From positions 124,001 to 188,000 of the forward strand of contig NZ_JAEPQA010000003.1 of assembly GCF_017640745.1 (NCBI RefSeq): a stretch of DNA of 64,000 nt, in the 5' to 3' direction. Under the pieces are notes generated by a model. It saw nothing but the letters and a program-made list of their open reading frames with translations, did not search any database and was not told the DNA's origin. The position numbers were made by a program, and so were the translations under genes. Numbering within the stretch: the stretch's first letter is position 1; the number at the start of each line of letters is the position of its first letter. This document shows, in pieces, positions 1 through 64,000 of the stretch. This DNA is from Nisaea sp. (GTDB lineage Bacteria > Pseudomonadota > Alphaproteobacteria > Thalassobaculales > Thalassobaculaceae).

Positions 1-312
1 ATTCAGACTGGCATTTCGCCTCCGAAGCAGTTCCCTGATAATCGAACGCAAGATGCGGGCTTTGTTGGTTACGTATTATCCCCGCCCGTTCGATTTGATA
101 CGCAGAAATTCTTCTTTCCGAACAGCGACTGTATTCACTTGAACATGCCGCCCGGACGCTGCGTTTCATTCAATGTCACTCATCATGGGCAACCGGCAAA
201 GCGGATGTCAAAGATTTTATCGGACAGCGATTTTTCGGGATGCGGACGGTCTTCGGGGCTGATATCGAAAGAGGAATCCTGTTCCAGGGAACTGTTCAAA
301 AAAGGACATTCG
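1..312. other. left-edge stretch without a convincing gene
   Basis: No recognisable gene lies here. The + frame that carries the acetyltransferase is open from base 1, but its translation upstream of the ATG at 313 has no family resemblance, its composition is unlike the neighbouring genes, and the acetyltransferase fold begins only after that ATG. I treat it as non-coding leader or promoter DNA. A longer protein entering from the left cannot be excluded. Confidence 0.5.
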
Positions 313-825
313 ATGCGCGTTGAAGACGCTCAGAGGGAAGACATGGCCGTTCTTCGGTTGCTGAACGAGGCGGAGGTGCCGCACGTCAACAGCGTCGATC
401 TCGACGGCTTCGCCGGGTTCCTGAAGGCGGCGGATTACTTCCGGGTGGCTCGGGACGGCGATGCAGTCATGGGATTCCTGATCGGATATCTGCCCGGGCG
501 CCCCTATGACAGCCTCAACTATCGCTGGTTTGACGCCCGGTACACGTCCTTCCTTTATGTCGACCGGATCGTGGTGTCGCCCGACGCGCGCGGCCGCGGC
601 GTCGGGCGCCGGCTCTACGACGATTTCACCGGTTTCGCCGCCGGTCGGGCCGACCGTTTGACCTGCGAGGTGAATGTCCGGCCGCCAAACGACGCCTCAA
701 TGCGGTTTCACCGCAATTACGGTTTCGAGGAGGTCGGGCGCCAGGAAACGGAAGGCGGCACGAAGGAGGTGTCGCTAATGGTAAAGCTACTGGGACAGTG
801 GGCCGACGATCAGAACCACGCGTAG
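313..825 (+). CDS. GNAT family N-acetyltransferase
   Basis: A 170-residue single-domain acetyltransferase that should transfer an acetyl group from acetyl-CoA to an unknown amine in the cytoplasm. The acetyl-CoA binding motif A is visible as VDRIVVSPDARGRGVGRRLY around residues 82-101, followed by a C-terminal FHRNYGFEEVGRQ segment typical of the fold. I chose the ATG at 313 because an AAAAGG ribosome-binding site lies just upstream and the fold starts there; the frame stays open further upstream without meaning. The stop overlaps the end of the convergent membrane-protein gene by 16 bases. Substrate cannot be predicted. Confidence 0.85.
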   Translation: MRVEDAQREDMAVLRLLNEAEVPHVNSVDLDGFAGFLKAADYFRVARDGDAVMGFLIGYLPGRPYDSLNYRWFDARYTSFLYVDRIVVSPDARGRGVGRRLYDDFTGFAAGRADRLTCEVNVRPPNDASMRFHRNYGFEEVGRQETEGGTKEVSLMVKLLGQWADDQNHA

Positions 826-1223
826 GGGTCCTTGATGTCCTGATCGTTGGAGTGACGGATCCAGCCCTTGATCACACGGTAGACGAACCAGAGCCAGCCA
901 AGACCGCCGACGAGCCAGGCGAGGGGAATGAGGACGAAGGTCGCGGTAAAGGCCGCGGCCAGCACGATGGCAATCAGCTGGATCCAGAAAGTCCGGATCT
1001 GCCACGTGATGTGCCCCGTGAGCGGCGTGCCTTCGAGATCCGACCGTTTCAGATAGGCGAGGATCACGCCGAGCACCGAGGGAACGCCGAAGACGATCGC
1101 GGCGCCATAGAGGCCGTAGACGATGTGAACAGCGAGCCGGTCGTTCTCCGAGAGCCCGAGCGAGAAGGGGAGAACTCTCGGCCGGGTCACCTCCCGCCCG
1201 CTGTTCGAATTCGTATCGGCCAT
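810..1223 (-). CDS. small membrane protein, DUF4870-like
   Basis: A 137-residue protein with about three hydrophobic segments (roughly residues 33-55, 78-100 and 100-120) and a WQIRTFWIQL stretch between them, resembling the DUF4870-type inner-membrane proteins of Proteobacteria, whose function is not established. The tail ends in NDQDIKDPYAWF. The ATG at 1223 has AGGA six bases upstream; a TTG two codons earlier is the alternative. It converges on the acetyltransferase, and its 3' end overlaps it by 16 bases. No partner gene suggests a role. Confidence 0.7.
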   Translation of the reverse strand: MADTNSNSGREVTRPRVLPFSLGLSENDRLAVHIVYGLYGAAIVFGVPSVLGVILAYLKRSDLEGTPLTGHITWQIRTFWIQLIAIVLAAAFTATFVLIPLAWLVGGLGWLWFVYRVIKGWIRHSNDQDIKDPYAWF

Positions 1224-1326
1224 GTGCAATCCTGTTCCTTTGCGGCGTCGCTTGCCGCCTTCTAGTTTGGCATGTCACCGTAACCATTCAATAGGCGTGC
1301 TCGCCGTCTTCCCGGGGGAACAGCAA

Positions 1327-2391
1327 ATGACAGCAAACGAAATCGTGGCGCCGGCCGTCGATCTCTACAGCGATACGGTTTCGCGTCCGACCGCCGCGAT
1401 GCGCCGGGCGATGGCCGAAGCGGAGGTCGGCAACGAGCAAGCGATGGAGGACCCGACGGTCAACCGGCTCTGTGCGCGGGTGGCGGAATTGCTCGGCAAG
1501 GAAGCGGCCGTATTTCTGCCTTCGGGCACGATGTGCAACGAGATCGCCTACCGGGTCTGGGTCGACCGGGGCGAGGAGATCGTCCTCGACGAGAGCGCCC
1601 ATGCGCTGCATTTCGAGGCCGGCGGTCCGGCGGCACTCGCCGGGGCCATGGTGCGGACCGTCAGGGGCAGGCGCGGCATCTTCACCGCCGCCGATCTCGA
1701 GACGGTGATCCGTGTTCCGCGCGGCCATCACGGCCAGCGCCAGCGTCTGGTCAATATCGAGAACACCGCCAATCTCGGTGGTGGTGCGGTCTGGCCGCTG
1801 GAGACGGTGAAGGAGGTCGCCGATTGCGCCCGCAGCCACGGCCTGAAGGTCCATATGGACGGTGCGCGCCTGCTCAATGCGGTGGTGGCGTCCGGAACCC
1901 CGGCCTCCTCATACGGTGCGCTCTGCGACTCCCTCTGGATCGATCTTTCCAAGGGGCTCGGCTGCCCGGTCGGCGGCGTGCTCGCTGGCAGTGCGGAGTT
2001 CATCGAGCGGAGCTGGCTTTTCAAGCACCAGTTCGGCGGGGCGATGCGGCAGGCCGGCATCATTGCGGCCGCCGGAGTCCACGCACTCGACCATCACATA
2101 GAGCGGCTTGCAGAAGACCATGCAAACGCCCGCTCCCTCGCCGAGGGGATTTCCGCGATCGAGGGGCTGAGCGTGGAGCTTTCGGAGATCGAGACGAACA
2201 TGGTCTATTTCGACGTGACGACGCCGGCCTTCGATGCGGCCGGACTTTCGGAGCGGCTCATGCGGCAGCACCGGGTCCGCATCGGGGCGATGGGGCCGCG
2301 GCGGATGCGCGCCGTCACGCATATCGATGTCGACCGGAGCGGAATCGAGACGGCGCTGGCTGCGCTGAAAGCGGTGATGGCGGCGGCTTGA
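1327..2391 (+). CDS. ltaE: low-specificity L-threonine aldolase
   Basis: A 354-residue PLP enzyme of fold type I that cleaves L-threonine or allo-threonine to glycine and acetaldehyde. Family signs are the N-terminal DLYSDTVSRPTAAMRRAM, the EVGNEQAMEDPTVN segment, the HMDGARLLNA strand that positions the cofactor, and DLSKGLGCPVG with the Schiff-base lysine. Length is normal for the bacterial family. The ATG at 1327 follows a GGGGGAA ribosome-binding site; the longer frame from 1222 would overlap the divergent gene. Stereospecificity cannot be read from sequence. It may feed glycine into the one-carbon metabolism represented by fhs further right, but there is no operon link. Confidence 0.9.
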   Translation: MTANEIVAPAVDLYSDTVSRPTAAMRRAMAEAEVGNEQAMEDPTVNRLCARVAELLGKEAAVFLPSGTMCNEIAYRVWVDRGEEIVLDESAHALHFEAGGPAALAGAMVRTVRGRRGIFTAADLETVIRVPRGHHGQRQRLVNIENTANLGGGAVWPLETVKEVADCARSHGLKVHMDGARLLNAVVASGTPASSYGALCDSLWIDLSKGLGCPVGGVLAGSAEFIERSWLFKHQFGGAMRQAGIIAAAGVHALDHHIERLAEDHANARSLAEGISAIEGLSVELSEIETNMVYFDVTTPAFDAAGLSERLMRQHRVRIGAMGPRRMRAVTHIDVDRSGIETALAALKAVMAAA

Positions 2392-2397
2392 GGGCCG

Positions 2398-3648
2398 TTA
2401 CGGATCCATCAGGGCCTTGTCGAGTGCGGTATCGGTGAACTGGGCCCCCTGGGTCCGGGCGCCTTTCATGTCCGTCTCGGCGAGGTTTGCCCCCTTGAAA
2501 CGCGCGCCCGAAAGGTCGGCATTGCGCAGCCGTGCGCTCTCCAGGTCCGAGGGCCAGAAACGTCCGGTCGGATTGCCGTGGGCGTCTTTCAGTTCCACCG
2601 GATAGAGCAGGGCACCGTTCAGCTGCGCGTCCGTCAGGTCGGCGCCTATCAGCTTGGCGCCGGAAAGGTCGCTGTCCCGAAGGTCCGCATTGGTCAGTTT
2701 CGCGCCCGTCAGGTCGGTCATCACGAGTTGCGTCCGGCGCATCTTGGCGCCGGTCAGATCGACCTCTCGCAGATCCGCGCCCGAGAGATTGATATCGGAG
2801 AGATCGACGTCCCGGAGGGTCGCGCCGGCGAGCTGCGCACGTGTTCCGCCGCGGCCCTGTTCGCGGATCCAGAGCTCGTGGTCGTTCACGATGTCGCGCA
2901 GCGACCGGCTGCGGTCGCCGCTCTCGGTCACCAGCTGGGCGCCGGAGAGATCGGCGGTCGAGAGATTGACCCGCTCCAGAATGGCGCTGCTGAGGTCGGA
3001 ATTGGCGAAGCTGGTTTCGGACACGAGCGCGCCGCGCAGATTGGCACCCTTCAGGTTCGCGCCGACGATCCGCGCCTTCGCGAGATTGGCGCCGGAAAGA
3101 TCCGCACCGGTCAGATTGGCATTCTCGAGATTGACGCCCGAGAGATTGGCGCCGCAGAGCAGGGTATTCTCAAGGTTGGCGCCGATCATGCTGGCATCGG
3201 AAAGATCGGTGCCCGAAAGATTGGCGTTGTTGATATCCGCCTCGTCCATCGTCGAGGAGGACATGTCCGCGCGGATGAAGGTCGGACGCTCGCCGGTCAG
3301 ATCGTTGATGATCGCCCCGCCGCGCATGTCGGCTTCCTTCAGGTTGGCGCCGGCGAGATTTGACGAGCGGATTGTGGCGCCGCGCAGGTCAGCACGCATC
3401 AGCACCGCATTCGAGAGATCCGTATTGTCGAGATTGGCGCAGAACAGGTCCGCAAAGCTGAGATCGGCCCCGGACAGGAACGTGTTCGAGAAATTCGTCC
3501 CGGACAGCCGCGCAGACTGCAGGTTCACGCGGGCAAGCTGGAAGCCCGTGATGTCGAGACCCGATAGGTCCGCGCGGACTCCGCCCGGCTTCCGCTTTAG
3601 CCACTGCTCGTGGCTCTCGATCGCTTTAAGGATATCGTCCGGCGTCAT
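2398..3648 (-). CDS. pentapeptide-repeat protein with HxxW modules (paralogue 1)
   Basis: A 416-residue protein built almost entirely of A(D/N)LSG-type pentapeptide repeats, which form a right-handed quadrilateral beta-helix. There are two repeat blocks. Each is preceded by a short non-repeat module with the motif HEQWLKR (near residue 14) or HELWIRE (near residue 255), followed by a G-x-RA-x-L entry into the repeats. A third interruption near residue 350 reads LYPVELKDAHGNPTGRFWP. No signal peptide is present, so it should be cytoplasmic. It is clearly homologous along its length to the protein at 4246-5505. Pentapeptide proteins can mimic DNA or act as scaffolds; nothing here decides the role. 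Confidence 0.85.
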   Translation of the reverse strand: MTPDDILKAIESHEQWLKRKPGGVRADLSGLDITGFQLARVNLQSARLSGTNFSNTFLSGADLSFADLFCANLDNTDLSNAVLMRADLRGATIRSSNLAGANLKEADMRGGAIINDLTGERPTFIRADMSSSTMDEADINNANLSGTDLSDASMIGANLENTLLCGANLSGVNLENANLTGADLSGANLAKARIVGANLKGANLRGALVSETSFANSDLSSAILERVNLSTADLSGAQLVTESGDRSRSLRDIVNDHELWIREQGRGGTRAQLAGATLRDVDLSDINLSGADLREVDLTGAKMRRTQLVMTDLTGAKLTNADLRDSDLSGAKLIGADLTDAQLNGALLYPVELKDAHGNPTGRFWPSDLESARLRNADLSGARFKGANLAETDMKGARTQGAQFTDTALDKALMDP

Positions 3649-3736
3649 CGGCTCCGGCCACTTTCAAAACATACGGGGCCGCCGCAAAGCGGACACGTCG
3701 CTGCATTGTACAAGGCTTCTAACAGGTCAGGCACCA

Positions 3737-4087
3737 TCATTGCCATCCGTCCACGATGATTCCGAGACATGGATCCGCAATTTCCCGGGACGGGCGTATG
3801 GTATCCTCAACGCGGGCGTGAAGACTGAGGCGTTCGCAATAGTGCTTCAGAGCCGAAAAACCGTCTGTCCCGCTGATGTCGTCAGGTGCTATTCCGGACT
3901 CCCTGAGCCGGAGGCTCACCATGGGAGACTTGTCGGAGTTCCTGAGCAGGTAAATCACAAAGCTGCTGGCCCGCTGCTCTTCATGCTCACCCCGCTGTTC
4001 TCGCACATCCGTCGCGACACGATCGATGAGACGCTCTATTTCCTCGCTCAGATAGGCGAGTTGCTCTGCTTTTTGCTCTTCACTCAT
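3737..4087 (-). CDS. hypothetical protein between two pentapeptide-repeat genes
   Basis: A predicted 116-residue soluble protein. The first 40 residues are charged and probably helical (SEEQKAEQLAYLSEEIERL); the rest contains YLLRNSDKSPMVSLRLRESG and DGFSALKHYCERL. I do not recognise a family. It lies on the same strand as both pentapeptide genes, 88 bases upstream of paralogue 1 and 158 downstream of paralogue 2, which suggests a three-gene unit. No strong ribosome-binding site precedes the ATG at 4087; a TTG one codon earlier is possible. The sequence is less GC-rich than its neighbours. Confidence 0.55.
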   Translation of the reverse strand: MSEEQKAEQLAYLSEEIERLIDRVATDVREQRGEHEEQRASSFVIYLLRNSDKSPMVSLRLRESGIAPDDISGTDGFSALKHYCERLSLHARVEDTIRPSREIADPCLGIIVDGWQ

Positions 4088-4245
4088 CAATACGGGGTGG
4101 TTCCCTACCGGTCGCGGTGAAATCGATAGCCGGAATGTGCCTTCAAACCTGAATTCGCATGGCGAAGGGCCGGCGGGTCAAGGGGAAATTCCATCGGGAC
4201 TTTGATTGGCGGCTCGATTCGGAAAAGTCGCGCCGACCGTAATCC

Positions 4246-5505
4246 TCAGTCGGAGTTTTTCTCCTTATGATCCGTTTTCGCTGAGTCGAGCTGCTCCGGC
4301 TGGAACACGGCGTCGGTAAGGTTGACCCCTCTCATGTCGGCTCCGGTGAGGTTGGCGCCGGTCAGGTCCGCTCCGGCCAGATTGGCATTGTGCAGATCTG
4401 CGCCTTTCAGGTTGGCCTGGACGAGCTTGGCGCCGGACAGATTCGCAGGCCATTTGCGCCCGGTGACCTTGCCTTTCGAGTCCTTCAGATCCACCGGCGC
4501 GATGATCGCGTTGGAAAGATCGGCTTCTGTCATGTCGGCATTGGCGAGGTTGATGCCCTCGAGCGTCGCCCCGCTGAGATTGGTGCCCTTGAGGTTGGTC
4601 GAGGACAGATCGGACATCACCAGCAGGATATTCGAAAGGTTGCCGCCGCTGATATTGGCGCCGTGCAGATCGGCGCCGGAAAGGTTGACGGCCGAAAGAT
4701 CGATGAAGCTCAGGTCCGTGCCTTTCAGAATGGCGCGGTCGCCGAGGCGGCCGTCCTCGCGGATCCAGACATAGTGCATGTTCAGCACTTCGCGCACCTC
4801 GAAGGGCAGCGAGTCCTCGTGCCGGACCATGTTGGCGCCGGTCACGTCCGCGGCCGAGAGGTCGCAGCCGTCGAGATTGGCGCCCGAGAGGTTGGCGTGC
4901 TTGAGAATGGTGTTGTCGAGGATAGCGCCCTTGAGGTTCGCATCCTGCAGGTCGGCACCGGAGAGATCCGCTTCCACCAGGATGCAGCCGGACAGGTCGG
5001 CGCCCTTCAGGTCTGCCTTGCGCAGATTGACGCCGGAGAGATTGGCTCCGGCAAGATGCGCGCCCGCGAGCTGCGCGTTCGGCATGGCGGAATAGCTGAG
5101 ATCGGCACCCTGCTGGTTCGAGGTCGGGCTTTTCCGCTCGCCGTCTTCGTCGTCCGAGCCGAACATGAGGGTTCCGCCACGGAAATCCGCGCCGACGAGA
5201 TTGGCGCCCTTGAACGCGACATTGCGGATGCTGGCGCCCCGGAGATCGGCGTTCTGCAGGTCGGCGTTGCGGAGATCGGCACCGTCGAGCACGGCGCAGA
5301 ACAGATCCGTGTTGCTGAGGTTGCTTCCGGCAAGAATTGTTTTCTCGAGATTGGCCCCGGACAGCTTGGCCGATTTGAGATTGACCTTCTCGAGCGTGAA
5401 GCCCGAGAGGTTCGCGCGCGCGAGATTCGCCCGCGCTCCGCTATGCGCCCGGCTGAGCCATTTTTCATGTTCGTCGAGGATTGTAGCGATTTCCTGCGGC
5501 GTCAT
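4246..5505 (-). CDS. pentapeptide-repeat protein with HxxW modules (paralogue 2)
   Basis: A 419-residue pentapeptide-repeat protein with the same plan as the gene at 2398: an N-terminal module with HEKWLSR near residue 13, a repeat block, a second module with HYVWIREDG near residue 245, a second block, and an IAPVDLKDSKGKVTGRKWP interruption before the last repeats. A short loop (GSDDEDGERKSPTSNQQ) interrupts the first block. There are no membrane segments or signal peptide. It looks like one product of an old tandem duplication, since the two copies are diverged but collinear. Function unknown. Confidence 0.85.
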   Translation of the reverse strand: MTPQEIATILDEHEKWLSRAHSGARANLARANLSGFTLEKVNLKSAKLSGANLEKTILAGSNLSNTDLFCAVLDGADLRNADLQNADLRGASIRNVAFKGANLVGADFRGGTLMFGSDDEDGERKSPTSNQQGADLSYSAMPNAQLAGAHLAGANLSGVNLRKADLKGADLSGCILVEADLSGADLQDANLKGAILDNTILKHANLSGANLDGCDLSAADVTGANMVRHEDSLPFEVREVLNMHYVWIREDGRLGDRAILKGTDLSFIDLSAVNLSGADLHGANISGGNLSNILLVMSDLSSTNLKGTNLSGATLEGINLANADMTEADLSNAIIAPVDLKDSKGKVTGRKWPANLSGAKLVQANLKGADLHNANLAGADLTGANLTGADMRGVNLTDAVFQPEQLDSAKTDHKEKNSD

Positions 5506-5739
5506 CTCGGTGAGCCATGTCCCATTCTAGTGAGGCCCTTGTCCCGGGGCGGGTCCAAGTAACTCGAAATTCACCCGGAACAATAGCCGCCAGATGACCG
5601 GGGTGGAAGCACGAAGAGAGGGAGCCCCTGCAAGTCAAAGGCCCGGCTTACAAGAAAAATGAACCCGGAATACAGTCTCTTTCGATCGCATAATAAATGA
5701 TTAATGCGATGCATAAACACCGGTTGTTTCGCGCTGCCG

Positions 5740-8700
5740 TTACTCGGCCGCCTGCTTTGCCTCAGTCTCCGTATCCGGCCCGGTTCGCGGCGCTGATTCG
5801 AGCAACCCGACCGTCAGGGAGAGCAGCGGCGGGATGATCGCGAGCGTCAGAAGGGCGGAAAGCGCCAACCCGCCGATCACGACCGAACCCAGGCCCCGGT
5901 AAAGCTCCGAGCCGGCGCCCGGGAAGATCACCAGCGGAAGCATCCCGAGAACGCTGGTCAGCGTCGACATGAAGATCGGCCGTATCCGGTTGCGCGTGGC
6001 CTCGATGATGGCCGTGCCGGCCTCCATTTTCTCCTCGCGGATATGATAGAGCGTCTGGTGGACCAGCAGGATGGCATTGTTCACCACGATGCCGATCAGA
6101 ATGACGAAGCCCAGCAGGGTGAGCATGTCGAGGTTTTGCCTGGTGAAGATATTGAGAGTGGCAAGGCCGACGACCCCGCCGGCGGTGGCGAGCGGCACCG
6201 AGAAGATGATCACCAGCGGATAGAAGAAGCTCTCGAACAGCACGGCCATCACAAGATAGACGATGACCAGCGCCATGATCAGATCGAGCACCATCTCGTT
6301 CCAGGTCTGGGCCAGCTTGTCGGCCGTACCGGACATCCGGATGCTCACGCCCGGCGGCAGACCCTCCTCCTGCAACGGAGTGATCACTTCGTCGCGCATC
6401 CGGTTGAGTGCGGCTTCCAGCGGCATGCCGGTCGGCGGGGATACGATGAGCGTTATGGTGCGCAGCCGCTCGACATGACGGATTTCGGTCGGTCCGGTGG
6501 TGACCACCACGTCGGCGAGCGAGCCGGCGGGAACGATCGTGCCTTCGCTGGTGACGACCGGAAGATTGCGCACACCCTGGGTTTCCAGGATATGCCGCTC
6601 CGGACCCTGCAGCGTGAGGTCGATCCGTTCGCCCTGCACGGTGATTTCGGCGACACGCACCCCGTCATTGTAGGCGTCGACCGTGACCCCGAGATTGCGC
6701 GCGGTGACGCCGTTATCGGCAAGCAAAGTCCTGTTCGGCAGCACCCGGACTTCCGGTGCCCCGAGGGAAAGCGAGGGCTGCGGGCGAACCTGTGTGCCTT
6801 CCTCGCGCGGGAAGGCCTCGTTCACCCGCTGGAAGACGGTCTGGGCGACTTCGGCCAGTTCCTCCAGCTCGCCGCCCGAAATATCGAGGTCGATCGCGCT
6901 CGTTCCGCCGACGCCGCGGCCGAACAGAGAGGTCTGCCTGAAGAAGCCGAAGGTTCCGGGCTCGGAGAAAAGCGAACGCCGCAGCACCGGGATCAGCGCC
7001 TTCGCCTGAGCCGGATCGACGGCTGCGGCACCGACGATGACGTTCGCGCGGAAGGCGACGAAGAAGAAGCGGGACAGCATCGGCGTGCCGTCTTCGGCGT
7101 TGCTCTGCGTTCCCTCGAAATCCCAGAGCGGCTTCGTCGTGTTCTCGAGCTTCTGGGCGATCGCGGCCATGGTGTCGAGGTTGTAGCCGGGCGGGGGCTG
7201 GACATAACCGATGATCAGGTTGCGGTTGCCGTCCGGCAGATAATCGAGCTGCGGCAGCATGGCCCAGGTGACCGCGATGCCGCTGCCGGTCATGCCCGCG
7301 ATGACGGCGATCGCAAAGGTCCGGTTGCGGACCACTGCCCGCGTCTGCCTGAGCGCAACGGCAACGAAGCCGCTGGCGAAACCGTCCAGCAGCGGGATCC
7401 GCCGCGAGGCCGAAATCTCGGTGACGTTCTTCTTGAGCAGACGGCTGGCCAGAGCAGGCACCACGGTGGCCGAAACCACCAGGGACAGACAGACCGCGAC
7501 CGAGATCGCGACCGCGATATCCCGGAACAGCTGTCCGACTTCCAACTCCATGACCAGGATCGGGATGAACACCATGACCGTGGTCAGCGAGGAGACCAGC
7601 ACCGCGCCCCAGACCTGCTGCGCGCCGAGGTAGGAGGCCTCGCGCTGGTCGAAGCCGTTCTGCCGCAACCGGAAGATGTTCTCGAGCACGACGATTGCGG
7701 CATCCACCACCATGCCGACGGCGAAGGCGAAGCCAGCGAGCGAGATCACGTTGATCGAGCGGCCGAGCGCCGCCATCGCGACAAAGGACCCAATCACCGA
7801 CACGGGAATGGCGAGACTCACCACAAGGGTCGCGCTGCCGCTGCGCAGGAAGAGGTAGAGCACGAGCGCGGCGAGCAGGCCGCCGACCCAGATGTTCTGG
7901 CGGACGAGGTCGATCGCGGAATCGATATAGGTTGTCTCGTCATAGACCTGGACGATGCGAAGCCCGCGGCTGGGCAGAAGGGTCTCGTTCAGCTCCTTCA
8001 GGGTCGCGCGGACCTCCTCCATGACCTCGATGACATTCGCGCCGGTCTCGCGGTACATCGGCACGCCGAGGGCCGGGATGCCGAACTGGCGGATCCGGGC
8101 GACCGGCTCCTTGTAGCCCATCTGGACTTCGGCCACGTCCGCGACCGTGACGCGCGCCACGCGTCCGGTCATCGGATCCTCGATCGAACGCAGCACGACC
8201 CGGCGGACGTCCTCCATGGTCTCGAAGTCGCCCTCGGTGCGGACCACGTACCGGCGCTTGCCTTCCTCGACCGCACCGGCGGAGATCGAGGCATTGGCCT
8301 CGCGCAGCGCCTGCAGCACGTCCGGAATGGTCAGCTGGTATTGCGCCAGCAGCTGCGGCTCGACGACGACCTGCATTTCCCGCTCGGCACCGCCATAGAT
8401 CCGCGCCTCGCCGATCCCGGGGATGCGTTCGATGCGCGATTTCACGAAATCCTCGGCGAAATCGCCGAAGGTGTGGATCGGAGCCTCGTTGCCCTCGTTC
8501 CGCATGATCACGGCCCAGGCGATGGCGTTGTCTTCCGAGCCGGATGTCTGGAAGGTCGGCTCGTCCGCCTCGTCCGGATAGCCGCCGACGCGGTCGAGCC
8601 GGTTGGCGACCAGCAGCAGGGCCTTGTCCATGTCGTTGCCCGGCGTGAATTCGAGTTCGATCCGCCCGCGGCCGTCCTCGGCGCGGGAAATCATCGATTC

Positions 8701-8934
8701 AAGCCCTTCGAGGCCCCGCAGCTCGTCTTCCTGCCGGTTGATGATCTCGCGTTCGATCTCGGCCGGCGCGGCACCCGCCCATTCCGTGGTCACGGTGATC
8801 ACCGGACGGTTCACGTCCGGCGCCAGTTGGATCGGGATGTTCAGCAGCGCGACGAAGCCGAACATCACGACCATCAGCACGACGGCGACGACGGCGACAG
8901 GACGGTCGATCGAGACCCGGATCAGGCCGTTCAT
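5740..8934 (-). CDS. RND efflux transporter, inner-membrane subunit (pump 1)
   Basis: A 1064-residue proton-driven RND permease of the AcrB/HAE type with the usual 12 membrane segments and two large periplasmic loops. It begins MNGLIRVSIDRPVAVVAVVL, as these pumps do. The TM4 motif reads GMVVDAAIVVLEN rather than VDDAIVVVEN of AcrB, so only one of the paired aspartates is kept. The TM10 motif reads GIVVNNAILLVHQ, where AcrB has a lysine (AKNAILIVEF). This places it in a divergent subfamily. Its ATG lies four bases after the adaptor stop codon, so the two are an operon. No outer-membrane channel is encoded in the window. Substrates unknown. Confidence 0.93.
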   Translation of the reverse strand: MNGLIRVSIDRPVAVVAVVLMVVMFGFVALLNIPIQLAPDVNRPVITVTTEWAGAAPAEIEREIINRQEDELRGLEGLESMISRAEDGRGRIELEFTPGNDMDKALLLVANRLDRVGGYPDEADEPTFQTSGSEDNAIAWAVIMRNEGNEAPIHTFGDFAEDFVKSRIERIPGIGEARIYGGAEREMQVVVEPQLLAQYQLTIPDVLQALREANASISAGAVEEGKRRYVVRTEGDFETMEDVRRVVLRSIEDPMTGRVARVTVADVAEVQMGYKEPVARIRQFGIPALGVPMYRETGANVIEVMEEVRATLKELNETLLPSRGLRIVQVYDETTYIDSAIDLVRQNIWVGGLLAALVLYLFLRSGSATLVVSLAIPVSVIGSFVAMAALGRSINVISLAGFAFAVGMVVDAAIVVLENIFRLRQNGFDQREASYLGAQQVWGAVLVSSLTTVMVFIPILVMELEVGQLFRDIAVAISVAVCLSLVVSATVVPALASRLLKKNVTEISASRRIPLLDGFASGFVAVALRQTRAVVRNRTFAIAVIAGMTGSGIAVTWAMLPQLDYLPDGNRNLIIGYVQPPPGYNLDTMAAIAQKLENTTKPLWDFEGTQSNAEDGTPMLSRFFFVAFRANVIVGAAAVDPAQAKALIPVLRRSLFSEPGTFGFFRQTSLFGRGVGGTSAIDLDISGGELEELAEVAQTVFQRVNEAFPREEGTQVRPQPSLSLGAPEVRVLPNRTLLADNGVTARNLGVTVDAYNDGVRVAEITVQGERIDLTLQGPERHILETQGVRNLPVVTSEGTIVPAGSLADVVVTTGPTEIRHVERLRTITLIVSPPTGMPLEAALNRMRDEVITPLQEEGLPPGVSIRMSGTADKLAQTWNEMVLDLIMALVIVYLVMAVLFESFFYPLVIIFSVPLATAGGVVGLATLNIFTRQNLDMLTLLGFVILIGIVVNNAILLVHQTLYHIREEKMEAGTAIIEATRNRIRPIFMSTLTSVLGMLPLVIFPGAGSELYRGLGSVVIGGLALSALLTLAIIPPLLSLTVGLLESAPRTGPDTETEAKQAAE

Positions 8935-8938
8935 GGCG

Positions 8939-10066
8939 TTAACCCTTCACCTGGACGGCCACGGGCTGGCCCGGGCGCAGACGTTCATTGCCCTTGATCA
9001 CGACCTTGTCTCCAGGGGCGAGGCCTTCCAGCACCTCGAACCTGTTACCCAGGGATTCGCCGATGATGATCGTGCGCGGCTGGACCTTGCCGTCCTGCAC
9101 CAGGTAGACGCGGGGTTTGGCGCTGTCGAGCAGCAGGGCATCCTTGTGAACGCTGATCACAGTGCGCTCCATACCGACCGGTATGAAAACCGTGACACCC
9201 TGGTTTTCGGCGATCCGGACCGCGTCTTCCGACAGCTCCGGCGTGAAGCGCACGGCGCGGGTCCGGGTGCGTGGGTTTTCTTCCGGGATGATCGCGCGGA
9301 CCGCCGCGTTCATCCGCCTTCCATCCTGCAATTGCGCGCCGACGACGACGCCCGGCGCGAGACCCGAGAGCCGTTGTGCGGGCACATCGGCCTCGATTTC
9401 CAGCGCTTCGTCGTTCATCAGGGTCACGATCGCACCGCCGACCTGAACATGATCGCCGGCGACCACATGTCGGGCGAGGACGACGCCGGAATAGGGCGCC
9501 CGGATGCTGGCATCGGCGAGCGCGATTTCGGCCAACTGAAGTTCCGCTTGCGCGCGGGCCATTTCGGCTTCGCTCTCGGCGAAGCTCGCCGTCGCCGCCT
9601 CGAGATCCCGCTGGGCATCCTCAAGGGCGTTCTTGCGAAACGCGTTCGAGCCCCGGAGTTGTTCTGTCCGGGCCAGGGTCTGCTCGGCCTTGGCCCGATT
9701 TGCGGATGCGCGTGCGAGCTGCGCCTCGGCCTTTTTCACTTCCGAGGCCCTGAGGCTGCGCTCGGCCCGCAGCCGGCTGTCGGCGAGACGCGCGATCACA
9801 TCGCCTTTCTCGACCCTGTCCCCTGCGCGCACGGAAACCTCCTCGACCCGCTCCGCCACCCGGGTCGCGACAGGGCCGAGTTCGAGGGCCACGAAACGGC
9901 CGGTCGCGGGCGCCGTTTGCGTCAGAGGTTCCTCGCGAACCTCGTCGACTTCGACCGGGCTCGCCTTGCCTTGGGCGAATGCGGGCAGAACAGAAAGCAC
10001 GATGATGGAGAGCGAAAGGCAAGCCGGGACGATGCCGCGGCGCAAAGACTTCAAGACAGACGGCAT
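8939..10066 (-). CDS. RND efflux periplasmic adaptor subunit (pump 1)
   Basis: A 375-residue membrane-fusion protein that should link the pump at 5740 to an outer-membrane channel. The N-terminus is a Sec-type signal peptide ending in AFAQ. It is followed by half of a lipoyl domain (VSVRAGDRVEKGDVIARL), a long alpha-hairpin rich in A, E and R (about residues 90-165), the second lipoyl half (IRAPYSGVVLARHVVAGDHV), and a beta-barrel and membrane-proximal domain (VVIKGNERLRPGQPV). The ATG at 10066 is preceded by GGAAGG; the frame extends eight codons further without a signal-like sequence. It is not a lipoprotein, since no cysteine follows the signal. Confidence 0.9.
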   Translation of the reverse strand: MPSVLKSLRRGIVPACLSLSIIVLSVLPAFAQGKASPVEVDEVREEPLTQTAPATGRFVALELGPVATRVAERVEEVSVRAGDRVEKGDVIARLADSRLRAERSLRASEVKKAEAQLARASANRAKAEQTLARTEQLRGSNAFRKNALEDAQRDLEAATASFAESEAEMARAQAELQLAEIALADASIRAPYSGVVLARHVVAGDHVQVGGAIVTLMNDEALEIEADVPAQRLSGLAPGVVVGAQLQDGRRMNAAVRAIIPEENPRTRTRAVRFTPELSEDAVRIAENQGVTVFIPVGMERTVISVHKDALLLDSAKPRVYLVQDGKVQPRTIIIGESLGNRFEVLEGLAPGDKVVIKGNERLRPGQPVAVQVKG

Positions 10067-10313
10067 TGTGCACACGCCTTCCGACGCCAAAATGTTGAAG
10101 CGACCCGTGTCGGTGATTTCGCCCGGGAAAAGGTTATTAGTGAAGTAACGTTTATCTTGCCGGGCGCCAGTCCTTATCGCAATCGAATCTAAGATGGATC
10201 CGTTCCGGATCGCGGCAAGTTGACGCTGGAAGGTTCAGCGGCGTTCTTGCTAAGAACGGACGGCGCGGCATTGTCCGTCGTGGAAGCCTGCGTAACGTTG
10301 GGGAGGGACGGAA

Positions 10314-11240
10314 ATGACGACGATGCTTTTCACTCATTCGGATTGTTTCGGGCATGATCCGGGCCGCATGCATCCGGAGCATCCGGCCCGTCTGAAGGCC
10401 ATTCTGAACGCGCTCGAGGCGGATGAGTTCAAGGCGCTCGAACGCCGCGAAGCGCCGAAAGCGACGGTGGAGCAGATCGCCCGCGCGCATCCGCTGGATT
10501 ACGTCGAGGCGATCCTCGATGCCGTTCCGGACAGCGGCGAGCGGCATCTCGATGGCGACACCGTGATGACGCCCGGCACCGGCGACGCGATCCTGCGCGG
10601 GTCCGGTGCGGCCTGCGCCGCGGTCGACGCGGTGCTCGGCGGCGAGGCGAAGAACGCCTTCTGCGCCATGCGGCCTCCGGGACACCATGCCGAGCCGCGG
10701 ACGCCGATGGGGTTCTGCTTCTTCAACCAGGTCGCGGTCGGCGCGGAACAGGCGCGGGCCGTACATGGGCTCCGCCGGGTCGCGATCGTCGATTTCGACG
10801 TTCATCACGGCAACGGAACCCAGGCGATTTTCGAGGCCGACGGCGGCGTGTTCTATGCATCAACCCACCAGACGCCGCTGTTCCCGGGAACAGGCAAGCA
10901 GACCGAGCGCGGCGTAGGCAACATCTGCAACGTGCCTCTGCCTCCGATGGCGGGCAGCGAGCAGTTCCGCGCGGCGATCTCCGAGATCATTTCCCCGAAA
11001 CTGATCGAGTTCCAGCCGGAGCTGCTGATGATCTCGGCCGGGTTCGATGCCCATATCGACGATCCGCTCGCCTCGCTCTGTCTCACCGAGGAGGATTTCG
11101 CCTGGGTGACAGAGGAACTGATGCGTGTCGCGGATCTCGTCTGCGACGGGAAGATCGTCTCGGTTCTGGAGGGCGGTTACGACCTCGAGGCGCTGGCGAA
11201 CTCCACGGCGGCGCATGTCCGGACACTGATGAAAGCCTGA
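10314..11240 (+). CDS. histone deacetylase family protein (class II-like deacetylase)
   Basis: A 308-residue zinc hydrolase of the arginase/deacetylase fold. The signature residues are all present: the paired histidines in RPPGHHAEP, the zinc-binding VDFDVHHGNGTQ, the second zinc aspartate in SAGFDAH, and the catalytic tyrosine loop EGGYDLEAL. Bacterial members remove acetyl groups from acetylpolyamines or protein lysines; the sequence alone does not say which. A GGAGGG ribosome-binding site precedes the ATG. It heads the block with xseB, ispA, dxs and tlyA, with 79 bases before xseB, and is probably co-transcribed with it. Confidence 0.92.
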   Translation: MTTMLFTHSDCFGHDPGRMHPEHPARLKAILNALEADEFKALERREAPKATVEQIARAHPLDYVEAILDAVPDSGERHLDGDTVMTPGTGDAILRGSGAACAAVDAVLGGEAKNAFCAMRPPGHHAEPRTPMGFCFFNQVAVGAEQARAVHGLRRVAIVDFDVHHGNGTQAIFEADGGVFYASTHQTPLFPGTGKQTERGVGNICNVPLPPMAGSEQFRAAISEIISPKLIEFQPELLMISAGFDAHIDDPLASLCLTEEDFAWVTEELMRVADLVCDGKIVSVLEGGYDLEALANSTAAHVRTLMKA

Positions 11241-11319
11241 CTGTCCGATCGGGGCGCCCGGCCTTGTAACGGGGGCGGGCGGGAACTATTGTCGGGCAAC
11301 GGTCCGAAGGAGATGCCTC

Positions 11320-11568
11320 TTGAGCGAAAATACATCCGCAGAAATCGGTGCCCTCAGCTTCGAGCAGGCGCTGGAACAGCTTGAAGCGATCGTCGGCAAG
11401 CTCGAATCCGGCAGCGGCACCCTGGACGATGCCATCAATGCCTATGCGCGCGGAGCGGAACTCAAGGCCCATTGCCAGAAGAAGCTGGACGAAGCGCGCA
11501 TGAAGGTCGAAAAGATCCGGCGCCCGGACGGCGATGGCGCGGTTTCCGCCGAACCGTTCGACAGCTGA
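11320..11568 (+). CDS. xseB: exodeoxyribonuclease VII small subunit
   Basis: An 82-residue protein, normal length for XseB, which wraps around the large subunit XseA in the single-strand exonuclease VII complex. Diagnostic segments are LSFEQALEQLEAIVGKLESG and LDDAINAYARGAELKAHCQKKL, forming two helices. The start is TTG at 11320, preceded by AAGGAGATG; no ATG occurs in a sensible position. The large subunit is not in the window. Position directly before ispA and dxs is the common arrangement in many Proteobacteria. Confidence 0.95.
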   Translation: MSENTSAEIGALSFEQALEQLEAIVGKLESGSGTLDDAINAYARGAELKAHCQKKLDEARMKVEKIRRPDGDGAVSAEPFDS

Positions 11569-11609
11569 TCCAAATTTCCGTCAAAGACTGAGCAGGACCG
11601 ATACCGGAC

Positions 11610-12497
11610 ATGACCGATCTTAAGGACGCGATCGCGAGCTGCGCGCGCGAGGTCGAGCGCGTAATGGAATTCCTGTTACCCGAGGCCGACGATGCCGAGG
11701 CGCGCCTTTTCGAGGCGATGCGCTATTCCTGTCTCGGGGGCGGCAAGCGGCTGCGTCCCTTCATCGTCCAGCAGTCCGCCAAGCTCTTCGCCGTCGATCC
11801 GCGGTGCGCATACCGCGTCGGCGCGGCGGTGGAGTTCATGCACTGCTATTCCCTGATCCACGACGATCTTCCGGCGATGGATGACAGCGATCTGCGCCGC
11901 GGCCGGCCGAGCTGCCACAAGAAGTTCGACGAGGCGACCGCGATCCTCGCGGGCGACGCGCTGCAGGCTCTGGCCTTTGAGGTGCTGTCGGCGGAAGAAA
12001 CGAATTCCGACGCTTGGGTCCGCGCGCAGCTGGTTGCCGGCCTCGCCAAGGCGGCTGGCGGTACAGGGATGGTCGGCGGTCAGATGATTGACCTGCTGGC
12101 GGAAGAGCAGGAGTTCGATATCGGGGCGATCACCCGTCTGCAACGCATGAAGACCGGTGAGATCTTCGCCTTCGCCGCCACCTCCGGAGCCATTCTGGGG
12201 CACGCTAGCAAGAAACACACCCACGCCCTGCATTCCTACGCCCAGGAACTCGGGCTCGCCTTCCAGATCGCAGACGATCTGCTCGATTACGAGGGGGATT
12301 CCAACACCACCGGAAAGCCCGTCGGGCAGGACGGTGTGGCCGGAAAAGCGACCTTTGTTTCCATTCTCGGACCCGAACGGGCCCGGGCGCAGGCGAAGCT
12401 GCTGGCGGAACAGGCGGCCCGCGCCCTTGATTTATTCGGTGATCGGGCAGACCTTCTGAAACAGGTCGCCGCCTATGTCGTCGATCGTACGCATTAA
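11610..12497 (+). CDS. ispA: polyprenyl synthetase, farnesyl diphosphate synthase
   Basis: A 295-residue trans-prenyltransferase that condenses isopentenyl diphosphate with allylic diphosphates to farnesyl (possibly geranylgeranyl) diphosphate. The first aspartate-rich motif is [15 protein letters not shown] near residue 86 and the second is [13 protein letters not shown] near residue 219. GGGKRLRPF marks the substrate-phosphate site. Length matches IspA. It sits between xseB and dxs, so the block supplies both the entry enzyme of the MEP pathway and the chain-elongating enzyme. Chain length is inferred from the family. Confidence 0.94.
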
Positions 12498-12517
12498 GCC
12501 AACGCGCTGATTTGGAC

Positions 12518-14437
12518 ATGCCTGACCGCAGAACCCCGCTTCTGGACCGAGTTCGCGTTCCCGCAGATATGCGGTCCTTCACAGATCCGCAGCTGAAACA
12601 GCTGGCGGAGGATCTGCGCCGTGAGACCATCGACGCGGTCTCCGTCACCGGCGGGCATCTCGGCGCCGGGCTCGGCGTGGTCGAGCTGACGGTGGCGATC
12701 CACAACGTCTTCGACACGCCGCGCGACAAGGTGATCTGGGATGTCGGTCACCAGGCCTATCCGCACAAGATCCTGACCGGCCGCCGCGACCGGATCCGCA
12801 CCCTGCGCCAGGGCGGCGGGCTTTCCGGCTTCACCAAGCGCTCCGAAAGCGAATACGACCCCTTCGGTGCCGCGCATAGCTCGACCTCGATCTCGGCCGG
12901 CCTCGGCATGGCGGTGGCGCGGGATCTGAAGGGCGAGGATTTCAACGTCGTCGCGGTGATCGGCGACGGCGCGATGAGCGCGGGCATGGCCTATGAGGCG
13001 ATGAACAATGCGGGCGCGCTGCGCAACCGCATGATCGTCATCCTCAACGACAACGACATGTCGATCGCGCCGCCGGTCGGGGCGCTCAGCGCGCACCTCT
13101 CGCAGCTGATTTCCTCGAAGCCGTTCCGCAGCCTGCGCGATCTCGCCAAGCAGTTTGCCCAGAACCTGCCGAAACCGATGGAGGAGACCGCGCGCCGGGC
13201 CGAGGAATTCGCCCGCGGCATGGTCACCGGCGGCACGCTGTTCGAGGAGCTCGGCTTCTACTATGTCGGGCCGGTGGACGGGCACAATCTCGACCATCTG
13301 CTGCCCGTCCTGCGCAATGTCCGCGACATGGACCGGGACCGTCCGGTGCTGCTGCACGTCGTGACCGAGAAAGGCCGCGGCCATCCGTTCGGAGCCCCAG
13401 CGGCGGACAAGTATCACGCTGTGCCGAAATTCGACGTCGTGACCGGCGAGGTGAAGAAGCCGGCTTCGAACGCGCCGAGCTACACCTCGGTTTTCGCCGA
13501 CGCTCTCGTTGCAGAGGCACGCGAGGACGAGCGTATCGTCGCGGTGACGGCCGCCATGCCGTCCGGAACGGGGCTCGACAAGTTCGCGAAGGCCTTTCCA
13601 AAGCGCAGCTTCGACGTCGGAATCGCCGAACAGCACGCCGTGACCTTCGCGGCCGGCATGGCCTGCGAGGGCATGAAGCCTTTTGCCGCGATCTACTCGA
13701 CCTTTCTGCAGCGCGGTTACGACCAGGTCGTGCACGACGTTGCGATCCAGAAGCTGCCGGTGCGCTTCGCCATCGACCGCGCGGGCCTTGTTGGCGCCGA
13801 TGGGGCGACCCATGCGGGCAGCTTCGACCTCGCCTATCTCGGCTGCCTGCCGGACTTCGTCATCATGGCGCCGTCGGACGAGGCGGAGCTGGTCCATATG
13901 GTCGCGACCGCGGCTGCGATCGACGACCGGCCGAGCGCCGTCCGCTATCCGCGCGGCGAGGGTGTCGGCATCGAACTGCCGGCGCGGGGGGACGTACTGG
14001 AGATCGGCAAGGGGCGGATCGTGCGCGAGGGATCCAGGGTCGCGCTGCTGTCGCTTGGCTGCCGGTTGCAGGAATGCCTTTCAGCGGCGGACGAGCTTGC
14101 GACGCGGGGGCTTTCCACAACGGTCGCCGACGCACGCTTCGCCAAGCCGCTCGACCGGGACCTGCTGCGCCGTCTCGCGGCGGAGCATGAAGTGCTGATC
14201 ACCATCGAGGAAGGCAGCATCGGCGGCTTCGCCAGCCAGGTGCTGCATGCGCTGGCGGAAGACGGTCTGCTCGAGTCCGGTCTTAAGGTCCGGCCGATGG
14301 TGTTGCCCGACCTGTTCCTCGATCACGATACTCCGGCCCGGCAGTACCATCTGGCCGGACTCGATGCCGAAGCGATCACCAATACCGCCCTGGCCGCGCT
14401 CGGGGTCGACAGAGCCTCGGCGCCCGCTCGCGCCTGA
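12518..14437 (+). CDS. dxs: 1-deoxy-D-xylulose-5-phosphate synthase
   Basis: A 639-residue thiamine-diphosphate enzyme that condenses pyruvate and glyceraldehyde 3-phosphate in the first step of the MEP isoprenoid pathway. The start ([14 protein letters not shown]) and the segments [36 protein letters not shown] and the thiamine-binding [16 protein letters not shown] are typical. The transketolase-like centre is near [15 protein letters not shown] and the C-terminal domain is complete. I prefer ATG 12518; a TTG two codons upstream is equally in frame, and the ribosome-binding site is weak for both. It follows ispA by 20 bases. Confidence 0.97.
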
Positions 14438-14443
14438 GCTGTC

Positions 14444-15184
14444 ATGTCCTCCGAACGCCTCGACCTGGCGCTCGTGAGCCGCGGGTTTGTCGAGAGCAGA
14501 AGCCGCGCGCGACAGTTGGTCGAGGCCGGCGATGTCATGGTCGACGGCGTGACGGTGACCAAAGCAGCGGCAAAGGTCTCCCCGGAGCAGATCCTCACGC
14601 TGGCCGAAACGGCGCACCGCTGGGCCTCCCGCGCGGCGCTGAAACTGGTTCGTGCGCTCGATCTTTTCGCGATCGACCCGGCTGGGGAGATCTGTCTCGA
14701 TATCGGTGCCTCGACGGGCGGCTTCACGGATGTGCTGCTCGATCGCGGGGCGCGCCGTGTCCATGCCGTCGATGTCGGGCACGGTCAGCTGATACCGCGC
14801 CTGCGCGACGACAGCCGTGTCGTGGTCTACGAACATTTGAACGTCCGCGATCTCACCCCTGAAATGATCGGGGAGCCGGTCGGGCTGATCGTCTCCGACG
14901 TCAGTTTCATTTCTTTGAAACTGGCGCTTCCGGCAGCGCTTGCCTGTGCCGGCGACGGCGCCGTGCTGGTCGCGCTGGTCAAGCCGCAATTCGAGGTCGG
15001 GCGGGCGAAGGTCGGCCGCGGCGGGATCGTGCGGGACGAGCGCACGCGACGGGATGCGCTGGAAGAGATCAGCGGATGGCTCGAGCAGAGCGCGGGCTGG
15101 CAGGTATGCGGCGCCACGGACTCGCCGATTTCCGGAACTGACGGGAATCAGGAATACTTAATTGCCGCGCGAAAACCGTGCTAG
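14444..15184 (+). CDS. tlyA: TlyA family rRNA (cytidine-2'-O)-methyltransferase
   Basis: A 246-residue RNA methyltransferase. The N-terminal 60 residues are an S4 RNA-binding domain (ERLDLALVSRGFVESRSRA). The rest is a FtsJ-like Rossmann methyltransferase with the SAM site CLDIGASTGGFTDVLLDRGA near residues 82-101 and catalytic-type residues around LVKPQFEVGR. TlyA proteins 2'-O-methylate 16S and 23S rRNA and influence sensitivity to capreomycin-type drugs. The ATG lies six bases after the dxs stop, so it is probably co-transcribed. Some relatives are annotated as haemolysins for historical reasons; the methyltransferase role is better supported. Confidence 0.92.
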   Translation: MSSERLDLALVSRGFVESRSRARQLVEAGDVMVDGVTVTKAAAKVSPEQILTLAETAHRWASRAALKLVRALDLFAIDPAGEICLDIGASTGGFTDVLLDRGARRVHAVDVGHGQLIPRLRDDSRVVVYEHLNVRDLTPEMIGEPVGLIVSDVSFISLKLALPAALACAGDGAVLVALVKPQFEVGRAKVGRGGIVRDERTRRDALEEISGWLEQSAGWQVCGATDSPISGTDGNQEYLIAARKPC

Positions 15185-15214
15185 GCTTCCGCCGGTAACA
15201 GTAAGGCGCTGTGC

Positions 15215-16159
15215 ATGACCGAAGCAGACCGCAAGACTTCCGCCGCGGGACGGGCCAAGGGCCGGTCGAAAAAACCGGCGGCGACGTCTTTCGATCCCGC
15301 ATGCCTCAGATTCAGCGAAATGCTCGCCTACGGCCTCGGTGCCAGCGGGCGCAGCTGGCTGGACGCCGTGCGCACCGGCGACGACCGCGAGGAAAGCGGA
15401 CTTATCGAGCGCGCCGCGGCCCGCGTCAGCGAGCGTGACCTCCGCCGGCAGCAGAATATCGAGGCGATCTTCTCCCTCGCCATGACCATGCTGAAAGACA
15501 ACGCGGACGCGGACGGACATGTCGATCCGGACTGGAGCGTGCGCTTCATTGAGGCCGCATCCGATTGCGGCGACCGCGCCGGGCAGGAAATGTGGGCGGC
15601 GTTGCTGGCGCTGGAGGCGGAAGAAAGCGGCGCCGTTCCACCGGTCACGTTCCGGGTGATGAGCACCCTCAACCGCGCCATGATCCGCTGGGTCGCGATC
15701 CTGGCGAAGTTCCGCATCAACAATTTCCTGGTTCGCCTTTCCGACGAGTTCTTCGGGGAGAGGGAGCTCACCGGCGACTGCATCCTGCTGCTGGAGGAGT
15801 ACGGCCTGCTCCGGACGAACCGGGATCTCAGCAAGGTCTTCAGCTCGCAGAAGGAAGACCATTTCACGACCAATCTGCTGTATGCCGACAAGGTCGTGCG
15901 CGTCAGTCACGAAGACCCTGCGGCCGATCTGACATTGCCGTGCTATCGCCTGAGCGAGGCCGGGACCGCATTGGCGCGGGCGGCGGGACGTCTCTCGCAT
16001 GTCGAGGCGGATCTCGATTATCTGCTGGAGATCGTCAAGCTGGTCGAGGCGCAGGGCTATACGGTCGCCCAGGCGGATATCCTGGCGCGCAGGTCCGACA
16101 CCATCGTCTCGAAGCATTCGCCCTTCTGCGAACTGCGGACCCTGAACCTGAGACGCTGA
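15215..16159 (+). CDS. DUF2806 domain protein
   Basis: A 314-residue soluble protein. After a basic N-terminal tail, the segment RDLRRQQNIEAIFSLAMTML, then PDWSVRFIEAASDCGDRAGQ and EMWAALLALE, match the pattern of DUF2806 proteins, in which a helical bundle precedes a winged-helix-like end. Function is not established for the family. The C-terminal part contains LSEAGTALARAAGR and a possible helix-turn-helix (VAQADILARRSDTIVSKHSP). A weak AAGG site precedes the ATG. It follows tlyA by 30 bases and is closed by a clear terminator, so it is probably the last gene of the dxs block. Confidence 0.75.
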   Translation: MTEADRKTSAAGRAKGRSKKPAATSFDPACLRFSEMLAYGLGASGRSWLDAVRTGDDREESGLIERAAARVSERDLRRQQNIEAIFSLAMTMLKDNADADGHVDPDWSVRFIEAASDCGDRAGQEMWAALLALEAEESGAVPPVTFRVMSTLNRAMIRWVAILAKFRINNFLVRLSDEFFGERELTGDCILLLEEYGLLRTNRDLSKVFSSQKEDHFTTNLLYADKVVRVSHEDPAADLTLPCYRLSEAGTALARAAGRLSHVEADLDYLLEIVKLVEAQGYTVAQADILARRSDTIVSKHSPFCELRTLNLRR

Positions 16160-16178
16160 TTTCCGGGGTCCGGACAAG

Positions 16179-16211
16179 AAACGGGCAATGCGCGAAGCAA
16201 TGCCCGTTTTT
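16179..16211 (+). terminator. intrinsic terminator after the DUF2806 gene
   Basis: The arms AAACGGGCA (16179-16187) and TGCCCGTTT (16201-16209) pair perfectly over nine bases with a 13-base loop and run straight into TTTTT. It closes the dxs-tlyA-DUF2806 transcription unit. Confidence 0.85.
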
Positions 16212-16235
16212 GCGTTTTGCGGTCGATTTTCCGGT

Positions 16236-16511
16236 TCATGCGGGCTGTTGGCGCGCGGCCGCTTCCGTCTCGACGATCTTCAGCGCGTTACGGAGCAGTT
16301 GAGATTCCTGTGCGCTCAGTTTGGCCTGACGTGAGAGGCGCCGCAGATGTACGGCCGCATCGCCAAGGCCGGGAAGCTGCGCCGAAGATTCTTCGACGCT
16401 GACGGGGGCGCTCCTGCGTCGCGGTTGGTTGCGGGCAAATTCCTTCCAGATCGTAACGTCATGGGTCAGGCCGCCGGCTCCGTGCAGAAGCAGATATAAA
16501 GCGTTATGCAT
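16236..16511 (-). CDS. small hypothetical protein
   Basis: A predicted 91-residue protein starting MHNALYLLLHGAGGLTHDV. A GAGG ribosome-binding site lies eight bases before the ATG, codon choice is GC-rich as in neighbours, and the second half (LRRLSRQAKLSAQESQLLRNAL) looks helical and basic. I do not recognise a family. It is divergent from the LysR gene across a low-GC gap. No membrane segment beyond the short hydrophobic start is evident. Confidence 0.5.
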   Translation of the reverse strand: MHNALYLLLHGAGGLTHDVTIWKEFARNQPRRRSAPVSVEESSAQLPGLGDAAVHLRRLSRQAKLSAQESQLLRNALKIVETEAAARQQPA

Positions 16512-16539
16512 GATTTTTCCTCACTGTTTGGGGTGTCGA

Positions 16540-16630
16540 TCACTCACTTCATGCATTGGAATATCATGGGGAAACGGCTTGAGAACAAATGATTGATTTT
16601 CACCTGTTATGTTATTTTAATTTACATGTT
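16540..16630. promoter_or_regulatory. AT-rich divergent intergenic region before the LysR gene
   Basis: This short gap is strikingly AT-rich compared with the surrounding DNA and contains the sequence GTTATG twice (at about 16610 and 16628) around a TTATTTTAATTTACAT core. It lies between the divergent small protein and LysR genes, the usual site of LysR autoregulation, but no clean T-N11-A palindrome stands out. The assignment as promoter is inference from composition and position. Confidence 0.4.
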
Positions 16631-17572
16631 ATGAGCAGGCGTCTCCCCCCTTTGACCGCCCTTCGGGCCTTTGAGGCCGCAGCCCGTCTTGGCGGCGTGA
16701 GCAAGGCCGCGGACGAGCTGAGCGTGACCCATGCCGCGGTCAGTCATCAGATTCGTGCGCTGGAAGACTGGTTCGGGCTTGCGCTGTTTGACAGGGTCGG
16801 GCGCAAGATCCGGCCGACCGCGACGGGGCGTCGCCTGCTGGCGTCCGTATCGGCCGCTCTGGACACCATCGCCGGCGCGGTGGATGAAATCTGTCACGAT
16901 GCGAGCCAGCGGGTACTGACGGTCTCCTCCGCACCGTCGGTCGCCTACAGGCTCCTGGTGCCGCGGCTCGCAGGTTTCACCGCGCTGGAGCCCGAGGTCG
17001 AGGTGCATCTGCACCATTCGGTCACGCTGTCGAACTTCACCACGGACGGTGTCGATATCGCGCTCCGCTTCGGCCGCGGAGACTGGCCCGGCACCGTGAC
17101 GAAGAAACTGATGCCCGGATATGCACAGCCGCTGGCAAGCCCCATCCTGCTGGAACGCGAGGGGATCTCATTGTCGGACTTGCCGCTTTCGCCGGAGCGG
17201 ATCGCCCAGCTGCCGCTGCATCATGAGGACACGACGATCTTCTGGCGCACCTGGTTCGATGCCGCCGGTGCCGGCGGGACGCGTTTCAGGCGGGGGGCGG
17301 TCTATTACGATGCGGCGACGATCCTGAATGTCGCGGTGGCCGGACAGGCGGCCGTCCTGGCGCGGCCGGCCCTGGCGCTCGAGGAACTCAAGAAAGGTAT
17401 GCTTGTTCCGCTCTCCGACGTCAGGATCGATGAGGATGCGGGATATTATCTGGTCTACCCGCGCGAGAAGGCTTCCGATTCGCTGATTCTGGCGTTCGAT
17501 GCCTGGGTTGTGTCGGAATTGGCGCAATATGACGTTGACGGAACATTTTCCGAAAATGCCCTGACCCCTTAA
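16631..17572 (+). CDS. LysR family transcriptional regulator, GcvA-like
   Basis: A 313-residue regulator. The winged helix-turn-helix lies at residues 5-65 (LPPLTALRAFEAAARLGGVS, HAAVSHQIRALEDWFG) in the style of GcvA-group regulators, and the effector domain starts near residue 95 (RVLTVSSAPSVAYRLLVPRL). I chose ATG 16631 because family similarity begins there; a frame 14 codons longer lies in AT-rich DNA. No obvious target sits beside it apart from the small divergent gene and the BCCT transporter 232 bases downstream. Effector unknown. Confidence 0.88.
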   Translation: MSRRLPPLTALRAFEAAARLGGVSKAADELSVTHAAVSHQIRALEDWFGLALFDRVGRKIRPTATGRRLLASVSAALDTIAGAVDEICHDASQRVLTVSSAPSVAYRLLVPRLAGFTALEPEVEVHLHHSVTLSNFTTDGVDIALRFGRGDWPGTVTKKLMPGYAQPLASPILLEREGISLSDLPLSPERIAQLPLHHEDTTIFWRTWFDAAGAGGTRFRRGAVYYDAATILNVAVAGQAAVLARPALALEELKKGMLVPLSDVRIDEDAGYYLVYPREKASDSLILAFDAWVVSELAQYDVDGTFSENALTP

Positions 17573-17804
17573 TTTGACCGAGATCAGACGCCATTTGCGG
17601 GTAATTCCGGCTCTCGAAATCGAGAAAGCGTCGTAATGCGGATACAGGCGCTTTTTTGACTCGACCATCCTGACAGGCACAATGACGGACAGCAAAGAGA
17701 GCACGCGGGACGCGGCGTGCCGGTCCGGACAGCGTGCCGGACCCCGACCTTGACCTGAAATTGAGTCCGGTCTGCCGAGCAAATGGCGGGCCAGGGGAGG
17801 CAAA

Positions 17805-19421
17805 ATGAGCGACGTAGCAGATCGCGGCCCCGATGGGGACGCGAACGTTATCGACACCGACTACGAAGTCGGCCAACACAACATTCAGCCGCAGATCGGC
17901 CGGTTCGGGATGGACATCCATAACCCGGTCTTCGCCATCTCTGCCGGCAGCATCATCCTGATGGTGTTCTATTCATTGGCCCTGCCGGAACAGGCCGGCG
18001 CGTTCTTCGGGTGGCTGCGACCGACCCTGACATCCGGCTTCGACTGGTTCTTCCTGCTGGCCGGGAACGTTTTTGTCGTGCTGACGCTGGTGCTGATCGT
18101 CTCGCCGCTGGGCAAGATCCGGCTCGGTGGAACCGAAGCAAAACCGGACTATTCCTATCCCGGCTGGTTCGCGATGCTGTTCGCGGCCGGGATGGGTATC
18201 GGCCTGATGTTCTTCGGTGTCTCGGAGCCGATCTCGCATTACTCCTCGTCCGTCGCGGACGGCGCAGGTGCGCCGGACAGCTGGGCGCCGCTCGCCGGCG
18301 CGGCCGGTGATGCTGCGGAAGCGCAACGTCTCGGGATGGCGGCAACCATCTTCCACTGGGGCCTCCATCCCTGGGCGATCTATGCCGTCGTGGCGCTCGC
18401 GCTGGCGCTGTTCGCCTACAACAAGGGCCTGCCGCTCAGCATCCGCTCGATTTTCTATCCGATCTTCGGCGAGCGGGTCTGGGGCTGGACCGGCCATATC
18501 ATCGACACGCTGGCGGTCTTCGCGACCCTGTTCGGGCTTGCGACCTCGCTTGGCATCGGGGCGGAGCAGGCCAATGCCGGGCTCAACTTCCTGTTCGGCA
18601 TTCCGGTGAGCGACACCTCGAAAGTGGTGCTCATCTCCGGCATCACGGGCATCGCGCTGATTTCCGTGGTCGCCGGTCTCGATGCCGGGGTGAAGCGCCT
18701 TTCCGAGATCAACATGGTGCTCGCCATCCTGTTGCTCGGTTTCATCATCGTGGTCGGCCCGACCCTCGCCATCGCGACCGGCTTCTTCGGCAATCTTGGC
18801 GCCTATCTCCAGTATCTGCCGGAGCTCTCCAATCCGTTCGGCCGCGACGACGCGAACTTCTCCCAGGGCTGGACCTCGTTCTACTGGGCCTGGTGGATCT
18901 CCTGGTCGCCGTTCGTCGGCATGTTCATCGCCCGGGTCAGCCGCGGCCGGACCGTGCGCGAGTTCCTGTTCTGCGTGCTGATCGTGCCGTCCGTCGTCTC
19001 CGTGCTCTGGATGACGGCCTTCGGCGGCACCGCGCTGTCGCTGCTCCAGGCAGGGCATCAGGAGATCGCCGACGCGGCGCTCGAACTGAAGCTCTTCACC
19101 ATGCTGGAACAGCTTCCGCTCGCGGGCATCACCTCCTTCATCGGCATCGTACTGGTGATCGTCTTCTTCGTGACCTCGTCGGATTCCGGTTCGCTGGTCA
19201 TCGACACGATCACGGCCGGCGGCAAGGTCGATGCCCCGGTGCCGCAGCGGATCTTCTGGGCGACCTTCGAGGGCATGGTGGCGATCGCGCTGCTGCTCGG
19301 CGGCGGGCTCGGCGCGCTGCAGGCGGCCTCGGTCTCGACCGGATTGCCATTCGCGCTTGTGCTCTTGCTCGGTTGCGTCTCGCTGGTCAAGGGACTGATG
19401 AGCGAACCAAAGGCGAAGTAG
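17805..19421 (+). CDS. BCCT family transporter (glycine betaine/choline/carnitine type)
   Basis: A 538-residue secondary transporter with twelve predicted membrane helices. The BCCT signature region is visible as FYWAWWISWSPFVGMFIARV followed by SRGRTVREF, and the upstream PGWFAMLFAAGMGIGLMFFG segment matches TM2/TM3 of BetP-like carriers. Such transporters take up quaternary ammonium compounds, driven by Na+ or H+, for osmoprotection or catabolism. A short cytoplasmic N-terminal tail precedes TM1, and there is no long C-terminal osmosensing tail. The ribosome-binding site is GGGGAGG. A strong terminator follows. Confidence 0.93.
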   Translation: MSDVADRGPDGDANVIDTDYEVGQHNIQPQIGRFGMDIHNPVFAISAGSIILMVFYSLALPEQAGAFFGWLRPTLTSGFDWFFLLAGNVFVVLTLVLIVSPLGKIRLGGTEAKPDYSYPGWFAMLFAAGMGIGLMFFGVSEPISHYSSSVADGAGAPDSWAPLAGAAGDAAEAQRLGMAATIFHWGLHPWAIYAVVALALALFAYNKGLPLSIRSIFYPIFGERVWGWTGHIIDTLAVFATLFGLATSLGIGAEQANAGLNFLFGIPVSDTSKVVLISGITGIALISVVAGLDAGVKRLSEINMVLAILLLGFIIVVGPTLAIATGFFGNLGAYLQYLPELSNPFGRDDANFSQGWTSFYWAWWISWSPFVGMFIARVSRGRTVREFLFCVLIVPSVVSVLWMTAFGGTALSLLQAGHQEIADAALELKLFTMLEQLPLAGITSFIGIVLVIVFFVTSSDSGSLVIDTITAGGKVDAPVPQRIFWATFEGMVAIALLLGGGLGALQAASVSTGLPFALVLLLGCVSLVKGLMSEPKAK

Positions 19422-19440
19422 ATCCTACCTGCCAAACAAG

Positions 19441-19477
19441 AGGCCGCCGGGCAATCAGCTCCGGCGGCCTTCTTTTT
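19441..19477 (+). terminator. intrinsic terminator after the BCCT gene
   Basis: The arms AGGCCGCCGG (19441-19450) and CCGGCGGCCT (19461-19470) pair perfectly over ten bases and are followed by TCTTTTT. It sits between the convergent BCCT and SDR genes and touches the SDR stop codon. Confidence 0.9.
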
Positions 19478-20232
19478 CAGACCCGCGTCGGCTCCACCAG
19501 GATTTGCGAGACATTGACGCCCGCCGGTGCCGTCATCGCGTAGACGATTGCGTCCGCGATGTCTTCCGGGGCGAGTGTGCCCGGCGCATTGTCGTAGAAC
19601 TCGGTCGCCCGGTCGCCGTCGCCCCAGCGGCTTTCGGCGAACTCGGTGCGGGTGAGGCCGGGGAGGACTTCCGTCACCCGGATATCGGTCTTGCCGAAAT
19701 CGAGGCGCAAGCCGTCGGTGAAGGCCCGGACGGCGAATTTCGAGGCGTTGTAGATGCTGCCCCCCGGATAGACTCGGAGCCCGGCGGTGGAGCCGAGCGT
19801 TACGATATGACCGGTTCCGCGGGCTGCCATCCCGTCGATTACCGCGCGGCAGACCCGGATGGTGCCGTTCACGTTTGTCTCGATGATGTTGGCCCAGGTT
19901 TCGGCGTCGGCCTGGTCGAAGCGCGCCCGCCCGCCGACATCGTGGCCGGCGCAGACCACGGCACCGTGGATGTTGCGCCACCCCTCCGGCATGCGCTCGA
20001 TCAGCGAGGCAGCGGAGTCCGGATCGGCGACGTCGAGCTGCAGCGGCAGGCAGTGGCCCGGACGGTTCTTCGCCATCGCCTGGAGACGGTCCATGCGCCG
20101 CGCGGCCGCGATCACGCGCGCGCCCTCGGCAAGCAGGCGCTCCACCGTCGCCGCCCCGATGCCGGAACTGGCGCCCGCCACCAGCACGATTTTGTCTCTC
20201 AGATCGAAGCGTTCCATCACCTTGCCGTTCAT
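19477..20232 (-). CDS. SDR family NAD(P)-dependent oxidoreductase (YdfG-like)
   Basis: A 251-residue short-chain dehydrogenase. The cofactor site is VAGASSGIG near residues 18-26. The catalytic serine, tyrosine and lysine are in LGSTAGLRVYPGG and IYNASKFAVRAF. The C-terminal NVSQILVEPTRV resembles YdfG-type enzymes that oxidise L-allo-threonine, serine and 3-hydroxy acids. A second ATG five codons in is possible as start. A terminator hairpin for the convergent BCCT gene abuts its 3' end. Substrate is unproven. Confidence 0.9.
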   Translation of the reverse strand: MNGKVMERFDLRDKIVLVAGASSGIGAATVERLLAEGARVIAAARRMDRLQAMAKNRPGHCLPLQLDVADPDSAASLIERMPEGWRNIHGAVVCAGHDVGGRARFDQADAETWANIIETNVNGTIRVCRAVIDGMAARGTGHIVTLGSTAGLRVYPGGSIYNASKFAVRAFTDGLRLDFGKTDIRVTEVLPGLTRTEFAESRWGDGDRATEFYDNAPGTLAPEDIADAIVYAMTAPAGVNVSQILVEPTRV

Positions 20233-20283
20233 CGCCTTGATTTCAAAAGCTTTCGACCAGCTTCGCCGGGCGCCGGGGCGCGG

Positions 20284-20997
20284 TCAAGTGCGCGCGGCGG
20301 CGACAAAGTCGACCCAGCGTCCGGTAAAGCTGTCGCAAAAAGCGCAGGCCGCCGGCTCGTTCCGGTCGAGTGCGGCCGGGAGCGCGGTGCGCCATCCGGG
20401 CTTCCGCTCGTCGAGATGGGCGGCGGCGGCGGAGCTCCAGCGCTCGGCCAGTGTTCGGTCGACCTCGAAATGAAACTGCGTGCCGTAGCTGACCTCGCCG
20501 ACGCGGTAGCCTTGGTTTACGTACTCCGTGCCTGTCGCCAGCAGGGTGGCGCCCGGCGGCAGCTCGAACGTGTCAGAATGCCACTGGAAAATCGGAACGG
20601 CGGGATCGAGCAGAGACATCAGCGGATCGTCGCGCCCGGCGGCGTTCGGCGTAATCGGCACGTAGCCGAATTCCAGCGGCCGGGCGAGGATGTTGCGGCC
20701 GCCATGGGCGCGGGCGAGAAGCTGCGAGCCGAGGCAGATCCCGAGCACCGGGCGGCGGGCCCGGTCGAAGTCGCGCATCAGTTCCATCAGGGACGAGAAC
20801 CAGGGCGAGCCGGCATCGTCCAGCGCATCCTGCGCGCCGCCGAGCACGATCATGCCGTCATGGCTGTCCGGCGTCGCGGGCAGGGGCGTTCCGTCGAAAG
20901 GCTGAACGACGTCCGTCTTGACGCCTCGCTCGCGGAAGGTCTTCGCCATCCGGCCGATATCGGTGCCGGCGAAATTCTCGACGATCAGGATGCGCAT
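20284..20997 (-). CDS. class I glutamine amidotransferase (GMP synthase-like)
   Basis: A 237-residue protein with one GATase-1 domain. The nucleophile cysteine lies in LGICLGSQLLARA, and the histidine/glutamate pair is in GTQFHFEVD, so the triad is intact. It resembles stand-alone GMP-synthase-type amidotransferases rather than GuaA itself, because no ATP-pyrophosphatase domain follows. Its ATG shares one base with the stop of the nicotinamidase gene (TGATG), which implies translational coupling. The acceptor of the released ammonia is unknown. Confidence 0.88.
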   Translation of the reverse strand: MRILIVENFAGTDIGRMAKTFRERGVKTDVVQPFDGTPLPATPDSHDGMIVLGGAQDALDDAGSPWFSSLMELMRDFDRARRPVLGICLGSQLLARAHGGRNILARPLEFGYVPITPNAAGRDDPLMSLLDPAVPIFQWHSDTFELPPGATLLATGTEYVNQGYRVGEVSYGTQFHFEVDRTLAERWSSAAAAHLDERKPGWRTALPAALDRNEPAACAFCDSFTGRWVDFVAAART

Positions 20998-21629
20998 CAG
21001 GCGGCCTTCAGGCGGTTGCTGGTGGTGAGCGTGACGCCCCGTTCGGCCATCTCCGCCTTCGCCGCGGCGAGCGAGCCGTCGAGGTCGATCGCCCGGCAGC
21101 CATCTTCGAGCACGGTGACGCCGAAGCCGAGCGACACCGCGTCGATCGCGGAATAATGGACGCAGAAATCGGTCGCCAGCCCGACGAGGACAATCTCCCC
21201 GATGCCGCGATCCCGAAGCGCGCCGGCGAGGCCGGTGCTGGTCTTGTGATCGTTCTCGAGGAAGGCGGAGTAGGAGTCGATATGGCTGTGGAAGCCCTTG
21301 CGGACGACCAGGGTGGCCCGGTCGGTCTCCAGCTCGGCATGGAAGGCCGCACCCTCCGTGCCCTGCACGCAGTGCGTCGGCCAGAGGACCTGCGGGCCGT
21401 AGGGCATCTCGATCATCGAGAAGGGCTCGCCGCCCGGATTGTTGGCGGCGAAGGAGGCGTGGTCGGCCGGGTGCCAGTCCTGCGTCAGGACAACGGTTTC
21501 GAACTGGCCCATCAGCCGGTTCGCGAGGTGCACGACGGCGTCCCCGTCGGCCACGGCAAGCGCGCCGCCGGGACAGAAATCGTTCTGGATATCGACCACG
21601 ATGAGCGCGGTGCTGGGGCCCGTCTTCAT
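20997..21629 (-). CDS. pncA: nicotinamidase (bifunctional nicotinamidase/pyrazinamidase)
   Basis: A 210-residue isochorismatase-fold hydrolase that converts nicotinamide to nicotinate in NAD salvage. The catalytic aspartate is in LIVVDIQNDFCPGGAL, metal-binding residues are around TQDWHPADHASF, the active-site lysine is in VVRKGFH, and the nucleophilic cysteine is in VGLATDFCVHYSA. I take the ATG at 21629; a much longer frame upstream runs antisense through the gamma-glutamyltransferase gene and is spurious. Coupled to the downstream amidotransferase by a TGATG junction. Confidence 0.93.
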   Translation of the reverse strand: MKTGPSTALIVVDIQNDFCPGGALAVADGDAVVHLANRLMGQFETVVLTQDWHPADHASFAANNPGGEPFSMIEMPYGPQVLWPTHCVQGTEGAAFHAELETDRATLVVRKGFHSHIDSYSAFLENDHKTSTGLAGALRDRGIGEIVLVGLATDFCVHYSAIDAVSLGFGVTVLEDGCRAIDLDGSLAAAKAEMAERGVTLTTSNRLKAA

Positions 21630-21851
21630 TCCTGTTCTCCGCCGGAAGGTGCCGGTTTCAGATAGGGGATCACGAGGACATTTATGAGGCTTCCGCGCCA
21701 CGCTGGAAACCCGGCGCCGCGCGGTGAGAGCCGTTCCCGGATGGAGCGGACCGAATCCGGATGCAGTTTCGTTCGCAATCCGCGCGATTAGCGGCCTGTT
21801 TCCAACGCTATAGATAACAGGGACCACGGGACAGATGCGGGAGACATCGCG

Positions 21852-23564
21852 ATGGAGACTCCGGGCGGAGTGAAAGCGGAGGCCTGGGCGCCGGTACGGA
21901 TGGGCGCGCAGGGGGCAGTGGTGACCAATCACCCGCTCTCCTCTATGGCGGGCATGCGCATCCTGATGAGCGGCGGCAACGCGGTGGACGCAGCCGTCGC
22001 GATCGGTTTCGCGCTTGGCGTCGCCGAGCCGCAGGGTTCCGGCATCGCGGCCGACGGCTTCATGATGATCCACATGAAGGACGCGAAGTCGCTTTCCATC
22101 GCCAACGGCACCGGCAATGCGCCGCTGGCGGCAACGCCGGAGCGGTTCCGGGACGGGATCGTGACCAACGGCATCCTCTCCGTCTCGATCCCCGGGATCT
22201 GCGACGCGCTGCTTTCCGCGCATGAGCGCCACGGGCGGCTCCCTCTGGCCGACTGTATCCAGCCGGCGATCGAGCTCTGCCTCGAGGGCGTTCCGCAGAC
22301 CTATTTCCAATGCAATCTGGCGGCATCGCACGACCTGCTGCACAGCTTCCCCGCCTCGGCGGCAATCTTCGCACCCGACGGCGTGCCCCTGAAGCCCGGC
22401 CAGATCCGGCGCAATCCCGATCTGGCGAAGACCTACGCGCTGATCGCCGAGCACGGGCGGGACGCTTTTTACGAGGGGCCGCTGGCAGACGCCATCGCCG
22501 CCTTTTCGGAGCAGGCGGGCGGGATCCTGACGAAGGAGGATTTCGCGCGCTTCCGGATGGAGTGGCAGGAGCCGATCTCGACGACCTATCGCGGCAAGAC
22601 GGTCTATGAGGCGCCGCCGAATTCCTCCGGCCATGTCCTGTTGCAGGAACTGAACCTGATCGAGCATTTCGACATCGCCGGGCTCGGTCTCCATTCCGCC
22701 GAAGCGATCCATCTGATGGTCGAGGCGAAGCGCCTTGCCTTTGCCGACCGCGAGGCCTTTCTCGGCGATCCGGCTTTCGTCGATGTGCCGCTGGAGGGGT
22801 TGCTCTCGAAGGAATATGCGGCCGAGCGGGCGAAGCTGATCGATCCGGAGCGCGCCGCCGAAGCGGTCGCGGCAGGCGATCCCTGGGCCTTCCAGAACCG
22901 CGCGCCCGCCGCCGGGAAGTCCTCCGGGCATGCCGGATCGGGCATGGGCGAGATGCGCTCCGACACGACGCATTACTGCGTCATCGACCGCTGGGGCAAC
23001 GCGGTCGACGGGCTGCAGAGCCTTTCGGGACATTTCGGCTCGCAGGTGGTCTGCCCCGGAACCGGGATGCTGCTGAACAACCGGATGAATTACTGGCACC
23101 TCGATGCCGGGCACCCGAACCTGCTGCAGCCCGGCAAACGGGTCCGGCATACGATGAACCCGGTCATGGTTTTCGATCGCGCGGTGGAAGCGGGCGGCGC
23201 GCTCGGCCTCTGCTGCGGCACGCCGGGGGCCGACGTGCAGGTCCAGGTGAACATGCAGATCCTTTCCGCGATCTACGATCACGGTCTGAACGTGTCGGAG
23301 GCGATCCATGCCCCGCGCTGGACCCATATCCAGACGGGTATGACCTCCGCCTATCCGCATAGTGCGGGAAAGCCGGAAAGCATGGTCGGCGAGGACCGGC
23401 TCGGCGATGCCGTGATCGGGGATCTGATCCGTCTCGGACACCCGCTGAAGAAGGTCGGCGCCTGGGCCGGCGGGGCCAGCATGGGCGCCATTCAGGTCAG
23501 CGAATTCGGAAGCTATCACGCCGCGTCGGACCCCCGCCGGGACGGGCAGGCGCTGGTCTTCTAG
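21852..23564 (+). CDS. ggt: gamma-glutamyltransferase family protein
   Basis: A 570-residue Ntn-hydrolase. The autoprocessing and catalytic threonine is in SDTTHYCVIDRWGNAV (first T about residue 372), and the large-subunit motifs GGNAVDAAVAIGFALGV and PQGSGIAADGFM are typical. I see no clear Sec signal peptide, so it may act in the cytoplasm, unlike the classical periplasmic enzyme. Family members hydrolyse glutathione or transfer gamma-glutamyl groups; some act on cephalosporin or other acyl substrates. The gene is divergent from pncA across 222 bases. Confidence 0.88.
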   Translation: METPGGVKAEAWAPVRMGAQGAVVTNHPLSSMAGMRILMSGGNAVDAAVAIGFALGVAEPQGSGIAADGFMMIHMKDAKSLSIANGTGNAPLAATPERFRDGIVTNGILSVSIPGICDALLSAHERHGRLPLADCIQPAIELCLEGVPQTYFQCNLAASHDLLHSFPASAAIFAPDGVPLKPGQIRRNPDLAKTYALIAEHGRDAFYEGPLADAIAAFSEQAGGILTKEDFARFRMEWQEPISTTYRGKTVYEAPPNSSGHVLLQELNLIEHFDIAGLGLHSAEAIHLMVEAKRLAFADREAFLGDPAFVDVPLEGLLSKEYAAERAKLIDPERAAEAVAAGDPWAFQNRAPAAGKSSGHAGSGMGEMRSDTTHYCVIDRWGNAVDGLQSLSGHFGSQVVCPGTGMLLNNRMNYWHLDAGHPNLLQPGKRVRHTMNPVMVFDRAVEAGGALGLCCGTPGADVQVQVNMQILSAIYDHGLNVSEAIHAPRWTHIQTGMTSAYPHSAGKPESMVGEDRLGDAVIGDLIRLGHPLKKVGAWAGGASMGAIQVSEFGSYHAASDPRRDGQALVF

Positions 23565-23571
23565 CCGGACG

Positions 23572-23606
23572 GACAAGAAAAAGGCCCCGCCGGGGAGGCG
23601 GGGCCG
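23572..23606 (-). terminator. intrinsic terminator of the fhs operon
   Basis: Read on the minus strand, GGCCCCGCC pairs with GGCGGGGCC (23597-23605 and 23583-23591) around a five-base loop and is followed by TTTTTCTT. It therefore ends the minus-strand fhs/formyltransferase unit; for the convergent gamma-glutamyltransferase gene it has no T-run. Confidence 0.85.
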
Positions 23607-23658
23607 AGGGATATCCGGACCGGCTGGTTAAGTGGTCCGGGGGTACGACTCATGAACC

Positions 23659-24576
23659 TCAGGTGCCGAGCTTGGAGCCCACTTCGAGACCCTGTTCGGC
23701 GGCGAATTCCTTGGCCGAGACCTTCTTGCCGCCGTCATAGCGCACGCGCTGCACCAGGATGCCACCGCGGCCCGCATTGACCACGAAACCGTCGTCGGTG
23801 AGGGCGCAGATGCGGCCGGTGCGGCCGGAGCCTTCTGCCGGGCGGCTGTCGAAGATCTGCAGTTCCTTGCCGTTCAGCGTGGTCCAGGCACCAGGCTGCG
23901 GGTTGCAGCCGCGGATCTGGTTGTAGACTTCTGTCTGGCTGCGGTTCCAGTTGATCTCGCCGTCCGCATTGCGGCACCAGCCCTCGTAGGTCGCCTTGGA
24001 CTCGTCCTGCGGCGTGTGCGGCGGGTTGCCGGCGCGGATCAGATCGATGGACTCCAGCACAGCCTCGATGCCGAGCGGGAAGATCTTGTCGAAATAGACC
24101 GAGCCGAGCGTGTCGTCCGGGGTGATCTCGACTTCCTTCTGGACGCAGATATCGCCCTCGTCGAGCCCGTCGTCCGGATAGAAGATCGTAAGACCCGTCT
24201 TCTTGGCGCCCCAGATGATCGGCCAGTTGATGGAAGAGGGACCGCGATGCAGCGGCAGCAGGGACGGGTGGAAGCAGAGCGAGCCGTGCTTCGGCACGTT
24301 CCGCGCCTCCTCCGGAATGAAGATGATGACATAGGCCATCATCATCAGGTCGGCGTTCCAGCTCTTCAGCTCCTCGATCACCGCCGGGTCGGAATAATCC
24401 GCCGGCTGGCGCACTTCGAGGCCGTGTTCGAGAGCGGCTTCCTTGACCGGATCGACCGGACGGCCTTCCTTGTCAGGTGCGGTATAAACGGCGACGACCT
24501 CGTCCTTGCCTTTTTCCAGAATGGCCTCAAGCGCGGCCTTACCGAAGGCCTGCTGCCCGTTCAGGATAATGCGCAT
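23659..24576 (-). CDS. formyltransferase-fold protein, 10-formyl-THF hydrolase-like
   Basis: A 305-residue protein with an N-terminal formyltransferase domain and a C-terminal OB-like domain. It resembles methionyl-tRNA formyltransferase but is closer to the hydrolase half of 10-formyltetrahydrofolate dehydrogenase: FHPSLLPLHRGPSSINWPII carries the catalytic histidine, and DDGLDEGDICVQKEVEI the catalytic aspartate; ATYEGWCRNADGEINW is also typical. It should release formate and THF from 10-formyl-THF, or transfer the formyl group. The ATG has a GGGAGGGAG site. It lies 87 bases downstream of fhs on the same strand, so both act on the same cofactor. Confidence 0.87.
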   Translation of the reverse strand: MRIILNGQQAFGKAALEAILEKGKDEVVAVYTAPDKEGRPVDPVKEAALEHGLEVRQPADYSDPAVIEELKSWNADLMMMAYVIIFIPEEARNVPKHGSLCFHPSLLPLHRGPSSINWPIIWGAKKTGLTIFYPDDGLDEGDICVQKEVEITPDDTLGSVYFDKIFPLGIEAVLESIDLIRAGNPPHTPQDESKATYEGWCRNADGEINWNRSQTEVYNQIRGCNPQPGAWTTLNGKELQIFDSRPAEGSGRTGRICALTDDGFVVNAGRGGILVQRVRYDGGKKVSAKEFAAEQGLEVGSKLGT

Positions 24577-24663
24577 GTCGCTCCCTCCCCGCCGCCCGGC
24601 GCGCTCCGGGCGGGCTAGCTTGACTGACGGAGCGGGGACGGATGTCCCCGCTCCTGAAATGTA

Positions 24664-26337
24664 TCAGAACAGGCCTTCGATCTGGTCCTGATCGTTCAGG
24701 GTGATCTTCTCGGCCGCCGGCACCCGCGGCAGGCCCGGCATGGTCATGATGTCGCCGCAGACCGCGACGATGAACTCCGCACCGTTCGAGAGCCGGACCT
24801 CGCGGATCGGAAGCGTATGGCCGCTCGGCGCGCCCTTCGCGTTCGGATCGATCGAGAAGCTGTACTGGGTCTTGGCGATGCAGACCGGGAACTTGCCCGC
24901 GCCGAGCGCCTCGAAGTCCTTGATCTGGTTCAGCACCTTCTGGTCCGCGACCACGCCGGCGGCGTCGTAGATGTTCTTGGCGATGGCCTCGACCTTCTGC
25001 AGCAGGCCGAGATTCTCGTCGTAGAGCGGCTTGAAGTTCGCGCTGCCGCCGTCGACCAGTTCGACCACCTTCTTCGCCAGCGCTTCGGTGCCGGCGGAGC
25101 CGTCGGCCCAGTGGGTGCAGACGATAGCATCGACGCCTTCGGAGGCCAGTTCCTTGCGGATCGCCTCAACCTCGGCGTCGGTGTCGGTGATGAAGCGGTT
25201 CAGCGCGACCACGACCGGAACGCCGAACTTCTTGGTGTTCACGACATGGCGCTTGATGTTCGAGGTGCCCTTGACGACCGCGTCGATATTCTCCGTGCCG
25301 AGATCGTCCTTGGCGACGCCGCCATGCATCTTGAGCGCCCGGACGGTGCCGACGATGACGGCCGCGGCCGGCTTCAGGCCCGCCTTGCGGCACTTGATGT
25401 CGAAGAACTTCTCGGCGCCGAGATCCGCGCCGAAGCCGGCCTCGGTGACGACATAGTCGCCGAGCTTGAGGGCGGTCTTGGTCGCCATCACGGAGTTGCA
25501 GCCATGGGCGATGTTCGCGAAAGGACCGCCATGGATGAAGGCCGGGTTGTTCTCCAGCGTCTGCACCAGGTTCGGGGCGAGCGCGTCGCGCAGCAGCACG
25601 GTCATGGCGCCATTGGCGTCGATGTCGCGGGCAAAGATCGGCTGCCGGTCGCGGGTATAGGCGACGATGATGTTGCCGAGACGGCGCTTCATGTCCTCGA
25701 GGTCGGTCGAGAGGCAGAAGATCGCCATCACCTCGGAGGCGACGACGATGTCGAAGCCGTCCTCGCGCGGGAAACCGTTGGCGACGCCGCCGAGCGAGTT
25801 GGCGATCTGGCGGAGCGCGCGGTCGTTCATGTCGATGCAGCGCTTCCAGGAGACGCGGCGCTCGTCGATGCCGAGCTTGTTGCCCCAGTAGATGTGGTTG
25901 TCGATCATCGCCGCGAGCAGGTTGTTCGCCGCCGCGATGGCGTGGAAGTCGCCGGTGAAGTGCAGGTTGATGTCTTCCATCGGCACGACCTGGGCATAGC
26001 CGCCGCCGGCGGCGCCGCCCTTCATGCCGAAGCACGGGCCGAGGCTCGGTTCGCGCAGGCAGATGATGGCCTTCTTGCCGATCCGGTTGAGCGCGTCGCC
26101 GAGGCCGACGGAGGTCGTGGTCTTGCCTTCGCCCGCCGCGGTCGGGTTGATGCCGGTGACCAGCACCAGCTTGCCGTCGGGCTTGTCTTTCAGGGTCTTG
26201 ATGTAGTTCAGGTCGACCTTGGCCTTGGTGTGGCCGTAGGGCTGAAGCGATTCGGCCGGAATGCCGAGTTTCGCGCCGATCTCCATGATCGGTTTCATTT
26301 TCGCTTCGCGGGCAATTTCGATATCAGACATGACCAT
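24664..26337 (-). CDS. fhs: formate--tetrahydrofolate ligase
   Basis: A 557-residue enzyme, normal length, that makes 10-formyl-THF from formate, THF and ATP. The nucleotide loop is [20 protein letters not shown] near residues 60-79, followed by [20 protein letters not shown], and the C-terminal end is [15 protein letters not shown]. The ATG at 26337 follows GGGGAGG. Paired with a formyl-THF hydrolase-like gene it can run C1 units to formate or back, a module often seen with demethylation of methylated amines or sulfonium compounds. A palindromic operator lies 67-88 bases upstream of the start codon. Confidence 0.97.
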
Positions 26338-26403
26338 GATCTAGAGGCCTCCCCTGGCGTGATGCGTCTTCCGAGGCCCTTGAACAGGCCCGACATCTTT
26401 GTT

Positions 26404-26425
26404 CTTGGTATATTGGTATACCAAG
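26404..26425. promoter_or_regulatory. palindromic operator upstream of fhs
   Basis: CTTGGTATA (26404-26412) and TATACCAAG (26417-26425) form a perfect nine-base inverted repeat with a four-base centre; the inner TTGGTATACCAA is itself a perfect 12-base palindrome. The form TTGGTATACCAA is typical of GntR-family (FadR/FCD) operators. It lies in the upstream region of fhs and would control the fhs/formyl-hydrolase pair. No GntR gene is adjacent; the only one in the window is at 43501. Confidence 0.6.
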
Positions 26426-26542
26426 TACCTGATGCCGTAAACGAAAGTTTTCGGTCCCCGGAAATGGACGTGATGCAGCTGTGAAATTTGCTCGCGGCTC
26501 CGTTCCGGCGGCTGTCCGGTTTCCGACCAGAATTGGACCGTC

Positions 26543-27589
26543 CTAGTCGGCGGTGGCGGTGGAAGTGCCTGAAAGTTCGTCGAGAACGGCGCGCGTGCCG
26601 CTTTCGCCCTGGCGCCAGACGGCCTCCAGCCACTCCGGATCGTCACAGAACAGCGCATTGCGCAATTCCGCCTTGATCCTGCGGCCGAGCGGCGTGTGCA
26701 GGTCGCCGTGGAACTTCAGCCAGGTGTCGGCCCGATGGTTGTTCACGATCTGGCCGATCGGGAAAGTGCCGAATTCGAGGATCACCTTGATCGGCGCTTC
26801 CGGACAATCGACGTCGTCGAGCACGTCGCAGGCGACATGCCGGATGCTGGAGGAGGCCGCGCCCGCACGCGGCGTGCTATCCCGGCGGATCACCTCAAGC
26901 GCGCCATACTCGCCGAGGCCGGTATGCAGATCGACGATCGCGAGCCGCTCCGCGCCGGCGCCGTGCCGGGAGACGACCTCGGCGAGATTCGCGATGGTCC
27001 AGCTCCGCTCCTTGCCGCCGTAGAACAGGCCATCCGGGTGGCTGTACTGGCCGGCGAGGACGTTCCGGCTGAAGCTCTCGAAGCCTTTTTCGTCGATATA
27101 GGCCGCGATGCGCGCTTCCGCCGCCTCGCGCTCCGGTCCGTCCCAGACGGCAGGGCAGAGCGCATCGTGCAGCGCATCGTAGTCCGGGTTCTCCGGCAGC
27201 GGATCGAAGCTCAGCAGGTTGTTGCGGTTGGGGTCGATATTGTTCTCGTCCGTCCGCGTCATGGCGGCCGAGCCGAACGGGTTCACGGCGTGGATGAAGA
27301 CGGCCGCCATGTCCGCGGGCAGCCAGCTTTCGATCTCGTCGAGCAGACCGAGCTGGATGCCGGACCCGGTGGTGAGTTCGGTGCCATGGAGGCCGGAGCT
27401 AATGAACAAGACCTTCCGGGCTTTCTCGGGACCGACGCGGACAGTGTCGGTCGCGATCTCGGCGGGGAAGTTACCGCTCAGCGGATGCCGCGCCGTCTCG
27501 ACCTGATATCCCTTCGCCCGTGCGGCCGTCAGGAAGCGGTGACGCGCGGTGTAGTAATTGTCGGAGAACAGGGTGAGGGAAGACGTCAT
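26543..27589 (-). CDS. M14-like zinc carboxypeptidase, DUF2817 family
   Basis: A 348-residue protein with the metallocarboxypeptidase fold. Zinc ligands appear in SSGLHGTELTTGSG (His and Glu) and in IVDLHTGLGEYG (His), and a candidate catalytic glutamate is in VILEFGTFPIGQ. The segment HAVNPFGSAAMTRTDENNID is characteristic of DUF2817 proteins, which are related to succinylglutamate desuccinylase and aspartoacylase. There is no signal peptide. Substrate unknown; an N-acyl amino acid or small peptide is plausible. It precedes the fhs operon on the same strand but is separated by the operator region. Confidence 0.85.
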   Translation of the reverse strand: MTSSLTLFSDNYYTARHRFLTAARAKGYQVETARHPLSGNFPAEIATDTVRVGPEKARKVLFISSGLHGTELTTGSGIQLGLLDEIESWLPADMAAVFIHAVNPFGSAAMTRTDENNIDPNRNNLLSFDPLPENPDYDALHDALCPAVWDGPEREAAEARIAAYIDEKGFESFSRNVLAGQYSHPDGLFYGGKERSWTIANLAEVVSRHGAGAERLAIVDLHTGLGEYGALEVIRRDSTPRAGAASSSIRHVACDVLDDVDCPEAPIKVILEFGTFPIGQIVNNHRADTWLKFHGDLHTPLGRRIKAELRNALFCDDPEWLEAVWRQGESGTRAVLDELSGTSTATAD

Positions 27590-27740
27590 CTATCCGGGCC
27601 CGGCGATATGATCAGGGATTAACGACTAGGCCCGGCCGGCGCTTCTGTCCATTGCCGATGCGGCACGGAGAGGGTGCTTGACAGGATGGGAACAAAATAA
27701 GAACTTCTGCGCTGAGAGGTGATGGAGAAGGGAGCCTGTC

Positions 27741-28148
27741 ATGGCGAATGGGAAGAGGGTTCGGGAAGGCGAGTGCCTTTGCGGCGCGGTCCGTTTCGAG
27801 GTGGCCGGCGATCTCGGCGAAGTCGTCGCCTGTCACTGCAGCATGTGCCGCAAGCAGACCGGACATTTCTGGGCGTCGACCGACGTGCGCAAGGACGCGC
27901 TGACGATCACAGAATCGCGCGGTCTCAAATGGTTCCGCTCCAGCCCGGGCATCCGGCGCGGCTTCTGCGGCGAATGCGGCTCGACGATCTTCTTCGACCG
28001 CGACGAGGGGCTGTCGATCTCGATCTCCGGCGGTGTGCTGGAAGGAGCCACGGGCGTCGCCACCCGGGCGCACATCTATTGCGCGGACAAGGGCGACTAT
28101 TACGAGATCGCCGACGGTGTGCCGCAATTTCCGGCGAGCGACCGCTAG
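27741..28148 (+). CDS. GFA family zinc-binding protein
   Basis: A 135-residue protein of the glutathione-dependent formaldehyde-activating (GFA/CENP-V) family. Zinc-binding cysteines are seen in GECLCGAVRF, VACHCSMCRKQTGHF and GFCGECGSTIFFD. True formaldehyde-activating enzymes are one branch; most members have unknown function, and this short version could be either. The ribosome-binding site is GAAGGGA. The end is convergent with the polysaccharide deacetylase gene, six bases away. Proximity to fhs suggests, but does not show, a link to one-carbon metabolism. Confidence 0.88.
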   Translation: MANGKRVREGECLCGAVRFEVAGDLGEVVACHCSMCRKQTGHFWASTDVRKDALTITESRGLKWFRSSPGIRRGFCGECGSTIFFDRDEGLSISISGGVLEGATGVATRAHIYCADKGDYYEIADGVPQFPASDR

Positions 28149-28154
28149 AGACGT

Positions 28155-28805
28155 CTAAGCCGCGGCCGAGACGAACGGATCGAGCGGCACGACATCTTTC
28201 CCAGCAACCATCGGCACGCAGTCTTCCGGATAATCCTCGCGGAAGGTGACGCCGGCGGCCTCGGCCCTGTCGAGGAACTCCTCCAGCCGGTCCATGGCGC
28301 CGGTCGGCAGGTCGTGCAGCACGATCAGCGTATGGTCCTGCGCTGCGATCTGCTGCAGCGCCGTCTCGACCCAGCCTTCCGGGTCGGCCCAGTCGCGCGG
28401 GATCGCGTTCCAGAGCACGCAGCTATAGCCCTTGTCATGCAGGAAATCGACGACCGGAGGGCTCATAAGATGCGGGCCGAGCTTGCCGCCGCCGCCGAAC
28501 GGGCGGAACAGCTTCACCGTCTCGCCGGTCTTCGCGACCAGCGCGTCGGTGCGTCTCAGTTCCTCGACCGCTTCCGCGCTGTCAGCCATCTGGCCGAGCG
28601 GTGTCGTGTGGGTGAAGGTGTGATTGCCGATGCGGTGGCCTTCCGCATGGGCGCGGCGCGCAAGGTCCAGGCGCGCCGGGTCCTCCAGCTTTTCGCCGAC
28701 AACGAAAAAGGTCGTCTTGAGACCGCGGCGGGCGAGGATGTCCAGAACCCGGGGCGTGACCTCCGGTTCCGGTCCATTGTCGAATGTCAGGGTGAGATCG
28801 GGCAT
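28155..28805 (-). CDS. polysaccharide deacetylase family protein (NodB fold)
   Basis: A 216-residue NodB-homology protein starting directly with the motif LTLTFDNGPEPEVTPRVLDI. The metal-binding histidines are in IGNHTFTHTTPLGQM. Motif 1 reads TFDNG where most members have TFDDG, so the metal-coordinating aspartate is replaced by asparagine. It lacks a signal peptide, so the substrate is probably cytoplasmic or not a cell-wall polymer. The start is placed at 28805 because homology begins there; no strong ribosome-binding site is seen and the frame runs on upstream. It is divergent from the TetR gene at 28960. Confidence 0.82.
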   Translation of the reverse strand: MPDLTLTFDNGPEPEVTPRVLDILARRGLKTTFFVVGEKLEDPARLDLARRAHAEGHRIGNHTFTHTTPLGQMADSAEAVEELRRTDALVAKTGETVKLFRPFGGGGKLGPHLMSPPVVDFLHDKGYSCVLWNAIPRDWADPEGWVETALQQIAAQDHTLIVLHDLPTGAMDRLEEFLDRAEAAGVTFREDYPEDCVPMVAGKDVVPLDPFVSAAA

Positions 28806-28917
28806 ACGTGCATTCGGACATTGCAGCGGCGCCCTGTCAACGTGATGACGGATTCCAAACCGAACTCTCTGAAAAAGAACAAGTTTCAAGCTTGGCTGTG
28901 CGCGGCGAATCAAATAG

Positions 28918-28929
28918 TACCGACCGGTA
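28918..28929. promoter_or_regulatory. TetR-type operator
   Basis: TACCG-AC-CGGTA is a near-perfect palindrome 30 bases before the TetR start codon, in the divergent gap with the deacetylase gene, and is surrounded by AT-rich bases. Its position and ACCGACCGGT core fit autoregulation by the adjacent TetR protein. Confidence 0.55.
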
Positions 28930-28959
28930 ATAATTCGGCTGTATGACAGGGGCATTGCA

Positions 28960-29577
28960 ATGGCTCGGGGACGACCGCGGAAGACCGATCCGGAGGCTGC
29001 GCTGCAGGACATCGTGCGGGTGTTCTGGGAAAAGGGTTTCGAAGGAGCTTCGCTGTCGGATCTGACGGCGGCCTCAGGAATGGCCAAGCCGGGCCTCTAT
29101 GCCGCCTTTGGCGACAAGCAGGCCATGTATGCGAAGGCGCTGACGCATTATTTCAACGGGATCAGCGGATCACCGCTGGCGGACCTCGTCAATTCATCCG
29201 ATCCACTGCGCGATGTCTTGCGGCGTTATTTTGTCAGCATCGTCGAGACGGCCCGGGATCCGACGACGCCGAGCGGATGCTTTGTTGTGAATTCGCTGAT
29301 CGAGAGCGGCAGCATGCCGGCGGCGCTGGTCGCCCTCAGCCGGGAGTTCGACCGCAGACGCCGCGACGCGTTCCGCACAAGACTGCGGGCGGCGCAGCAG
29401 GCGGGCGAACTCGCGCCCGGGACCGACGCGGACGCTCTGGCCGATTTCTTCTCCAGTCAGGTCCTCGCCCTTGCGGTGATGGTCCGCGCCGATACCGAGT
29501 TCGACGCCGTCATGCGTACCATTGATGTGGCGCTGTCGGCGTTGCCGGGACGACCCGCGCCGGATCGTCCCGACTGA
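28960..29577 (+). CDS. TetR/AcrR family transcriptional regulator
   Basis: A 205-residue repressor with the helix-turn-helix in the first 55 residues (ARGRPRKTDPEAALQDIVRV, FEGASLSDLTAASGMAKPGLY). The C-terminal ligand domain has a TPSGCFVVNSLIESG segment resembling the TetR_C group with GCF/LV motifs. A palindrome 30 bases upstream probably serves as its own operator and may control the divergent deacetylase. The 3' end meets the convergent RND pump gene within ten bases, but the pump has its own TetR gene at its head. Ligand unknown. Confidence 0.9.
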   Translation: MARGRPRKTDPEAALQDIVRVFWEKGFEGASLSDLTAASGMAKPGLYAAFGDKQAMYAKALTHYFNGISGSPLADLVNSSDPLRDVLRRYFVSIVETARDPTTPSGCFVVNSLIESGSMPAALVALSREFDRRRRDAFRTRLRAAQQAGELAPGTDADALADFFSSQVLALAVMVRADTEFDAVMRTIDVALSALPGRPAPDRPD

Positions 29578-29586
29578 CGTCGGAGG

Positions 29587-32500
29587 TTACTCCGCCGCTT
29601 CCGCTGCAGTCTCTTCCGACTTCTTCCGGCCGAACAACCTCATCACGAAGACGAAGAAGACCGGCACGAAGAAGACCGCCAGAACCGTCGCCGAAATCAT
29701 CCCGCCGAGCACGCCGGTGCCGATCGCGTTCTGGCTCGCGGCGCTGGCGCCCGTCGCGATCGCCAGCGGCAGCACGCCGAAGGAGAAGGCGAGGGAGGTC
29801 ATCAGGATCGGCCGGAAGCGCAGCCGCGCCGCCTCGACGGTGGCATCGAGCAGCGACTGGCCCTCGGCCCGGAGATCCTTGGCGAACTCCACGATCAGGA
29901 TCGCGTTCTTCGCCGAGAGCCCGATGATCGCGATCAGGCCGACGAGGAAATAGACGTCGTTCGGCATGTCGCGGGCCATTACGGCGGCGACGGAGCCGAT
30001 GGCCCCGAGCGGCACCACGAGCATGACGGAAAGCGGGATCGACCAGCTCTCGTAGAGCGCCGCCAGCAGAAGGAAGACGAAAAGCACACTGAGGCCGATC
30101 AGCAGCGGCGCCTGCGCGCCGGACTGGATCTCCTGCAGCGACTGGCCGGTCCACTCGTAGCCGAAGCCGGGGCCGAGATCGGCGACCAGCCGCTCCATCT
30201 CGGCAATCGCCTCGCCGGAGGAATAGCCCGCCGCCGCCTGGCCGCTGATCCGGATCGCCGGATAACCGTTGTAGCCGACCACCTGGGCCGCGCCCTGTTC
30301 CCACTCCACGGTCGCGAAGTTGGAGAGCGGCACCATGCCGCCATGGGTGTTGCGCACGGTGAGGTCCAGGATCTCCTCGGTCTTCATGCGGGTCGCCTGT
30401 TCCGCCTGGACGGTCACGCGCTGCATGCGCCCGGCATTCGGGAAGTCGTTGACGTATTTCGAGCCGAGATGGGTCGAGATCGTGTTGTTGATGTCGGCGA
30501 AGGTGACGCCGAAGGTGTTCGCCTTCTCCCGGTCCACGACGAGATTGATCTGCGGCGCGTCCGGCAGGCCCGAGATCCGCACCCCGGTCAGGATCGGATT
30601 CTGCTGCGCCGCCGCCATCAGGCGTCCGGTGCCCTCGACCAGAGCGGTGTGGCCGAGCCCGCCGCGATCCTGCAGGCGGAAATCGAAACCGCTCGAATTG
30701 CCGAGGCCGCGGATCGGCGGCGGCGAGAGCGCGAAGACAAGCGCATCCTTGATGCCGAACAGCCGGCCGTTGGTCCGTCCGGCAATGGCGGCCGCCGAGT
30801 TTTCCGGTCCGCGCTCGCTCCAGTCTTTCAGCGGAACGAAGGCAATGCCGGCATTCTCGCCGGTACCGGAGAAGCTGAAGCCGGAGACGGTGACGATGGT
30901 GTTGACGCCTTCCTGTCCGATGAAGGCGTCCTCGACCTGCTCGATCACGCTGAGCGTCCGGTTGGCGCTCGCCTCCGCCGGAGCCTGGATGTTCACCAGC
31001 AGATAGCCCTGGTCCTCGTTCGGAATGAAGGCGCTGGGCAGCTGCACCCAGGCCCAGCCGAGCCCGGCGACGAGGGCGCCGTAGATGATCATGAAGCGCC
31101 CGGCGCGGGACGCGATGCGCCCGACGACGGAACTGTAGCCGCGTGCGGTACGGTCGAAGCCCCGGTTAAACCAGCCGAAGAAACCGCGCTTGGCGTGGGA
31201 ATGCCCGGCCTCGACCGGCTTCAGGAAGCTGGCGCAGAGCGCCGGCGTCAGCGAGAGGGCGAGGAAGCCCGAGAACAGGATCGAGACCACCATGGTCAGG
31301 CTGAACTGCTGATAGATCACACCGACGGCACCGGGGAAGAACGCCATCGGCACGAAGACGGCGGTCAGCACCAGCGTGATGCCGACGACGGCGCCGGTGA
31401 TCTGCTTCATTGCCTTCCGCGTGGCGTCCCGCGGGGAGAGGCCTTCCTCGCTCATGATGCGTTCGACGTTCTCGACCACGACGATGGCGTCGTCCACCAG
31501 GATGCCGATGGCGAGCACCATGGCGAACATGGTCAGCACGTTGATCGAAAAGCCGGCCGCGTACATCACCGCGCAGGTGCCGAGCAGGGCGACCGGAACC
31601 ACGAGGGTCGGGATCACCGTGTAGCGGAAGCTCTGCAGGAAGAGGAACATCACCACGAAGACGAGAGCGATGGCCTCGATCAGTGTGTTCAGCACCTTCT
31701 CGATGGAGATCTCGACGAATGGCGCGGTGTTGTAGGGGATCTTGTATTCGACGCTGTCCGGGAAGTAGCGCGCCAGCTCCTCCATCTTCGCCTCGATCGC
31801 CTTTGCGGTCTCGAGTGCGTTGCCGTCGGGCGTGAGCTGCACACCCATGGCGGCGGAGGGCTGTCCCTCGAGCCTGGCGGCGGAAGTGTAGGACTCGCCG
31901 CCGATCTCGATCCGCGCGACGTCCCGGAGCCGGACCGTGGCACCGCCGATATCGGCCCGGAGCACGATGGCGCCGAATTCCTCCGGTGTCCGGAGCTGTC
32001 CTTTTACCAGGACGCTCGCTGCGATCTGCTGGCCGGCCTCGACAGGCTTCGCGCCGATCCGTCCGGCGGCGACCTGGGCGTTCTGCGCCTCGATCGCATT
32101 GAGCACATCCTCGGTCGTCAGGCTGAGGCCGAGCATCTTGTCCGGGTCGAGCCAGATCCGCATCGCCTGCTGGGTCGAGAAGAGACGCGTGTTGCCGACC
32201 CCGGCAATACGCCGGATCTCGCCTTCGACATTGCGGCTGAGATAGTCGCCGAGCGCGATCTGGTCCATCGTGCCGTCGGTCGAGGTCAGAGTGATGACGA
32301 GCAGGAAGCCGGTGCCCGCGCGCTCGATCCGCATGCCCTGCCGGGAGACCGACGAGGGCAGGCGGGCCTCGACACGGCTGATCCGGTTCTGCACCTCGAC
32401 CTGCGCCTCGGCGACGTCGGTGCCGGGCTCGAAGGTGACGGTGAGGCTGATCTGTCCCGAAGAGTCGGACGTCGACTCGAAATAGAGCAGGCCCGGCACG

Positions 32501-32712
32501 CCGTTCAGCTCATCCTCGATCGGACGGGTGACGCTCCGGTACATGTCCTCGGGCGTGGCGCCCGGATAGCTGGTGCTGACGGTGATCTGCGGCGGGGCGA
32601 CGTTCGGATATTGCGCCACGGGCAGGAACGGAATCGCGATCACGCCGGCCAGCATGATGAAGATCGCGACGACCCAGGCGAAGATCGGCCGGTCGATGAA
32701 GAAACTTGCCAT
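29587..32712 (-). CDS. acrB: multidrug efflux RND transporter, AcrB/MexB-type (pump 2)
   Basis: A 1041-residue HAE1 pump beginning MASFFIDRPIFAWVVAIFIM, as AcrB does. The proton-relay aspartate pair is intact in GILVDDAIVVVENVERIM and the TM10 lysine in GLSAKNAILIVEFAKDLRAE. It should export hydrophobic or amphiphilic compounds in a tripartite complex with the adaptor encoded just upstream (13 bases before its ATG) and an outer-membrane channel encoded elsewhere. This is the classical form, in contrast to the divergent pump at 5740. Expression is probably governed by the TetR gene at the head of the operon. Confidence 0.95.
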   Translation of the reverse strand: MASFFIDRPIFAWVVAIFIMLAGVIAIPFLPVAQYPNVAPPQITVSTSYPGATPEDMYRSVTRPIEDELNGVPGLLYFESTSDSSGQISLTVTFEPGTDVAEAQVEVQNRISRVEARLPSSVSRQGMRIERAGTGFLLVITLTSTDGTMDQIALGDYLSRNVEGEIRRIAGVGNTRLFSTQQAMRIWLDPDKMLGLSLTTEDVLNAIEAQNAQVAAGRIGAKPVEAGQQIAASVLVKGQLRTPEEFGAIVLRADIGGATVRLRDVARIEIGGESYTSAARLEGQPSAAMGVQLTPDGNALETAKAIEAKMEELARYFPDSVEYKIPYNTAPFVEISIEKVLNTLIEAIALVFVVMFLFLQSFRYTVIPTLVVPVALLGTCAVMYAAGFSINVLTMFAMVLAIGILVDDAIVVVENVERIMSEEGLSPRDATRKAMKQITGAVVGITLVLTAVFVPMAFFPGAVGVIYQQFSLTMVVSILFSGFLALSLTPALCASFLKPVEAGHSHAKRGFFGWFNRGFDRTARGYSSVVGRIASRAGRFMIIYGALVAGLGWAWVQLPSAFIPNEDQGYLLVNIQAPAEASANRTLSVIEQVEDAFIGQEGVNTIVTVSGFSFSGTGENAGIAFVPLKDWSERGPENSAAAIAGRTNGRLFGIKDALVFALSPPPIRGLGNSSGFDFRLQDRGGLGHTALVEGTGRLMAAAQQNPILTGVRISGLPDAPQINLVVDREKANTFGVTFADINNTISTHLGSKYVNDFPNAGRMQRVTVQAEQATRMKTEEILDLTVRNTHGGMVPLSNFATVEWEQGAAQVVGYNGYPAIRISGQAAAGYSSGEAIAEMERLVADLGPGFGYEWTGQSLQEIQSGAQAPLLIGLSVLFVFLLLAALYESWSIPLSVMLVVPLGAIGSVAAVMARDMPNDVYFLVGLIAIIGLSAKNAILIVEFAKDLRAEGQSLLDATVEAARLRFRPILMTSLAFSFGVLPLAIATGASAASQNAIGTGVLGGMISATVLAVFFVPVFFVFVMRLFGRKKSEETAAEAAE

Positions 32713-32724
32713 GATCCCTGTGCC

Positions 32725-33912
32725 TTACTGCTTGCCGGCTGCGGCTTGCTGTTGCGGTTTCGGCTCCCACGGCTTCGGCGCCACAGGCGCACCCGGACGG
32801 ACCTTCTGGAAACCTTCCACGACAACCCGCTCGCCGACGACGAGGCCGCTCTCGACGATCCAGCGATTCCCCGTAATGGCGCCGAGCTCGACGTACCGGA
32901 GCTCAAGCGTCATGTCGTCCTTCACGACATAAACACGGGCCTTGCCGGCGGTGTCGCGCTGGACCGCCTGCTGCGGGACCGCGACGGCATTGCGCCGGAT
33001 CCCCTGCTCGATCTGCACCCGGACATACATGCCGGGAAGCAGCGCGTTGTCCGGATTGGGAAATTCGCCGCGGAGCGTGATCTGCCCCGTTGTCGAATCC
33101 ACGGTGCTTTCCTGGAGGAGAAGGCGGCCGGTCAATGGATAAGGTGCGCCATCGTCGAACTTGAGGCGGATTGTCGCCGCGCCGTCCTCCGAGAGGGAGA
33201 CATTGCCCGCATTGATGCCTGCGCGAAGGGCGCGGAGCTGCTTGGCGGACTGGGTGAAGTCGGCATAGACCGGGTCAAGCTGGCGGATGATCGCAAGCGG
33301 CTCCGTGCTTGTGCTCGCGACCAGCGCGCCTTCGGTCACAAGCGCCCGGCCGATCCGCCCGCCGATCGGTGCCCTGACCTCGGTATATTGCAGGTCGAGT
33401 TCGGCTGCCGCGAGGCCGGCCCGCGCCGCCGCGACATCGGCGTCAGCCTGCGCGAGGGCGGCGATCGCATTGTCGAACGTCTGCGCGCTGGAGACTTTCC
33501 GCGAGCGCAATTCCTTCTGCCGGTCCGCCTCGAGCCGAGCCTGCTTCTGCACTGCCTCGGCACGGGCCAGCGTGGCGCGTGCGCTGTCGACCTGAACCTT
33601 GAACGGGGCCGGATCGATCCGGTAAAGCACGTCGCCCGCCTCGACCACTGCGCCTTGCTGGAAGATCCGCTTGATCACGAGGCCGGAGACCCGCGGACGG
33701 ACTTCCGCGATCTCCGTCGGGGCGATGCGGCCGGGCAGGTCGTTGACGATCGGAATGTCTTCCGCGGCAACGACGATCGTGCCGACAGGCATTGCGGGCC
33801 GCGCCTGCGGTGCAGCCGCCTGTTTGTTCTCCGCAGCCTCGTCGCAGGCGGAGACAAGGAGAATCGCGGAGAGCGCAACGGCAAAGGTCCGAAAGTGCTT
33901 TGCGGAAGGCAT
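32725..33912 (-). CDS. acrA: efflux RND periplasmic adaptor, AcrA/MexA-type lipoprotein (pump 2)
   Basis: A 395-residue membrane-fusion protein. The signal peptide ends in the lipobox LVSAC near residue 23, so it should be lipid-anchored in the inner membrane. Lipoyl halves are at QGAVVEAGDVLYRIDPAPF and EVRAPIGGRIGRALVTEGAL, with an alpha-hairpin between, then the beta-barrel and membrane-proximal domains ending VVVEGFQKVRPGAPV. It sits between the TetR repressor (85 bases upstream) and the pump, all on the minus strand. Confidence 0.95.
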   Translation of the reverse strand: MPSAKHFRTFAVALSAILLVSACDEAAENKQAAAPQARPAMPVGTIVVAAEDIPIVNDLPGRIAPTEIAEVRPRVSGLVIKRIFQQGAVVEAGDVLYRIDPAPFKVQVDSARATLARAEAVQKQARLEADRQKELRSRKVSSAQTFDNAIAALAQADADVAAARAGLAAAELDLQYTEVRAPIGGRIGRALVTEGALVASTSTEPLAIIRQLDPVYADFTQSAKQLRALRAGINAGNVSLSEDGAATIRLKFDDGAPYPLTGRLLLQESTVDSTTGQITLRGEFPNPDNALLPGMYVRVQIEQGIRRNAVAVPQQAVQRDTAGKARVYVVKDDMTLELRYVELGAITGNRWIVESGLVVGERVVVEGFQKVRPGAPVAPKPWEPKPQQQAAAGKQ

Positions 33913-33997
33913 TGTGTGCTCCTGTAAGGGGGCCGGGTCGATCGCAGGACGGAACGGCCGGTAAGGTTGTCTTGGTGCCCTGATCGGAAACGGAATG

Positions 33998-34591
33998 TCA
34001 GATGGAATCCGTTGCCTCGTCGCAGGGAATTTGTTCGGGTTTCTGATCCACGAGCCAGTGGATCTCGAACATCAGCTTGCGGCGCTCGTCGCTCGGCCAT
34101 TCATAGAGGCTGAGCCATTCGAGCGCCTTAAGGCCCTCGATGGCGAGGAAGGCCAGCATCGCGCCACGCGGGTTTTCCGAGGTGTCGCGCACGCGGGCCA
34201 CGCGCCGCGCCATCATTTCGCGCACCGGCGCCCGGAGGTCGGTATCGCCGGCGACAGAGGCGCACAGGCTTAGGGCGACGGCCCGATCCTCGTCCGAAAG
34301 CTCGCGGGATTCAGCGATCAGGCGCGCTCGGATCGCCGCATTGGGTTCATTCGGGCCGAGGCGGTTCTGGATCTCCTCGATGCGCGCGTCTTCCGCCGCG
34401 ATCCGCCGCTCGATCACAGCCTTCATCAGGGCCTGCTTGTTCTTGTAATCGTATAGCACGCTGGCCTTGCTGATGCCGGCCTCGGTCGCCACCGCCTCCA
34501 GGGTCATGTAGGCCGCGCCATCGCGCGCCGCGACGGTCTGGGCGGCATCCAGCACGGTTTCTCTGTCGATCGTTCGCGGTCGTCCGACCAT
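33998..34591 (-). CDS. TetR family repressor of the pump 2 operon
   Basis: A 197-residue regulator starting MVGRPRTIDRETVLDAAQTV, with the recognition helices in EAVATEAGISKASVLYDYKN. The C-terminal half (about 120 residues) is the ligand-sensing domain and matches the TetR_C group that ends in a WLVDQKP segment. Being the first gene of the operon with the adaptor and pump, and having a palindrome 20 bases upstream, it is very likely a self-regulating repressor of its own efflux operon. Ligand unknown. Confidence 0.92.
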   Translation of the reverse strand: MVGRPRTIDRETVLDAAQTVAARDGAAYMTLEAVATEAGISKASVLYDYKNKQALMKAVIERRIAAEDARIEEIQNRLGPNEPNAAIRARLIAESRELSDEDRAVALSLCASVAGDTDLRAPVREMMARRVARVRDTSENPRGAMLAFLAIEGLKALEWLSLYEWPSDERRKLMFEIHWLVDQKPEQIPCDEATDSI

Positions 34592-34610
34592 TTTCGTTCC
34601 GGGTAATTAA

Positions 34611-34628
34611 TTTCCAACCGGACGGAAA
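34611..34628. promoter_or_regulatory. TetR operator at the head of the pump 2 operon
   Basis: TTTCC-AA-CCGG-AC-GGAAA is an 18-base palindrome with outer arms TTTCC/GGAAA and a CCGG centre. It lies 20 bases upstream of the TetR start codon, next to a TAATTAAT stretch that could be part of the promoter, so bound repressor would block transcription of regulator, adaptor and pump together. Confidence 0.65.
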
Positions 34629-35114
34629 ATAATTATGGCTTGGCAGAAGTCAACCTTCGCACCTGCAAAAAATGATCCTGGTCACGCCAGGATGTGCCTA
34701 TTCGGAGAACTTGACCGATAGAACGGGAGAGCGGTGCAGACGGCCCATTCTCCTTGCGCATATACAGCTTCTGCACGGCGGGGGGCGACGTCTAGCGGTA
34801 AGGCCTCGAAAGGCCGGGTCCGCATGGAAGCGCAATTTCATTCGGGCCGGTTTTGATCGGCCCGATTTGTCTGATCGCGGCGGTTCAACTTCGGGAATAC
34901 CGGAATACGAAGTCCACTTTTCCGGAATTGGTATAATTTCTAAATCACACCTGTAAGTTGTTGATCTCGATCATCTTTTGTGCGGGGTGAGGAAGATTTT
35001 TGTTATTTTATATGTGGTTAATTTCCAAGTTCATGAAAATTGCGTTAACTAAAATATAAACTTTAGAAACTATTAATGGTAATCGTTGGGATCAACGTCG
35101 GGTTGGAGTTCGAG
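34629..35114. other. intergenic region with an AT-rich promoter block
   Basis: About 490 bases without a convincing gene between the divergent TetR and globin-chemoreceptor genes. The left part is GC-rich and non-coding in all frames I examined. From about 34930 to 35110 the sequence becomes strongly AT-rich (TTGTTATTTTATATGTGG, then ACTAAAATATAAAC), which is the likely promoter of the chemoreceptor gene. No known riboswitch fold is apparent. Confidence 0.5.
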
Positions 35115-36707
35115 ATGGATATTGGCCACGCGTCGCTGAATACCGATGACCGCATTTCCTTCATGCAGATCGATAAGAATGTGCGAGCCCTGCTGCGGGA
35201 TTTCCGCCCGGTGCTCGATCGGAATCTGAGCGCTATTCTCGACAAGTTTTACGACCATGTGCTGACCGTGCCCCAACTGGCTGAAATGTTCGTGTCGGAC
35301 GAACGTGTACGGCACGCGCGGGAAGGCCAGAGCAGTCACTGGAAACGTCTTTTTTCCGGGGAGTTCGGAACCGAATACTTCGACTCGATCCAGCGCATCG
35401 GGCGCGTTCACAATCGTCTCGGACTTGAACCGCGCTGGTACATCGGCGGCTATGCGGCGGCAACAACTGAACTGCATCGGCTTGCGATCGAGCATTGCAT
35501 GTCCGGCTGGCGCCGTGATGGCGCGGCGAAGAAAGCGGTGGCGCTGGTGCAGGCGATCGACAAGGCTGTGATGCTCGACATGGACCTCGCCATTTCCGTC
35601 TATCTGGAAGAGCAGTCGAACGATTTCCACAAGCGTCTCGAGGCGCTCTCGGATCAGTTCCAGGTCTCGATCACGGGCGTGTCCGACAATCTCATGGAGT
35701 CGGCATCCCAGCTCTCCGAAAGATCGGCAAGCATGACCGCGGGGGCGCGCAACTGTCTGGAACTGACCAAGGATGCCTCCCGTGGTGCGGCGCAGGCGAG
35801 CGAGAATGTGCAGAGCGTTGCATCCGCCGCCGAGGAACTTTCCGCCTCGATCGGCGAGATCTCGCACCAGCTTTCGGAGTCCAACAAGATCGCGCGCGAG
35901 GCCTCCACGGCGGTGGACAACACGAAACTGACGGTGGAAGGGCTTAATCAGGCGGCGGCGAAGATTTCCGGTGTCGTCAGCCTGATCCAGGACATTGCCG
36001 AACAGACCAATCTGCTGGCTCTCAATGCCACGATCGAGGCCGCGCGTGCGGGTGAGGCCGGGAAGGGATTCGCCGTCGTCGCTTCCGAGGTGAAGGCTCT
36101 GGCCAACCAGACGTCGAGCGCGACGGACGAGATCTCCGAGCAGATTTCCGGCATGCAGCAGGTCGCCGAGGAGACCCGCAACGGGATCGAGAATATTTCG
36201 GCCGCGATGGCCAAGGTGGGAGATTCCTCCGCGGCGATTTCCGCCGCCGTCGAGGAGCAGGATGCGGTTACCAGGGAGATATCGCAGAGTGCCGCCGAGG
36301 CGCATCGGGGCACGGCCGAAGTGCAACAGGCGGTACGGGCGGCCGAGGAATCCGTCACCAGATCGGCGGAATTGTCGGAAATGGTCTCGGAGTCTGCGTC
36401 CTATGTCACCGAACAGGCAGGCGAACTGAAAAGCGAAAGCGGGGACTTCATCGAGAAGATCCGTCGCGCCGACCGGCGCAGCGAAGACCGCAGCGAGCGT
36501 TCCGAACCGGTCTCTCTCGAGATTGAAGGCACGGTCTTCGAGGGGAATATGAAGGATCATTCGTCAAAGGGCCTGTCCGTCAGGATGGACACGAGCGGCA
36601 TCAGAATTGGAGCCACCGGTAAAATTCTCTCCGGATCGTTCGGTCGTGGCGAGAACATCGAGGTCGTCGGAAAAACGCCGGTACAAGTCAGTCTCAAGAT
36701 CGTTTGA
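35115..36707 (+). CDS. globin-coupled chemoreceptor with C-terminal PilZ domain
   Basis: A 530-residue soluble methyl-accepting protein in three parts. Residues about 10-170 are a globin-coupled sensor domain with proximal histidine H99 in [20 protein letters not shown], so it should bind haem and sense oxygen, as HemAT does. Residues about 180-445 are the MCP signalling coiled coil with the hairpin tip [20 protein letters not shown]. Residues about 450-530 are a PilZ domain with RSEDR (RxxxR) and DHSSKG (DxSxxG), the c-di-GMP binding pattern. There are no membrane helices. ATG 35115 has GGAG upstream; the first in-frame ATG at 35076 has none. A PAS_5 gene follows 24 bases later. Confidence 0.93.
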
Positions 36708-36731
36708 CCTGCTTCGTCCCCGAACGTTCGC

Positions 36732-37454
36732 GTGTTGTCAGAGGCGGTCGAGAAATGGTATCCGCCCGCATCCCGCCAGGCGGTAACGAGGAGCAACGGG
36801 TTGGCCGAGCAGCGTGGTCGGGTCGAGCAGAACGTCGAGCCCGAATTCAACGATCCGTCGAAGGAGCGGATCGATGAGGCGGCCCGGCATATCGTTGCTG
36901 GCCTGTCTTTCGGGGCGATAGACCCTCGATGCACAGAACTCTGGTTCGCCGACGAGAAGCGCGACCTTCCCGAGCCAAAGCTCCAGTTCCTGCTCGATTA
37001 CTGGCTTAACCTGCAGGAGACGCTCGGCTGTCTGCCAGGGCGCAAGGATATCGACATTCTCGAACTCAGGCAGGCAATCGGGAACATCATGATGCTCGAG
37101 CCCCTGGATGACGGGTTCGACGCACGGTACCGGGTCTATGGCACCGGGATTGCCGACTACGCGGGCAATGACTGGACCGGGCAGACCGTTTCCGACCTTG
37201 CGCTGAAGACCGGCACGCCTTCGGCACTGCTCTACCGTGCGTGCTATCTCGCCGCTTACCGGACCTGCCGGCCGATTTACTCCGAACATGTTTCGGCGGC
37301 ATGGCTCTCGCCGAAGGCGTGGCGCCGCCTCATCCTGCCTTATGGCCGGCGCGAGTCCGGTTGTGACGGCTTCATGGTTGGCAACATTCCCGTCGAGCCG
37401 CGAGACATCGGAGACGGAGCCGCGGCACGAAGCCTGATTTACCGGAACCGATAA
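36732..37454 (+). CDS. PAS_5 domain protein
   Basis: A protein of up to 240 residues with one PAS_5-type domain in its second half. Typical segments are LGCLPGRKDIDILELRQAIG, YRVYGTGIADYAGNDWTG and a closing RLILPYGRRE. PAS_5 proteins are abundant in Rhodospirillales and usually stand alone, without an output domain. The first 60 residues are charged and not conserved in style, and the start is unsure: GTG at 36732, TTG one codon later, or a later TTG/GTG. Its position 24 bases behind the globin chemoreceptor suggests co-transcription. Ligand and partner unknown. Confidence 0.75.
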   Translation: MLSEAVEKWYPPASRQAVTRSNGLAEQRGRVEQNVEPEFNDPSKERIDEAARHIVAGLSFGAIDPRCTELWFADEKRDLPEPKLQFLLDYWLNLQETLGCLPGRKDIDILELRQAIGNIMMLEPLDDGFDARYRVYGTGIADYAGNDWTGQTVSDLALKTGTPSALLYRACYLAAYRTCRPIYSEHVSAAWLSPKAWRRLILPYGRRESGCDGFMVGNIPVEPRDIGDGAAARSLIYRNR

Positions 37455-37571
37455 CCGGGTTTTCGGGGCGATCGGCAAGTCGCTGGTCCGCGCCCGGTTG
37501 CCTCGGGACGGCTCTTTGTTAGTATCGTTAACAAGATATCCAGAGCCGTCACCTGCCGAACATGCGAGGTC

Positions 37572-38339
37572 ATGAGCGAAGATCTGCTGCCTCCGCCGCC
37601 GCAAGCGGACTGGGCCTATTTCCTCGATTTTGACGGAACGCTGGTCGATATCGCGCCCCGTCCCGAGGCGATCCGGGTCTCCGACGGTCTGTCGGAGCTG
37701 CTCTCCGCATTCAGCCTTGCCGCCGAAGGGGCTCTCGCTGTGGTCACCGGCCGCAGTCTCGCAGACCTCGACCGTCACCTCGCCCTGCCGCAGGTCGCGG
37801 CGGCCGGCGTCCACGGACTGGAACTTCGCGGCGGTACCCGCCCCAATACTCCCGAGCGCACGGCTCTAAAACATGCGCTGACCAAAGTGCGCGCCTCGGC
37901 GGAACAACTCGCGACCCGGCACGTTGATCTCCGGATCGAAGACAAGGGGGAAGCCATCGCTGTGCATTACCGGGCCGCGCCGGACCTTGGACCGGAAGTT
38001 GTCAAAGCCCTTGCGGTCGCGGTCGCGGAAGCGGGCGACCTGCTGACGCTGCTCCAGGGCAAGATGGTGGTCGAGGTCAAGCCGGCCGTCGCCAACAAGG
38101 GGGCCGCGGTCGAAGCCTTCCTGGCGGACGCGCCGTTCGCCGGCAGACGCCCCTGCTTTATCGGCGACGATGTTACCGACGAGGACGGATTCAGGGTGTG
38201 CAATGCGCGTGGCGGCATCTCGATCCATGTCGGACCAGCGGACGCCGTCACCGAAGCCCGCTACAGACTGGCCTCGCCGGCAGCCGTCCATGACTGGCTG
38301 GCACAACTCCTCGATCGCGAAAGAAGGACCGCTTCATGA
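37572..38339 (+). CDS. otsB: trehalose-6-phosphate phosphatase
   Basis: A 255-residue HAD phosphatase. Motif 1 is YFLDFDGTLVDIAPRP near residues 16-31, motif 2 is VVTGRS, and motif 4 is FIGDDVTDEDGF near residue 196; VEVKPAVANKGAAVEAFL carries the motif 3 lysine. It dephosphorylates trehalose 6-phosphate. A GAGG site precedes the ATG, and the stop overlaps the GH15 start as ATGA, so the genes otsB, GH15 and otsA are translationally coupled. Confidence 0.95.
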   Translation: MSEDLLPPPPQADWAYFLDFDGTLVDIAPRPEAIRVSDGLSELLSAFSLAAEGALAVVTGRSLADLDRHLALPQVAAAGVHGLELRGGTRPNTPERTALKHALTKVRASAEQLATRHVDLRIEDKGEAIAVHYRAAPDLGPEVVKALAVAVAEAGDLLTLLQGKMVVEVKPAVANKGAAVEAFLADAPFAGRRPCFIGDDVTDEDGFRVCNARGGISIHVGPADAVTEARYRLASPAAVHDWLAQLLDRERRTAS

Positions 38340-40123
38340 GCACGCTCGAACTCGGAATGATCGGAAATTGTGCGATCAGCGCCCTCATTGGCGAAACCGG
38401 GACGATCCAGTGGTGTTGTCTGCCGCGCTTTGACGGCGATCCGTTCTTCTCGGCGCTGCTGGCAAATGAAGAACAGGCTGCGGAGCGCGGCTTCTGGCAG
38501 GTCGAGATTGCCAATTTCGCCTCCTCCAGCCAACGTTACGAGCGAAACAGCGCGGTCCTCGTTACGACCTTGACCGACCGCGACGGTGCGTCTCTCGATA
38601 TTGTCGATTTCTGCCCGCGTTTCCGCAACTTCGACCGGATGTTCCATCCGACGATGATCGTGCGTCAGCTCCGGCCGGTTTCCGGCAGCCCGAAGGTCCG
38701 GGTTCGGATTCGCCCGACCGTCGATTACGGCTCGGGCCGGCCGACGATCACGCGCGGCTCGAACCATGTCCGCTTCGTCGGGCCGGATCTGACCATGCGC
38801 CTGACGACGGATGCGACGATCTCCTACCTGCTCGAGGAGACCTGGTTCCTGCTCGACCAGCCGCTCAGCATGATGCTCGGCCCGGACGAAAGCCTGACCA
38901 GTTCATTGGCGGAGACGGCACGGACTTTCCGGGAACGGACGGACAGCTACTGGCGCGAATGGAGCCGCGCGCTCTCCATTCCCTACGAGTGGCAGGACGT
39001 TGTCATCCGCTCGGCGATCACACTGAAACTGAGTACCTTCGAGGAAACCGGTGCCATCGTCGCGGCGATGACAACATCGGTGCCGGAGGCGGCGGGCAGC
39101 GAACGGAACTGGGACTACCGGCTCTGCTGGCTGCGTGATGCCTATTTCGTCGTTCATGCCCTGAACCGTCTCTCCGCGACCAAGACGCTGGAACGTTATC
39201 TCAATTATATCAGCAACATCGCCGTGAATGTCGGGAGCGAGGACCTGCAGCCGCTCTACGGCCTCTCGCTCGCGCACAAACTCGACGAGTTCACCGTCGA
39301 GGGACTTGCCGGATATCGCGGCAACGGGCCGGTCCGGGTCGGCAACGCGGCCTATACGCAGATCCAGAACGACGTCTACGGCGCGGTCATCCTCGCGGCG
39401 GCGCAGAGTTTCTTCGACAGCCGGATCGGCCGTCCCGGGAACGAAGATCTCTACCGCGAGCTTGCCAAGCTCGGACAGATGGCGGTGCAGAAATTCGACA
39501 AGCCGGATGCCGGGATCTGGGAGCTCAGGACCATCGCCTCGGTCCACACCTTTTCGGCACTGATGTGCTGGGCGGCTGCGGACCGGCTTGGCCGCATCGC
39601 GGACAGGATTGGTCATTCGGCGGAAGCGGCGGCCTGGCGCCAGCATGCTTCGGAAATGCGCCGCCGCATCATGGAAGAGGCCTGGAACGAGGAGCTCGGC
39701 AGCTACGTCTCCACCTTCGGCGGCGACCAGATGGATGCGAGCCTGCTGCTCATGCATGAGCTCGGCTTTCATGACGGCAAGGACCCGCGCTTCGTCGGCA
39801 CGGTGGCGATGATCGAGAAGCAGCTCCGCAAGGGAGATCATCTCTTCCGCTACATCGCGCCGGACGATTTCGGCGTGCCCGAAACCGCGTTCAACGTCTG
39901 CACCTTCTGGTTCATCGAGGCGTTGGCGGTCACCGGGCGCGAAGCCGAGGCGCGGGAGATGTTCGGGGGCATCCTTGCCTGCCGCAACAAGCTCGGGCTG
40001 CTTTCCGAGGATGTCGATCCGGAAACCGGCGAGCTCTGGGGCAATTTCCCGCAGACCTATTCCATGGTCGGCATGATCAAATGCGCCATGCGTCTCAGCC
40101 GGAAATGGGAGGATGCGTTTTGA
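38336..40123 (+). CDS. glycoside hydrolase family 15 protein
   Basis: A 595-residue GH15 protein, related to glucoamylases and bacterial trehalases. It has an N-terminal beta-sandwich (IGNCAISALIGETGTIQWCC, RFDGDPFF) and an (alpha/alpha)6 barrel with the acid-type segment NWDYRLCWLRDAYFVVHALN and, later, STFGGDQMDASLLLMHELGF. It is encoded between otsB and otsA with ATGA and TTGA overlaps, so it probably acts on trehalose or a trehalose-linked glucan in the cytoplasm; no signal peptide is present. Whether it degrades trehalose (trehalase) or an oligosaccharide is not decided by sequence. Confidence 0.92.
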   Translation: MSTLELGMIGNCAISALIGETGTIQWCCLPRFDGDPFFSALLANEEQAAERGFWQVEIANFASSSQRYERNSAVLVTTLTDRDGASLDIVDFCPRFRNFDRMFHPTMIVRQLRPVSGSPKVRVRIRPTVDYGSGRPTITRGSNHVRFVGPDLTMRLTTDATISYLLEETWFLLDQPLSMMLGPDESLTSSLAETARTFRERTDSYWREWSRALSIPYEWQDVVIRSAITLKLSTFEETGAIVAAMTTSVPEAAGSERNWDYRLCWLRDAYFVVHALNRLSATKTLERYLNYISNIAVNVGSEDLQPLYGLSLAHKLDEFTVEGLAGYRGNGPVRVGNAAYTQIQNDVYGAVILAAAQSFFDSRIGRPGNEDLYRELAKLGQMAVQKFDKPDAGIWELRTIASVHTFSALMCWAAADRLGRIADRIGHSAEAAAWRQHASEMRRRIMEEAWNEELGSYVSTFGGDQMDASLLLMHELGFHDGKDPRFVGTVAMIEKQLRKGDHLFRYIAPDDFGVPETAFNVCTFWFIEALAVTGREAEAREMFGGILACRNKLGLLSEDVDPETGELWGNFPQTYSMVGMIKCAMRLSRKWEDAF

Positions 40124-41487
40124 GCCGTCTCGTTGTCGTCTCCAACAGGGTTGCGCCGGTCGAGGAGGGCAAGGCATCCGCCGGCGGGCTCTCCGTCGCG
40201 GTCGAGGAAGCCTTCGCGAAGACGGAAGGGCTCTGGTTCGGCTGGAACGGGAAGATCGAGAATAACGGGCCGATCCGCGTCACGGTCGAGGAAGGCAAGC
40301 GGTTCGCCCGCGCGACCATGCCGCTCTCCCGCAAGGACTACAATGATTTCTATGTCGGCTATGCCAACTCGACGCTGTGGCCGCTGCTGCATTACCGGCT
40401 GAACGTGATGCAGTATTCGAGGGCCCATGCCGAAGGCTACCGGCGGGTCAACGAACTCTATGCGAACCATCTGGCGCCGTTGCTGAGGCCGGACGATCTG
40501 ATCTGGGTGCACGACTACCATCTCTTCGTGCTCGGCCGGGAACTGAAGCGCATGGGGCTGGAGAACCGTATGGGGTTCTTCCTGCACACCCCGTTTCCGC
40601 CGCCGGACATGCTCCGTGCCTGCAGCGAGCACGAGGAGATCGTCCGCGCGCTGTTCGACTACGACGTCATCGGCTTCCAGACCGAAAATGACGCCCGCAA
40701 CCTCTTGGAATATGTCCGCCGGCTCAGCGGCGGCACGGTGCGCGGCAACCGGGCGACCGCATTCGGCAAGACCGCGCGGGTGCAGGCCTTTCCCATTTCC
40801 ATCCGCCCGGACGAGATGGCGGAGGCGGCTGAGAAGGCCATGCGTTCGAACCGGGCGCGGCAGCTCGTGCGGTCGCTCGGCGGCAAGCAGCTGATCATCG
40901 GTGTCGAGCGGCTGGATTATTCCAAGGGCCTCGACAAGCGCTTCGCGAGCTACGAGCGTCTGTTGACGAATTATCCGGAAAATCGCGGCAGCGTGACGCT
41001 CATGCAGATCGCGCCGCCGTCCCGCGGCGATGTCCAGAGCTACCGCGAAATCAGGCAGGTGCTTGAAGGTATGGCGGGGCATATCAACGGGCAGTTCGCC
41101 GAGTTCGACTGGGTGCCGATCCGGTACCTGAACAAGAGCTACCGCCGCGATGTGCTGGCCGGTTTCTTCCGCATCGCTCAGGTCGGCTATGTCACACCTC
41201 TGCGCGACGGGATGAACCTCGTGGCAAAGGAATATGTCGCCTCCCAGGATCCAGTTGATCCCGGCGTGCTCGTGCTCTCCGAGTTTGCCGGCGCCGCGGC
41301 CGAACTCGACGGTGCCGTCATCGTGAATCCGTTCGACGAGGAAGGCATGATGGAGGGCCTGCAGACGGCCCTGCGGATGCCGCTCGGCGACCGCATCGAA
41401 CGCTACCAGTCGATGATGGCGGTCCTGCGAAAGAACGACCTGCAGAACTGGCGCCGTCGCTTTCTCGAGGCCTTGCGCGGGGCGTGA
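40120..41487 (+). CDS. otsA: alpha,alpha-trehalose-phosphate synthase (UDP-forming)
   Basis: A 455-residue GT20 glycosyltransferase that joins glucose from UDP-glucose to glucose 6-phosphate. Family segments include [10 protein letters not shown] at the start, [51 protein letters not shown] and [18 protein letters not shown]. The start is TTG at 40120, overlapping the GH15 stop as TTGA and preceded by GGGAGGATG. Its stop lies four bases from the stop of the convergent flavoprotein gene. With otsB it forms the OtsAB trehalose pathway for osmotic and desiccation protection. Confidence 0.97.
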
Positions 41488-41491
41488 CCGG

Positions 41492-42658
41492 TCAGCTTTG
41501 CGGAATGCGCAGACGCGCGCGGTCGATCGGGTGCTCCCAGTCGCAGCCCGAGATCAGCTGAGCCGCGATCCAGCCCCAGTCGTCGGAGGATTTTGCGCCC
41601 TTGCCGTTGCCGCCGACGGCCACCGCGATCCGGTCGTCCAGCACGTGATCGATGTATGGCAGACCGGTCGCGGTCCAGGTCACGGCGCAGCTCCGGCTGT
41701 GCCAGTCCCGGCATTCGGCGAGACGCGGCATGAGGTCGAGCAGGAAGCTCCGGAACCGGATCCGGTTCTCCTCGATGCCGTCGGCCTTGAACCAGTGTTG
41801 CAGATCGTCGAGGGAACGGAGGTTTGGGTCTTCCACCGATCCGATGCCGATCTTGAGGTAGGTGTGTCCGTCCGGATAGCGGATCGGCGGCAGCAGATAG
41901 GCACCGCTTTCGGCGTGTCCCATGGTTGGCATCGCTGCGAAATGTTCGCTAAGCTCGCCGTCGATGCGGGCCAGCAAAACGGTGCGTCCGAAGACCCGCA
42001 GTCTGAGGTCCGTCGGCGAGAGCCCGCAGGCGTCGGTGAAGGCACCCGTGGCGACCAGCGCCTTTTCGGCGCGGCGAACCGCGCCGCTGTCGGTCTCGAT
42101 TTCGACGCCGCCGGAAGTGGCCCTAAGTCCGGTCACACGCCGGCGGTCGATTTCCGCGCCGCGTTTGCGTGCCGCTTCCGTCTGTGCCGCGACCATGGCG
42201 CGCGGACTGACATGGCCGGCATTCCGGTCTTCATGCAGGCCGGAGCTTGCGTCGGGGAGGGAGAGAAAGGGAAACCGTGACCGGATCTCGGACGCGTCGA
42301 ACCGCTTCAGATCCGCTCCGAGGGCGCGGCCGGCGCTCTCGGCCCGGTCCAGATAATCCGAGCTGCCGGTTGAAATGCCGAGATAGCCCGAATTGGTGAA
42401 GAACGGGATCCCGCTCTCGGCTTCGATCTCCCCGTAGCGTTCGATGGAGCGTTTCGATGTGACGGCCCAGTCCGGATCCCCATCCGAGATCCGGGTCATC
42501 CTGCCTTCGTCGTAATGGCTCGCAAAGACGCCGTCATGCGCGGCGTAGTTCGCCGGCTCGTCCGGGCCGATCAGGACGATCCCGTCCGTCATGCTGGCGA
42601 GGTGGCGGGCGGCGGCGCTGCCGATCATGCCGCGTCCGATCACGGCGATCCTGTCCAT
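41492..42658 (-). CDS. FAD-dependent oxidoreductase, monomeric sarcosine oxidase-like
   Basis: A 388-residue DAO-superfamily flavoprotein. The dinucleotide site is IAVIGRGMIGSAAARHLASM at the N-terminus. The C-terminal segment SCAVTWTATGLPYIDHVL followed by VAVGGNGKGAKSSDDWG aligns with the covalent-flavin cysteine and FAD-binding loop of monomeric sarcosine oxidase and N-methyltryptophan oxidase. It should oxidise an N-methyl or secondary amino acid to imine plus hydrogen peroxide. It is the last gene of the HAD-GntR-GNAT operon, nine bases after the GNAT stop. Substrate unknown. Confidence 0.88.
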   Translation of the reverse strand: MDRIAVIGRGMIGSAAARHLASMTDGIVLIGPDEPANYAAHDGVFASHYDEGRMTRISDGDPDWAVTSKRSIERYGEIEAESGIPFFTNSGYLGISTGSSDYLDRAESAGRALGADLKRFDASEIRSRFPFLSLPDASSGLHEDRNAGHVSPRAMVAAQTEAARKRGAEIDRRRVTGLRATSGGVEIETDSGAVRRAEKALVATGAFTDACGLSPTDLRLRVFGRTVLLARIDGELSEHFAAMPTMGHAESGAYLLPPIRYPDGHTYLKIGIGSVEDPNLRSLDDLQHWFKADGIEENRIRFRSFLLDLMPRLAECRDWHSRSCAVTWTATGLPYIDHVLDDRIAVAVGGNGKGAKSSDDWGWIAAQLISGCDWEHPIDRARLRIPQS

Positions 42659-42667
42659 GTATGTCTC

Positions 42668-43504
42668 CTATCCGAGCGCGTGGCTGGCAAGCCCGAAGAT
42701 GCGGGCGGGACCGCTTGGCGGCGTCCAGCCGCCGCGGACCATGACCGGCGACGCGCCGACATCTTCCAGGCCGGCCGTTTGAAGGTATTCGATCAGTGTG
42801 GAGGCGTCTGCCGGGCAGTCGATCCTGACAAAGCCCGGCCGGGCGAGGGTTCTGAAGAGGGCAAGCGCATCGTCCTCCGTTGCCGCGACGAGCGGACCGA
42901 TGACGGTGCCGCGGCCGAAGGCGCGGGCCATCGCGTATCCGCTGATCTGCCCGTTCTCGGTCAGGACCGCCACGCTGCCGGTTTCGGCGAGGTCGCGCAG
43001 CATGTCGCCTCTAAGGGCACCGAAAGCTGCGGCGTCGATTTCCGCGATTTCCTCGATTGCGCCGGCAGCGACTCTCGAAATGCGCGGATCCTGAATTGGG
43101 TCGCCCGTGTAGGTGCCCTGATACTGCACCGACCGGTCGAACGCGGCGAAACCGAGTTTCTCATAGAGCGGCAGCCCCGCTTCGGTCGCAAGCAGGACGA
43201 TCGGCCTCGGCGAGACATCCTCGAGGAGGGTCTCGACCAGACGTCGTCCGATACCGCGTCCCTGGGCCTCCGGCGCGACGATCACGAGACCGATCCTTGC
43301 GAGGGTGTCGTCGAACGTCCACCAGAGGCCGGTGGCGAGCGCGCGACCTCCCTTTTCGTCCCGCGCGATCCGGCCGCCTCCGAGGCGGATGAACTGGGCG
43401 ATATCCTCGCGCCGGTGGGGCCAGGCGACGGCGCGGACCAGTTCCATGATCCGGTCGAGATCGGCCATGCGCACGGGATCGAAGGAGGACTCCCGGCCGG
43501 TCAT
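42668..43504 (-). CDS. GNAT N-acetyltransferase with second acetyltransferase-like domain
   Basis: A 278-residue two-domain protein. Residues about 5-135 form a GNAT domain with the acetyl-CoA motif LVIVAPEAQGRGIGRRLVET. Residues about 150-278 resemble the YitH-type second domain that often follows such GNATs (GQISGYAMARAFGRGTVIGP). Its ATG overlaps the GntR stop as ATGA, so the two are coupled. The acceptor is unknown; the amine oxidised by the downstream flavoenzyme, or a relative of it, is one possibility. Confidence 0.85.
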   Translation of the reverse strand: MTGRESSFDPVRMADLDRIMELVRAVAWPHRREDIAQFIRLGGGRIARDEKGGRALATGLWWTFDDTLARIGLVIVAPEAQGRGIGRRLVETLLEDVSPRPIVLLATEAGLPLYEKLGFAAFDRSVQYQGTYTGDPIQDPRISRVAAGAIEEIAEIDAAAFGALRGDMLRDLAETGSVAVLTENGQISGYAMARAFGRGTVIGPLVAATEDDALALFRTLARPGFVRIDCPADASTLIEYLQTAGLEDVGASPVMVRGGWTPPSGPARIFGLASHALG

Positions 43505-44175
43505 TGCCGCTGCTCCCGTGTGCGGACGCGCTTCATGACCTCGGCCGGGTCGCCGAAATGCCGGTCGAGTTCGCCCAGGACTTCCTCGAGTTCTGCCGTC
43601 CGGATCAGCTCGGCGAGCCGGAAATGCTCGTCGGCGAGATCCCTGCTGCTGCGGTAGCCGCCCATCAGGCGATGCAGGCAGAGTCGGGTTTCCGTCTGGA
43701 CGGAGGCATAGCTTCGCGAGAGCCGTTTGCTACCCGCTCCGTCGACCAGAGCCTTGTGGAACTCGAAATCGAGGTCGCCGCCGGAAACCCGGTCGCCGGA
43801 CTTCATCGCCTTGTCCATCTGCCGGGCGATGCGGTTCAGTTCATCGGCCGTTCTCACACGGCCTCCGCTCTCGTAAATCTTCCGGATGGCCGTCGTCTCA
43901 AGCGCAGCGCGCACGAAGAAGAGATCGCGCAGATCCTCCTCGCCGACCTCCGTCACGAAGACCCCGCGATGCGGCTCGCTCCGCAGGAGACCTTCCTGGA
44001 CCAGTCTCTGCATCGCTTCGCGCAGCGGGCCGCGGCTCACGCCGAAGGCGAGCGCGATCTCGGTCTCCAGAAGCTGGCTGCCGCCCTCGTAGGTTCCTTC
44101 AAGGATGCCGGCGCGGAGCCGGTCCGCGATCTGTGTCGGAAGCGTGACCCGCTCGATGCGCTGTGAGGCCGCCAT
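43501..44175 (-). CDS. GntR family transcriptional regulator (FCD/FadR type)
   Basis: A 224-residue regulator. The winged helix is at residues 8-75 (LPTQIADRLRAGILEGTYEG, ALAFGVSRGPLREAMQRLVQ) and the FCD ligand domain follows, with the metal-binding-type residues in DLDFEFHKALVDGAG and DEHFRLAELIRT. I place the start at 44175, two bases after the HAD stop; longer frames run antisense into it. Perfect overlapping palindromes in front of the operon (44891-44916) are the likely binding site. Effector unknown, probably the substrate of the flavoenzyme or an intermediate. Confidence 0.92.
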   Translation of the reverse strand: MAASQRIERVTLPTQIADRLRAGILEGTYEGGSQLLETEIALAFGVSRGPLREAMQRLVQEGLLRSEPHRGVFVTEVGEEDLRDLFFVRAALETTAIRKIYESGGRVRTADELNRIARQMDKAMKSGDRVSGGDLDFEFHKALVDGAGSKRLSRSYASVQTETRLCLHRLMGGYRSSRDLADEHFRLAELIRTAELEEVLGELDRHFGDPAEVMKRVRTREQRQ

Positions 44176-44177
44176 GC

Positions 44178-44846
44178 CTAGAGGCCCAACAGGGCGGGCA
44201 GGCCGCCGAGATCGGGGATCGCCTGGTAGCCATAGGCCGGATTGCCCGGACCGTGCCCGCGCTCGACGAAAACGCGCCGCCCGATCCTGAGATCGCTCGC
44301 CGACATCAGGTCGTACCGCAGGCTGGAGGAAACATGCATGAAATGCTCCGGGCCACAGCCGAGCGTGTCGAACATGTACTCGAAAGCCTGGAGGCGCGGT
44401 TTGTAGGCCTGGGCCTGCTCGGCGGTCAGGATCGCGTGGAACGGCGCTCCGAGCAGGTCGACATTGGACTGGATCTGGCTGTCGGCGGCGTTGGACAGGA
44501 TGACGAGCGGAAGCTTCCCGGCGACCCGGGCGAGGGGCGCCGGAACATCCGGGTGCGGGCCCCAGGTCGGCACCGCCTCGACGATGGCATCGGCATCTTC
44601 CGGTTGGAATGCTAGTCCCCAACGTTCGCAAGTACGCTCGAGGGCCCTGTGCAGAACCTCCGGATAGGGCTTCCAGTCGCCGAGAACCTCGTCGAATCGG
44701 TATGCGGTGAAATCCTCCAGAAAGGCTGGCATGGAGGCAGCGTCGACATGCTGCTCGAAGCGCAGGCGGGTAACGTCGCCGACCCGGAAATTCGTGAGTG
44801 TTCCGTAACAGTCGAACGAGATGTAGCGGATATCGGCAGAAGGCAT
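44178..44846 (-). CDS. HAD family hydrolase, haloacid dehalogenase type II-like
   Basis: A 222-residue HAD enzyme. Motif 1 is ISFDCYGTLTNFR with the nucleophile aspartate, motif 2 is LVILSNAADSQI, and the motif 3 lysine is in QAYKPRLQAFEYMF. The cap resembles 2-haloacid dehalogenases, although most such proteins in these bacteria are phosphatases or unknown. It is the first gene of the four-gene operon with GntR, GNAT and the flavoenzyme. In the last motif, SSSLRYDLMSASDLRIGRR, one of the usual acidic residues is preserved (YD). Confidence 0.88.
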   Translation of the reverse strand: MPSADIRYISFDCYGTLTNFRVGDVTRLRFEQHVDAASMPAFLEDFTAYRFDEVLGDWKPYPEVLHRALERTCERWGLAFQPEDADAIVEAVPTWGPHPDVPAPLARVAGKLPLVILSNAADSQIQSNVDLLGAPFHAILTAEQAQAYKPRLQAFEYMFDTLGCGPEHFMHVSSSLRYDLMSASDLRIGRRVFVERGHGPGNPAYGYQAIPDLGGLPALLGL

Positions 44847-44890
44847 TTCGTGTCCTGACAGGGGATCGTTTCAGGGAAGATCGGTCTCAT

Positions 44891-44916
44891 TTGTTGGATT
44901 GTCAACAATATGACAA
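44891..44916. promoter_or_regulatory. overlapping palindromes, probable GntR operator
   Basis: Two perfect inverted repeats overlap here: TTGTTG (44891-44896) with CAACAA (44903-44908), and TTGTCA (44899-44904) with TGACAA (44911-44916). They lie 45-70 bases upstream of the HAD start codon. The TTGTCA core suits FCD-type GntR regulators, and the operon encodes one. Confidence 0.6.
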
Positions 44917-45131
44917 ACAACGCCCTGAGAAGTCTGAAAGCGCTTCGCCGCGTGCTTCCAAAGCGCGAAATTCCGGCGCAATTCGCTCAGGCGTTCAGGT
45001 CTTGTTAGGAAATCCGCGATAGAAAAGGCCAGGCTTCCCGGAGCCCTCCGGAAATGCCCATGCGCGCACCGTCGGTGATGGTGTCTTCAACGAGTATGGA
45101 TAGCGTGCCGATGGTATCTGTTTCCTTGCCA

Positions 45132-45644
45132 ATGAGCTTCCAACATCGTGCTTTGCTGCCCGGTTGCATTCATATGGGGCTTGTTTTTCTGTCGATCGCT
45201 GCCTTGCTGGTGCTGAACACAGGTAGAGTCTCGGCGGAAACGATCCGGATGACCGGCATGACCGTCGATGGTGCCGTCCATGAAGTCACTCTCGATGAAA
45301 TCGACGAAACCGGAACCATCGAGGAAGTCGTCTACAATCCCTATGAAAAGGGAAAAGTCCGCTACTCCGGCGTTCTGTTGGACAAACTTGTCGCGCGGTT
45401 CGCAGACCCCTCTGTTACGACAGTCCGCATGACGGCGATCGACGATTACCGAACGGTTTTCGAAAAGGCCGAATGGCAGAAGTTCAGGATCCTCTTCGTC
45501 ACCCGGCGGAAAGGCGAGCGCTTCGGGCTTGAGAAAAAGGGGCCGGCCCGGATCGTCTATCCGGATTTCGACGCCGAGAAGGAGATTTACCAGGTCAATC
45601 TGCCGAAATGGATGTGGATGATTCAGGAGATCAAGTTCGAGTGA
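45132..45644 (+). CDS. periplasmic SUOX-fold protein, PruR-like pterin-binding candidate
   Basis: A 170-residue exported protein with a signal peptide (hydrophobic SIAALLVLN ending VSA). The mature part has the pattern of small molybdopterin-oxidoreductase-fold proteins: KVRYSGVLLDKLVARF, MTAIDDYRTVF, and GLEKKGPARIVYPDFD. In PruR of Agrobacterium a protein of this kind binds pterins and controls a membrane partner; the molybdenum-ligating cysteine is absent. Start is uncertain among several ATGs (45054, 45078, 45132, 45174); 45132 gives a signal peptide with a basic n-region. Its stop overlaps the kinase start as GTGA. Confidence 0.72.
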   Translation: MSFQHRALLPGCIHMGLVFLSIAALLVLNTGRVSAETIRMTGMTVDGAVHEVTLDEIDETGTIEEVVYNPYEKGKVRYSGVLLDKLVARFADPSVTTVRMTAIDDYRTVFEKAEWQKFRILFVTRRKGERFGLEKKGPARIVYPDFDAEKEIYQVNLPKWMWMIQEIKFE

Positions 45645-47080
45645 CTCCGCGCCGCTACCTGACAATCCTGCTGATCGGCGCGGTCTCTCTCATTGCCATC
45701 GGCGCCTATTTTTATCGGGAAGTGAACCGCATCCCGGTGCGCATCGCCGAGTCCGACGAGACGATGCTGAAGACGGACTCGATGCGGCATGTCTTCAAGG
45801 TCACCCTGCTGAACGGTCGCGCCTACGAGGCTTACCTGAGTTACATTCATACAGGGAACCCGGATGAGCTGAAGAAGGCGGTCAATTTCAGCAAGGCGTC
45901 CATCGGGTTCGCGGCCAGCGCCTATATTGATGACGATGCTCTCAAGTCGCGTGTAATTCCTATCATCCGGCGCAATCTGGAGATCACCGAGTCCATTTCG
46001 ACCCCCGAAGAGGCCGCCAGCCATCTCGCTCATTTCGAGCAGAACATGGCCGACGTCTATCGCGAGACCGAACATATCGAGCAGGATATCTGGGTTTCGT
46101 TCCTGGAAGACTTCGTGCGCTTTCAGACCGGTGAGAAGCGGGCTCTGATTGCCTACAAGTTCTCCGCCGCCCTGGCGGGCGCGATCCTCTTGATCATGCT
46201 GTTCTTCTTTTTCAGGCAGCGCTCGCTGATCCGAATCATCGAGGCGCGCGAGCACGACCTTGAGGAATTGATCGAACTGCGGAACGAAGAGCTTAATCTG
46301 CTGCGCGAGACCCAGGCGGCGGCGGAAGCGGCCGACCGGGCAAAAACCGAATTCCTGGCGCTGATGAGCCACGAGTTGCGTACCCCGCTGAATGCCATCG
46401 TCGGTTTTTCGGAGATCGTCAAACGCGGAGACCAGAAATGGGTTTCGCATGAAAAGACGACCGAATACGCGGCGGCAATCCACAGCGCGAGCATGCACTT
46501 GCTGCATGTCATCAATGACATCCTTGATCTGGCGAAGATCGAGGCGGGGCAGATTCAGCTCGACGAGAGCCAGATCGAGCTGTCCAGGCTGATCCAGCGC
46601 GCCGAGCTGCTGATCCGGCAGCGTGCCCAGGAGAAGGGCCAGATCTTGCGTGCCGATCTGGACCCATCATTGCCGATGCTGATCGCTGACGAGCGTCTGG
46701 TGTTCCAGATCCTCATCAATCTCCTCACGAACGCCGTTAAATTCACCGGACAGCGTGGCGAGATCGTTGCCTTCGCCGCTCTCTCGGGTGACGGTGGTCT
46801 CGATCTCGGCGTGCGGGATAACGGCATCGGGATCGAGGAAGCGGACCTTACCAAGGTCATGCAGCCGTTTGGCCAGTTGCGGCAGAACAGCTCTGTCACG
46901 CATGAAGGAACCGGGCTCGGCCTGCCGCTGTCGAGACGCTTCGCCGAGCTGCACGAGGCATCGGTCTCTATCGAAAGCCGGGTCGGCGAGGGGACGACCG
47001 TTACGGTGCATTTCCCTGCCTCGCGCGTCGTCGAACGTCCTGTCGTCTTAAACGAACCGGTTGCTGCGGAAAGCCTCTGA
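45641..47080 (+). CDS. membrane sensor histidine kinase coupled to the PruR-like gene
   Basis: A 479-residue kinase. TM1 is about residues 5-25, a roughly 140-residue periplasmic helical domain follows, and TM2 is about 169-192. The phosphoacceptor H244 lies in FLALMSHELRTPLNAIVGFS. The ATPase has N-box LINLLTNAVKFTGQ, G1 VRDNGIGIEEADL and G2 EGTGLGLPLSRR. GTG 45641 overlaps the preceding stop as GTGA, with GGAG upstream; a longer frame starts at 45608. The periplasmic domain is probably the target of the PruR-like protein. No response regulator is adjacent. Confidence 0.9.
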   Translation: MTPRRYLTILLIGAVSLIAIGAYFYREVNRIPVRIAESDETMLKTDSMRHVFKVTLLNGRAYEAYLSYIHTGNPDELKKAVNFSKASIGFAASAYIDDDALKSRVIPIIRRNLEITESISTPEEAASHLAHFEQNMADVYRETEHIEQDIWVSFLEDFVRFQTGEKRALIAYKFSAALAGAILLIMLFFFFRQRSLIRIIEAREHDLEELIELRNEELNLLRETQAAAEAADRAKTEFLALMSHELRTPLNAIVGFSEIVKRGDQKWVSHEKTTEYAAAIHSASMHLLHVINDILDLAKIEAGQIQLDESQIELSRLIQRAELLIRQRAQEKGQILRADLDPSLPMLIADERLVFQILINLLTNAVKFTGQRGEIVAFAALSGDGGLDLGVRDNGIGIEEADLTKVMQPFGQLRQNSSVTHEGTGLGLPLSRRFAELHEASVSIESRVGEGTTVTVHFPASRVVERPVVLNEPVAAESL

Positions 47081-47130
47081 CCCGGGCCGGTAGGGCTGTA
47101 TTCTCCCGCCGCGTTGCGGTGGAAGGAGTC

Positions 47131-47158
47131 GAACAGCCCGGCTGGGACCGGGCTGTTC
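47131..47158. terminator. long hairpin between convergent genes
   Basis: GAACAGCCCGG (47131-47141) pairs perfectly with CCGGGCTGTTC (47148-47158) around a six-base loop. Neither strand shows a T-run after the stem, so it is at best a factor-assisted terminator for the convergent kinase and phosphatase genes. Confidence 0.5.
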
Positions 47159-47184
47159 GCAACGCAGCTTCGGGGAGTCGACCC

Positions 47185-48048
47185 TTATTTCGGGCCTTCC
47201 CATTCGTCCATGATTGCGTGCTTCATGGCGCGTTTCTCGGAGCTGGAAGCCTTCCAGTTGTTGTTGATCGCGGCGCCTTCCCAGGACCCGTAGGTCGGGT
47301 TGGCGAACATGATCCACTGCTTGCCCCACATGGCCTGGTACTTCTTGTAGGTCTCGAGGCGCTCGGACGGTGAGCCGCCCACATTCTCGTCGGTGAAGTC
47401 GCCGAGATTGTCGCCGAGCTGCAGCAGTACGCGGTAGTTGGCAACGACGGCCTCACGCCGGGGCGTCTTGTTCGAGGACTTCCATTCCTCCTTCTCGCCG
47501 CGCACCAGCACCACGTCCGTATCCTCGTCGACCGGATAGCCGAATTTCTTCAGGTTGGCACGGGTGGCAGCTTCCTCGTGCTCCTTGCGGTTGGAGACGT
47601 AGATCACTTTCACGCCCTTGGATACGGCGTACTTGGTGAATTCGAGCGAGCCCGGGATGACGCGCGAGGTCTGGCTCTCGACGAACGGCGTCCAGGTCTT
47701 GGAGCTGTAATACTTGTCTTTCTCGACGATCCAGGCCTGGTACGGCGAGTTGTCGAGCACGGTCTCGTCGATATCGAGGATCACCGCCGGCGGTTTCGAC
47801 TGATAGTCGCCGGTCTGCTCGAGCGCGGCGGTCCAGCTCTTGTCGGCCAGCGCCTGATCGAGGCGGACCATGGCGAGCTGGTAGAGCGCATAGGCATTGG
47901 CCTTGTATTCGACCGCATTCTGCATCCAGTAGGTCGCATTCAGGCCGTCATTGGCGGGGATGTCTTCGGCTTGGGCGGTTGCGGCGCCGAAGGTGAGGAA
48001 CACGGCAGCGGCGCCCGCCAGCGCCGTATTTCTGAAATGACGTTGCAT
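47185..48048 (-). CDS. HAD superfamily acid phosphatase, 5'-nucleotidase e(P4)-like
   Basis: A 287-residue exported phosphatase of the class C (e(P4)/DDDD) group. A signal peptide ends near ATAQAE. The catalytic aspartates are in VILDIDETVLDNSPYQ, and the second pair region is in LLQLGDNLGDFTDE. Enzymes of this group dephosphorylate nucleotides such as NMN or NADP-derived compounds in the periplasm. Unlike Haemophilus e(P4) it has no lipobox cysteine, so it should be soluble. It is convergent with the histidine kinase gene. Confidence 0.9.
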   Translation of the reverse strand: MQRHFRNTALAGAAAVFLTFGAATAQAEDIPANDGLNATYWMQNAVEYKANAYALYQLAMVRLDQALADKSWTAALEQTGDYQSKPPAVILDIDETVLDNSPYQAWIVEKDKYYSSKTWTPFVESQTSRVIPGSLEFTKYAVSKGVKVIYVSNRKEHEEAATRANLKKFGYPVDEDTDVVLVRGEKEEWKSSNKTPRREAVVANYRVLLQLGDNLGDFTDENVGGSPSERLETYKKYQAMWGKQWIMFANPTYGSWEGAAINNNWKASSSEKRAMKHAIMDEWEGPK

Positions 48049-48227
48049 CGTGAAGCCCTTTCGCTGTCCGGGGCCGGAAGCCGTTCATCGCCTCCGGGCG
48101 GAGGCATGCTGTCACATAAGCGCAATATTTTACCAGCGGGTTTAATCTTCGCGCGGCCGTGCCCGGCTTGCTCCTTTCCGCATTTGGCGCAAAGCTTCCG
48201 GCTCAGTGGCTGTGGAGGGATTGCGAG

Positions 48228-48839
48228 ATGGCAGAAATCGAAACCGTGTCCTTCACCCAGATGAAGGACGGGACGAAGGAGGACTACGAACTCCTGGAGC
48301 GGCTCGAAGAGCCATATCGGGCGGGAACGGCCGATCGTCTGCTTGCGGAGCTCGCGGCGCAGGCGGACGATACGCTCGCCGGCTACAAGATCACCCGGCT
48401 CGAACACGGCCTGCAGTCCGCGACACGGGCGCGGCGCGACGGTGCCGACACCGACTGGGTCGTAGCAGCTTTGCTGCACGATATCGGGGACCGCCTGGCG
48501 CCGCAGAACCATGACCGGATGGCGGCGGAAATTCTACGTCCGTTCGTCCGGGAGGAAGTGGCCTGGGTGGTGGAGCACCATGGCCTGTTCCAGTCCTACT
48601 ATTACGGGCATCACTACGGCTGGGACCGCGATGCGCGGGATCGCTTCAGAGACCATCCCTGCTACGCGAGCTGCGCCGATTTCTGCGAGCGTTGGGACCA
48701 GTCAAGTTTCGATCCGGATTACCAGAGCGACCCTTTGGACTCCTTCGTCGGGGATGTGCGCGCGGTTTTTGCCCGCAAGGCCTATGATCCGGCCGTCATC
48801 CGGGCCGGAGAGGTCACCGGACTGCCAGCGACAATCTGA
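48228..48839 (+). CDS. HD domain protein, PhnZ/TmpB-like
   Basis: A 203-residue HD-fold protein. The histidine of RLEHGLQSATRARRDGADTD, the HD pair in AALLHDIGD, the histidines of APQNHDRMAAEIL and WVVEHHGLFQSYYYGHHYGW, and the aspartate in RWDQSSFDPD match the metal-site order of PhnZ-like mixed-valence di-iron oxygenases; ordinary HD phosphohydrolases are the alternative. By my alignment the Tyr/Glu pair that PhnZ uses for its substrate is not present. ATG 48228 has GGAGG upstream; the frame extends 23 codons further without support. No phosphonate gene is nearby. Reaction unknown. Confidence 0.8.
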   Translation: MAEIETVSFTQMKDGTKEDYELLERLEEPYRAGTADRLLAELAAQADDTLAGYKITRLEHGLQSATRARRDGADTDWVVAALLHDIGDRLAPQNHDRMAAEILRPFVREEVAWVVEHHGLFQSYYYGHHYGWDRDARDRFRDHPCYASCADFCERWDQSSFDPDYQSDPLDSFVGDVRAVFARKAYDPAVIRAGEVTGLPATI

Positions 48840-48966
48840 CCAATGGTGGAAAGCTCGTCACACCCCCACGTCATGTCAGCCGGCCGAGAGACGGATGGAA
48901 CAATTTAGATGATCAGGCATTGGCTTCTGTAGATCCCTTTACTGAATACTGAAAGGATACGCCGAG

Positions 48967-49458
48967 ATGGCTAAGAAAAAGACGCTGACGAACCTTCAGA
49001 AGGCGCTGAGCATGGAACTGACCGCAGCGCATCAGTATCAGCTGCATGCCCATGTTCTGGACGATTGGGGGATCGATCTTCTGGCGGCCCAGATGCGCGA
49101 GGAAATGCAGGAAGAACTCGGTCACTCCGATGCCTTCATCGAACGCATCATGTTCCTCAAGGGCGATGCCGAGCTGAAGTTCGACAAGACCCCGGCCCGC
49201 GCGCAGAGCCTGAAGGACATGTTCCAGGCCGATCTGGATGACGAGAAGGGCGCGATCAAATTCTATACCGAGGCGGCCACGCAGGCTCAGGAAGAGGGCG
49301 ATATCGGCTCGCGCGTGCTGTTCGAGAAGATCGCGCTAGACGAGGAAGGCCACATGTCCTGGCTTGAGCTGCAGCTCGACCTGATCGGCCGCATGGGCGA
49401 GCCGGCCTACATCGCCAAGCATATATCGGTTCCGGGATCGAATTCCGACGAAGGATAG
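48967..49458 (+). CDS. bacterioferritin-like ferritin without haem methionine
   Basis: A 163-residue four-helix iron-storage-type protein. Ferroxidase ligands are present: E in SMELTAAHQYQLHA, E and H in EELGHSDAFIERI, E in DLDDEKGAIKF, and E and H in ALDEEGHMSWLELQLDLIGR. It resembles bacterioferritin closely, but the haem-ligating methionine of the EEMKHAD segment is leucine here. It should oxidise Fe(II) and may store iron or protect DNA without haem. Its ATG is preceded by AAAGGATA. No bacterioferritin-associated ferredoxin is adjacent. Confidence 0.88.
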   Translation: MAKKKTLTNLQKALSMELTAAHQYQLHAHVLDDWGIDLLAAQMREEMQEELGHSDAFIERIMFLKGDAELKFDKTPARAQSLKDMFQADLDDEKGAIKFYTEAATQAQEEGDIGSRVLFEKIALDEEGHMSWLELQLDLIGRMGEPAYIAKHISVPGSNSDEG

Positions 49459-49541
49459 GACGCAGCATTCCGCCGGTCGTCGCCTTCTCACTGCTGTCGT
49501 TAACAGGCGGTTAGGAATACATAGTTAATCTGGGTCTAAAG

Positions 49542-49570
49542 GGCCCCGCGTGCCTGTGGTGCGCGGGGCC
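49542..49570 (+). terminator. probable terminator after the ferritin gene
   Basis: GGCCCCGCG (49542-49550) and CGCGGGGCC (49562-49570) form a perfect nine-base stem with an 11-base loop, followed by GTTCCTATTATT, a weak T-rich tail. It sits between the ferritin gene and the hybrid kinase gene. Confidence 0.6.
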
Positions 49571-49617
49571 GTTCCTATTATTATGATACGCGTGTGGATC
49601 CCGAGACCCGGTCCAGA

Positions 49618-52617
49618 ATGCAGGAAAACCTTACAGTGGGCGGCAAATATCCCTTGCCCGGGAGCGGCGGCAGGCAGCCTGGATCTGGCCGGGGCGGAGC
49701 GCGCATGACGGTTGCCCTTGTGGCTGTCACGATGTTGCTCGTCCTTGGGGCGGATATCTATTTCGTCGCCCGTCAAAATGCCGAGAACGAAAACCGGCAT
49801 GTCGAGATCCTGACCTCCGAAACGCAGGAAGCGGCGAACGCGCTGGCGCAGTTCATCACGGAACGCCAGCGGATGATCGAAACCTTCGCCATCGACAATG
49901 AGGACCTGCTTGCCGAGTACGCCCAAGCGGTGGACGACGAGAGGCTCCGAAGCCGGATCGATGGGCGTCTGGAGCGCTGGTTTCCCGGCTATTTCACTTT
50001 CACTTTGGCGAATACGGAGGGAGTGGACATCGTCGACGATCTGGAGGGGTTCGTCGGCGCCGCCTGTCAGCAGAACATCAAGACCTATCTATCCCGCCTG
50101 TTCGGGACCGGCCTGGATGCCAGCTACGAAACCGTCATTCATCCCCAGGCACATAACTACCACTTCGATGTCATGGCGCCGTGGCGCAGCAGCGAGGAAT
50201 TGAACGGGGTCTTCTTCGTCAGTTTCTATCCCGACATTCTGCAATCCCTGATCAAGTCGTATCAGAGTCCCGGTCATAAGCTGGTCCTGATCCACCGGGA
50301 TCGCGATCATCTCATCGAGGTCAGCGCAGAGGGCACGCGGGATGTCTTCGGAGCGCATCGCGATATCACGATGAGTGCCGAGGAGATCGCCGAAATCAGG
50401 GCGATCCGGGACATCCCAGGTTCGCTCTGGCGTCTGGTGGGATATGTCGAGCCCGGCCTGGTTGCCCGCGAGAATGCGGAGAACTGGCGGATTGCCGCAC
50501 TCTTCGCGCTGTTCGTGCTGGCCGCCGGCGGCCTCAGTCTGGCAAAGATTCTGTCGCTCGATCGTGCGCAGGCACGTGCCTGGTCGGACCTGAATATATC
50601 CAACAAACATCTGGCGGAGATGGCGAAGGCCCAGACTGCGCTGCGCGAGGCGGCGGAGAGCGGGGAGAAGGCGAAAGCGCAGTTCCTCGCGTCGATGAGC
50701 CATGAAATCCGCACACCGCTCAACGCGATCATCGGCCTGACGGACCTCACTCTCAAGACCGATCTTTCCGAGCATCAGCGCGACCATCTCACGCGTGTCG
50801 CACGTGCCGGCCGCTCTTTGCTCGGCCTGATCAACGACATTCTGGACTTCTCCAAGATCGAGGCAGGAAAGCTGCAGATCGAGTCGGTCGAGTTCGACCT
50901 CGATGAGGTGCTCGAAAATCTCGCGACCGTCGTCAGCACAAAGATCGAGGAAAATGCCAACGAACTGGTGATTGCGGTCGACAGGAACATTCCGTCCGCG
51001 CTTTGCGGCGATCCGCTGCGTCTGGGACAGGTCCTGATCAACCTTGTCGGCAATGCCGCAAAATTCACCCAGCGCGGCGAGATCGTCGTCGATGTGGCGC
51101 GGGCGGTCGAGGACGAACGGGAATGGCTGAAGTTTTCGGTGCGCGACAGCGGCATCGGCATGACCGAGGCGCAGGTGGAACGACTGTTCCGGCCGTTCAC
51201 GCAGGCCGACCAGTCGGTGACCAGGACCCATGGCGGGACCGGGCTCGGTCTCAGCATCTCGCGCGAACTGGTGGAGGCCATGGGCGGCACCATCGGGGTG
51301 GAAAGCGTCCCGGGAGAGGGCAGCCATTTCTTCTTCCGCGTCCCGTACGAGCCGGTCGAAGGAGCGGTGCCGCGGCGCGGCTTCGAAGGCATCGATCCGC
51401 GGGCGACGAGGGTCCTCGTGGTCGATGACAATCGCGTGGTGCGCGAGACCCTGAGAGAGGCTCTATCCAGTCTCCGCTTCAAGGTCGATGTGGCAGAGTC
51501 CGGCGCGGAAGCCTTGGACATGTACCGGAAGGCTCAGACGCTGGCGCCCTATTCGGTCGTTCTCATGGACTGGCGGATGCCGGAAATCGACGGGATCGAA
51601 ACCATCCGCCGCATCCAGTCGGAGAACGCGGAGCGGCAAATGCCCGCGATCATCATGGTCTCCGCGGAAGACATGCAGGCAATCGCGGGCGAGCTCAAGG
51701 TGCTCGGTGTCGCGCATTTCGTCCAGAAGCCGATCAATACGTCCTTCCTGATCGACACGATGATGGCGTTCTTCGAGACCGGCTCGGATCGGCGCCCGGT
51801 CCATGCGCGTCTGCGGGCGGAGAGCAGCGACCCGCGCGCGGCGTCCGCCGGCATCCATCTGCTTCTCGCCGAGGATGTCGAGCTGAACCGCATGGTCGCT
51901 CTCGGCGTGCTCCAGAACGCGGGCATGACGGCGGATGTGGCGGAGAACGGAAAGCAGGTTCTCGAGATCCTGGAACGGGAGGGCCCGGACAGATATGCCG
52001 CCGTCCTGATGGATATCGAGATGCCGGAGATGGACGGTCTGACGGCGACTCGAAAGATCCGCAGCGAGCTGGGTTTCACGGACCTGCCGGTGATCGCCAT
52101 GACGGCGCATGCCCTTGCCGAGGAGCGGGAGCGCTGCCGGGAAGCCGGAATGGACGCGCATATCAGCAAACCCTTCGAGGCTGCAGAGCTCATCTCGACG
52201 ATCAACAGATTCGCTGCGAAATCCCGTGCCGGGGGGATGGAGCCCGGTGAGGGCGCGGTCGACCTGGATCTGGAAGAGGTCACCGCACGCCTGATGCTGC
52301 CGCGGGAGACAATCGTCCGGTTGCTGGCAAAGTTCCGAACCGATTATGACGGGTGCCCGGCGGACCTGAAACGGTTGCTTGATCGGGGTGAGGTGGAAGA
52401 GGCGCGGCGGCTGATGCATTCGGTAAAAGGCGTGGCTTCTTCGCTCGGCCTTGGCGCGGTGAGCCGGGTCGCCGAAGAGATCGAGCAGGGGCTCGAAGGC
52501 GGGGCTGGCCGACCGAATCCGGCGGACCTCGAAAGATTCGAGGATGCACATGCGCAGACCATGCGCGCGATTTCTCGCGAACTTCAGCTTCGCGAGCCGG
52601 AGCCCGACCGCGCCTGA
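49618..52617 (+). CDS. hybrid sensor histidine kinase with two receivers and Hpt
   Basis: A protein of about 1000 residues. TM1 is near residues 30-50, then a periplasmic sensor of about 240 residues (RNA-free, dCache-like: RWFPGYFTFTLANTEGVDIV) and TM2 near 292-310. HisKA carries the phosphoacceptor H362 in ASMSHEIRTPLNAIIGLTD; the ATPase has QVLINLVGNAAKFT. Receiver 1 has VLVVDDNR and VLMDWRMPE, receiver 2 HLLLAEDVELNR and VLMDIEMPEMDG, and the C-terminal Hpt has RLMHSVKGVASSLG. The whole phosphorelay is thus in one chain. Start is unsure: GTG 49594, ATG 49618, or ATG 49705 with GGCGGAG. No output regulator is adjacent. Confidence 0.92.
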   Translation: MQENLTVGGKYPLPGSGGRQPGSGRGGARMTVALVAVTMLLVLGADIYFVARQNAENENRHVEILTSETQEAANALAQFITERQRMIETFAIDNEDLLAEYAQAVDDERLRSRIDGRLERWFPGYFTFTLANTEGVDIVDDLEGFVGAACQQNIKTYLSRLFGTGLDASYETVIHPQAHNYHFDVMAPWRSSEELNGVFFVSFYPDILQSLIKSYQSPGHKLVLIHRDRDHLIEVSAEGTRDVFGAHRDITMSAEEIAEIRAIRDIPGSLWRLVGYVEPGLVARENAENWRIAALFALFVLAAGGLSLAKILSLDRAQARAWSDLNISNKHLAEMAKAQTALREAAESGEKAKAQFLASMSHEIRTPLNAIIGLTDLTLKTDLSEHQRDHLTRVARAGRSLLGLINDILDFSKIEAGKLQIESVEFDLDEVLENLATVVSTKIEENANELVIAVDRNIPSALCGDPLRLGQVLINLVGNAAKFTQRGEIVVDVARAVEDEREWLKFSVRDSGIGMTEAQVERLFRPFTQADQSVTRTHGGTGLGLSISRELVEAMGGTIGVESVPGEGSHFFFRVPYEPVEGAVPRRGFEGIDPRATRVLVVDDNRVVRETLREALSSLRFKVDVAESGAEALDMYRKAQTLAPYSVVLMDWRMPEIDGIETIRRIQSENAERQMPAIIMVSAEDMQAIAGELKVLGVAHFVQKPINTSFLIDTMMAFFETGSDRRPVHARLRAESSDPRAASAGIHLLLAEDVELNRMVALGVLQNAGMTADVAENGKQVLEILEREGPDRYAAVLMDIEMPEMDGLTATRKIRSELGFTDLPVIAMTAHALAEERERCREAGMDAHISKPFEAAELISTINRFAAKSRAGGMEPGEGAVDLDLEEVTARLMLPRETIVRLLAKFRTDYDGCPADLKRLLDRGEVEEARRLMHSVKGVASSLGLGAVSRVAEEIEQGLEGGAGRPNPADLERFEDAHAQTMRAISRELQLREPEPDRA

Positions 52618-52669
52618 TCGATCGCCTGGCCGCCGTTTCTTCCTGACCGGATGAATAATCGGTTGTGAC

Positions 52670-52696
52670 GGCCGGGTGATTCCGGCTCTGTTTTTT
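52670..52696 (+). terminator. short terminator after the hybrid kinase gene
   Basis: GCCGG (52671-52675) and CCGGC (52682-52686) form a short stem around GTGATT and are followed four bases later by TTTTTT. The stem is weak, so termination may be partial. The rest of the gap up to 52907 shows no gene. Confidence 0.5.
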
Positions 52697-52907
52697 AATG
52701 CTGCGCTGCACACTGAATTTCCGCGGAAATGCGCGAATGAATCACCTATGCGCGTGCGAGCGAACAGGTTCGGCAACAATTCATGCTTTTCTGGACGTCA
52801 TAAAAGCGTCATCGTACTGCATCGCAAAATTAATGAACGCAGAATAGCGTCGATCAATCCGGGCCTCGGGTGGGGGGTCTGGTTCGAACAATTCCTTGGG
52901 GGACTTC

Positions 52908-54956
52908 ATGGGAAAATCGTTTCTATTCGCCGGCGTAGCTCTCTGCGCCTTTGTGGGGTCGGCGCTTGCCGACTGCCCGCAGATCACCGTTGCCGACATG
53001 AAGGGCGTTAAGGCAGGCGCCTTTCCGCAGCAGTACGAGTTGGCCGAGTTCGAAGGCGCGGCCGGCTGCAAACTGGCCTTTTCCGGCAATCCGAAAGCGG
53101 CCGAACTGAATGGCAAGATCCAGGGCAACGGCGCGCTGCCGCCGCTCGCCGAGCGCCTTCCGGAAGAGCCGCTGGTGGTCGTGCCCTACAGTGAGATCGG
53201 CAAGTACGGCGGCGTGCTCGACGGTCTGTCGAACGCTCCGGAAGCCGGGACCTCCGACCTCCTCTCCGTCCGCCATGTCAGCCTCGTGCGCTACAGCGAC
53301 GATCTGGCGACCATCGTGCCGAACGTCGCCAAGAGCTGGGAATGGAACGCCGACTTCACCAAGCTGACGCTGAAGCTGCGCAAGGGCCACAAATGGTCCG
53401 ACGGCGCGCCCTTCACGTCCGAGGATGTGAAGTTCTGGTACGACGACATGGTGTTCGACGAGAACATCATCAAGAAGCCGAAGGACTATGTCCTCGTCGG
53501 CGGCGAGCGGATGACCGTCGAGACGCCGGACGCTGAGACCGTCGTCTTCAATCTGCCGGCGCCGAAGCCGGGGCTGCTCGCCCACTTCGCGACGCACTAT
53601 TCGCAGCCCTTCATGCCGAAGCACTTCCTCGGCCAGTTCCATCCGAAATACAATCCGGACGCGGACAAGATGGCGAAGGAGCTGGGCTACGAGAACGGCT
53701 ATGCCGTGATCTCCGCCTATTACGGCAACTCGGACTGGACCGACACACCGACCGTCATGCTGTCGGACCCGGCCAAGGCGCCGAAGATGCCGAAGGGCGT
53801 CTATCCGACGCTTGAGTCGCACATCGTCGTCGCGGAGACGACCGAAGGCCGCCGCCTGGTAGCGAACCCCTACTTCCACATGGTCGATACGGCGGGCAAC
53901 CAGCTGCCCTACATCAACGAGATCGACGAGGTGCACATCAACGAGAACGAGGTGCGCATCCTGAAAGCGGTGAACGGCGAGATCGACTACAAGTCGCAGT
54001 CGATGCAGCTGCCGTCGGCGCCGATCCTGCTCGAGAACCAGGAGAAGGGCGGCTACACGGTCGATCTGAAGCCGACCATCGCGATGCCGACCTTCGCCTT
54101 CAACGTCACGTCCCCGGACGAGGAGAAGCGCAAGGTCTTCGGCGATCTGAAGTTCCGTCAGGCGATGTCCGTCGCGATGAACCGGGACGAGATCAACGAG
54201 GTTGCCTTCTTCGGCCTCGGCAAGCCGAAACAGTACGTCGCCTTCTCCCCGACGCCGAAATTCGTCGATCCGAAATGGGAGTCCTACTACGCGCAGTACG
54301 ACCCGGACCTAGCGAAGAAGCTGCTCGATGAGGTCGGTGTCGTCGACAAGGACGGCGACGGCGCGCGCGATCTTCCGAACGGTGCCCCGCTGGTGCTGAA
54401 CCTGCAGTTCGCCACCCAGGGCATGCCGGGCCAGGTTGCGGAGCTTGTGGCGCAGCACTGGACCAATGTCGGGATCAAGAGCACGGTCAAGGAAGTGACC
54501 CCGGACGAGTACCGTTCGGCCCAGTCCTCCAACCAGCTCGATGTGATCATGTGGCAGAAGGGCCAGCCGCTGGCGATCGTGCTTGGCAACTCGGAGCTGT
54601 TCCAGCCGCCGTTCGAGAACTATTTCGGCGGCCGCGCGGGGATGCTCTGGGCGGAATATGTCGACAGCAAGGGCACCAAGGGTGTGAAGCCGCCGGCCTA
54701 TGTCGACGAGATGCTTGCCGATATCGACGCCTTCCAGTCGACCCTGGTGGGCTCGCCGGAGAACGACAAGATCGGTCAGCGCCTGGTGAAGAACATGACC
54801 GAGAACCTGCTGTTCCTCGGCACGGTGCAGGCTCCGAATCCGATCTATCACCGGAATGCACTGAAGAACTTCCCGGAGTTCAAGACCTGGTCCTACGAAT
54901 ATTACCGGACCTACCCCTATCGTCCGCAGCAATGGTTCCTTGCTGACGAAGGCTGA
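52908..54956 (+). CDS. ABC transporter substrate-binding protein, family 5
   Basis: A 682-residue periplasmic binding protein of the peptide/nickel/opine group (SBP_bac_5). A Sec signal peptide (SFLFAGVALCAFVGSALA) precedes the mature N-terminus DCPQITVADM. The binding-lobe motif is AKSWEWNADFTKLTLKLRKG and GHKWSDGAPFTSEDVKFWYD. It is about 150 residues longer than DppA, because of an N-terminal extension with two cysteines (DCPQ and AGCKL) and an internal insert. ATG 52908 has GGGGGA upstream. Two strong stem-loops follow before the permease gene. Ligand unknown; peptides, opines or oligosaccharides are all possible. Confidence 0.92.
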   Translation: MGKSFLFAGVALCAFVGSALADCPQITVADMKGVKAGAFPQQYELAEFEGAAGCKLAFSGNPKAAELNGKIQGNGALPPLAERLPEEPLVVVPYSEIGKYGGVLDGLSNAPEAGTSDLLSVRHVSLVRYSDDLATIVPNVAKSWEWNADFTKLTLKLRKGHKWSDGAPFTSEDVKFWYDDMVFDENIIKKPKDYVLVGGERMTVETPDAETVVFNLPAPKPGLLAHFATHYSQPFMPKHFLGQFHPKYNPDADKMAKELGYENGYAVISAYYGNSDWTDTPTVMLSDPAKAPKMPKGVYPTLESHIVVAETTEGRRLVANPYFHMVDTAGNQLPYINEIDEVHINENEVRILKAVNGEIDYKSQSMQLPSAPILLENQEKGGYTVDLKPTIAMPTFAFNVTSPDEEKRKVFGDLKFRQAMSVAMNRDEINEVAFFGLGKPKQYVAFSPTPKFVDPKWESYYAQYDPDLAKKLLDEVGVVDKDGDGARDLPNGAPLVLNLQFATQGMPGQVAELVAQHWTNVGIKSTVKEVTPDEYRSAQSSNQLDVIMWQKGQPLAIVLGNSELFQPPFENYFGGRAGMLWAEYVDSKGTKGVKPPAYVDEMLADIDAFQSTLVGSPENDKIGQRLVKNMTENLLFLGTVQAPNPIYHRNALKNFPEFKTWSYEYYRTYPYRPQQWFLADEG

Positions 54957-54965
54957 TCTCCGCGC

Positions 54966-54993
54966 GGCGGGACCGGGATTCCCCGGTCCCGCC
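54966..54993 (+). other. stem-loop 1 after the binding-protein gene
   Basis: GGCGGGACCGGG (54966-54977) pairs perfectly with CCCGGTCCCGCC (54982-54993) around a four-base loop, ten bases after the stop codon. There is no T-run, so it is more likely a 3'-end mRNA stabiliser that raises binding-protein level over the permeases than a terminator. Confidence 0.7.
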
Positions 54994-54995
54994 TG

Positions 54996-55046
54996 CGTCG
55001 GCTTTAGATCGATGACCTCGAAAGATCGGTCGATCTAAGACCGACG
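54996..55046 (+). promoter_or_regulatory. stem-loop 2 adjoining the permease ribosome-binding site
   Basis: CGTCGG-CT-TTAGATCGA (54996-55012) pairs with TCGATCTAA-GA-CCGACG (55030-55046), with one mismatch and one G-U pair, around a 17-base loop. The right arm ends directly at the GGAGG ribosome-binding site of the permease gene (55046-55050, ATG 55060). Such a structure could limit permease translation or be a processing site. Confidence 0.6.
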
Positions 55047-55059
55047 GAGGTGGGGATAT

Positions 55060-56070
55060 ATGCTGCGGTTCATTCAATTCGCCTGCACGCGCGCGGCCAT
55101 GGCCGTTGTCACGCTGCTGCTGGTGTCCTTTATCGTCTTCACGCTGATGGAGCTGGTGCCGGCGAACTGCGCCGAGCGCTATCTCGCCTGGAAGAATACC
55201 CAGGGCGAGCAGATCAGCGTCGAGGACATCCGTGCCGAGGAACAGCGCCTCGGCCTCGACAAGCCCTACATCCAACGCTGGGCGAGCTGGGTCGGGAACG
55301 TCTTCTTCCGCGGCGATTTCGGCGATAGCTGCATCCTGCGCGTGAACATCAACCAGCTGCTCGGCGAGAAGATCTGGATCTCGCTCGGGATCTGTTTCGT
55401 CGCACTTCTCGTCGCCTACCTGATCGCCCTGCCGGTCGGGATCATATCGGCGACGGTCTCCAGCCCGTCACTCAACAACGGGCTGCGTCTCGTCTCCTAT
55501 CTCGGTCTGGCGCTGCCGAATTTCCTGCTCGCGCTGATGATCATGCTGTTCTCGACCATGGTCTTCGGCGACACGCTGACGGGCATGTTCTCGAAGGAGT
55601 TCCGCGATGCGCCCTGGTCCTGGGAGCGGGTGCTTGATTTCCTCTCTCATGCCTGGCTGCCGATCTTCATCCTTGGCTGGTCGGCGACCGCCTTCGCGCT
55701 GCAGACCGTGCGCGCGCTGATGTCCGACGAATACGGCAAGCTCTATGTCACCGCGGCACGGGCGAGGGGTGTGCACGGACGCGCGCTGCTCTGGCGCTAC
55801 CCCGCGCGCCATGCGCTTGGACCGATCATCAATTCGCTCGGTTTCGACCTCAACCGCGTGTTCAACGAGCTGCCGATCGTCGCGGTTATCCTGACGCTTT
55901 CGGAGGCGGGGGCGCTTCTCCTCGAGGGTCTTGCGCGGTCGAACGACCAGCAGCTCGCCGGTGCGATCATCTTCATGCTGACCGCCTCGATCGTCTCCCT
56001 GAATTTCCTGACGGACGTGCTCCTGTCGATCATCGACCCGCGCGTCCGCAAGAGCGTGATGGGGGGCTGA
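55060..56070 (+). CDS. ABC transporter permease, DppB-like
   Basis: A 336-residue inner-membrane permease with six predicted helices and the EAA loop seen as YVTAARARGVHGRALLWRYP. It starts at the N-terminal TM (MLRFIQFACTRAAMAVVTLL). The first periplasmic loop is expanded (about residues 35-90) and contains two cysteines. The ribosome-binding site is GGAGG, right beside a stem-loop. It should form the channel with the DppC-like permease, whose ATG follows five bases after its stop. Confidence 0.92.
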   Translation: MLRFIQFACTRAAMAVVTLLLVSFIVFTLMELVPANCAERYLAWKNTQGEQISVEDIRAEEQRLGLDKPYIQRWASWVGNVFFRGDFGDSCILRVNINQLLGEKIWISLGICFVALLVAYLIALPVGIISATVSSPSLNNGLRLVSYLGLALPNFLLALMIMLFSTMVFGDTLTGMFSKEFRDAPWSWERVLDFLSHAWLPIFILGWSATAFALQTVRALMSDEYGKLYVTAARARGVHGRALLWRYPARHALGPIINSLGFDLNRVFNELPIVAVILTLSEAGALLLEGLARSNDQQLAGAIIFMLTASIVSLNFLTDVLLSIIDPRVRKSVMGG

Positions 56071-56074
56071 GATC

Positions 56075-57271
56075 ATGGTCGATCAAACCGTCTCCGCTCC
56101 GCCCGCCAAGAGCGCCGATCAGAAATCGAAGGAAGCCTACTTCACCGCCAGCCAGGCTCAGCTGGTCTGGGCCCGTTTCAGGAAGAACCGTTCGGCCATG
56201 GTGGCCGGTGCTTTCCTGATCGCGATCATCCTGATGGGGCTCTTCGCGCCGTTCCTCTCCCCCTACGATCCGACCATCGCGGGGCGCGACAAGGACTATC
56301 AGAACGGCGCGCCGCAGATCCCGATGTTCTGCGATCACAACGGCTGCTCGCTTCGGCCCTTCCTTCACACGCTGGAGCGGACCCGCTCGATCAAGACGAA
56401 TTTCCGCTGGGTGACGACGGTCAACACAGAGAAGCGGCGCTACCTGACCTTCTTCCCCGAAGGTTGGGAATACCGGCTGTTCAGCGTCCAGATCGATCTG
56501 CCGGGCGACACGTTCGACATCAACATTCCCGGCTTCAAGATGACCACGCATCTCTTCGGCATCGAGGAGGGCGGGATCCATCTCTTCGGCACCGATCACG
56601 GCGGCAAGGACATCTTCTCGCGTACCCTGCACGCGATCTATACCTCGCTCGCGGTCGGCACGATCGGCGTCTTCATCAGTTTTGTGCTCGCACTGATCAT
56701 CGGCGGGACCTCGGGCTATTTCGGAGGCGTGACCGACGGCGTGCTGCAGATGATCACCGACGCGGTCAGGACGGTGCCGGCTATCCCGCTCTTCATGGCG
56801 CTGGCCGCCTTTGTGCCGGATGAATGGAGTTCGGAAGCGCGCTTCTTCTTCATCTCCATCATTCTCGGTTTCATCGGCTGGCCGACCCTGGCGCGCCGTG
56901 TACGCACCCATCTGCTGACCGAGCGGAACCAGGAATATGTGCTGGCCGCGAAGCTCTGCGGCGCCTCACCGGGTCACATCATCGGCCGCCATCTGCTGCC
57001 GAGCTTCACGAGCTACATCATCGTCGATCTGGTGATCTCCTTCCCCTACATGGTGCTCTCTGAAACCGCGCTCAGCTTCATCGGGCTCGGCCTCAAGGAG
57101 CCGGTGAACTCGCTCGGGGTGATGCTGCAGAACGTCACCAGCGCGGACGTGCTCCTGAATTACCAGTGGTACTTCATCCCGGTCGTTTTCTTCGTCGGCA
57201 TGGTGCTCGCGTTTGTCTTCGTCGGCGATGGGTTGCGCGATGCGGCCGACCCCTATTCGGATCACAAGTGA
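56075..57271 (+). CDS. ABC transporter permease, DppC-like with large periplasmic insert
   Basis: A 398-residue permease, longer than the usual 290-300. TM1 is near residues 42-64, followed by an extra-cytoplasmic stretch of about 120 residues (YQNGAPQIPMFCDHNGCSLR, PEGWEYRLFSVQIDLPG) before LFGTDHGGKDIFSRTLHAIY, where normal DppC similarity starts. The EAA loop is YVLAAKLCGASPGHIIGRHL. The insert contains two cysteines. The stop shares one base with the ATPase ATG at 57271. Confidence 0.92.
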   Translation: MVDQTVSAPPAKSADQKSKEAYFTASQAQLVWARFRKNRSAMVAGAFLIAIILMGLFAPFLSPYDPTIAGRDKDYQNGAPQIPMFCDHNGCSLRPFLHTLERTRSIKTNFRWVTTVNTEKRRYLTFFPEGWEYRLFSVQIDLPGDTFDINIPGFKMTTHLFGIEEGGIHLFGTDHGGKDIFSRTLHAIYTSLAVGTIGVFISFVLALIIGGTSGYFGGVTDGVLQMITDAVRTVPAIPLFMALAAFVPDEWSSEARFFFISIILGFIGWPTLARRVRTHLLTERNQEYVLAAKLCGASPGHIIGRHLLPSFTSYIIVDLVISFPYMVLSETALSFIGLGLKEPVNSLGVMLQNVTSADVLLNYQWYFIPVVFFVGMVLAFVFVGDGLRDAADPYSDHK

Positions 57272-58278
57272 TGACGGCACCGCTTCTTTCCGTGCGCGAC
57301 CTGACGGTCCGGTTCAGGACCGACGAGGGTCTCATCACCACCGTCGACAATGTCTCATTCGATATCGCCTCGGGCGAGGTTCTCGGCCTTGTCGGCGAGA
57401 GCGGCTCCGGCAAGTCGGTGACCGCGAAGTCGCTGATGAAGCTCAATCCGGGCAATACGGTCTACGGGCCGGACAGCCGGATCACCCTCAATCTCGAGGA
57501 CGGCCCGGTCGATGTGCTCTCCCTGAAGAGCGCGAAAGACCTGAACGTGGTCCGCGGCGGCGCCATCTCGATGATCTTCCAGGAGCCGATGGCGAGCTTC
57601 GCGCCGGCCATCACGATCGGCGACCAGATGGTCGAGCAGTTGCTGCTGCATTCCTCCCTGAACAAGAAGCAGGCGCGGGAGCTCTCGATCGAGATGCTGG
57701 ACCGCGTCGGCATCTCCGATGCGGGCAAGCGGATCGACCAGTACGCCTTCGAATTCTCCGGCGGCATGCGCCAGCGGGCGATGATCGCGATGGCGCTCTC
57801 GACCAAGCCCAAGCTGCTGATCGCGGACGAACCGACGACGGCGCTGGACGTGACCATCCAGGCGCAGGTCATCGACCTGATGAAGGATCTGGTCGACGAG
57901 TTCGGCATGGCGATCCTCTTCATCACCCACGATCTCGGCGTGATCGCGCAGACCGCCGACCGGGTCGCGGTGATGTATCTCGGCCGGGTGATGGAGACCG
58001 GCAGCGTGCGCGAGGTGATCCGCACGCCGGCCCACCCCTACACCCAGGGATTGCTCAACGCGCTGCCGAAGCTCGAGAAGCTGGACGAGCCGCTGACGCC
58101 GGTTCCGGGCGACATCCCGAGCCCGCTTGAGCGGCCGGAGGGCTGCGTCTTCCATACCCGCTGTCCGAAGATGATCCCGGGGACCTGCGACAGCCTGTGG
58201 CCGGACGCCGTGGCCGTATCCGGGAGCCACACGGCGGCCTGCGTTGCTGTCGAACCCGATATGGAGGCCGCATCTTGA
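57271..58278 (+). CDS. ABC transporter ATP-binding protein, DppD-like
   Basis: A 335-residue ATPase. Walker A is GLVGESGSGKSVTAKSLM, the signature is FSGGMRQRAMIAMALS, Walker B is LLIADEPTTALDVT, and the switch histidine is in LFITHDLGVIAQ. The oligopeptide C-terminal domain has the four-cysteine-type GCVFHTRCPKMIPGTCDSLWP. ATG 57271 overlaps the permease stop by one base. It pairs with the DppF-like ATPase as the nucleotide-binding heterodimer. Confidence 0.95.
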   Translation: MTAPLLSVRDLTVRFRTDEGLITTVDNVSFDIASGEVLGLVGESGSGKSVTAKSLMKLNPGNTVYGPDSRITLNLEDGPVDVLSLKSAKDLNVVRGGAISMIFQEPMASFAPAITIGDQMVEQLLLHSSLNKKQARELSIEMLDRVGISDAGKRIDQYAFEFSGGMRQRAMIAMALSTKPKLLIADEPTTALDVTIQAQVIDLMKDLVDEFGMAILFITHDLGVIAQTADRVAVMYLGRVMETGSVREVIRTPAHPYTQGLLNALPKLEKLDEPLTPVPGDIPSPLERPEGCVFHTRCPKMIPGTCDSLWPDAVAVSGSHTAACVAVEPDMEAAS

Positions 58279-59258
58279 CCGCCCAGAGCCACATTCAGGT
58301 CAACCGTCTCTCGGTCCATTACGGTGTCGGCGGCAGCCTTTTCGGCGGCGGCGGAGTCCTCAAGGCGGTGGACGATATCAGCCTCGAGATCCCGCGTGGC
58401 TCGTTCTTCGGGCTGGTCGGCGAGAGCGGTTCCGGCAAGACGACGCTCGGCCGCGCGATCCTGAAGGCGGCCCCGATCTCCGAAGGGGAGGTGCGGTATG
58501 TCGACGAGGAGGTCGATTACGATGTCGGCCGGCTCGGCAAGAAAGAGCTGAAGGATTACCGCAAACGCACCCAGCTGATCTTCCAGGATCCCTACGCGGC
58601 ACTCAGCCCCCGGATGACCGTGCGCGACATCATCGCCGAGCCGCTCGAAGTCATGAAGCTGACCAAGACCCGTGCGGAGACCGACGAGCGGGTGCGCGAA
58701 ATCGCGGCGAAATGCAGGCTCAATCTGGAACATCTGAGACGCTTTCCGCACGCCTTCTCCGGCGGTCAGCGCCAGCGCATCTCGATCGCCCGGGCTCTGG
58801 TCTGCCAGCCCAAGTTCCTGGTGGCGGACGAGAGCGTGGCCGCGCTCGACGTCTCCATCCAGGCGGACATCCTGAACCTTCTGAAGTCGCTTCAGAAGGA
58901 CATGGACATCACCTTCCTCTTCATCAGCCACGATCTCAGCGTCGTCGCCCATACCTGCGACTATGTTGCGGTCATGTATCTCGGTGCGATCGTCGAGATG
59001 GCGCCGAGCCGGCGGCTCTTCACGGCGCCGAAGCATCCCTATACCAAGGCGCTGCTCTCCGCGATCCCGTCGCTCGATCCGGACGACCGGGGCAGGGCGC
59101 AGAAGCTGGAGGGGGAGATCCCGTCGCCGCTGAACAAACCGAGCGGCTGTCGTTTCCATACCCGCTGCCCGATCGCGACCGCACGCTGCGCGGCGGAGAC
59201 GCCCGAGTGGAAAGCGCATGCGCCCGGACATTTCGCCGCCTGTCACTTCGCGGAATAG
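58275..59258 (+). CDS. ABC transporter ATP-binding protein, DppF-like
   Basis: A 327-residue ATPase. Walker A is GLVGESGSGKTTLGRAIL, the signature is FSGGQRQRISIARALV, Walker B is FLVADESVAALDVSIQ (with S in place of the usual PTS), and the H-loop is LFISHDLSVVAHT. The C-terminal oligopeptide domain ends in GCRFHTRCPIATARC. The start is TTG at 58275, overlapping the previous stop as TTGA, since no ATG occurs near the N-terminus. Last gene of the importer operon. Confidence 0.94.
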   Translation: MTAQSHIQVNRLSVHYGVGGSLFGGGGVLKAVDDISLEIPRGSFFGLVGESGSGKTTLGRAILKAAPISEGEVRYVDEEVDYDVGRLGKKELKDYRKRTQLIFQDPYAALSPRMTVRDIIAEPLEVMKLTKTRAETDERVREIAAKCRLNLEHLRRFPHAFSGGQRQRISIARALVCQPKFLVADESVAALDVSIQADILNLLKSLQKDMDITFLFISHDLSVVAHTCDYVAVMYLGAIVEMAPSRRLFTAPKHPYTKALLSAIPSLDPDDRGRAQKLEGEIPSPLNKPSGCRFHTRCPIATARCAAETPEWKAHAPGHFAACHFAE

Positions 59259-59518
59259 CTGGCGCAGGTCCGATTTGAGCGGACATTGCGCCGCCCAATC
59301 TTCATACTATGGCACTCTGTTTGAGCCGCCGATCCGGCGAAGAAACATTTTTTATTTCGCGAAATCAGCAAGTTCGCATTGGAGCTTGTTTCGCTACCGA
59401 AGTTGGGTAAGATTCGAATAGAATTAAATTCGCGCGATAATCGATTGATCTTGCGGGTCAGAACGCCGCAGTAGCGGTCGGTGGTGAACAGACAGAATGT
59501 CAGTGCGGGTAACAGACA
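59259..59518. other. AT-rich intergenic region
   Basis: No gene is seen. A small hairpin CGCCG/CGGCG at 59327-59339 followed by TTTTTT at about 59348 may terminate the importer operon weakly. The DNA from about 59340 to 59450 is much more AT-rich than its surroundings and probably contains the promoter of the 578-residue unknown. Confidence 0.45.
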
Positions 59519-61255
59519 GTGTTCGGACGCTCTAACGCAGTCTTTGAGGTACTTTCGCTTCGCGATGGCTCATGGTCCATCGTGGCAACGGCCACGAGCA
59601 AGGACGAAGGCCAGGCGGAGGCGTTGAAAGTCATGGCCCGCGCCGGGACCGAAGGCGTGCGGGTCATCAAGGACACCGGCAAGTCGATCCACGACCTGAA
59701 GCCGGAAGACATCCTCTTCGAAAAACTGAAGCCGAAGGGTGAAGAGAAGGTCTTCATCCAGAATATCGACGACGCGCCGCTCTGTTACGAGCTCTCGGAT
59801 TTCTATGAAGGCGAGGGGCGGCAGACAATCAACCGGCTGTTCCGCGCCTATCTCGACAAGCACAACATCACCGCGAGCGAGGCACTGCATTCCGCGCGCG
59901 AGATGAAACGGCTGCTGGATGACGGCACGCTGCTCTTTTCCGCCGTTGCCAAGGTCGCGACCTTCCAAGCGGCCAAACTCGAGGACTCGAACGCGAACGA
60001 GCGCCGCGAGACCTTGTTCGCGTTCGTCGATCATATCAACGCCGCAGCCCAGAAAACCCTCCAGCGGCCCATGCCGCGGATCCGGGACGCCGGCTTCAAC
60101 GAGGCGATCGCCGAGCTCAAGGCCTCCGTGAAGGAGGGCGAGGACGCCGCTTACCTGATCCGTTCCGCGATCGCGACGGAACTGGTCGAGAACCGCAGTT
60201 ATCTCGGCAAGCTCGCCCAGTGCATCGACTGGGCCGTCGCGGTGACCGATCCCGACGGGATGAAGGCGCTCGACATTTACATCTCTGACATCCTGCAGAA
60301 TGCCGAGGTTCTGAAGGACATGCTCGGCCACCAGCGCGACACGGGCAGCGCGCTTGTGACCATGATCTGTTTCGCCGGTGGAGAGCCGCTTGGCGAGGAG
60401 CCGGAAAACCTGACGCCGGAGCATCCGGACTACACGAACATTCAGCTCAACAAGCTGATCGGTGCCGGCAAGCTGCCGGAGAGCCAGGAGGTGCTGGTCG
60501 ACCGGGTGCGGCGGCAGCTTGAAGGCATCGGCCCGCTCTCGAAAGGCGACCGGGAGGAAGAACGCGAAGTCTTCCACGGCCTGCTTCACAAGCTGATTCC
60601 GGATTGCAACATGGTCGGCGGACCGAATATGGCCGAAGCCGTCACGGCGCGGCAGTCCACCATCATCAACAAGGGCGGCCAGAAGGGCATGAAAGAGGCG
60701 GCGGCCTCGATGCTTCCGGCGCTTGCGGATCCCGCGCGCAAGGCGGCCTATCTTCTGTCGCTGCTGGAGAGCAAGCTCGGCAAGGACCTGCTGCGCTCCG
60801 ATATCGACACGCATCTGGACGCGATGTTCGTCAGCACCCCGAGCCTGAACCACCTCGTGCGCGAGAAGCTGCCGCCGAACAAGAAGATGGCGAAGGTCAC
60901 GCAGATCTTCCACAAGATCAAGGAAAGCTCCCTGCCGGAACCGCGCAAGGAAGAGCTGACCAGCCGGATCGACGACCTGCTCGCGTCATACATTGTCGAC
61001 GGCAAGATCCTCGACAAGATCGACAGTTCGGACAAGCCGCTGCACATCAAGGCCTTCATGCTGGTCAGCATGGTACAGCCCGAAATGCTGCCGAAGGGCA
61101 AGGCCTCGAACCTCGCCCGGCAGATCATCGTCAATCACCTCAAACGCCCGAATTTCGAAGCCGAACTGGTGTCGCAGATCCCCGATCCGCAGGATCAGGT
61201 CAACACGCTCCGCCGGTTCCACGAGCAGCTGCACCGCTGCGGCTTCTTCGGCTGA
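59519..61255 (+). CDS. large hypothetical protein near a chemosensory operon
   Basis: A 578-residue, mostly helical, soluble protein that I cannot assign to a named family. The first 55 residues look like a small alpha/beta module (FEVLSLRDGSWSIVATATSK, EGVRVIKDTGK) of a type I associate with alphaproteobacterial proteins. Next is a helical region (CYELSDFYEGEGRQTINRLF), then TIINKGGQKGMKEAAASMLP, LLSLLESKLGKDLLRSDID and a cysteine-containing end HRCGFFG. There is no signal peptide or membrane helix. GTG 59519 is the start; no ATG lies near. The 3' end is convergent with the DUF7666 gene, three bases away. Confidence 0.8.
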   Translation: MFGRSNAVFEVLSLRDGSWSIVATATSKDEGQAEALKVMARAGTEGVRVIKDTGKSIHDLKPEDILFEKLKPKGEEKVFIQNIDDAPLCYELSDFYEGEGRQTINRLFRAYLDKHNITASEALHSAREMKRLLDDGTLLFSAVAKVATFQAAKLEDSNANERRETLFAFVDHINAAAQKTLQRPMPRIRDAGFNEAIAELKASVKEGEDAAYLIRSAIATELVENRSYLGKLAQCIDWAVAVTDPDGMKALDIYISDILQNAEVLKDMLGHQRDTGSALVTMICFAGGEPLGEEPENLTPEHPDYTNIQLNKLIGAGKLPESQEVLVDRVRRQLEGIGPLSKGDREEEREVFHGLLHKLIPDCNMVGGPNMAEAVTARQSTIINKGGQKGMKEAAASMLPALADPARKAAYLLSLLESKLGKDLLRSDIDTHLDAMFVSTPSLNHLVREKLPPNKKMAKVTQIFHKIKESSLPEPRKEELTSRIDDLLASYIVDGKILDKIDSSDKPLHIKAFMLVSMVQPEMLPKGKASNLARQIIVNHLKRPNFEAELVSQIPDPQDQVNTLRRFHEQLHRCGFFG

Positions 61256-61258
61256 GGG

Positions 61259-61939
61259 TCAGCCGATCTCCATCTCGAGTTCATCGGCGAAATCGCCCCA
61301 TTCATCCTCGTCGCCCGATGCGGTCCGCGCCGCTTCGACGAGGCTTTCAAGGAGGCTGTCATAGCGCGCCCAGGTCTCAGCATCGCCGCGCGCCTTGTTG
61401 GCGGCCCAGGCGGCAGCGAGCGCCGTCGCGCGGGCTTCGTGCGTCCTGGCCGCGGCGGCACGCGCCGCCTCCGCGGCGGCGGCCGCGGTCACCTTGTCGG
61501 CCAGAACGTATTTGCGCGAAAGCTCGCGCGCCTCGGCGCGGGCGGAGACGCGGAAGTTCTCGTTGCCGGATTCGAGAAACTTGCGGACGTCGGCCGGCAT
61601 TTCCCAGAGACCGGCGACGTCCAGCGCGACCTTGCGGGCGAATTCCCGGAGCAGATCCTCGCCCTCGACGCGCCAGAGAATGGTGCGCGCGGCGCAGACC
61701 AGCTTGTCGTCCTGGCGCGCGGAAACCCCGTCGCACTCGACGCGGCAGATGGTGTTGCCCGGAGCGAACTTGAGCGCGTCGATCACCCGTTCGGAGGCGT
61801 GCAGCCCCGACTGGCAGAGCGCGACCGGCGCGCCGTGCTCCAGCCTTTCGCCGTCCGGCGGGATCGGGCTCCCGTCACGCATTTCCTCGTCGACGAAGTG
61901 CCAAGCGAGCAGTCCCGCGGATCCGTTCTGGTCTGTCAT
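61259..61939 (-). CDS. DUF7666-like protein with alanine-rich tail
   Basis: A 226-residue protein. The N-terminal part has the pattern LLAWHFVDEEMRDGS, ALCQSGLHASERVIDALKFA and PGNTICRVECDGV, DDKLVCAARTILWRVEGEDL, seen in DUF7666-type proteins common in phages and bacterial genomes; function is unknown. The C-terminal part is very rich in alanine (TAAAAAEAARAAAARTHEAR) and charged residues, probably one long helix. I place the start at 61939. It is divergent from the chemosensory operon and convergent with the 578-residue gene. Confidence 0.75.
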   Translation of the reverse strand: MTDQNGSAGLLAWHFVDEEMRDGSPIPPDGERLEHGAPVALCQSGLHASERVIDALKFAPGNTICRVECDGVSARQDDKLVCAARTILWRVEGEDLLREFARKVALDVAGLWEMPADVRKFLESGNENFRVSARAEARELSRKYVLADKVTAAAAAEAARAAAARTHEARATALAAAWAANKARGDAETWARYDSLLESLVEAARTASGDEDEWGDFADELEMEIG

Positions 61940-62166
61940 CTTCTGCCTGTCCGAAAGCTTCTGTCGGTACCCGGATATCGTCCTACGGCGCAGGCCAAAG
62001 GGCAACCTCTTGATGCAGGGATCGAATCCGGACATGGCCGGGAGGCCGGAATCAGCGAAATCACAGGGTCGGGAAGCAAAATGCCGGTAGGCAAAGGCCA
62101 AGCGATATGGAACCATGAAACCATTGATTCGAGGATGGTTTCCACCTGTGGGCGAGCTGTTTTCTG

Positions 62167-62583
62167 ATGGCCAAGGTTCTTATTGTCGATGATTCCCGTC
62201 TGGTGCGCCTGACGATCAAGACGATCCTCGATCGCGCCGAGGGCATGGAAGTCGTCGGCGAGGCCGAGAACGGCCGCGAGGGTGTGGACATGGCGAAGGA
62301 ACTGAACCCGGACGTGGTGACGCTCGATATCGAGATGCCGATCATGAACGGGATCGAGTGCCTGCGCCGGCTGCGCATTCTCTCTCCGGCCAAGGTGATC
62401 GTGCTCTCGTCTCTGACCCACCCGGCCTCCCCGAAAGCGGTCGAGGCGCGTCTGGTCGGGGCCGACGCGGTGATCGGCAAGCCGTCCGGCTCGGTCAGCC
62501 GGGACGTCGATGCGAGCGGCGGCAACCTTCTGGTCGAGACAATCCATCGGGTGATGGGCTCGGGCGGGCAGGTGTCGGCATGA
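62167..62583 (+). CDS. CheB-type response regulator receiver lacking the methylesterase domain
   Basis: A 138-residue protein made of one receiver domain. The acidic pair is in VLIVDDSRLVR, the phosphoacceptor is D54 in VVTLDIEMPIMNG, and the conserved lysine is K105 in IGKPSGSVS. That KPSGSVSRDV end is the receiver-linker sequence typical of CheB, but the protein stops where the methylesterase domain should begin. It is the first gene of the chemosensory operon, and its stop overlaps the double-CheW start as ATGA. Confidence 0.9.
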   Translation: MAKVLIVDDSRLVRLTIKTILDRAEGMEVVGEAENGREGVDMAKELNPDVVTLDIEMPIMNGIECLRRLRILSPAKVIVLSSLTHPASPKAVEARLVGADAVIGKPSGSVSRDVDASGGNLLVETIHRVMGSGGQVSA

Positions 62584-63497
62584 ACGCGGTCGAGAGCGTA
62601 TACGAATCCCAGAAGATTCCGGTCCTGCTGTTCCAGTCGGACGACCGCCGCTACGGCGTGATGCTGTCCAGCGTCCGCGAGGTGGTCGAGATCGAGGACA
62701 TGCAGCCGATCGAGGGCGAGGATCCCGAATATATCGGCGTCATGGTGCTCCGGAAGGAGCCGATCCCGCTCGTTGTGGTCCGTGCAGGAGCACACGATCC
62801 GGAGACGGACCTTCCGATGTGCATCGTGCTCCAGCGGGGCCATGCGGTCATCGGTCTGGCGGTGCAGAAGATCATCGGCATCCGCAATTTCGATCCCGCC
62901 CATCCGACGAAGGGGCTGACGGCGTCCGAACAGCCGCAGCACGCCTATCTCGACGAGAACGGCAAGATCGTCCAGGCGGTCGATCCGGACCGCTGGTTCA
63001 ACGCGCAGAACATGCTTCCGCTGCTCGCCGACCAGCGCGCGCTGCGCCTCGTTCCCGACAAGACGGAAAAGGTCGAGAAGGCGCGCAAGACCTATATGGC
63101 GCTGACGGTGAGGAACCATCTCTATGCCGTTGATTCCAGACTGGTCGAACGCGCTATCGACGATGTCGGTACGACGCCGCTGCCGAAACGGCCGGGCGTC
63201 AGGCTCGATTCCGTGATCGAGGTGAGCGGCAGCGTGCTTCCGGTGCTGCGCCTGACCGAAGGCGGGTTCGAAAAGCAGACCATCCATATCATCGTGAATT
63301 ACTTCGACCAGAAATGGGCGATCGCGACCGAACAGGTGCTGGGGATCGTCTCCGACGAGAGCCCGGTCGGCCCTGCGACTGGCGAGACCCAGGCGCGGGT
63401 GATTTCGCACAAGGGCGCGTTCCACGAAGTGATCGATCTCGCGGCACTGATCGCGCAATCGGTGCCCGATTTCGTGCGCTCGGACGGCAGAGGGTGA
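62580..63497 (+). CDS. tandem CheW-domain chemotaxis coupling protein
   Basis: A 305-residue protein with two CheW folds in tandem. The first (about residues 10-150) includes RYGVMLSSVREVVEIEDMQP and VLRKEPIPLVVVRAG; the second (about 165-300) includes YAVDSRLVERAIDD and WAIATEQVLGIVSD. There is no receiver domain, so it is not CheV. It should bridge receptors and the CheA kinase encoded next, with the ATG overlapping the upstream stop as ATGA. Double CheW proteins are known but uncommon compared with single CheW. Confidence 0.88.
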   Translation: MNAVESVYESQKIPVLLFQSDDRRYGVMLSSVREVVEIEDMQPIEGEDPEYIGVMVLRKEPIPLVVVRAGAHDPETDLPMCIVLQRGHAVIGLAVQKIIGIRNFDPAHPTKGLTASEQPQHAYLDENGKIVQAVDPDRWFNAQNMLPLLADQRALRLVPDKTEKVEKARKTYMALTVRNHLYAVDSRLVERAIDDVGTTPLPKRPGVRLDSVIEVSGSVLPVLRLTEGGFEKQTIHIIVNYFDQKWAIATEQVLGIVSDESPVGPATGETQARVISHKGAFHEVIDLAALIAQSVPDFVRSDGRG

Positions 63498-63501
63498 CCC
63501 G

Positions 63502-64000
63502 ATGAGCGGTTTCGACGACGGTCCCGGCGCGGAAATGTGGGAGCTCTTCGAGCAGGAGAGCGAGGACTATCTCGGGCAGATCGAAAGCCTGCTGTCCGGC
63601 AGTGCCTCCGATCTTATGAACCCGGAGACCATGAGCGCGCTGTTCCGCGCGATGCATTCCCTTAAAGGCGTTTCCGCATCGCTTGGCCTGACGGGTATCG
63701 AGCTCGTCGCGCATCATGCCGAGGATCTGCTGGATCTGTTCCGCAACGGAGAGGCGCAGCCGGACGAGGCGACGCGCGATCTCCTGCTGCAGACCGCGGA
63801 TACGCTGATCGCCTTGCGCGAGACCTGCGTCGGCGACCGGGTCGACGCTCCGGCCGACATGCATCTCGTCGCGCAGCTGTCGCAGGCGAAAGCGCAATTG
63901 AAGAGCGGCGGCTCCGTGCAGCCGCCCCAGGCAGCTCCGCAACCAGCACCCCAGCCGGTCGCCGCGGCTCCGGAACCTGCGCCAGCGCCCACGCCTGCAC
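63502..64000 (+). CDS. cheA: CheA-type chemotaxis histidine kinase, N-terminal part
   Basis: The frame runs off the right edge; 166 codons are present. The N-terminal Hpt domain has the phosphoacceptor H52 in LFRAMHSLKGVSASLGLTG, followed by HHAEDLLDLFRNGEAQPDEA. After about residue 135 it becomes a proline/alanine-rich linker (PPQAAPQPAPQP), and the kinase part lies outside. ATG 63502 follows AGGGTGA. It starts five bases after the double-CheW stop, so receiver, coupling protein and kinase form one operon. Confidence 0.9.
   Translation, partial: MSGFDDGPGAEMWELFEQESEDYLGQIESLLSGSASDLMNPETMSALFRAMHSLKGVSASLGLTGIELVAHHAEDLLDLFRNGEAQPDEATRDLLLQTADTLIALRETCVGDRVDAPADMHLVAQLSQAKAQLKSGGSVQPPQAAPQPAPQPVAAAPEPAPAPTPA

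Follow-up and report, generated by a model that had tools for sequence, protein, structure and literature searches.

The window, the 64,000-nucleotide stretch of Nisaea sp. DNA analysed here, contains an open reading frame on the forward strand that encodes a protein of 530 amino acids plus a stop codon. The start codon at 35115 agrees with the orthologues, whose alignment begins at the same codon, and a ribosome-binding-like GGAG lies upstream of it. The NCBIfam, Rfam and tRNA scans returned nothing useful. The gene, its domains and motifs, and its two neighbours are as follows.

33998–34591, − strand: upstream neighbour, TetR-family regulator of an RND efflux pair (Pfam; synteny; context only)
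35115–36707, + strand: gene of the globin-MCP-PilZ receptor, 530 aa and stop (translation; orthologues sharing both ends; GGAG at 35105–35108)
35145–35618, + strand: protoglobin domain, residues 11–168 (Pfam PF11563, E 3.9e-41; phmmer to HemAT 1or4)
35250–35252, + strand: Tyr46 codon, equivalent of HemAT-Bs Tyr70 (HemAT alignment; invariant in 10 aligned sequences)
35409–35411, + strand: His99 codon, proximal haem His, equivalent of HemAT-Bs His123 (HemAT alignment; invariant in 10 aligned sequences)
35871–36347, + strand: MCP signalling domain, residues 253–411 (Pfam PF00015, E 3.2e-33)
36009–36113, + strand: conserved MCP tip, residues 299–333 (within the MCPsignal domain)
36471–36704, + strand: predicted PilZ domain, residues 453–530, six-strand barrel ending at the last strand (Pfam 20.0/23.3 bits; AlphaFold2; Foldseek; VIA-align)
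36477–36491, + strand: RxxxR motif, Arg455–Arg459 (tail alignments)
36555–36572, + strand: DxSxxG motif, Asp481–Gly486, DHSSKG (tail alignments; Glu for Asp in the G001 orthologue)
36732–37454, + strand: downstream neighbour, PAS_5 protein (Pfam; synteny; context only)

The receptor tip of the MCP domain, read from the translation, is complete, as the initial annotation had stated. No transmembrane segment was found in the receptor (the 19-residue hydropathy maximum is 1.37) and no Pfam match to GGDEF. There are 231 residues beyond the tip motif compared to 152–155 in most of 80 fetched relatives, that is, 78 additional residues. The N-terminal protoglobin with its proximal histidine and the C-terminal MCP domain free of a membrane span place the protein in the HemAT class. 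The transmembrane segments and the periplasmic or PAS sensor of Tlp1/Aer-type receptors are absent; there is no hydrophobic segment, and a globin is present. The soluble globin-MCP-PilZ chain that had been proposed is thus borne out by the Pfam domains, the hydropathy profile and the predicted PilZ barrel.

The Protoglobin match scores 141 bits (Pfam). In the phmmer alignment to HemAT-Bs, His99 falls on position 123 and Tyr46 on position 70 of 1or4, residues that PMC13401364 names as the proximal His and distal Tyr, respectively. Both are invariant across the aligned sequences, and the earlier assignment of His99 as the haem residue holds. The position of the HemAT distal Thr95 is occupied by Gly71 in the receptor, and the ligand affinity of the globin may differ for this reason.

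The C-terminal tail is a PilZ domain as judged from its sequence and predicted fold, the sequence profile being the weak link and the fold prediction confident. The Pfam match covers residues 453–517 and model positions 1–67 of 102, and its score is 20.0 bits when the whole protein is searched, under the cut-off of 22.5 bits, but 23.3 bits when the tail is searched alone, which exceeds it. In the genome-wide Pfam scan this domain is, at 22.5 bits, the weakest of the 11 PilZ domains in the genome, and the tails of both orthologues score below the Pfam cut-off (21.8 and 19.7 bits). A profile constructed from 15 other fusion tails gives the window tail 31.8 bits. AlphaFold2, run on the tail with four relatives, predicts a six-strand barrel at residues 454–530 with a mean pLDDT of 86.4; the chain stops at the last strand, and the continuation seen beyond this strand in longer PilZ domains is missing. 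In a Foldseek search of the PDB, every one of ranks 1–20 is a PilZ domain or a chain that contains one, with a probability of 1.00 and query TM-scores of up to 0.75, the best E value being 2e-3 with none past 0.001, and the best structural matches are c-di-GMP-binding PilZ domains. VIA-align gave Z scores of 9.0, 8.9 and 8.9 for the top three structures, all PilZ-containing, with unrelated barrels lower down at a Z of about 6 to 7. The predicted barrel and the twenty Foldseek ranks place the architecture above chance.

The initial annotation described RxxxR and DxSxxG motifs, and in aligned register these are indeed Arg455–Arg459 and Asp481–Gly486. Across an alignment of 12 fusion proteins, the other 11 of which are 28–71% identical to the window protein, Arg454, Arg455, Arg459, Ser483 and Gly486 (RRxxxR and SxxG) are invariant. 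The strict pattern RRxxxR … (D/N)xSxxG fits 17 of 19 tails, although in the window group it caught RADRR (Arg451–Arg455) and not the aligned motif; the two exceptions are L014 (Glu for Asp) and L109 (Asn for Ser). The annotation had made its reading depend on conservation of the PilZ residues among orthologues, which is seen for both arginines, the serine and the glycine in both orthologues and in all 12 fusions, but not for Asp481, which is Glu in one of the two orthologues (G001, L014). The tail gives dN/dS values of 0.17 against G004 and 0.12 against G001 (globin, 0.07 and 0.14). These come from a simple pairwise method, one comparison per orthologue, and for G001 dS exceeds 1; on these sequence comparisons the tail is under purifying selection.

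The 4.5 Mb genome, in 83 contigs, encodes two protoglobins, both of which belong to globin-MCP-PilZ proteins. A first scan of genome contigs with the whole protein as query found no relative. The second receptor (L008), on contig C82, has 711 residues and an extra C-terminal domain. This domain, of about 170 residues (positions 1810–2307 of L008), follows the PilZ domain and contains the motifs GYIGTHN, VWNAANCRNRRIFDDRAG and DMGGG; it matches no PDB sequence, and nothing in Pfam above cut-off. Many alphaproteobacterial receptors carry it too, including some whose N-terminus is of another type (such as PAS, by eye). Seven of the 11 genomic PilZ domains are chemoreceptor tails (L002, L004, L005, L007, L008, L009 and the window protein), and the others are found in a cellulose synthase-like protein (L003, by eye) and three small proteins. 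In two of the MCP-PilZ tails, L004 (contig C11) and L007 (C2), DxSxxG appears by eye to be broken, reading DESGGT and DIGLGG, so some of the PilZ tails encoded here probably do not bind c-di-GMP.

Of four congeners, G004 (92%) and G001 (71%) have a full-length orthologue of the window gene, and all four have the C82-type receptor. In G004 and G001 the block RND pump, MFP, TetR, receptor, PAS_5, OtsB, GH15, OtsA and FAD oxidoreductase is conserved, which gives an orthologous locus in three species. G003 contains the same block minus the receptor only, indicating single-gene presence or absence. OtsB, the GH15 glycosidase with a trehalase-like N-terminus and OtsA together form a trehalose cluster (window positions 37572–41487), the GH15 protein of which has no match in congener G002. 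Neither the efflux operon nor the trehalose genes point to a function for the receptor. Among C82-type relatives in a sister genus (g12, L054–L057) the globin is decaying, with a score of 63.7 bits in L054 and of 20.2 bits in L057, which seems to have lost the proximal His; the MCP, PilZ and C-terminal domains persist in L054–L057.

To follow the architecture through the class we searched 385 alphaproteobacterial genomes with a profile, which listed 77 matches at E ≤ 1e-88 in 56 genomes. The globin part aligned in 61 of the 77 listed matches, and 12 of these 61 globin-MCP matches, in 11 of the 385 genomes and eight family codes, carry a PilZ-like tail (11 recognised by aligned range and L109 by frame length and tail sequence). 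Of ten of these proteins submitted to Pfam, eight lie above both the globin and PilZ cut-offs (L008, L079, L080, L084, L095, L106, L107 and L108), while L057 falls below the globin cut-off and L109 has no Pfam PilZ match. The combination of globin, MCPsignal and PilZ is thus not confined to the window protein, given the second copy in its own genome and these 11 genomes. At least four of 80 named globin-fetched loci also have a PilZ tail by motif pattern and Pfam (L140, L162, L169 and L184); the named loci are 80 of 175, six of the 80 end at a contig edge before the tail position and three more lack the tip motif. All four come from MAGs: an uncultured Telmatospirillum sp., two uncultured Rhodospirillales and an unclassified alphaproteobacterium. 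In L140, L169 and L184 (Telmatospirillum/Rhodospirillales MAGs) the chain finishes with a zinc-binding CZB domain, which might supply a third input. A further 398 genomes of the phylum, a sample that overlaps the class sample and draws many genomes from few families, gave no new case; the matches with an aligned globin that extended into the PilZ range came only from G000 (two proteins) and G003 (one). By sequence, the pairing of globin and PilZ is uncommon yet recurrent in several alphaproteobacterial groups.

To examine the origin of the fusion we used a tree of 72 receptors built with the tail left out; it is a quick, unrooted tree with long branches that drew on some of the 80 named loci. 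Eight of 79 chosen loci were dropped since they did not fit the tip pattern (L141, L150, L153, L156, L164, L170, L181 and L185), and PilZ labels were assigned by motif pattern, with the window protein, L013 and L014 set by hand. The PilZ label needs seven changes on this tree, and the strongly supported branches force at least four. The window group sits with L095, which has a PilZ domain, and with L015, L016 and L017, which do not (support 99), and the C82 type falls in a separate set (support 95). A single origin, with all PilZ-bearing rows in one clade, was rejected (AU p 0.008, for a group chosen after viewing the tree), indicating that fusion or loss was repeated; because the tree is unrooted, gain and loss of PilZ are indistinguishable on it. 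No decayed PilZ was recognised by eye downstream of the sister HemATs L015, L016 and L017 in three frames over 330 bases past the stop.

Among known systems, DosC and DgcO are globin-coupled diguanylate cyclases in which an oxygen cue leads to the production of c-di-GMP. They likewise couple a protoglobin to c-di-GMP, but they make the second messenger whereas the receptor described here would read it. The HemATs of B. subtilis and H. salinarum and Atu1027 of A. tumefaciens share with it the N-terminal protoglobin, the MCP signalling domain and solubility, and differ in that our receptor extends 78 residues past their usual end. That HemAT-type receptors and PilZ-tailed MCPs are each known, as the initial annotation noted, is corroborated by PMC13401364, PMC6406031 and PMC6454048. 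According to the first two, Tlp1 and Aer of Azospirillum brasilense are MCPs whose C-terminal PilZ domain tunes aerotaxis, and Aer without its PilZ domain did not restore aerotaxis (PMC6406031). A single receptor that integrates oxygen or energy taxis with c-di-GMP has thus been described before. Tlp1 and Aer are membrane proteins for which no globin is reported, Tlp1 with a periplasmic sensor of unknown ligand and Aer with a PAS-FAD sensor, whereas the receptor here is soluble and has a globin. Cbp1 of Azorhizobium caulinodans is, like the receptor here, a soluble MCP with a C-terminal PilZ domain bearing RxxxR; this domain binds c-di-GMP with a KD of 14.9 µM, and binding is abolished by R320A (PMC6454048). 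Only MA and PilZ domains, and no globin, are reported for Cbp1. In its available sections, the 2026 aerotaxis receptor review treats PilZ-coupled and globin-coupled receptors separately and names no fusion (PMC13401364). We found no description of direct globin sensing and PilZ in one receptor in the accessible portion of the open-licence PubMed Central literature. PMC12442639 states, in the part available, that several selected Magnetospirillum receptors, from a set including HemAT1/2, carry modules such as PilZ, and this is possibly an earlier notice of the globin-MCP-PilZ architecture.

We propose that oxygen binding at the haem would shift the coiled coil and alter CheA kinase activity at the tip, and that the PilZ tail, given its motifs, would bind c-di-GMP. 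Chemoreceptors are hairpin-shaped, and on this ground the PilZ barrel would be placed at the globin end of the receptor. The full-length AlphaFold2 model (pTM 0.46), in which residues 134–461 form an unbroken helix without a fold-back, was discarded for positioning PilZ beside the globin.

Could the tail be a chance PilZ-like extension of an ordinary HemAT? The below-cut-off score of the whole protein would allow this, but the barrel prediction, the PDB fold matches and the 31.8-bit match to the 15-tail profile rule it out, and dN/dS values well under 1 also oppose it; we assign it next to no probability. A weightier possibility, which we still consider unlikely, is that the PilZ tail no longer binds c-di-GMP and is retained as a structural or protein-contact module, as in non-canonical PilZ domains, leaving a sensor of oxygen only. 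The weak Pfam score, with two orthologue tails under the cut-off, the Glu in place of Asp481 in one orthologue and the broken motifs in L004 and L007 are in its favour. Against it, RRxxxR, Ser and Gly are invariant in the 12 fusions, and in Cbp1 it is RxxxR that proved essential; the same source describes the Ser as not critical in YcgR (PMC6454048).

As for the sensor, the globin might respond to NO, CO or redox state rather than oxygen, or be haem-free, as the Gly71 substitution and the sister-genus fusion L057, with no evident His and a 20.2-bit globin, could suggest; the invariant proximal His and distal Tyr and the strength of the domain match argue otherwise, making this improbable. Adaptation offers a further role for the tail. 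Many receptors carry a CheR tether motif at their C-terminal end, and MapZ is a Pseudomonas PilZ adaptor that acts on CheR in a c-di-GMP-dependent way. By analogy, the tail might recruit or block CheR under c-di-GMP control. The receptor ends in VSLKIV, without a tether-like pentapeptide, and MapZ-CheR1 structures (5xly_B and 5y4r_D) are among the fold matches, but these are not the best and the match is to PilZ in general, so we give this role a low probability. On balance, the protein is probably a HemAT-type aerotaxis receptor that is cytoplasmic and carries a PilZ domain at its C-terminus, and sequence and structure prediction suggest its roles in sensing oxygen and c-di-GMP.

Among the main signals that decide between swimming and settling are oxygen and c-di-GMP, and the receptors already known to respond to both detect oxygen by an indirect route, via FAD or an unknown periplasmic cue. 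More tentatively, and with somewhat less than even confidence, we suggest that globin-MCP-PilZ proteins are a recurrent, repeatedly assembled alphaproteobacterial class in which direct oxygen sensing is gated by c-di-GMP, PilZ possibly acting on methylation, and to which every protoglobin of this genome belongs. With a soluble receptor whose one chain combined a haem that can be read spectroscopically and a PilZ site that can be titrated, both inputs could be controlled in vitro and their effects followed through a common kinase output. A single receptor of this kind could let a swimming cell weigh oxygen against its swim-or-settle state.

Follow-up and report, generated by a model that had tools for sequence, protein, structure and literature searches.

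The two genes described here, one for a small exported protein and the other for a membrane histidine kinase, probably form a periplasmic pterin adaptor-receptor pair similar to PruR-DcpA and PruR-DTB, with a sensor that is either different or extremely diverged. They lie in a stretch of 64,000 nucleotides from Nisaea sp. (contig NZ_JAEPQA010000003.1, positions 124,001 to 188,000 of the forward strand), referred to throughout as the window (Table 1). PruR is a pterin-binding protein that acts on the periplasmic domain of the protein encoded with it in an operon, which is either a DcpA-type c-di-GMP enzyme or a histidine kinase (Rucker et al., 2026 review, PMC13259868); the kinase pairs are called PruR-DTB (DcpA-TorS-BaeS), and the surveyed set held more than 5,500 unique sequences (PMC13259868). 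The original prediction had presented the kinase partner as a new departure, which it is not, and because PruR-DTB has been published the pterin-responsive two-component system that it proposed falls within a known class. The window pair is real and of a kind already described, with a receiver subtype that is outside the published PruR-DTB definition. Since the survey picked its pairs by the DcpA-type domain (PMC13259868), the class found in the window would be missed by it.

The exported protein, the kinase and their coupling

Our structural and sequence comparisons bear out the suggestion, first made from the DNA alone, of a small exported SUOX-fold protein that lacks the molybdenum cysteine. 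The N-terminus is hydrophobic and ends in VSA (a signal judged by eye), and the sole cysteine, C12, lies inside this signal peptide, leaving the mature protein Cys-free. Although no family claims the protein in Pfam and NCBIfam searches, phmmer against the PDB matched 7rkb (3.1e-11) and 7kos (3.6e-9), and also 7kom and 7kp2, all 'pterin binding proteins'. An AF2 model built from four sequences (pLDDT 86.9, pTM 0.83) superimposed on all five PruR entries (7kom, 7rkb, 7kou, 7kos and 7kp2) at Z 16.6-18.0 with an rmsd of 2.2-2.4 across 129-132 residues, whereas sulfite oxidases and YedY reached Z 13.1 or less. Inspection of the pocket, which had been proposed as a check on the prediction, showed that the A. 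tumefaciens PruR residues Tyr104 and Trp160 are present as Y106 and W162, and that Asn102 is replaced by an aspartate (D104), a substitution reported for described PruR groups (PMC13259868). The predicted PruR identity holds on these grounds, the protein having a fold closest to the solved PruRs, no Mo-Cys, both Trp160 and Tyr104, and a length of ~170 residues.

The downstream protein carries intact HisKA (8.9e-19) and HATPase_c (3.2e-25) domains, and an AF2 model of its residues 1-191 (pLDDT 86.0) consists of a TM helix, a helical bundle and a second TM helix, in agreement with the two-TM kinase with a helical periplasmic domain that was originally described. Its GTG start at 45641, in the context AGTGAC and with AGGAG 11 nt upstream, sits inside the pruR stop codon just as the proposed GTGA overlap would have it. 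In a second species of the genus (G001) both the overlap and the genomic neighbourhood are kept, so that the arrangement of the two genes is not due to chance. Among the window ORFs none that adjoins the kinase gene encodes a response regulator. Elsewhere in the window a large hybrid histidine kinase (49594-52617; 1007 aa, by eye with a pair of receiver domains and a terminal part like Hpt) is syntenic in G001 beside the same genes.

Table 1. Features of the pruR-kinase locus, in window coordinates
Feature	Position	Strand	Basis or remark
Presence/absence segment between HAD and acid-phosphatase genes	44917..47183 (site 44847-47184)		Found in window and G001, missing from three further species of the genus
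pruR-like gene for an exported protein of 170 aa with a SUOX-like fold and without Moco-ligating Cys	45132..45644	+	ORF, phmmer, AF2 fold match
Predicted signal peptide, cleavage after VSA	45132..45236	+	By eye from sequence; putative
D104-D105-Y106 codons, matching the A. tumefaciens PruR Asn102-Asp103-Tyr104 pocket motif with Asn to Asp	45441..45449	+	Alignment
W162-M163 codons, matching PruR Trp160-Gln161; Trp conserved, Met instead of Gln in window clade	45615..45620	+	Alignment
GTGA overlap, kinase GTG start within pruR TGA stop	45641..45644	+	Sequence; conserved in G001
Membrane histidine kinase of 479 aa without a receiver domain	45641..47080	+	ORF, domain search
Sensor module (bundle of periplasmic helices between TM1 and TM2), not recognisable as a DcpA/DTB domain	45662..46216	+	AF2, profile comparison
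R49 to K53 codons, both residues invariant in 7/7 members; about where the canonical WX3QX3E lies	45785..45799	+	Putative positional correspondence
HisKA domain, H-box HELRTP	46340..46549	+	Domain search
HATPase_c domain	46688..47023	+	Domain search

The sensor and its relation to the DcpA/DTB domain

With 192 residues including its TMs the window sensor is of much the same length as canonical partners (median 194), and we compared it, together with its counterparts in the other members of the PruR clade described below, with a reference set of WX7E partners of PruR gathered in this analysis; A. tumefaciens DcpA itself was not part of that set, so the sensor may still be a homologue that has diverged extremely. 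The WX7E motif of PruR-DTB, present in most canonical partners, was absent from the periplasmic domain of all clade members checked, and the SR motif is likewise absent from the clade sensor. In profile-profile comparison the clade sensor scored 4.6% (five rows) and 34.5% (six rows) against the canonical domain across 14-24 columns, whereas 14 canonical subfamilies of similar depth, each set against canonical domains less than 30% identical to it, scored 97.9-99.9% across 161-192 columns. None of the seven clade sensors has detectable homology to the DcpA/DTB domain. Weak HMM scores obtained with the TMs kept (5-17 bits) vanished once the TMs were cut: the clade members then scored 0.2-6.0 bits on the canonical profile, within reach of shuffled clade sequences (up to 7.7 bits) and reversed sensors (up to 15.1 bits), and 52 held-out canonical domains all scored 12.1 bits or more.

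The periplasmic part of the clade sensor has seven invariant positions (R49, K53, Y65, A86, G89, F90 and E147), of which R49 and K53, when counted from TM1, coincide with the Gln and Glu of the canonical W-x3-Q-x3-E, a correspondence of position only. Were the two domains homologous, R49 and K53 might represent a charge inversion. A direct match of T-x3-R-x3-K to W-x3-Q-x3-E was rejected as the product of a forced multiple alignment, to which the profile comparison lends no homology support. The matches from a fold search with the sensor were all weak (best E 0.0096) and of the kind that helical bundles typically give. They include XylFII-LytS and QseG-QseE, in which a periplasmic protein also relays to a helical kinase sensor, although their adaptor families are unrelated to PruR. 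Judging from sequence, the window sensor is best read as a different or an extremely diverged receiver domain, the main uncertainty being between a new domain and an old one past detection, and as it is not recognisably DcpA-type the docking mode that is known does not carry over to it as a matter of course.

The PruR clade, its partners and its genomic setting

A search of genomes for SUOX-fold/kinase pairs, as had been suggested, does find them: they occur among the 121 distinct PruR-partner pairs that we gathered, nearly all from genomes of the window's class and phylum, and are also those published as PruR-DTB. The partner carries the WX7E tryptophan in 96 of the 104 pairs with the usual Trp-Gln in PruR, and in none of the 10 pairs with a Trp-Met PruR. 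We rejected the reading of this covariation as a series of independent events, as the tree gives only 2-3 independent pairs. In a PruR tree built without the Trp-Met/Gln columns the window PruR belongs to a clade that forms one side of a branch (SH-aLRT 95), with seven members found, one of them in a Vibrio and the others in Alphaproteobacteria: the window, G001, G131 (an alphaproteobacterial MAG, JANSWW010000001.1), Thalassovita gelatinovora, G530 and G846 (congeneric species of family f23), and Vibrio salinus. PruR lies directly upstream of the sensor gene in all seven, overlapping it or a few bases apart. The output is a plain kinase in the window, G001 and G131, a hybrid kinase in Thalassovita, G530 and G846, and GGDEF-EAL in Vibrio salinus, and one sensor combined with these three outputs is as expected of a receiver module.

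Within the clade Asn102 is changed to Asp and Gln161 to Met, the Arg of RxKGP is Glu in most members, and most have also lost the Trp equivalent to A. tumefaciens PruR W70; the first three changes imply that ligand or docking may differ. The Trp-Met PruRs of the window clade and of a group in family f201 may be one lineage (AU p 0.855). A scan of the genome contigs with a single PruR sequence gave no match, and a scan with a three-row PruR alignment gave three loci. In the f201 group (L072 in G700, L077 in G772 and L089 in G487) the partners of the Trp-Met PruRs are GGDEF proteins, and their sensor scored 16.7% against the canonical DcpA domain and 1.2% against the window-clade sensor in profile comparison; these sensors are possibly a third class of PruR receiver.

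Set beside PruR-DTB (e.g. Ruegeria pomeroyi WP_011045932.1), the window pair is similar in its two-gene unit, with an exported PruR upstream of a two-TM kinase, and in PruR fold, pocket Tyr/Trp and sensor length. However, its sensor has neither WX7E nor the SR motif and no detectable DcpA/DTB homology, and in its PruR D102 and M161 replace N102 and Q161. Similar to A. tumefaciens PruR-DcpA (Atu3496, PDB 7kos/7kou) it has the PruR fold (Z 16.8-16.9), the gene order and a predicted adaptor role, but its output is a histidine kinase and not GGDEF-EAL and its receiver domain differs; within the clade, a GGDEF-EAL output like that of PruR-DcpA is found in Vibrio salinus.

The sensor is sparsely distributed. 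Its profile gave two clear matches among 398 genomes of the phylum, in the window genome and G530, both beside a clade PruR, and matches in 2 of the 218 genomes of family f23. A search of 118 genomes of the genus of G470 (thought to be Vibrio), a set that contained no known positive, found none. In three other species of the window genus the HAD and acid-phosphatase genes are adjacent, with 167-198 bp between them, and at the same gap the window has ~2.27 kb where G004 has 126 unalignable bases. The pruR-kinase pair is a presence/absence cassette within the genus, a pattern that fits either transfer or loss.

The window genome also encodes a canonical PruR with a WX7E hybrid kinase (contig C9, L022:7574-10034). 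A receiver-type response regulator gene follows this canonical pair, running on to about 11002, and a pair similar to it was found in G004 (L013). On another contig (C13, L150:1471-2650) a PruA-like SDR that passes NF006597 (287.5 against a cut-off of 281 bits), and whose next-best model is 'pteridine reductase', is encoded directly upstream of a FolB-domain gene, and we regard this locus as probably supplying reduced pterins. Thalassovita, too, encodes an SDR of this family, upstream of pruR with uvrC in between, and a similar one occupies the corresponding place in G530 and G846. The order PruA-like SDR, uvrC, pruR, hybrid kinase was observed in three Rhodobacterales members (L057:1759-5402, L153 and L154), a linkage that may be older than the PruR-sensor pair.

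Proposed working, alternatives and meaning

The model that we favor is built on what is observed at the locus and in the clade, namely the PruR fold and pocket residues, the intact kinase domains, the conserved gene coupling, the distinct sensor and the three outputs. Further support comes from the PruA-like SDR of the genome, from the location of both clear sensor matches beside a clade PruR, and from the published kinase partners of other PruRs. The PruR-type protein would be exported to the periplasm, where a small and probably reduced pterin would bind in its truncated SUOX pocket, and the resulting pterin-PruR complex would dock on the bundle of periplasmic helices in the kinase. This would in turn raise or lower autophosphorylation and phosphotransfer, with a response regulator encoded elsewhere as the presumed target. 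The sensor without WX7E would be matched to PruRs of a clade in which residues of pocket and rim are altered.

The same pair could also be an ordinary PruR-DTB whose DcpA-type sensor has diverged past recognition, with W-x3-Q-x3-E turned to [TVA]-x3-R-x3-K in the same helix, the PruR rim altered to match and the mechanism unchanged. The shared length, topology and gene order speak for this view, as does the location of the invariant R49 and K53, counted from TM1, where canonical partners have Gln and Glu. We nevertheless hold it to be rather unlikely, given the distance between the clade sensors and the canonical controls in profile comparison, TM-cut scores that fall inside the shuffled range and below every held-out canonical domain, and the loss of the SR motif as well. 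Less likely again is that the exported protein has left pterins behind, keeping its fold and either binding another ligand or, with none, regulating the kinase as a constitutive subunit. The joint changes in pocket and rim (N102D, RxKGP Arg to Glu, Q161M, and loss of the W70 equivalent in most members) would fit such a departure, but the residues linked to pterin binding, Tyr104 and Trp160, are retained, described PruR groups also include some with Asp at 102, and pteridine-reductase-type SDR genes occur in the genome and, in three Rhodobacterales, lie two genes upstream of pruR on the far side of uvrC, even if that linkage may be older.

The SUOX-like fold is also what a small sulfite-oxidase-like molybdoenzyme would have, next to a kinase that is functionally unrelated to it. 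Although the window protein shares the core fold with sulfite oxidase and YedY (MsrP), it has been shortened to that core (135 aa), has no Mo-ligating Cys, so that no enzymatic site is expected, and is far closer in fold to PruR, and its overlap with the kinase gene is conserved; we therefore give this explanation almost no weight. Returning to the adaptor-receptor pair, a stronger version can be put forward only tentatively and on less than even terms: that a PruR lineage has become coupled to a second, non-homologous receptor, insulated from the canonical PruR-DTB of the same cell and with kinase, hybrid-kinase and c-di-GMP outputs.

Extracellular pterin signalling in bacteria is a new field, built mainly on one pair, PruR-DcpA. 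A clade with a different receiver beside a canonical pair in one genome offers a way to separate the PruR residues that choose the receptor from those that choose the pterin, and the presence of two PruR pairs in one genome raises the question of whether two pterin channels run in parallel in one cell. More than one kind of receptor may be driven by PruR proteins, and if the second receptor is truly non-homologous, PruR would serve unrelated receptors as a general pterin adaptor instead of being the partner of a single domain family.
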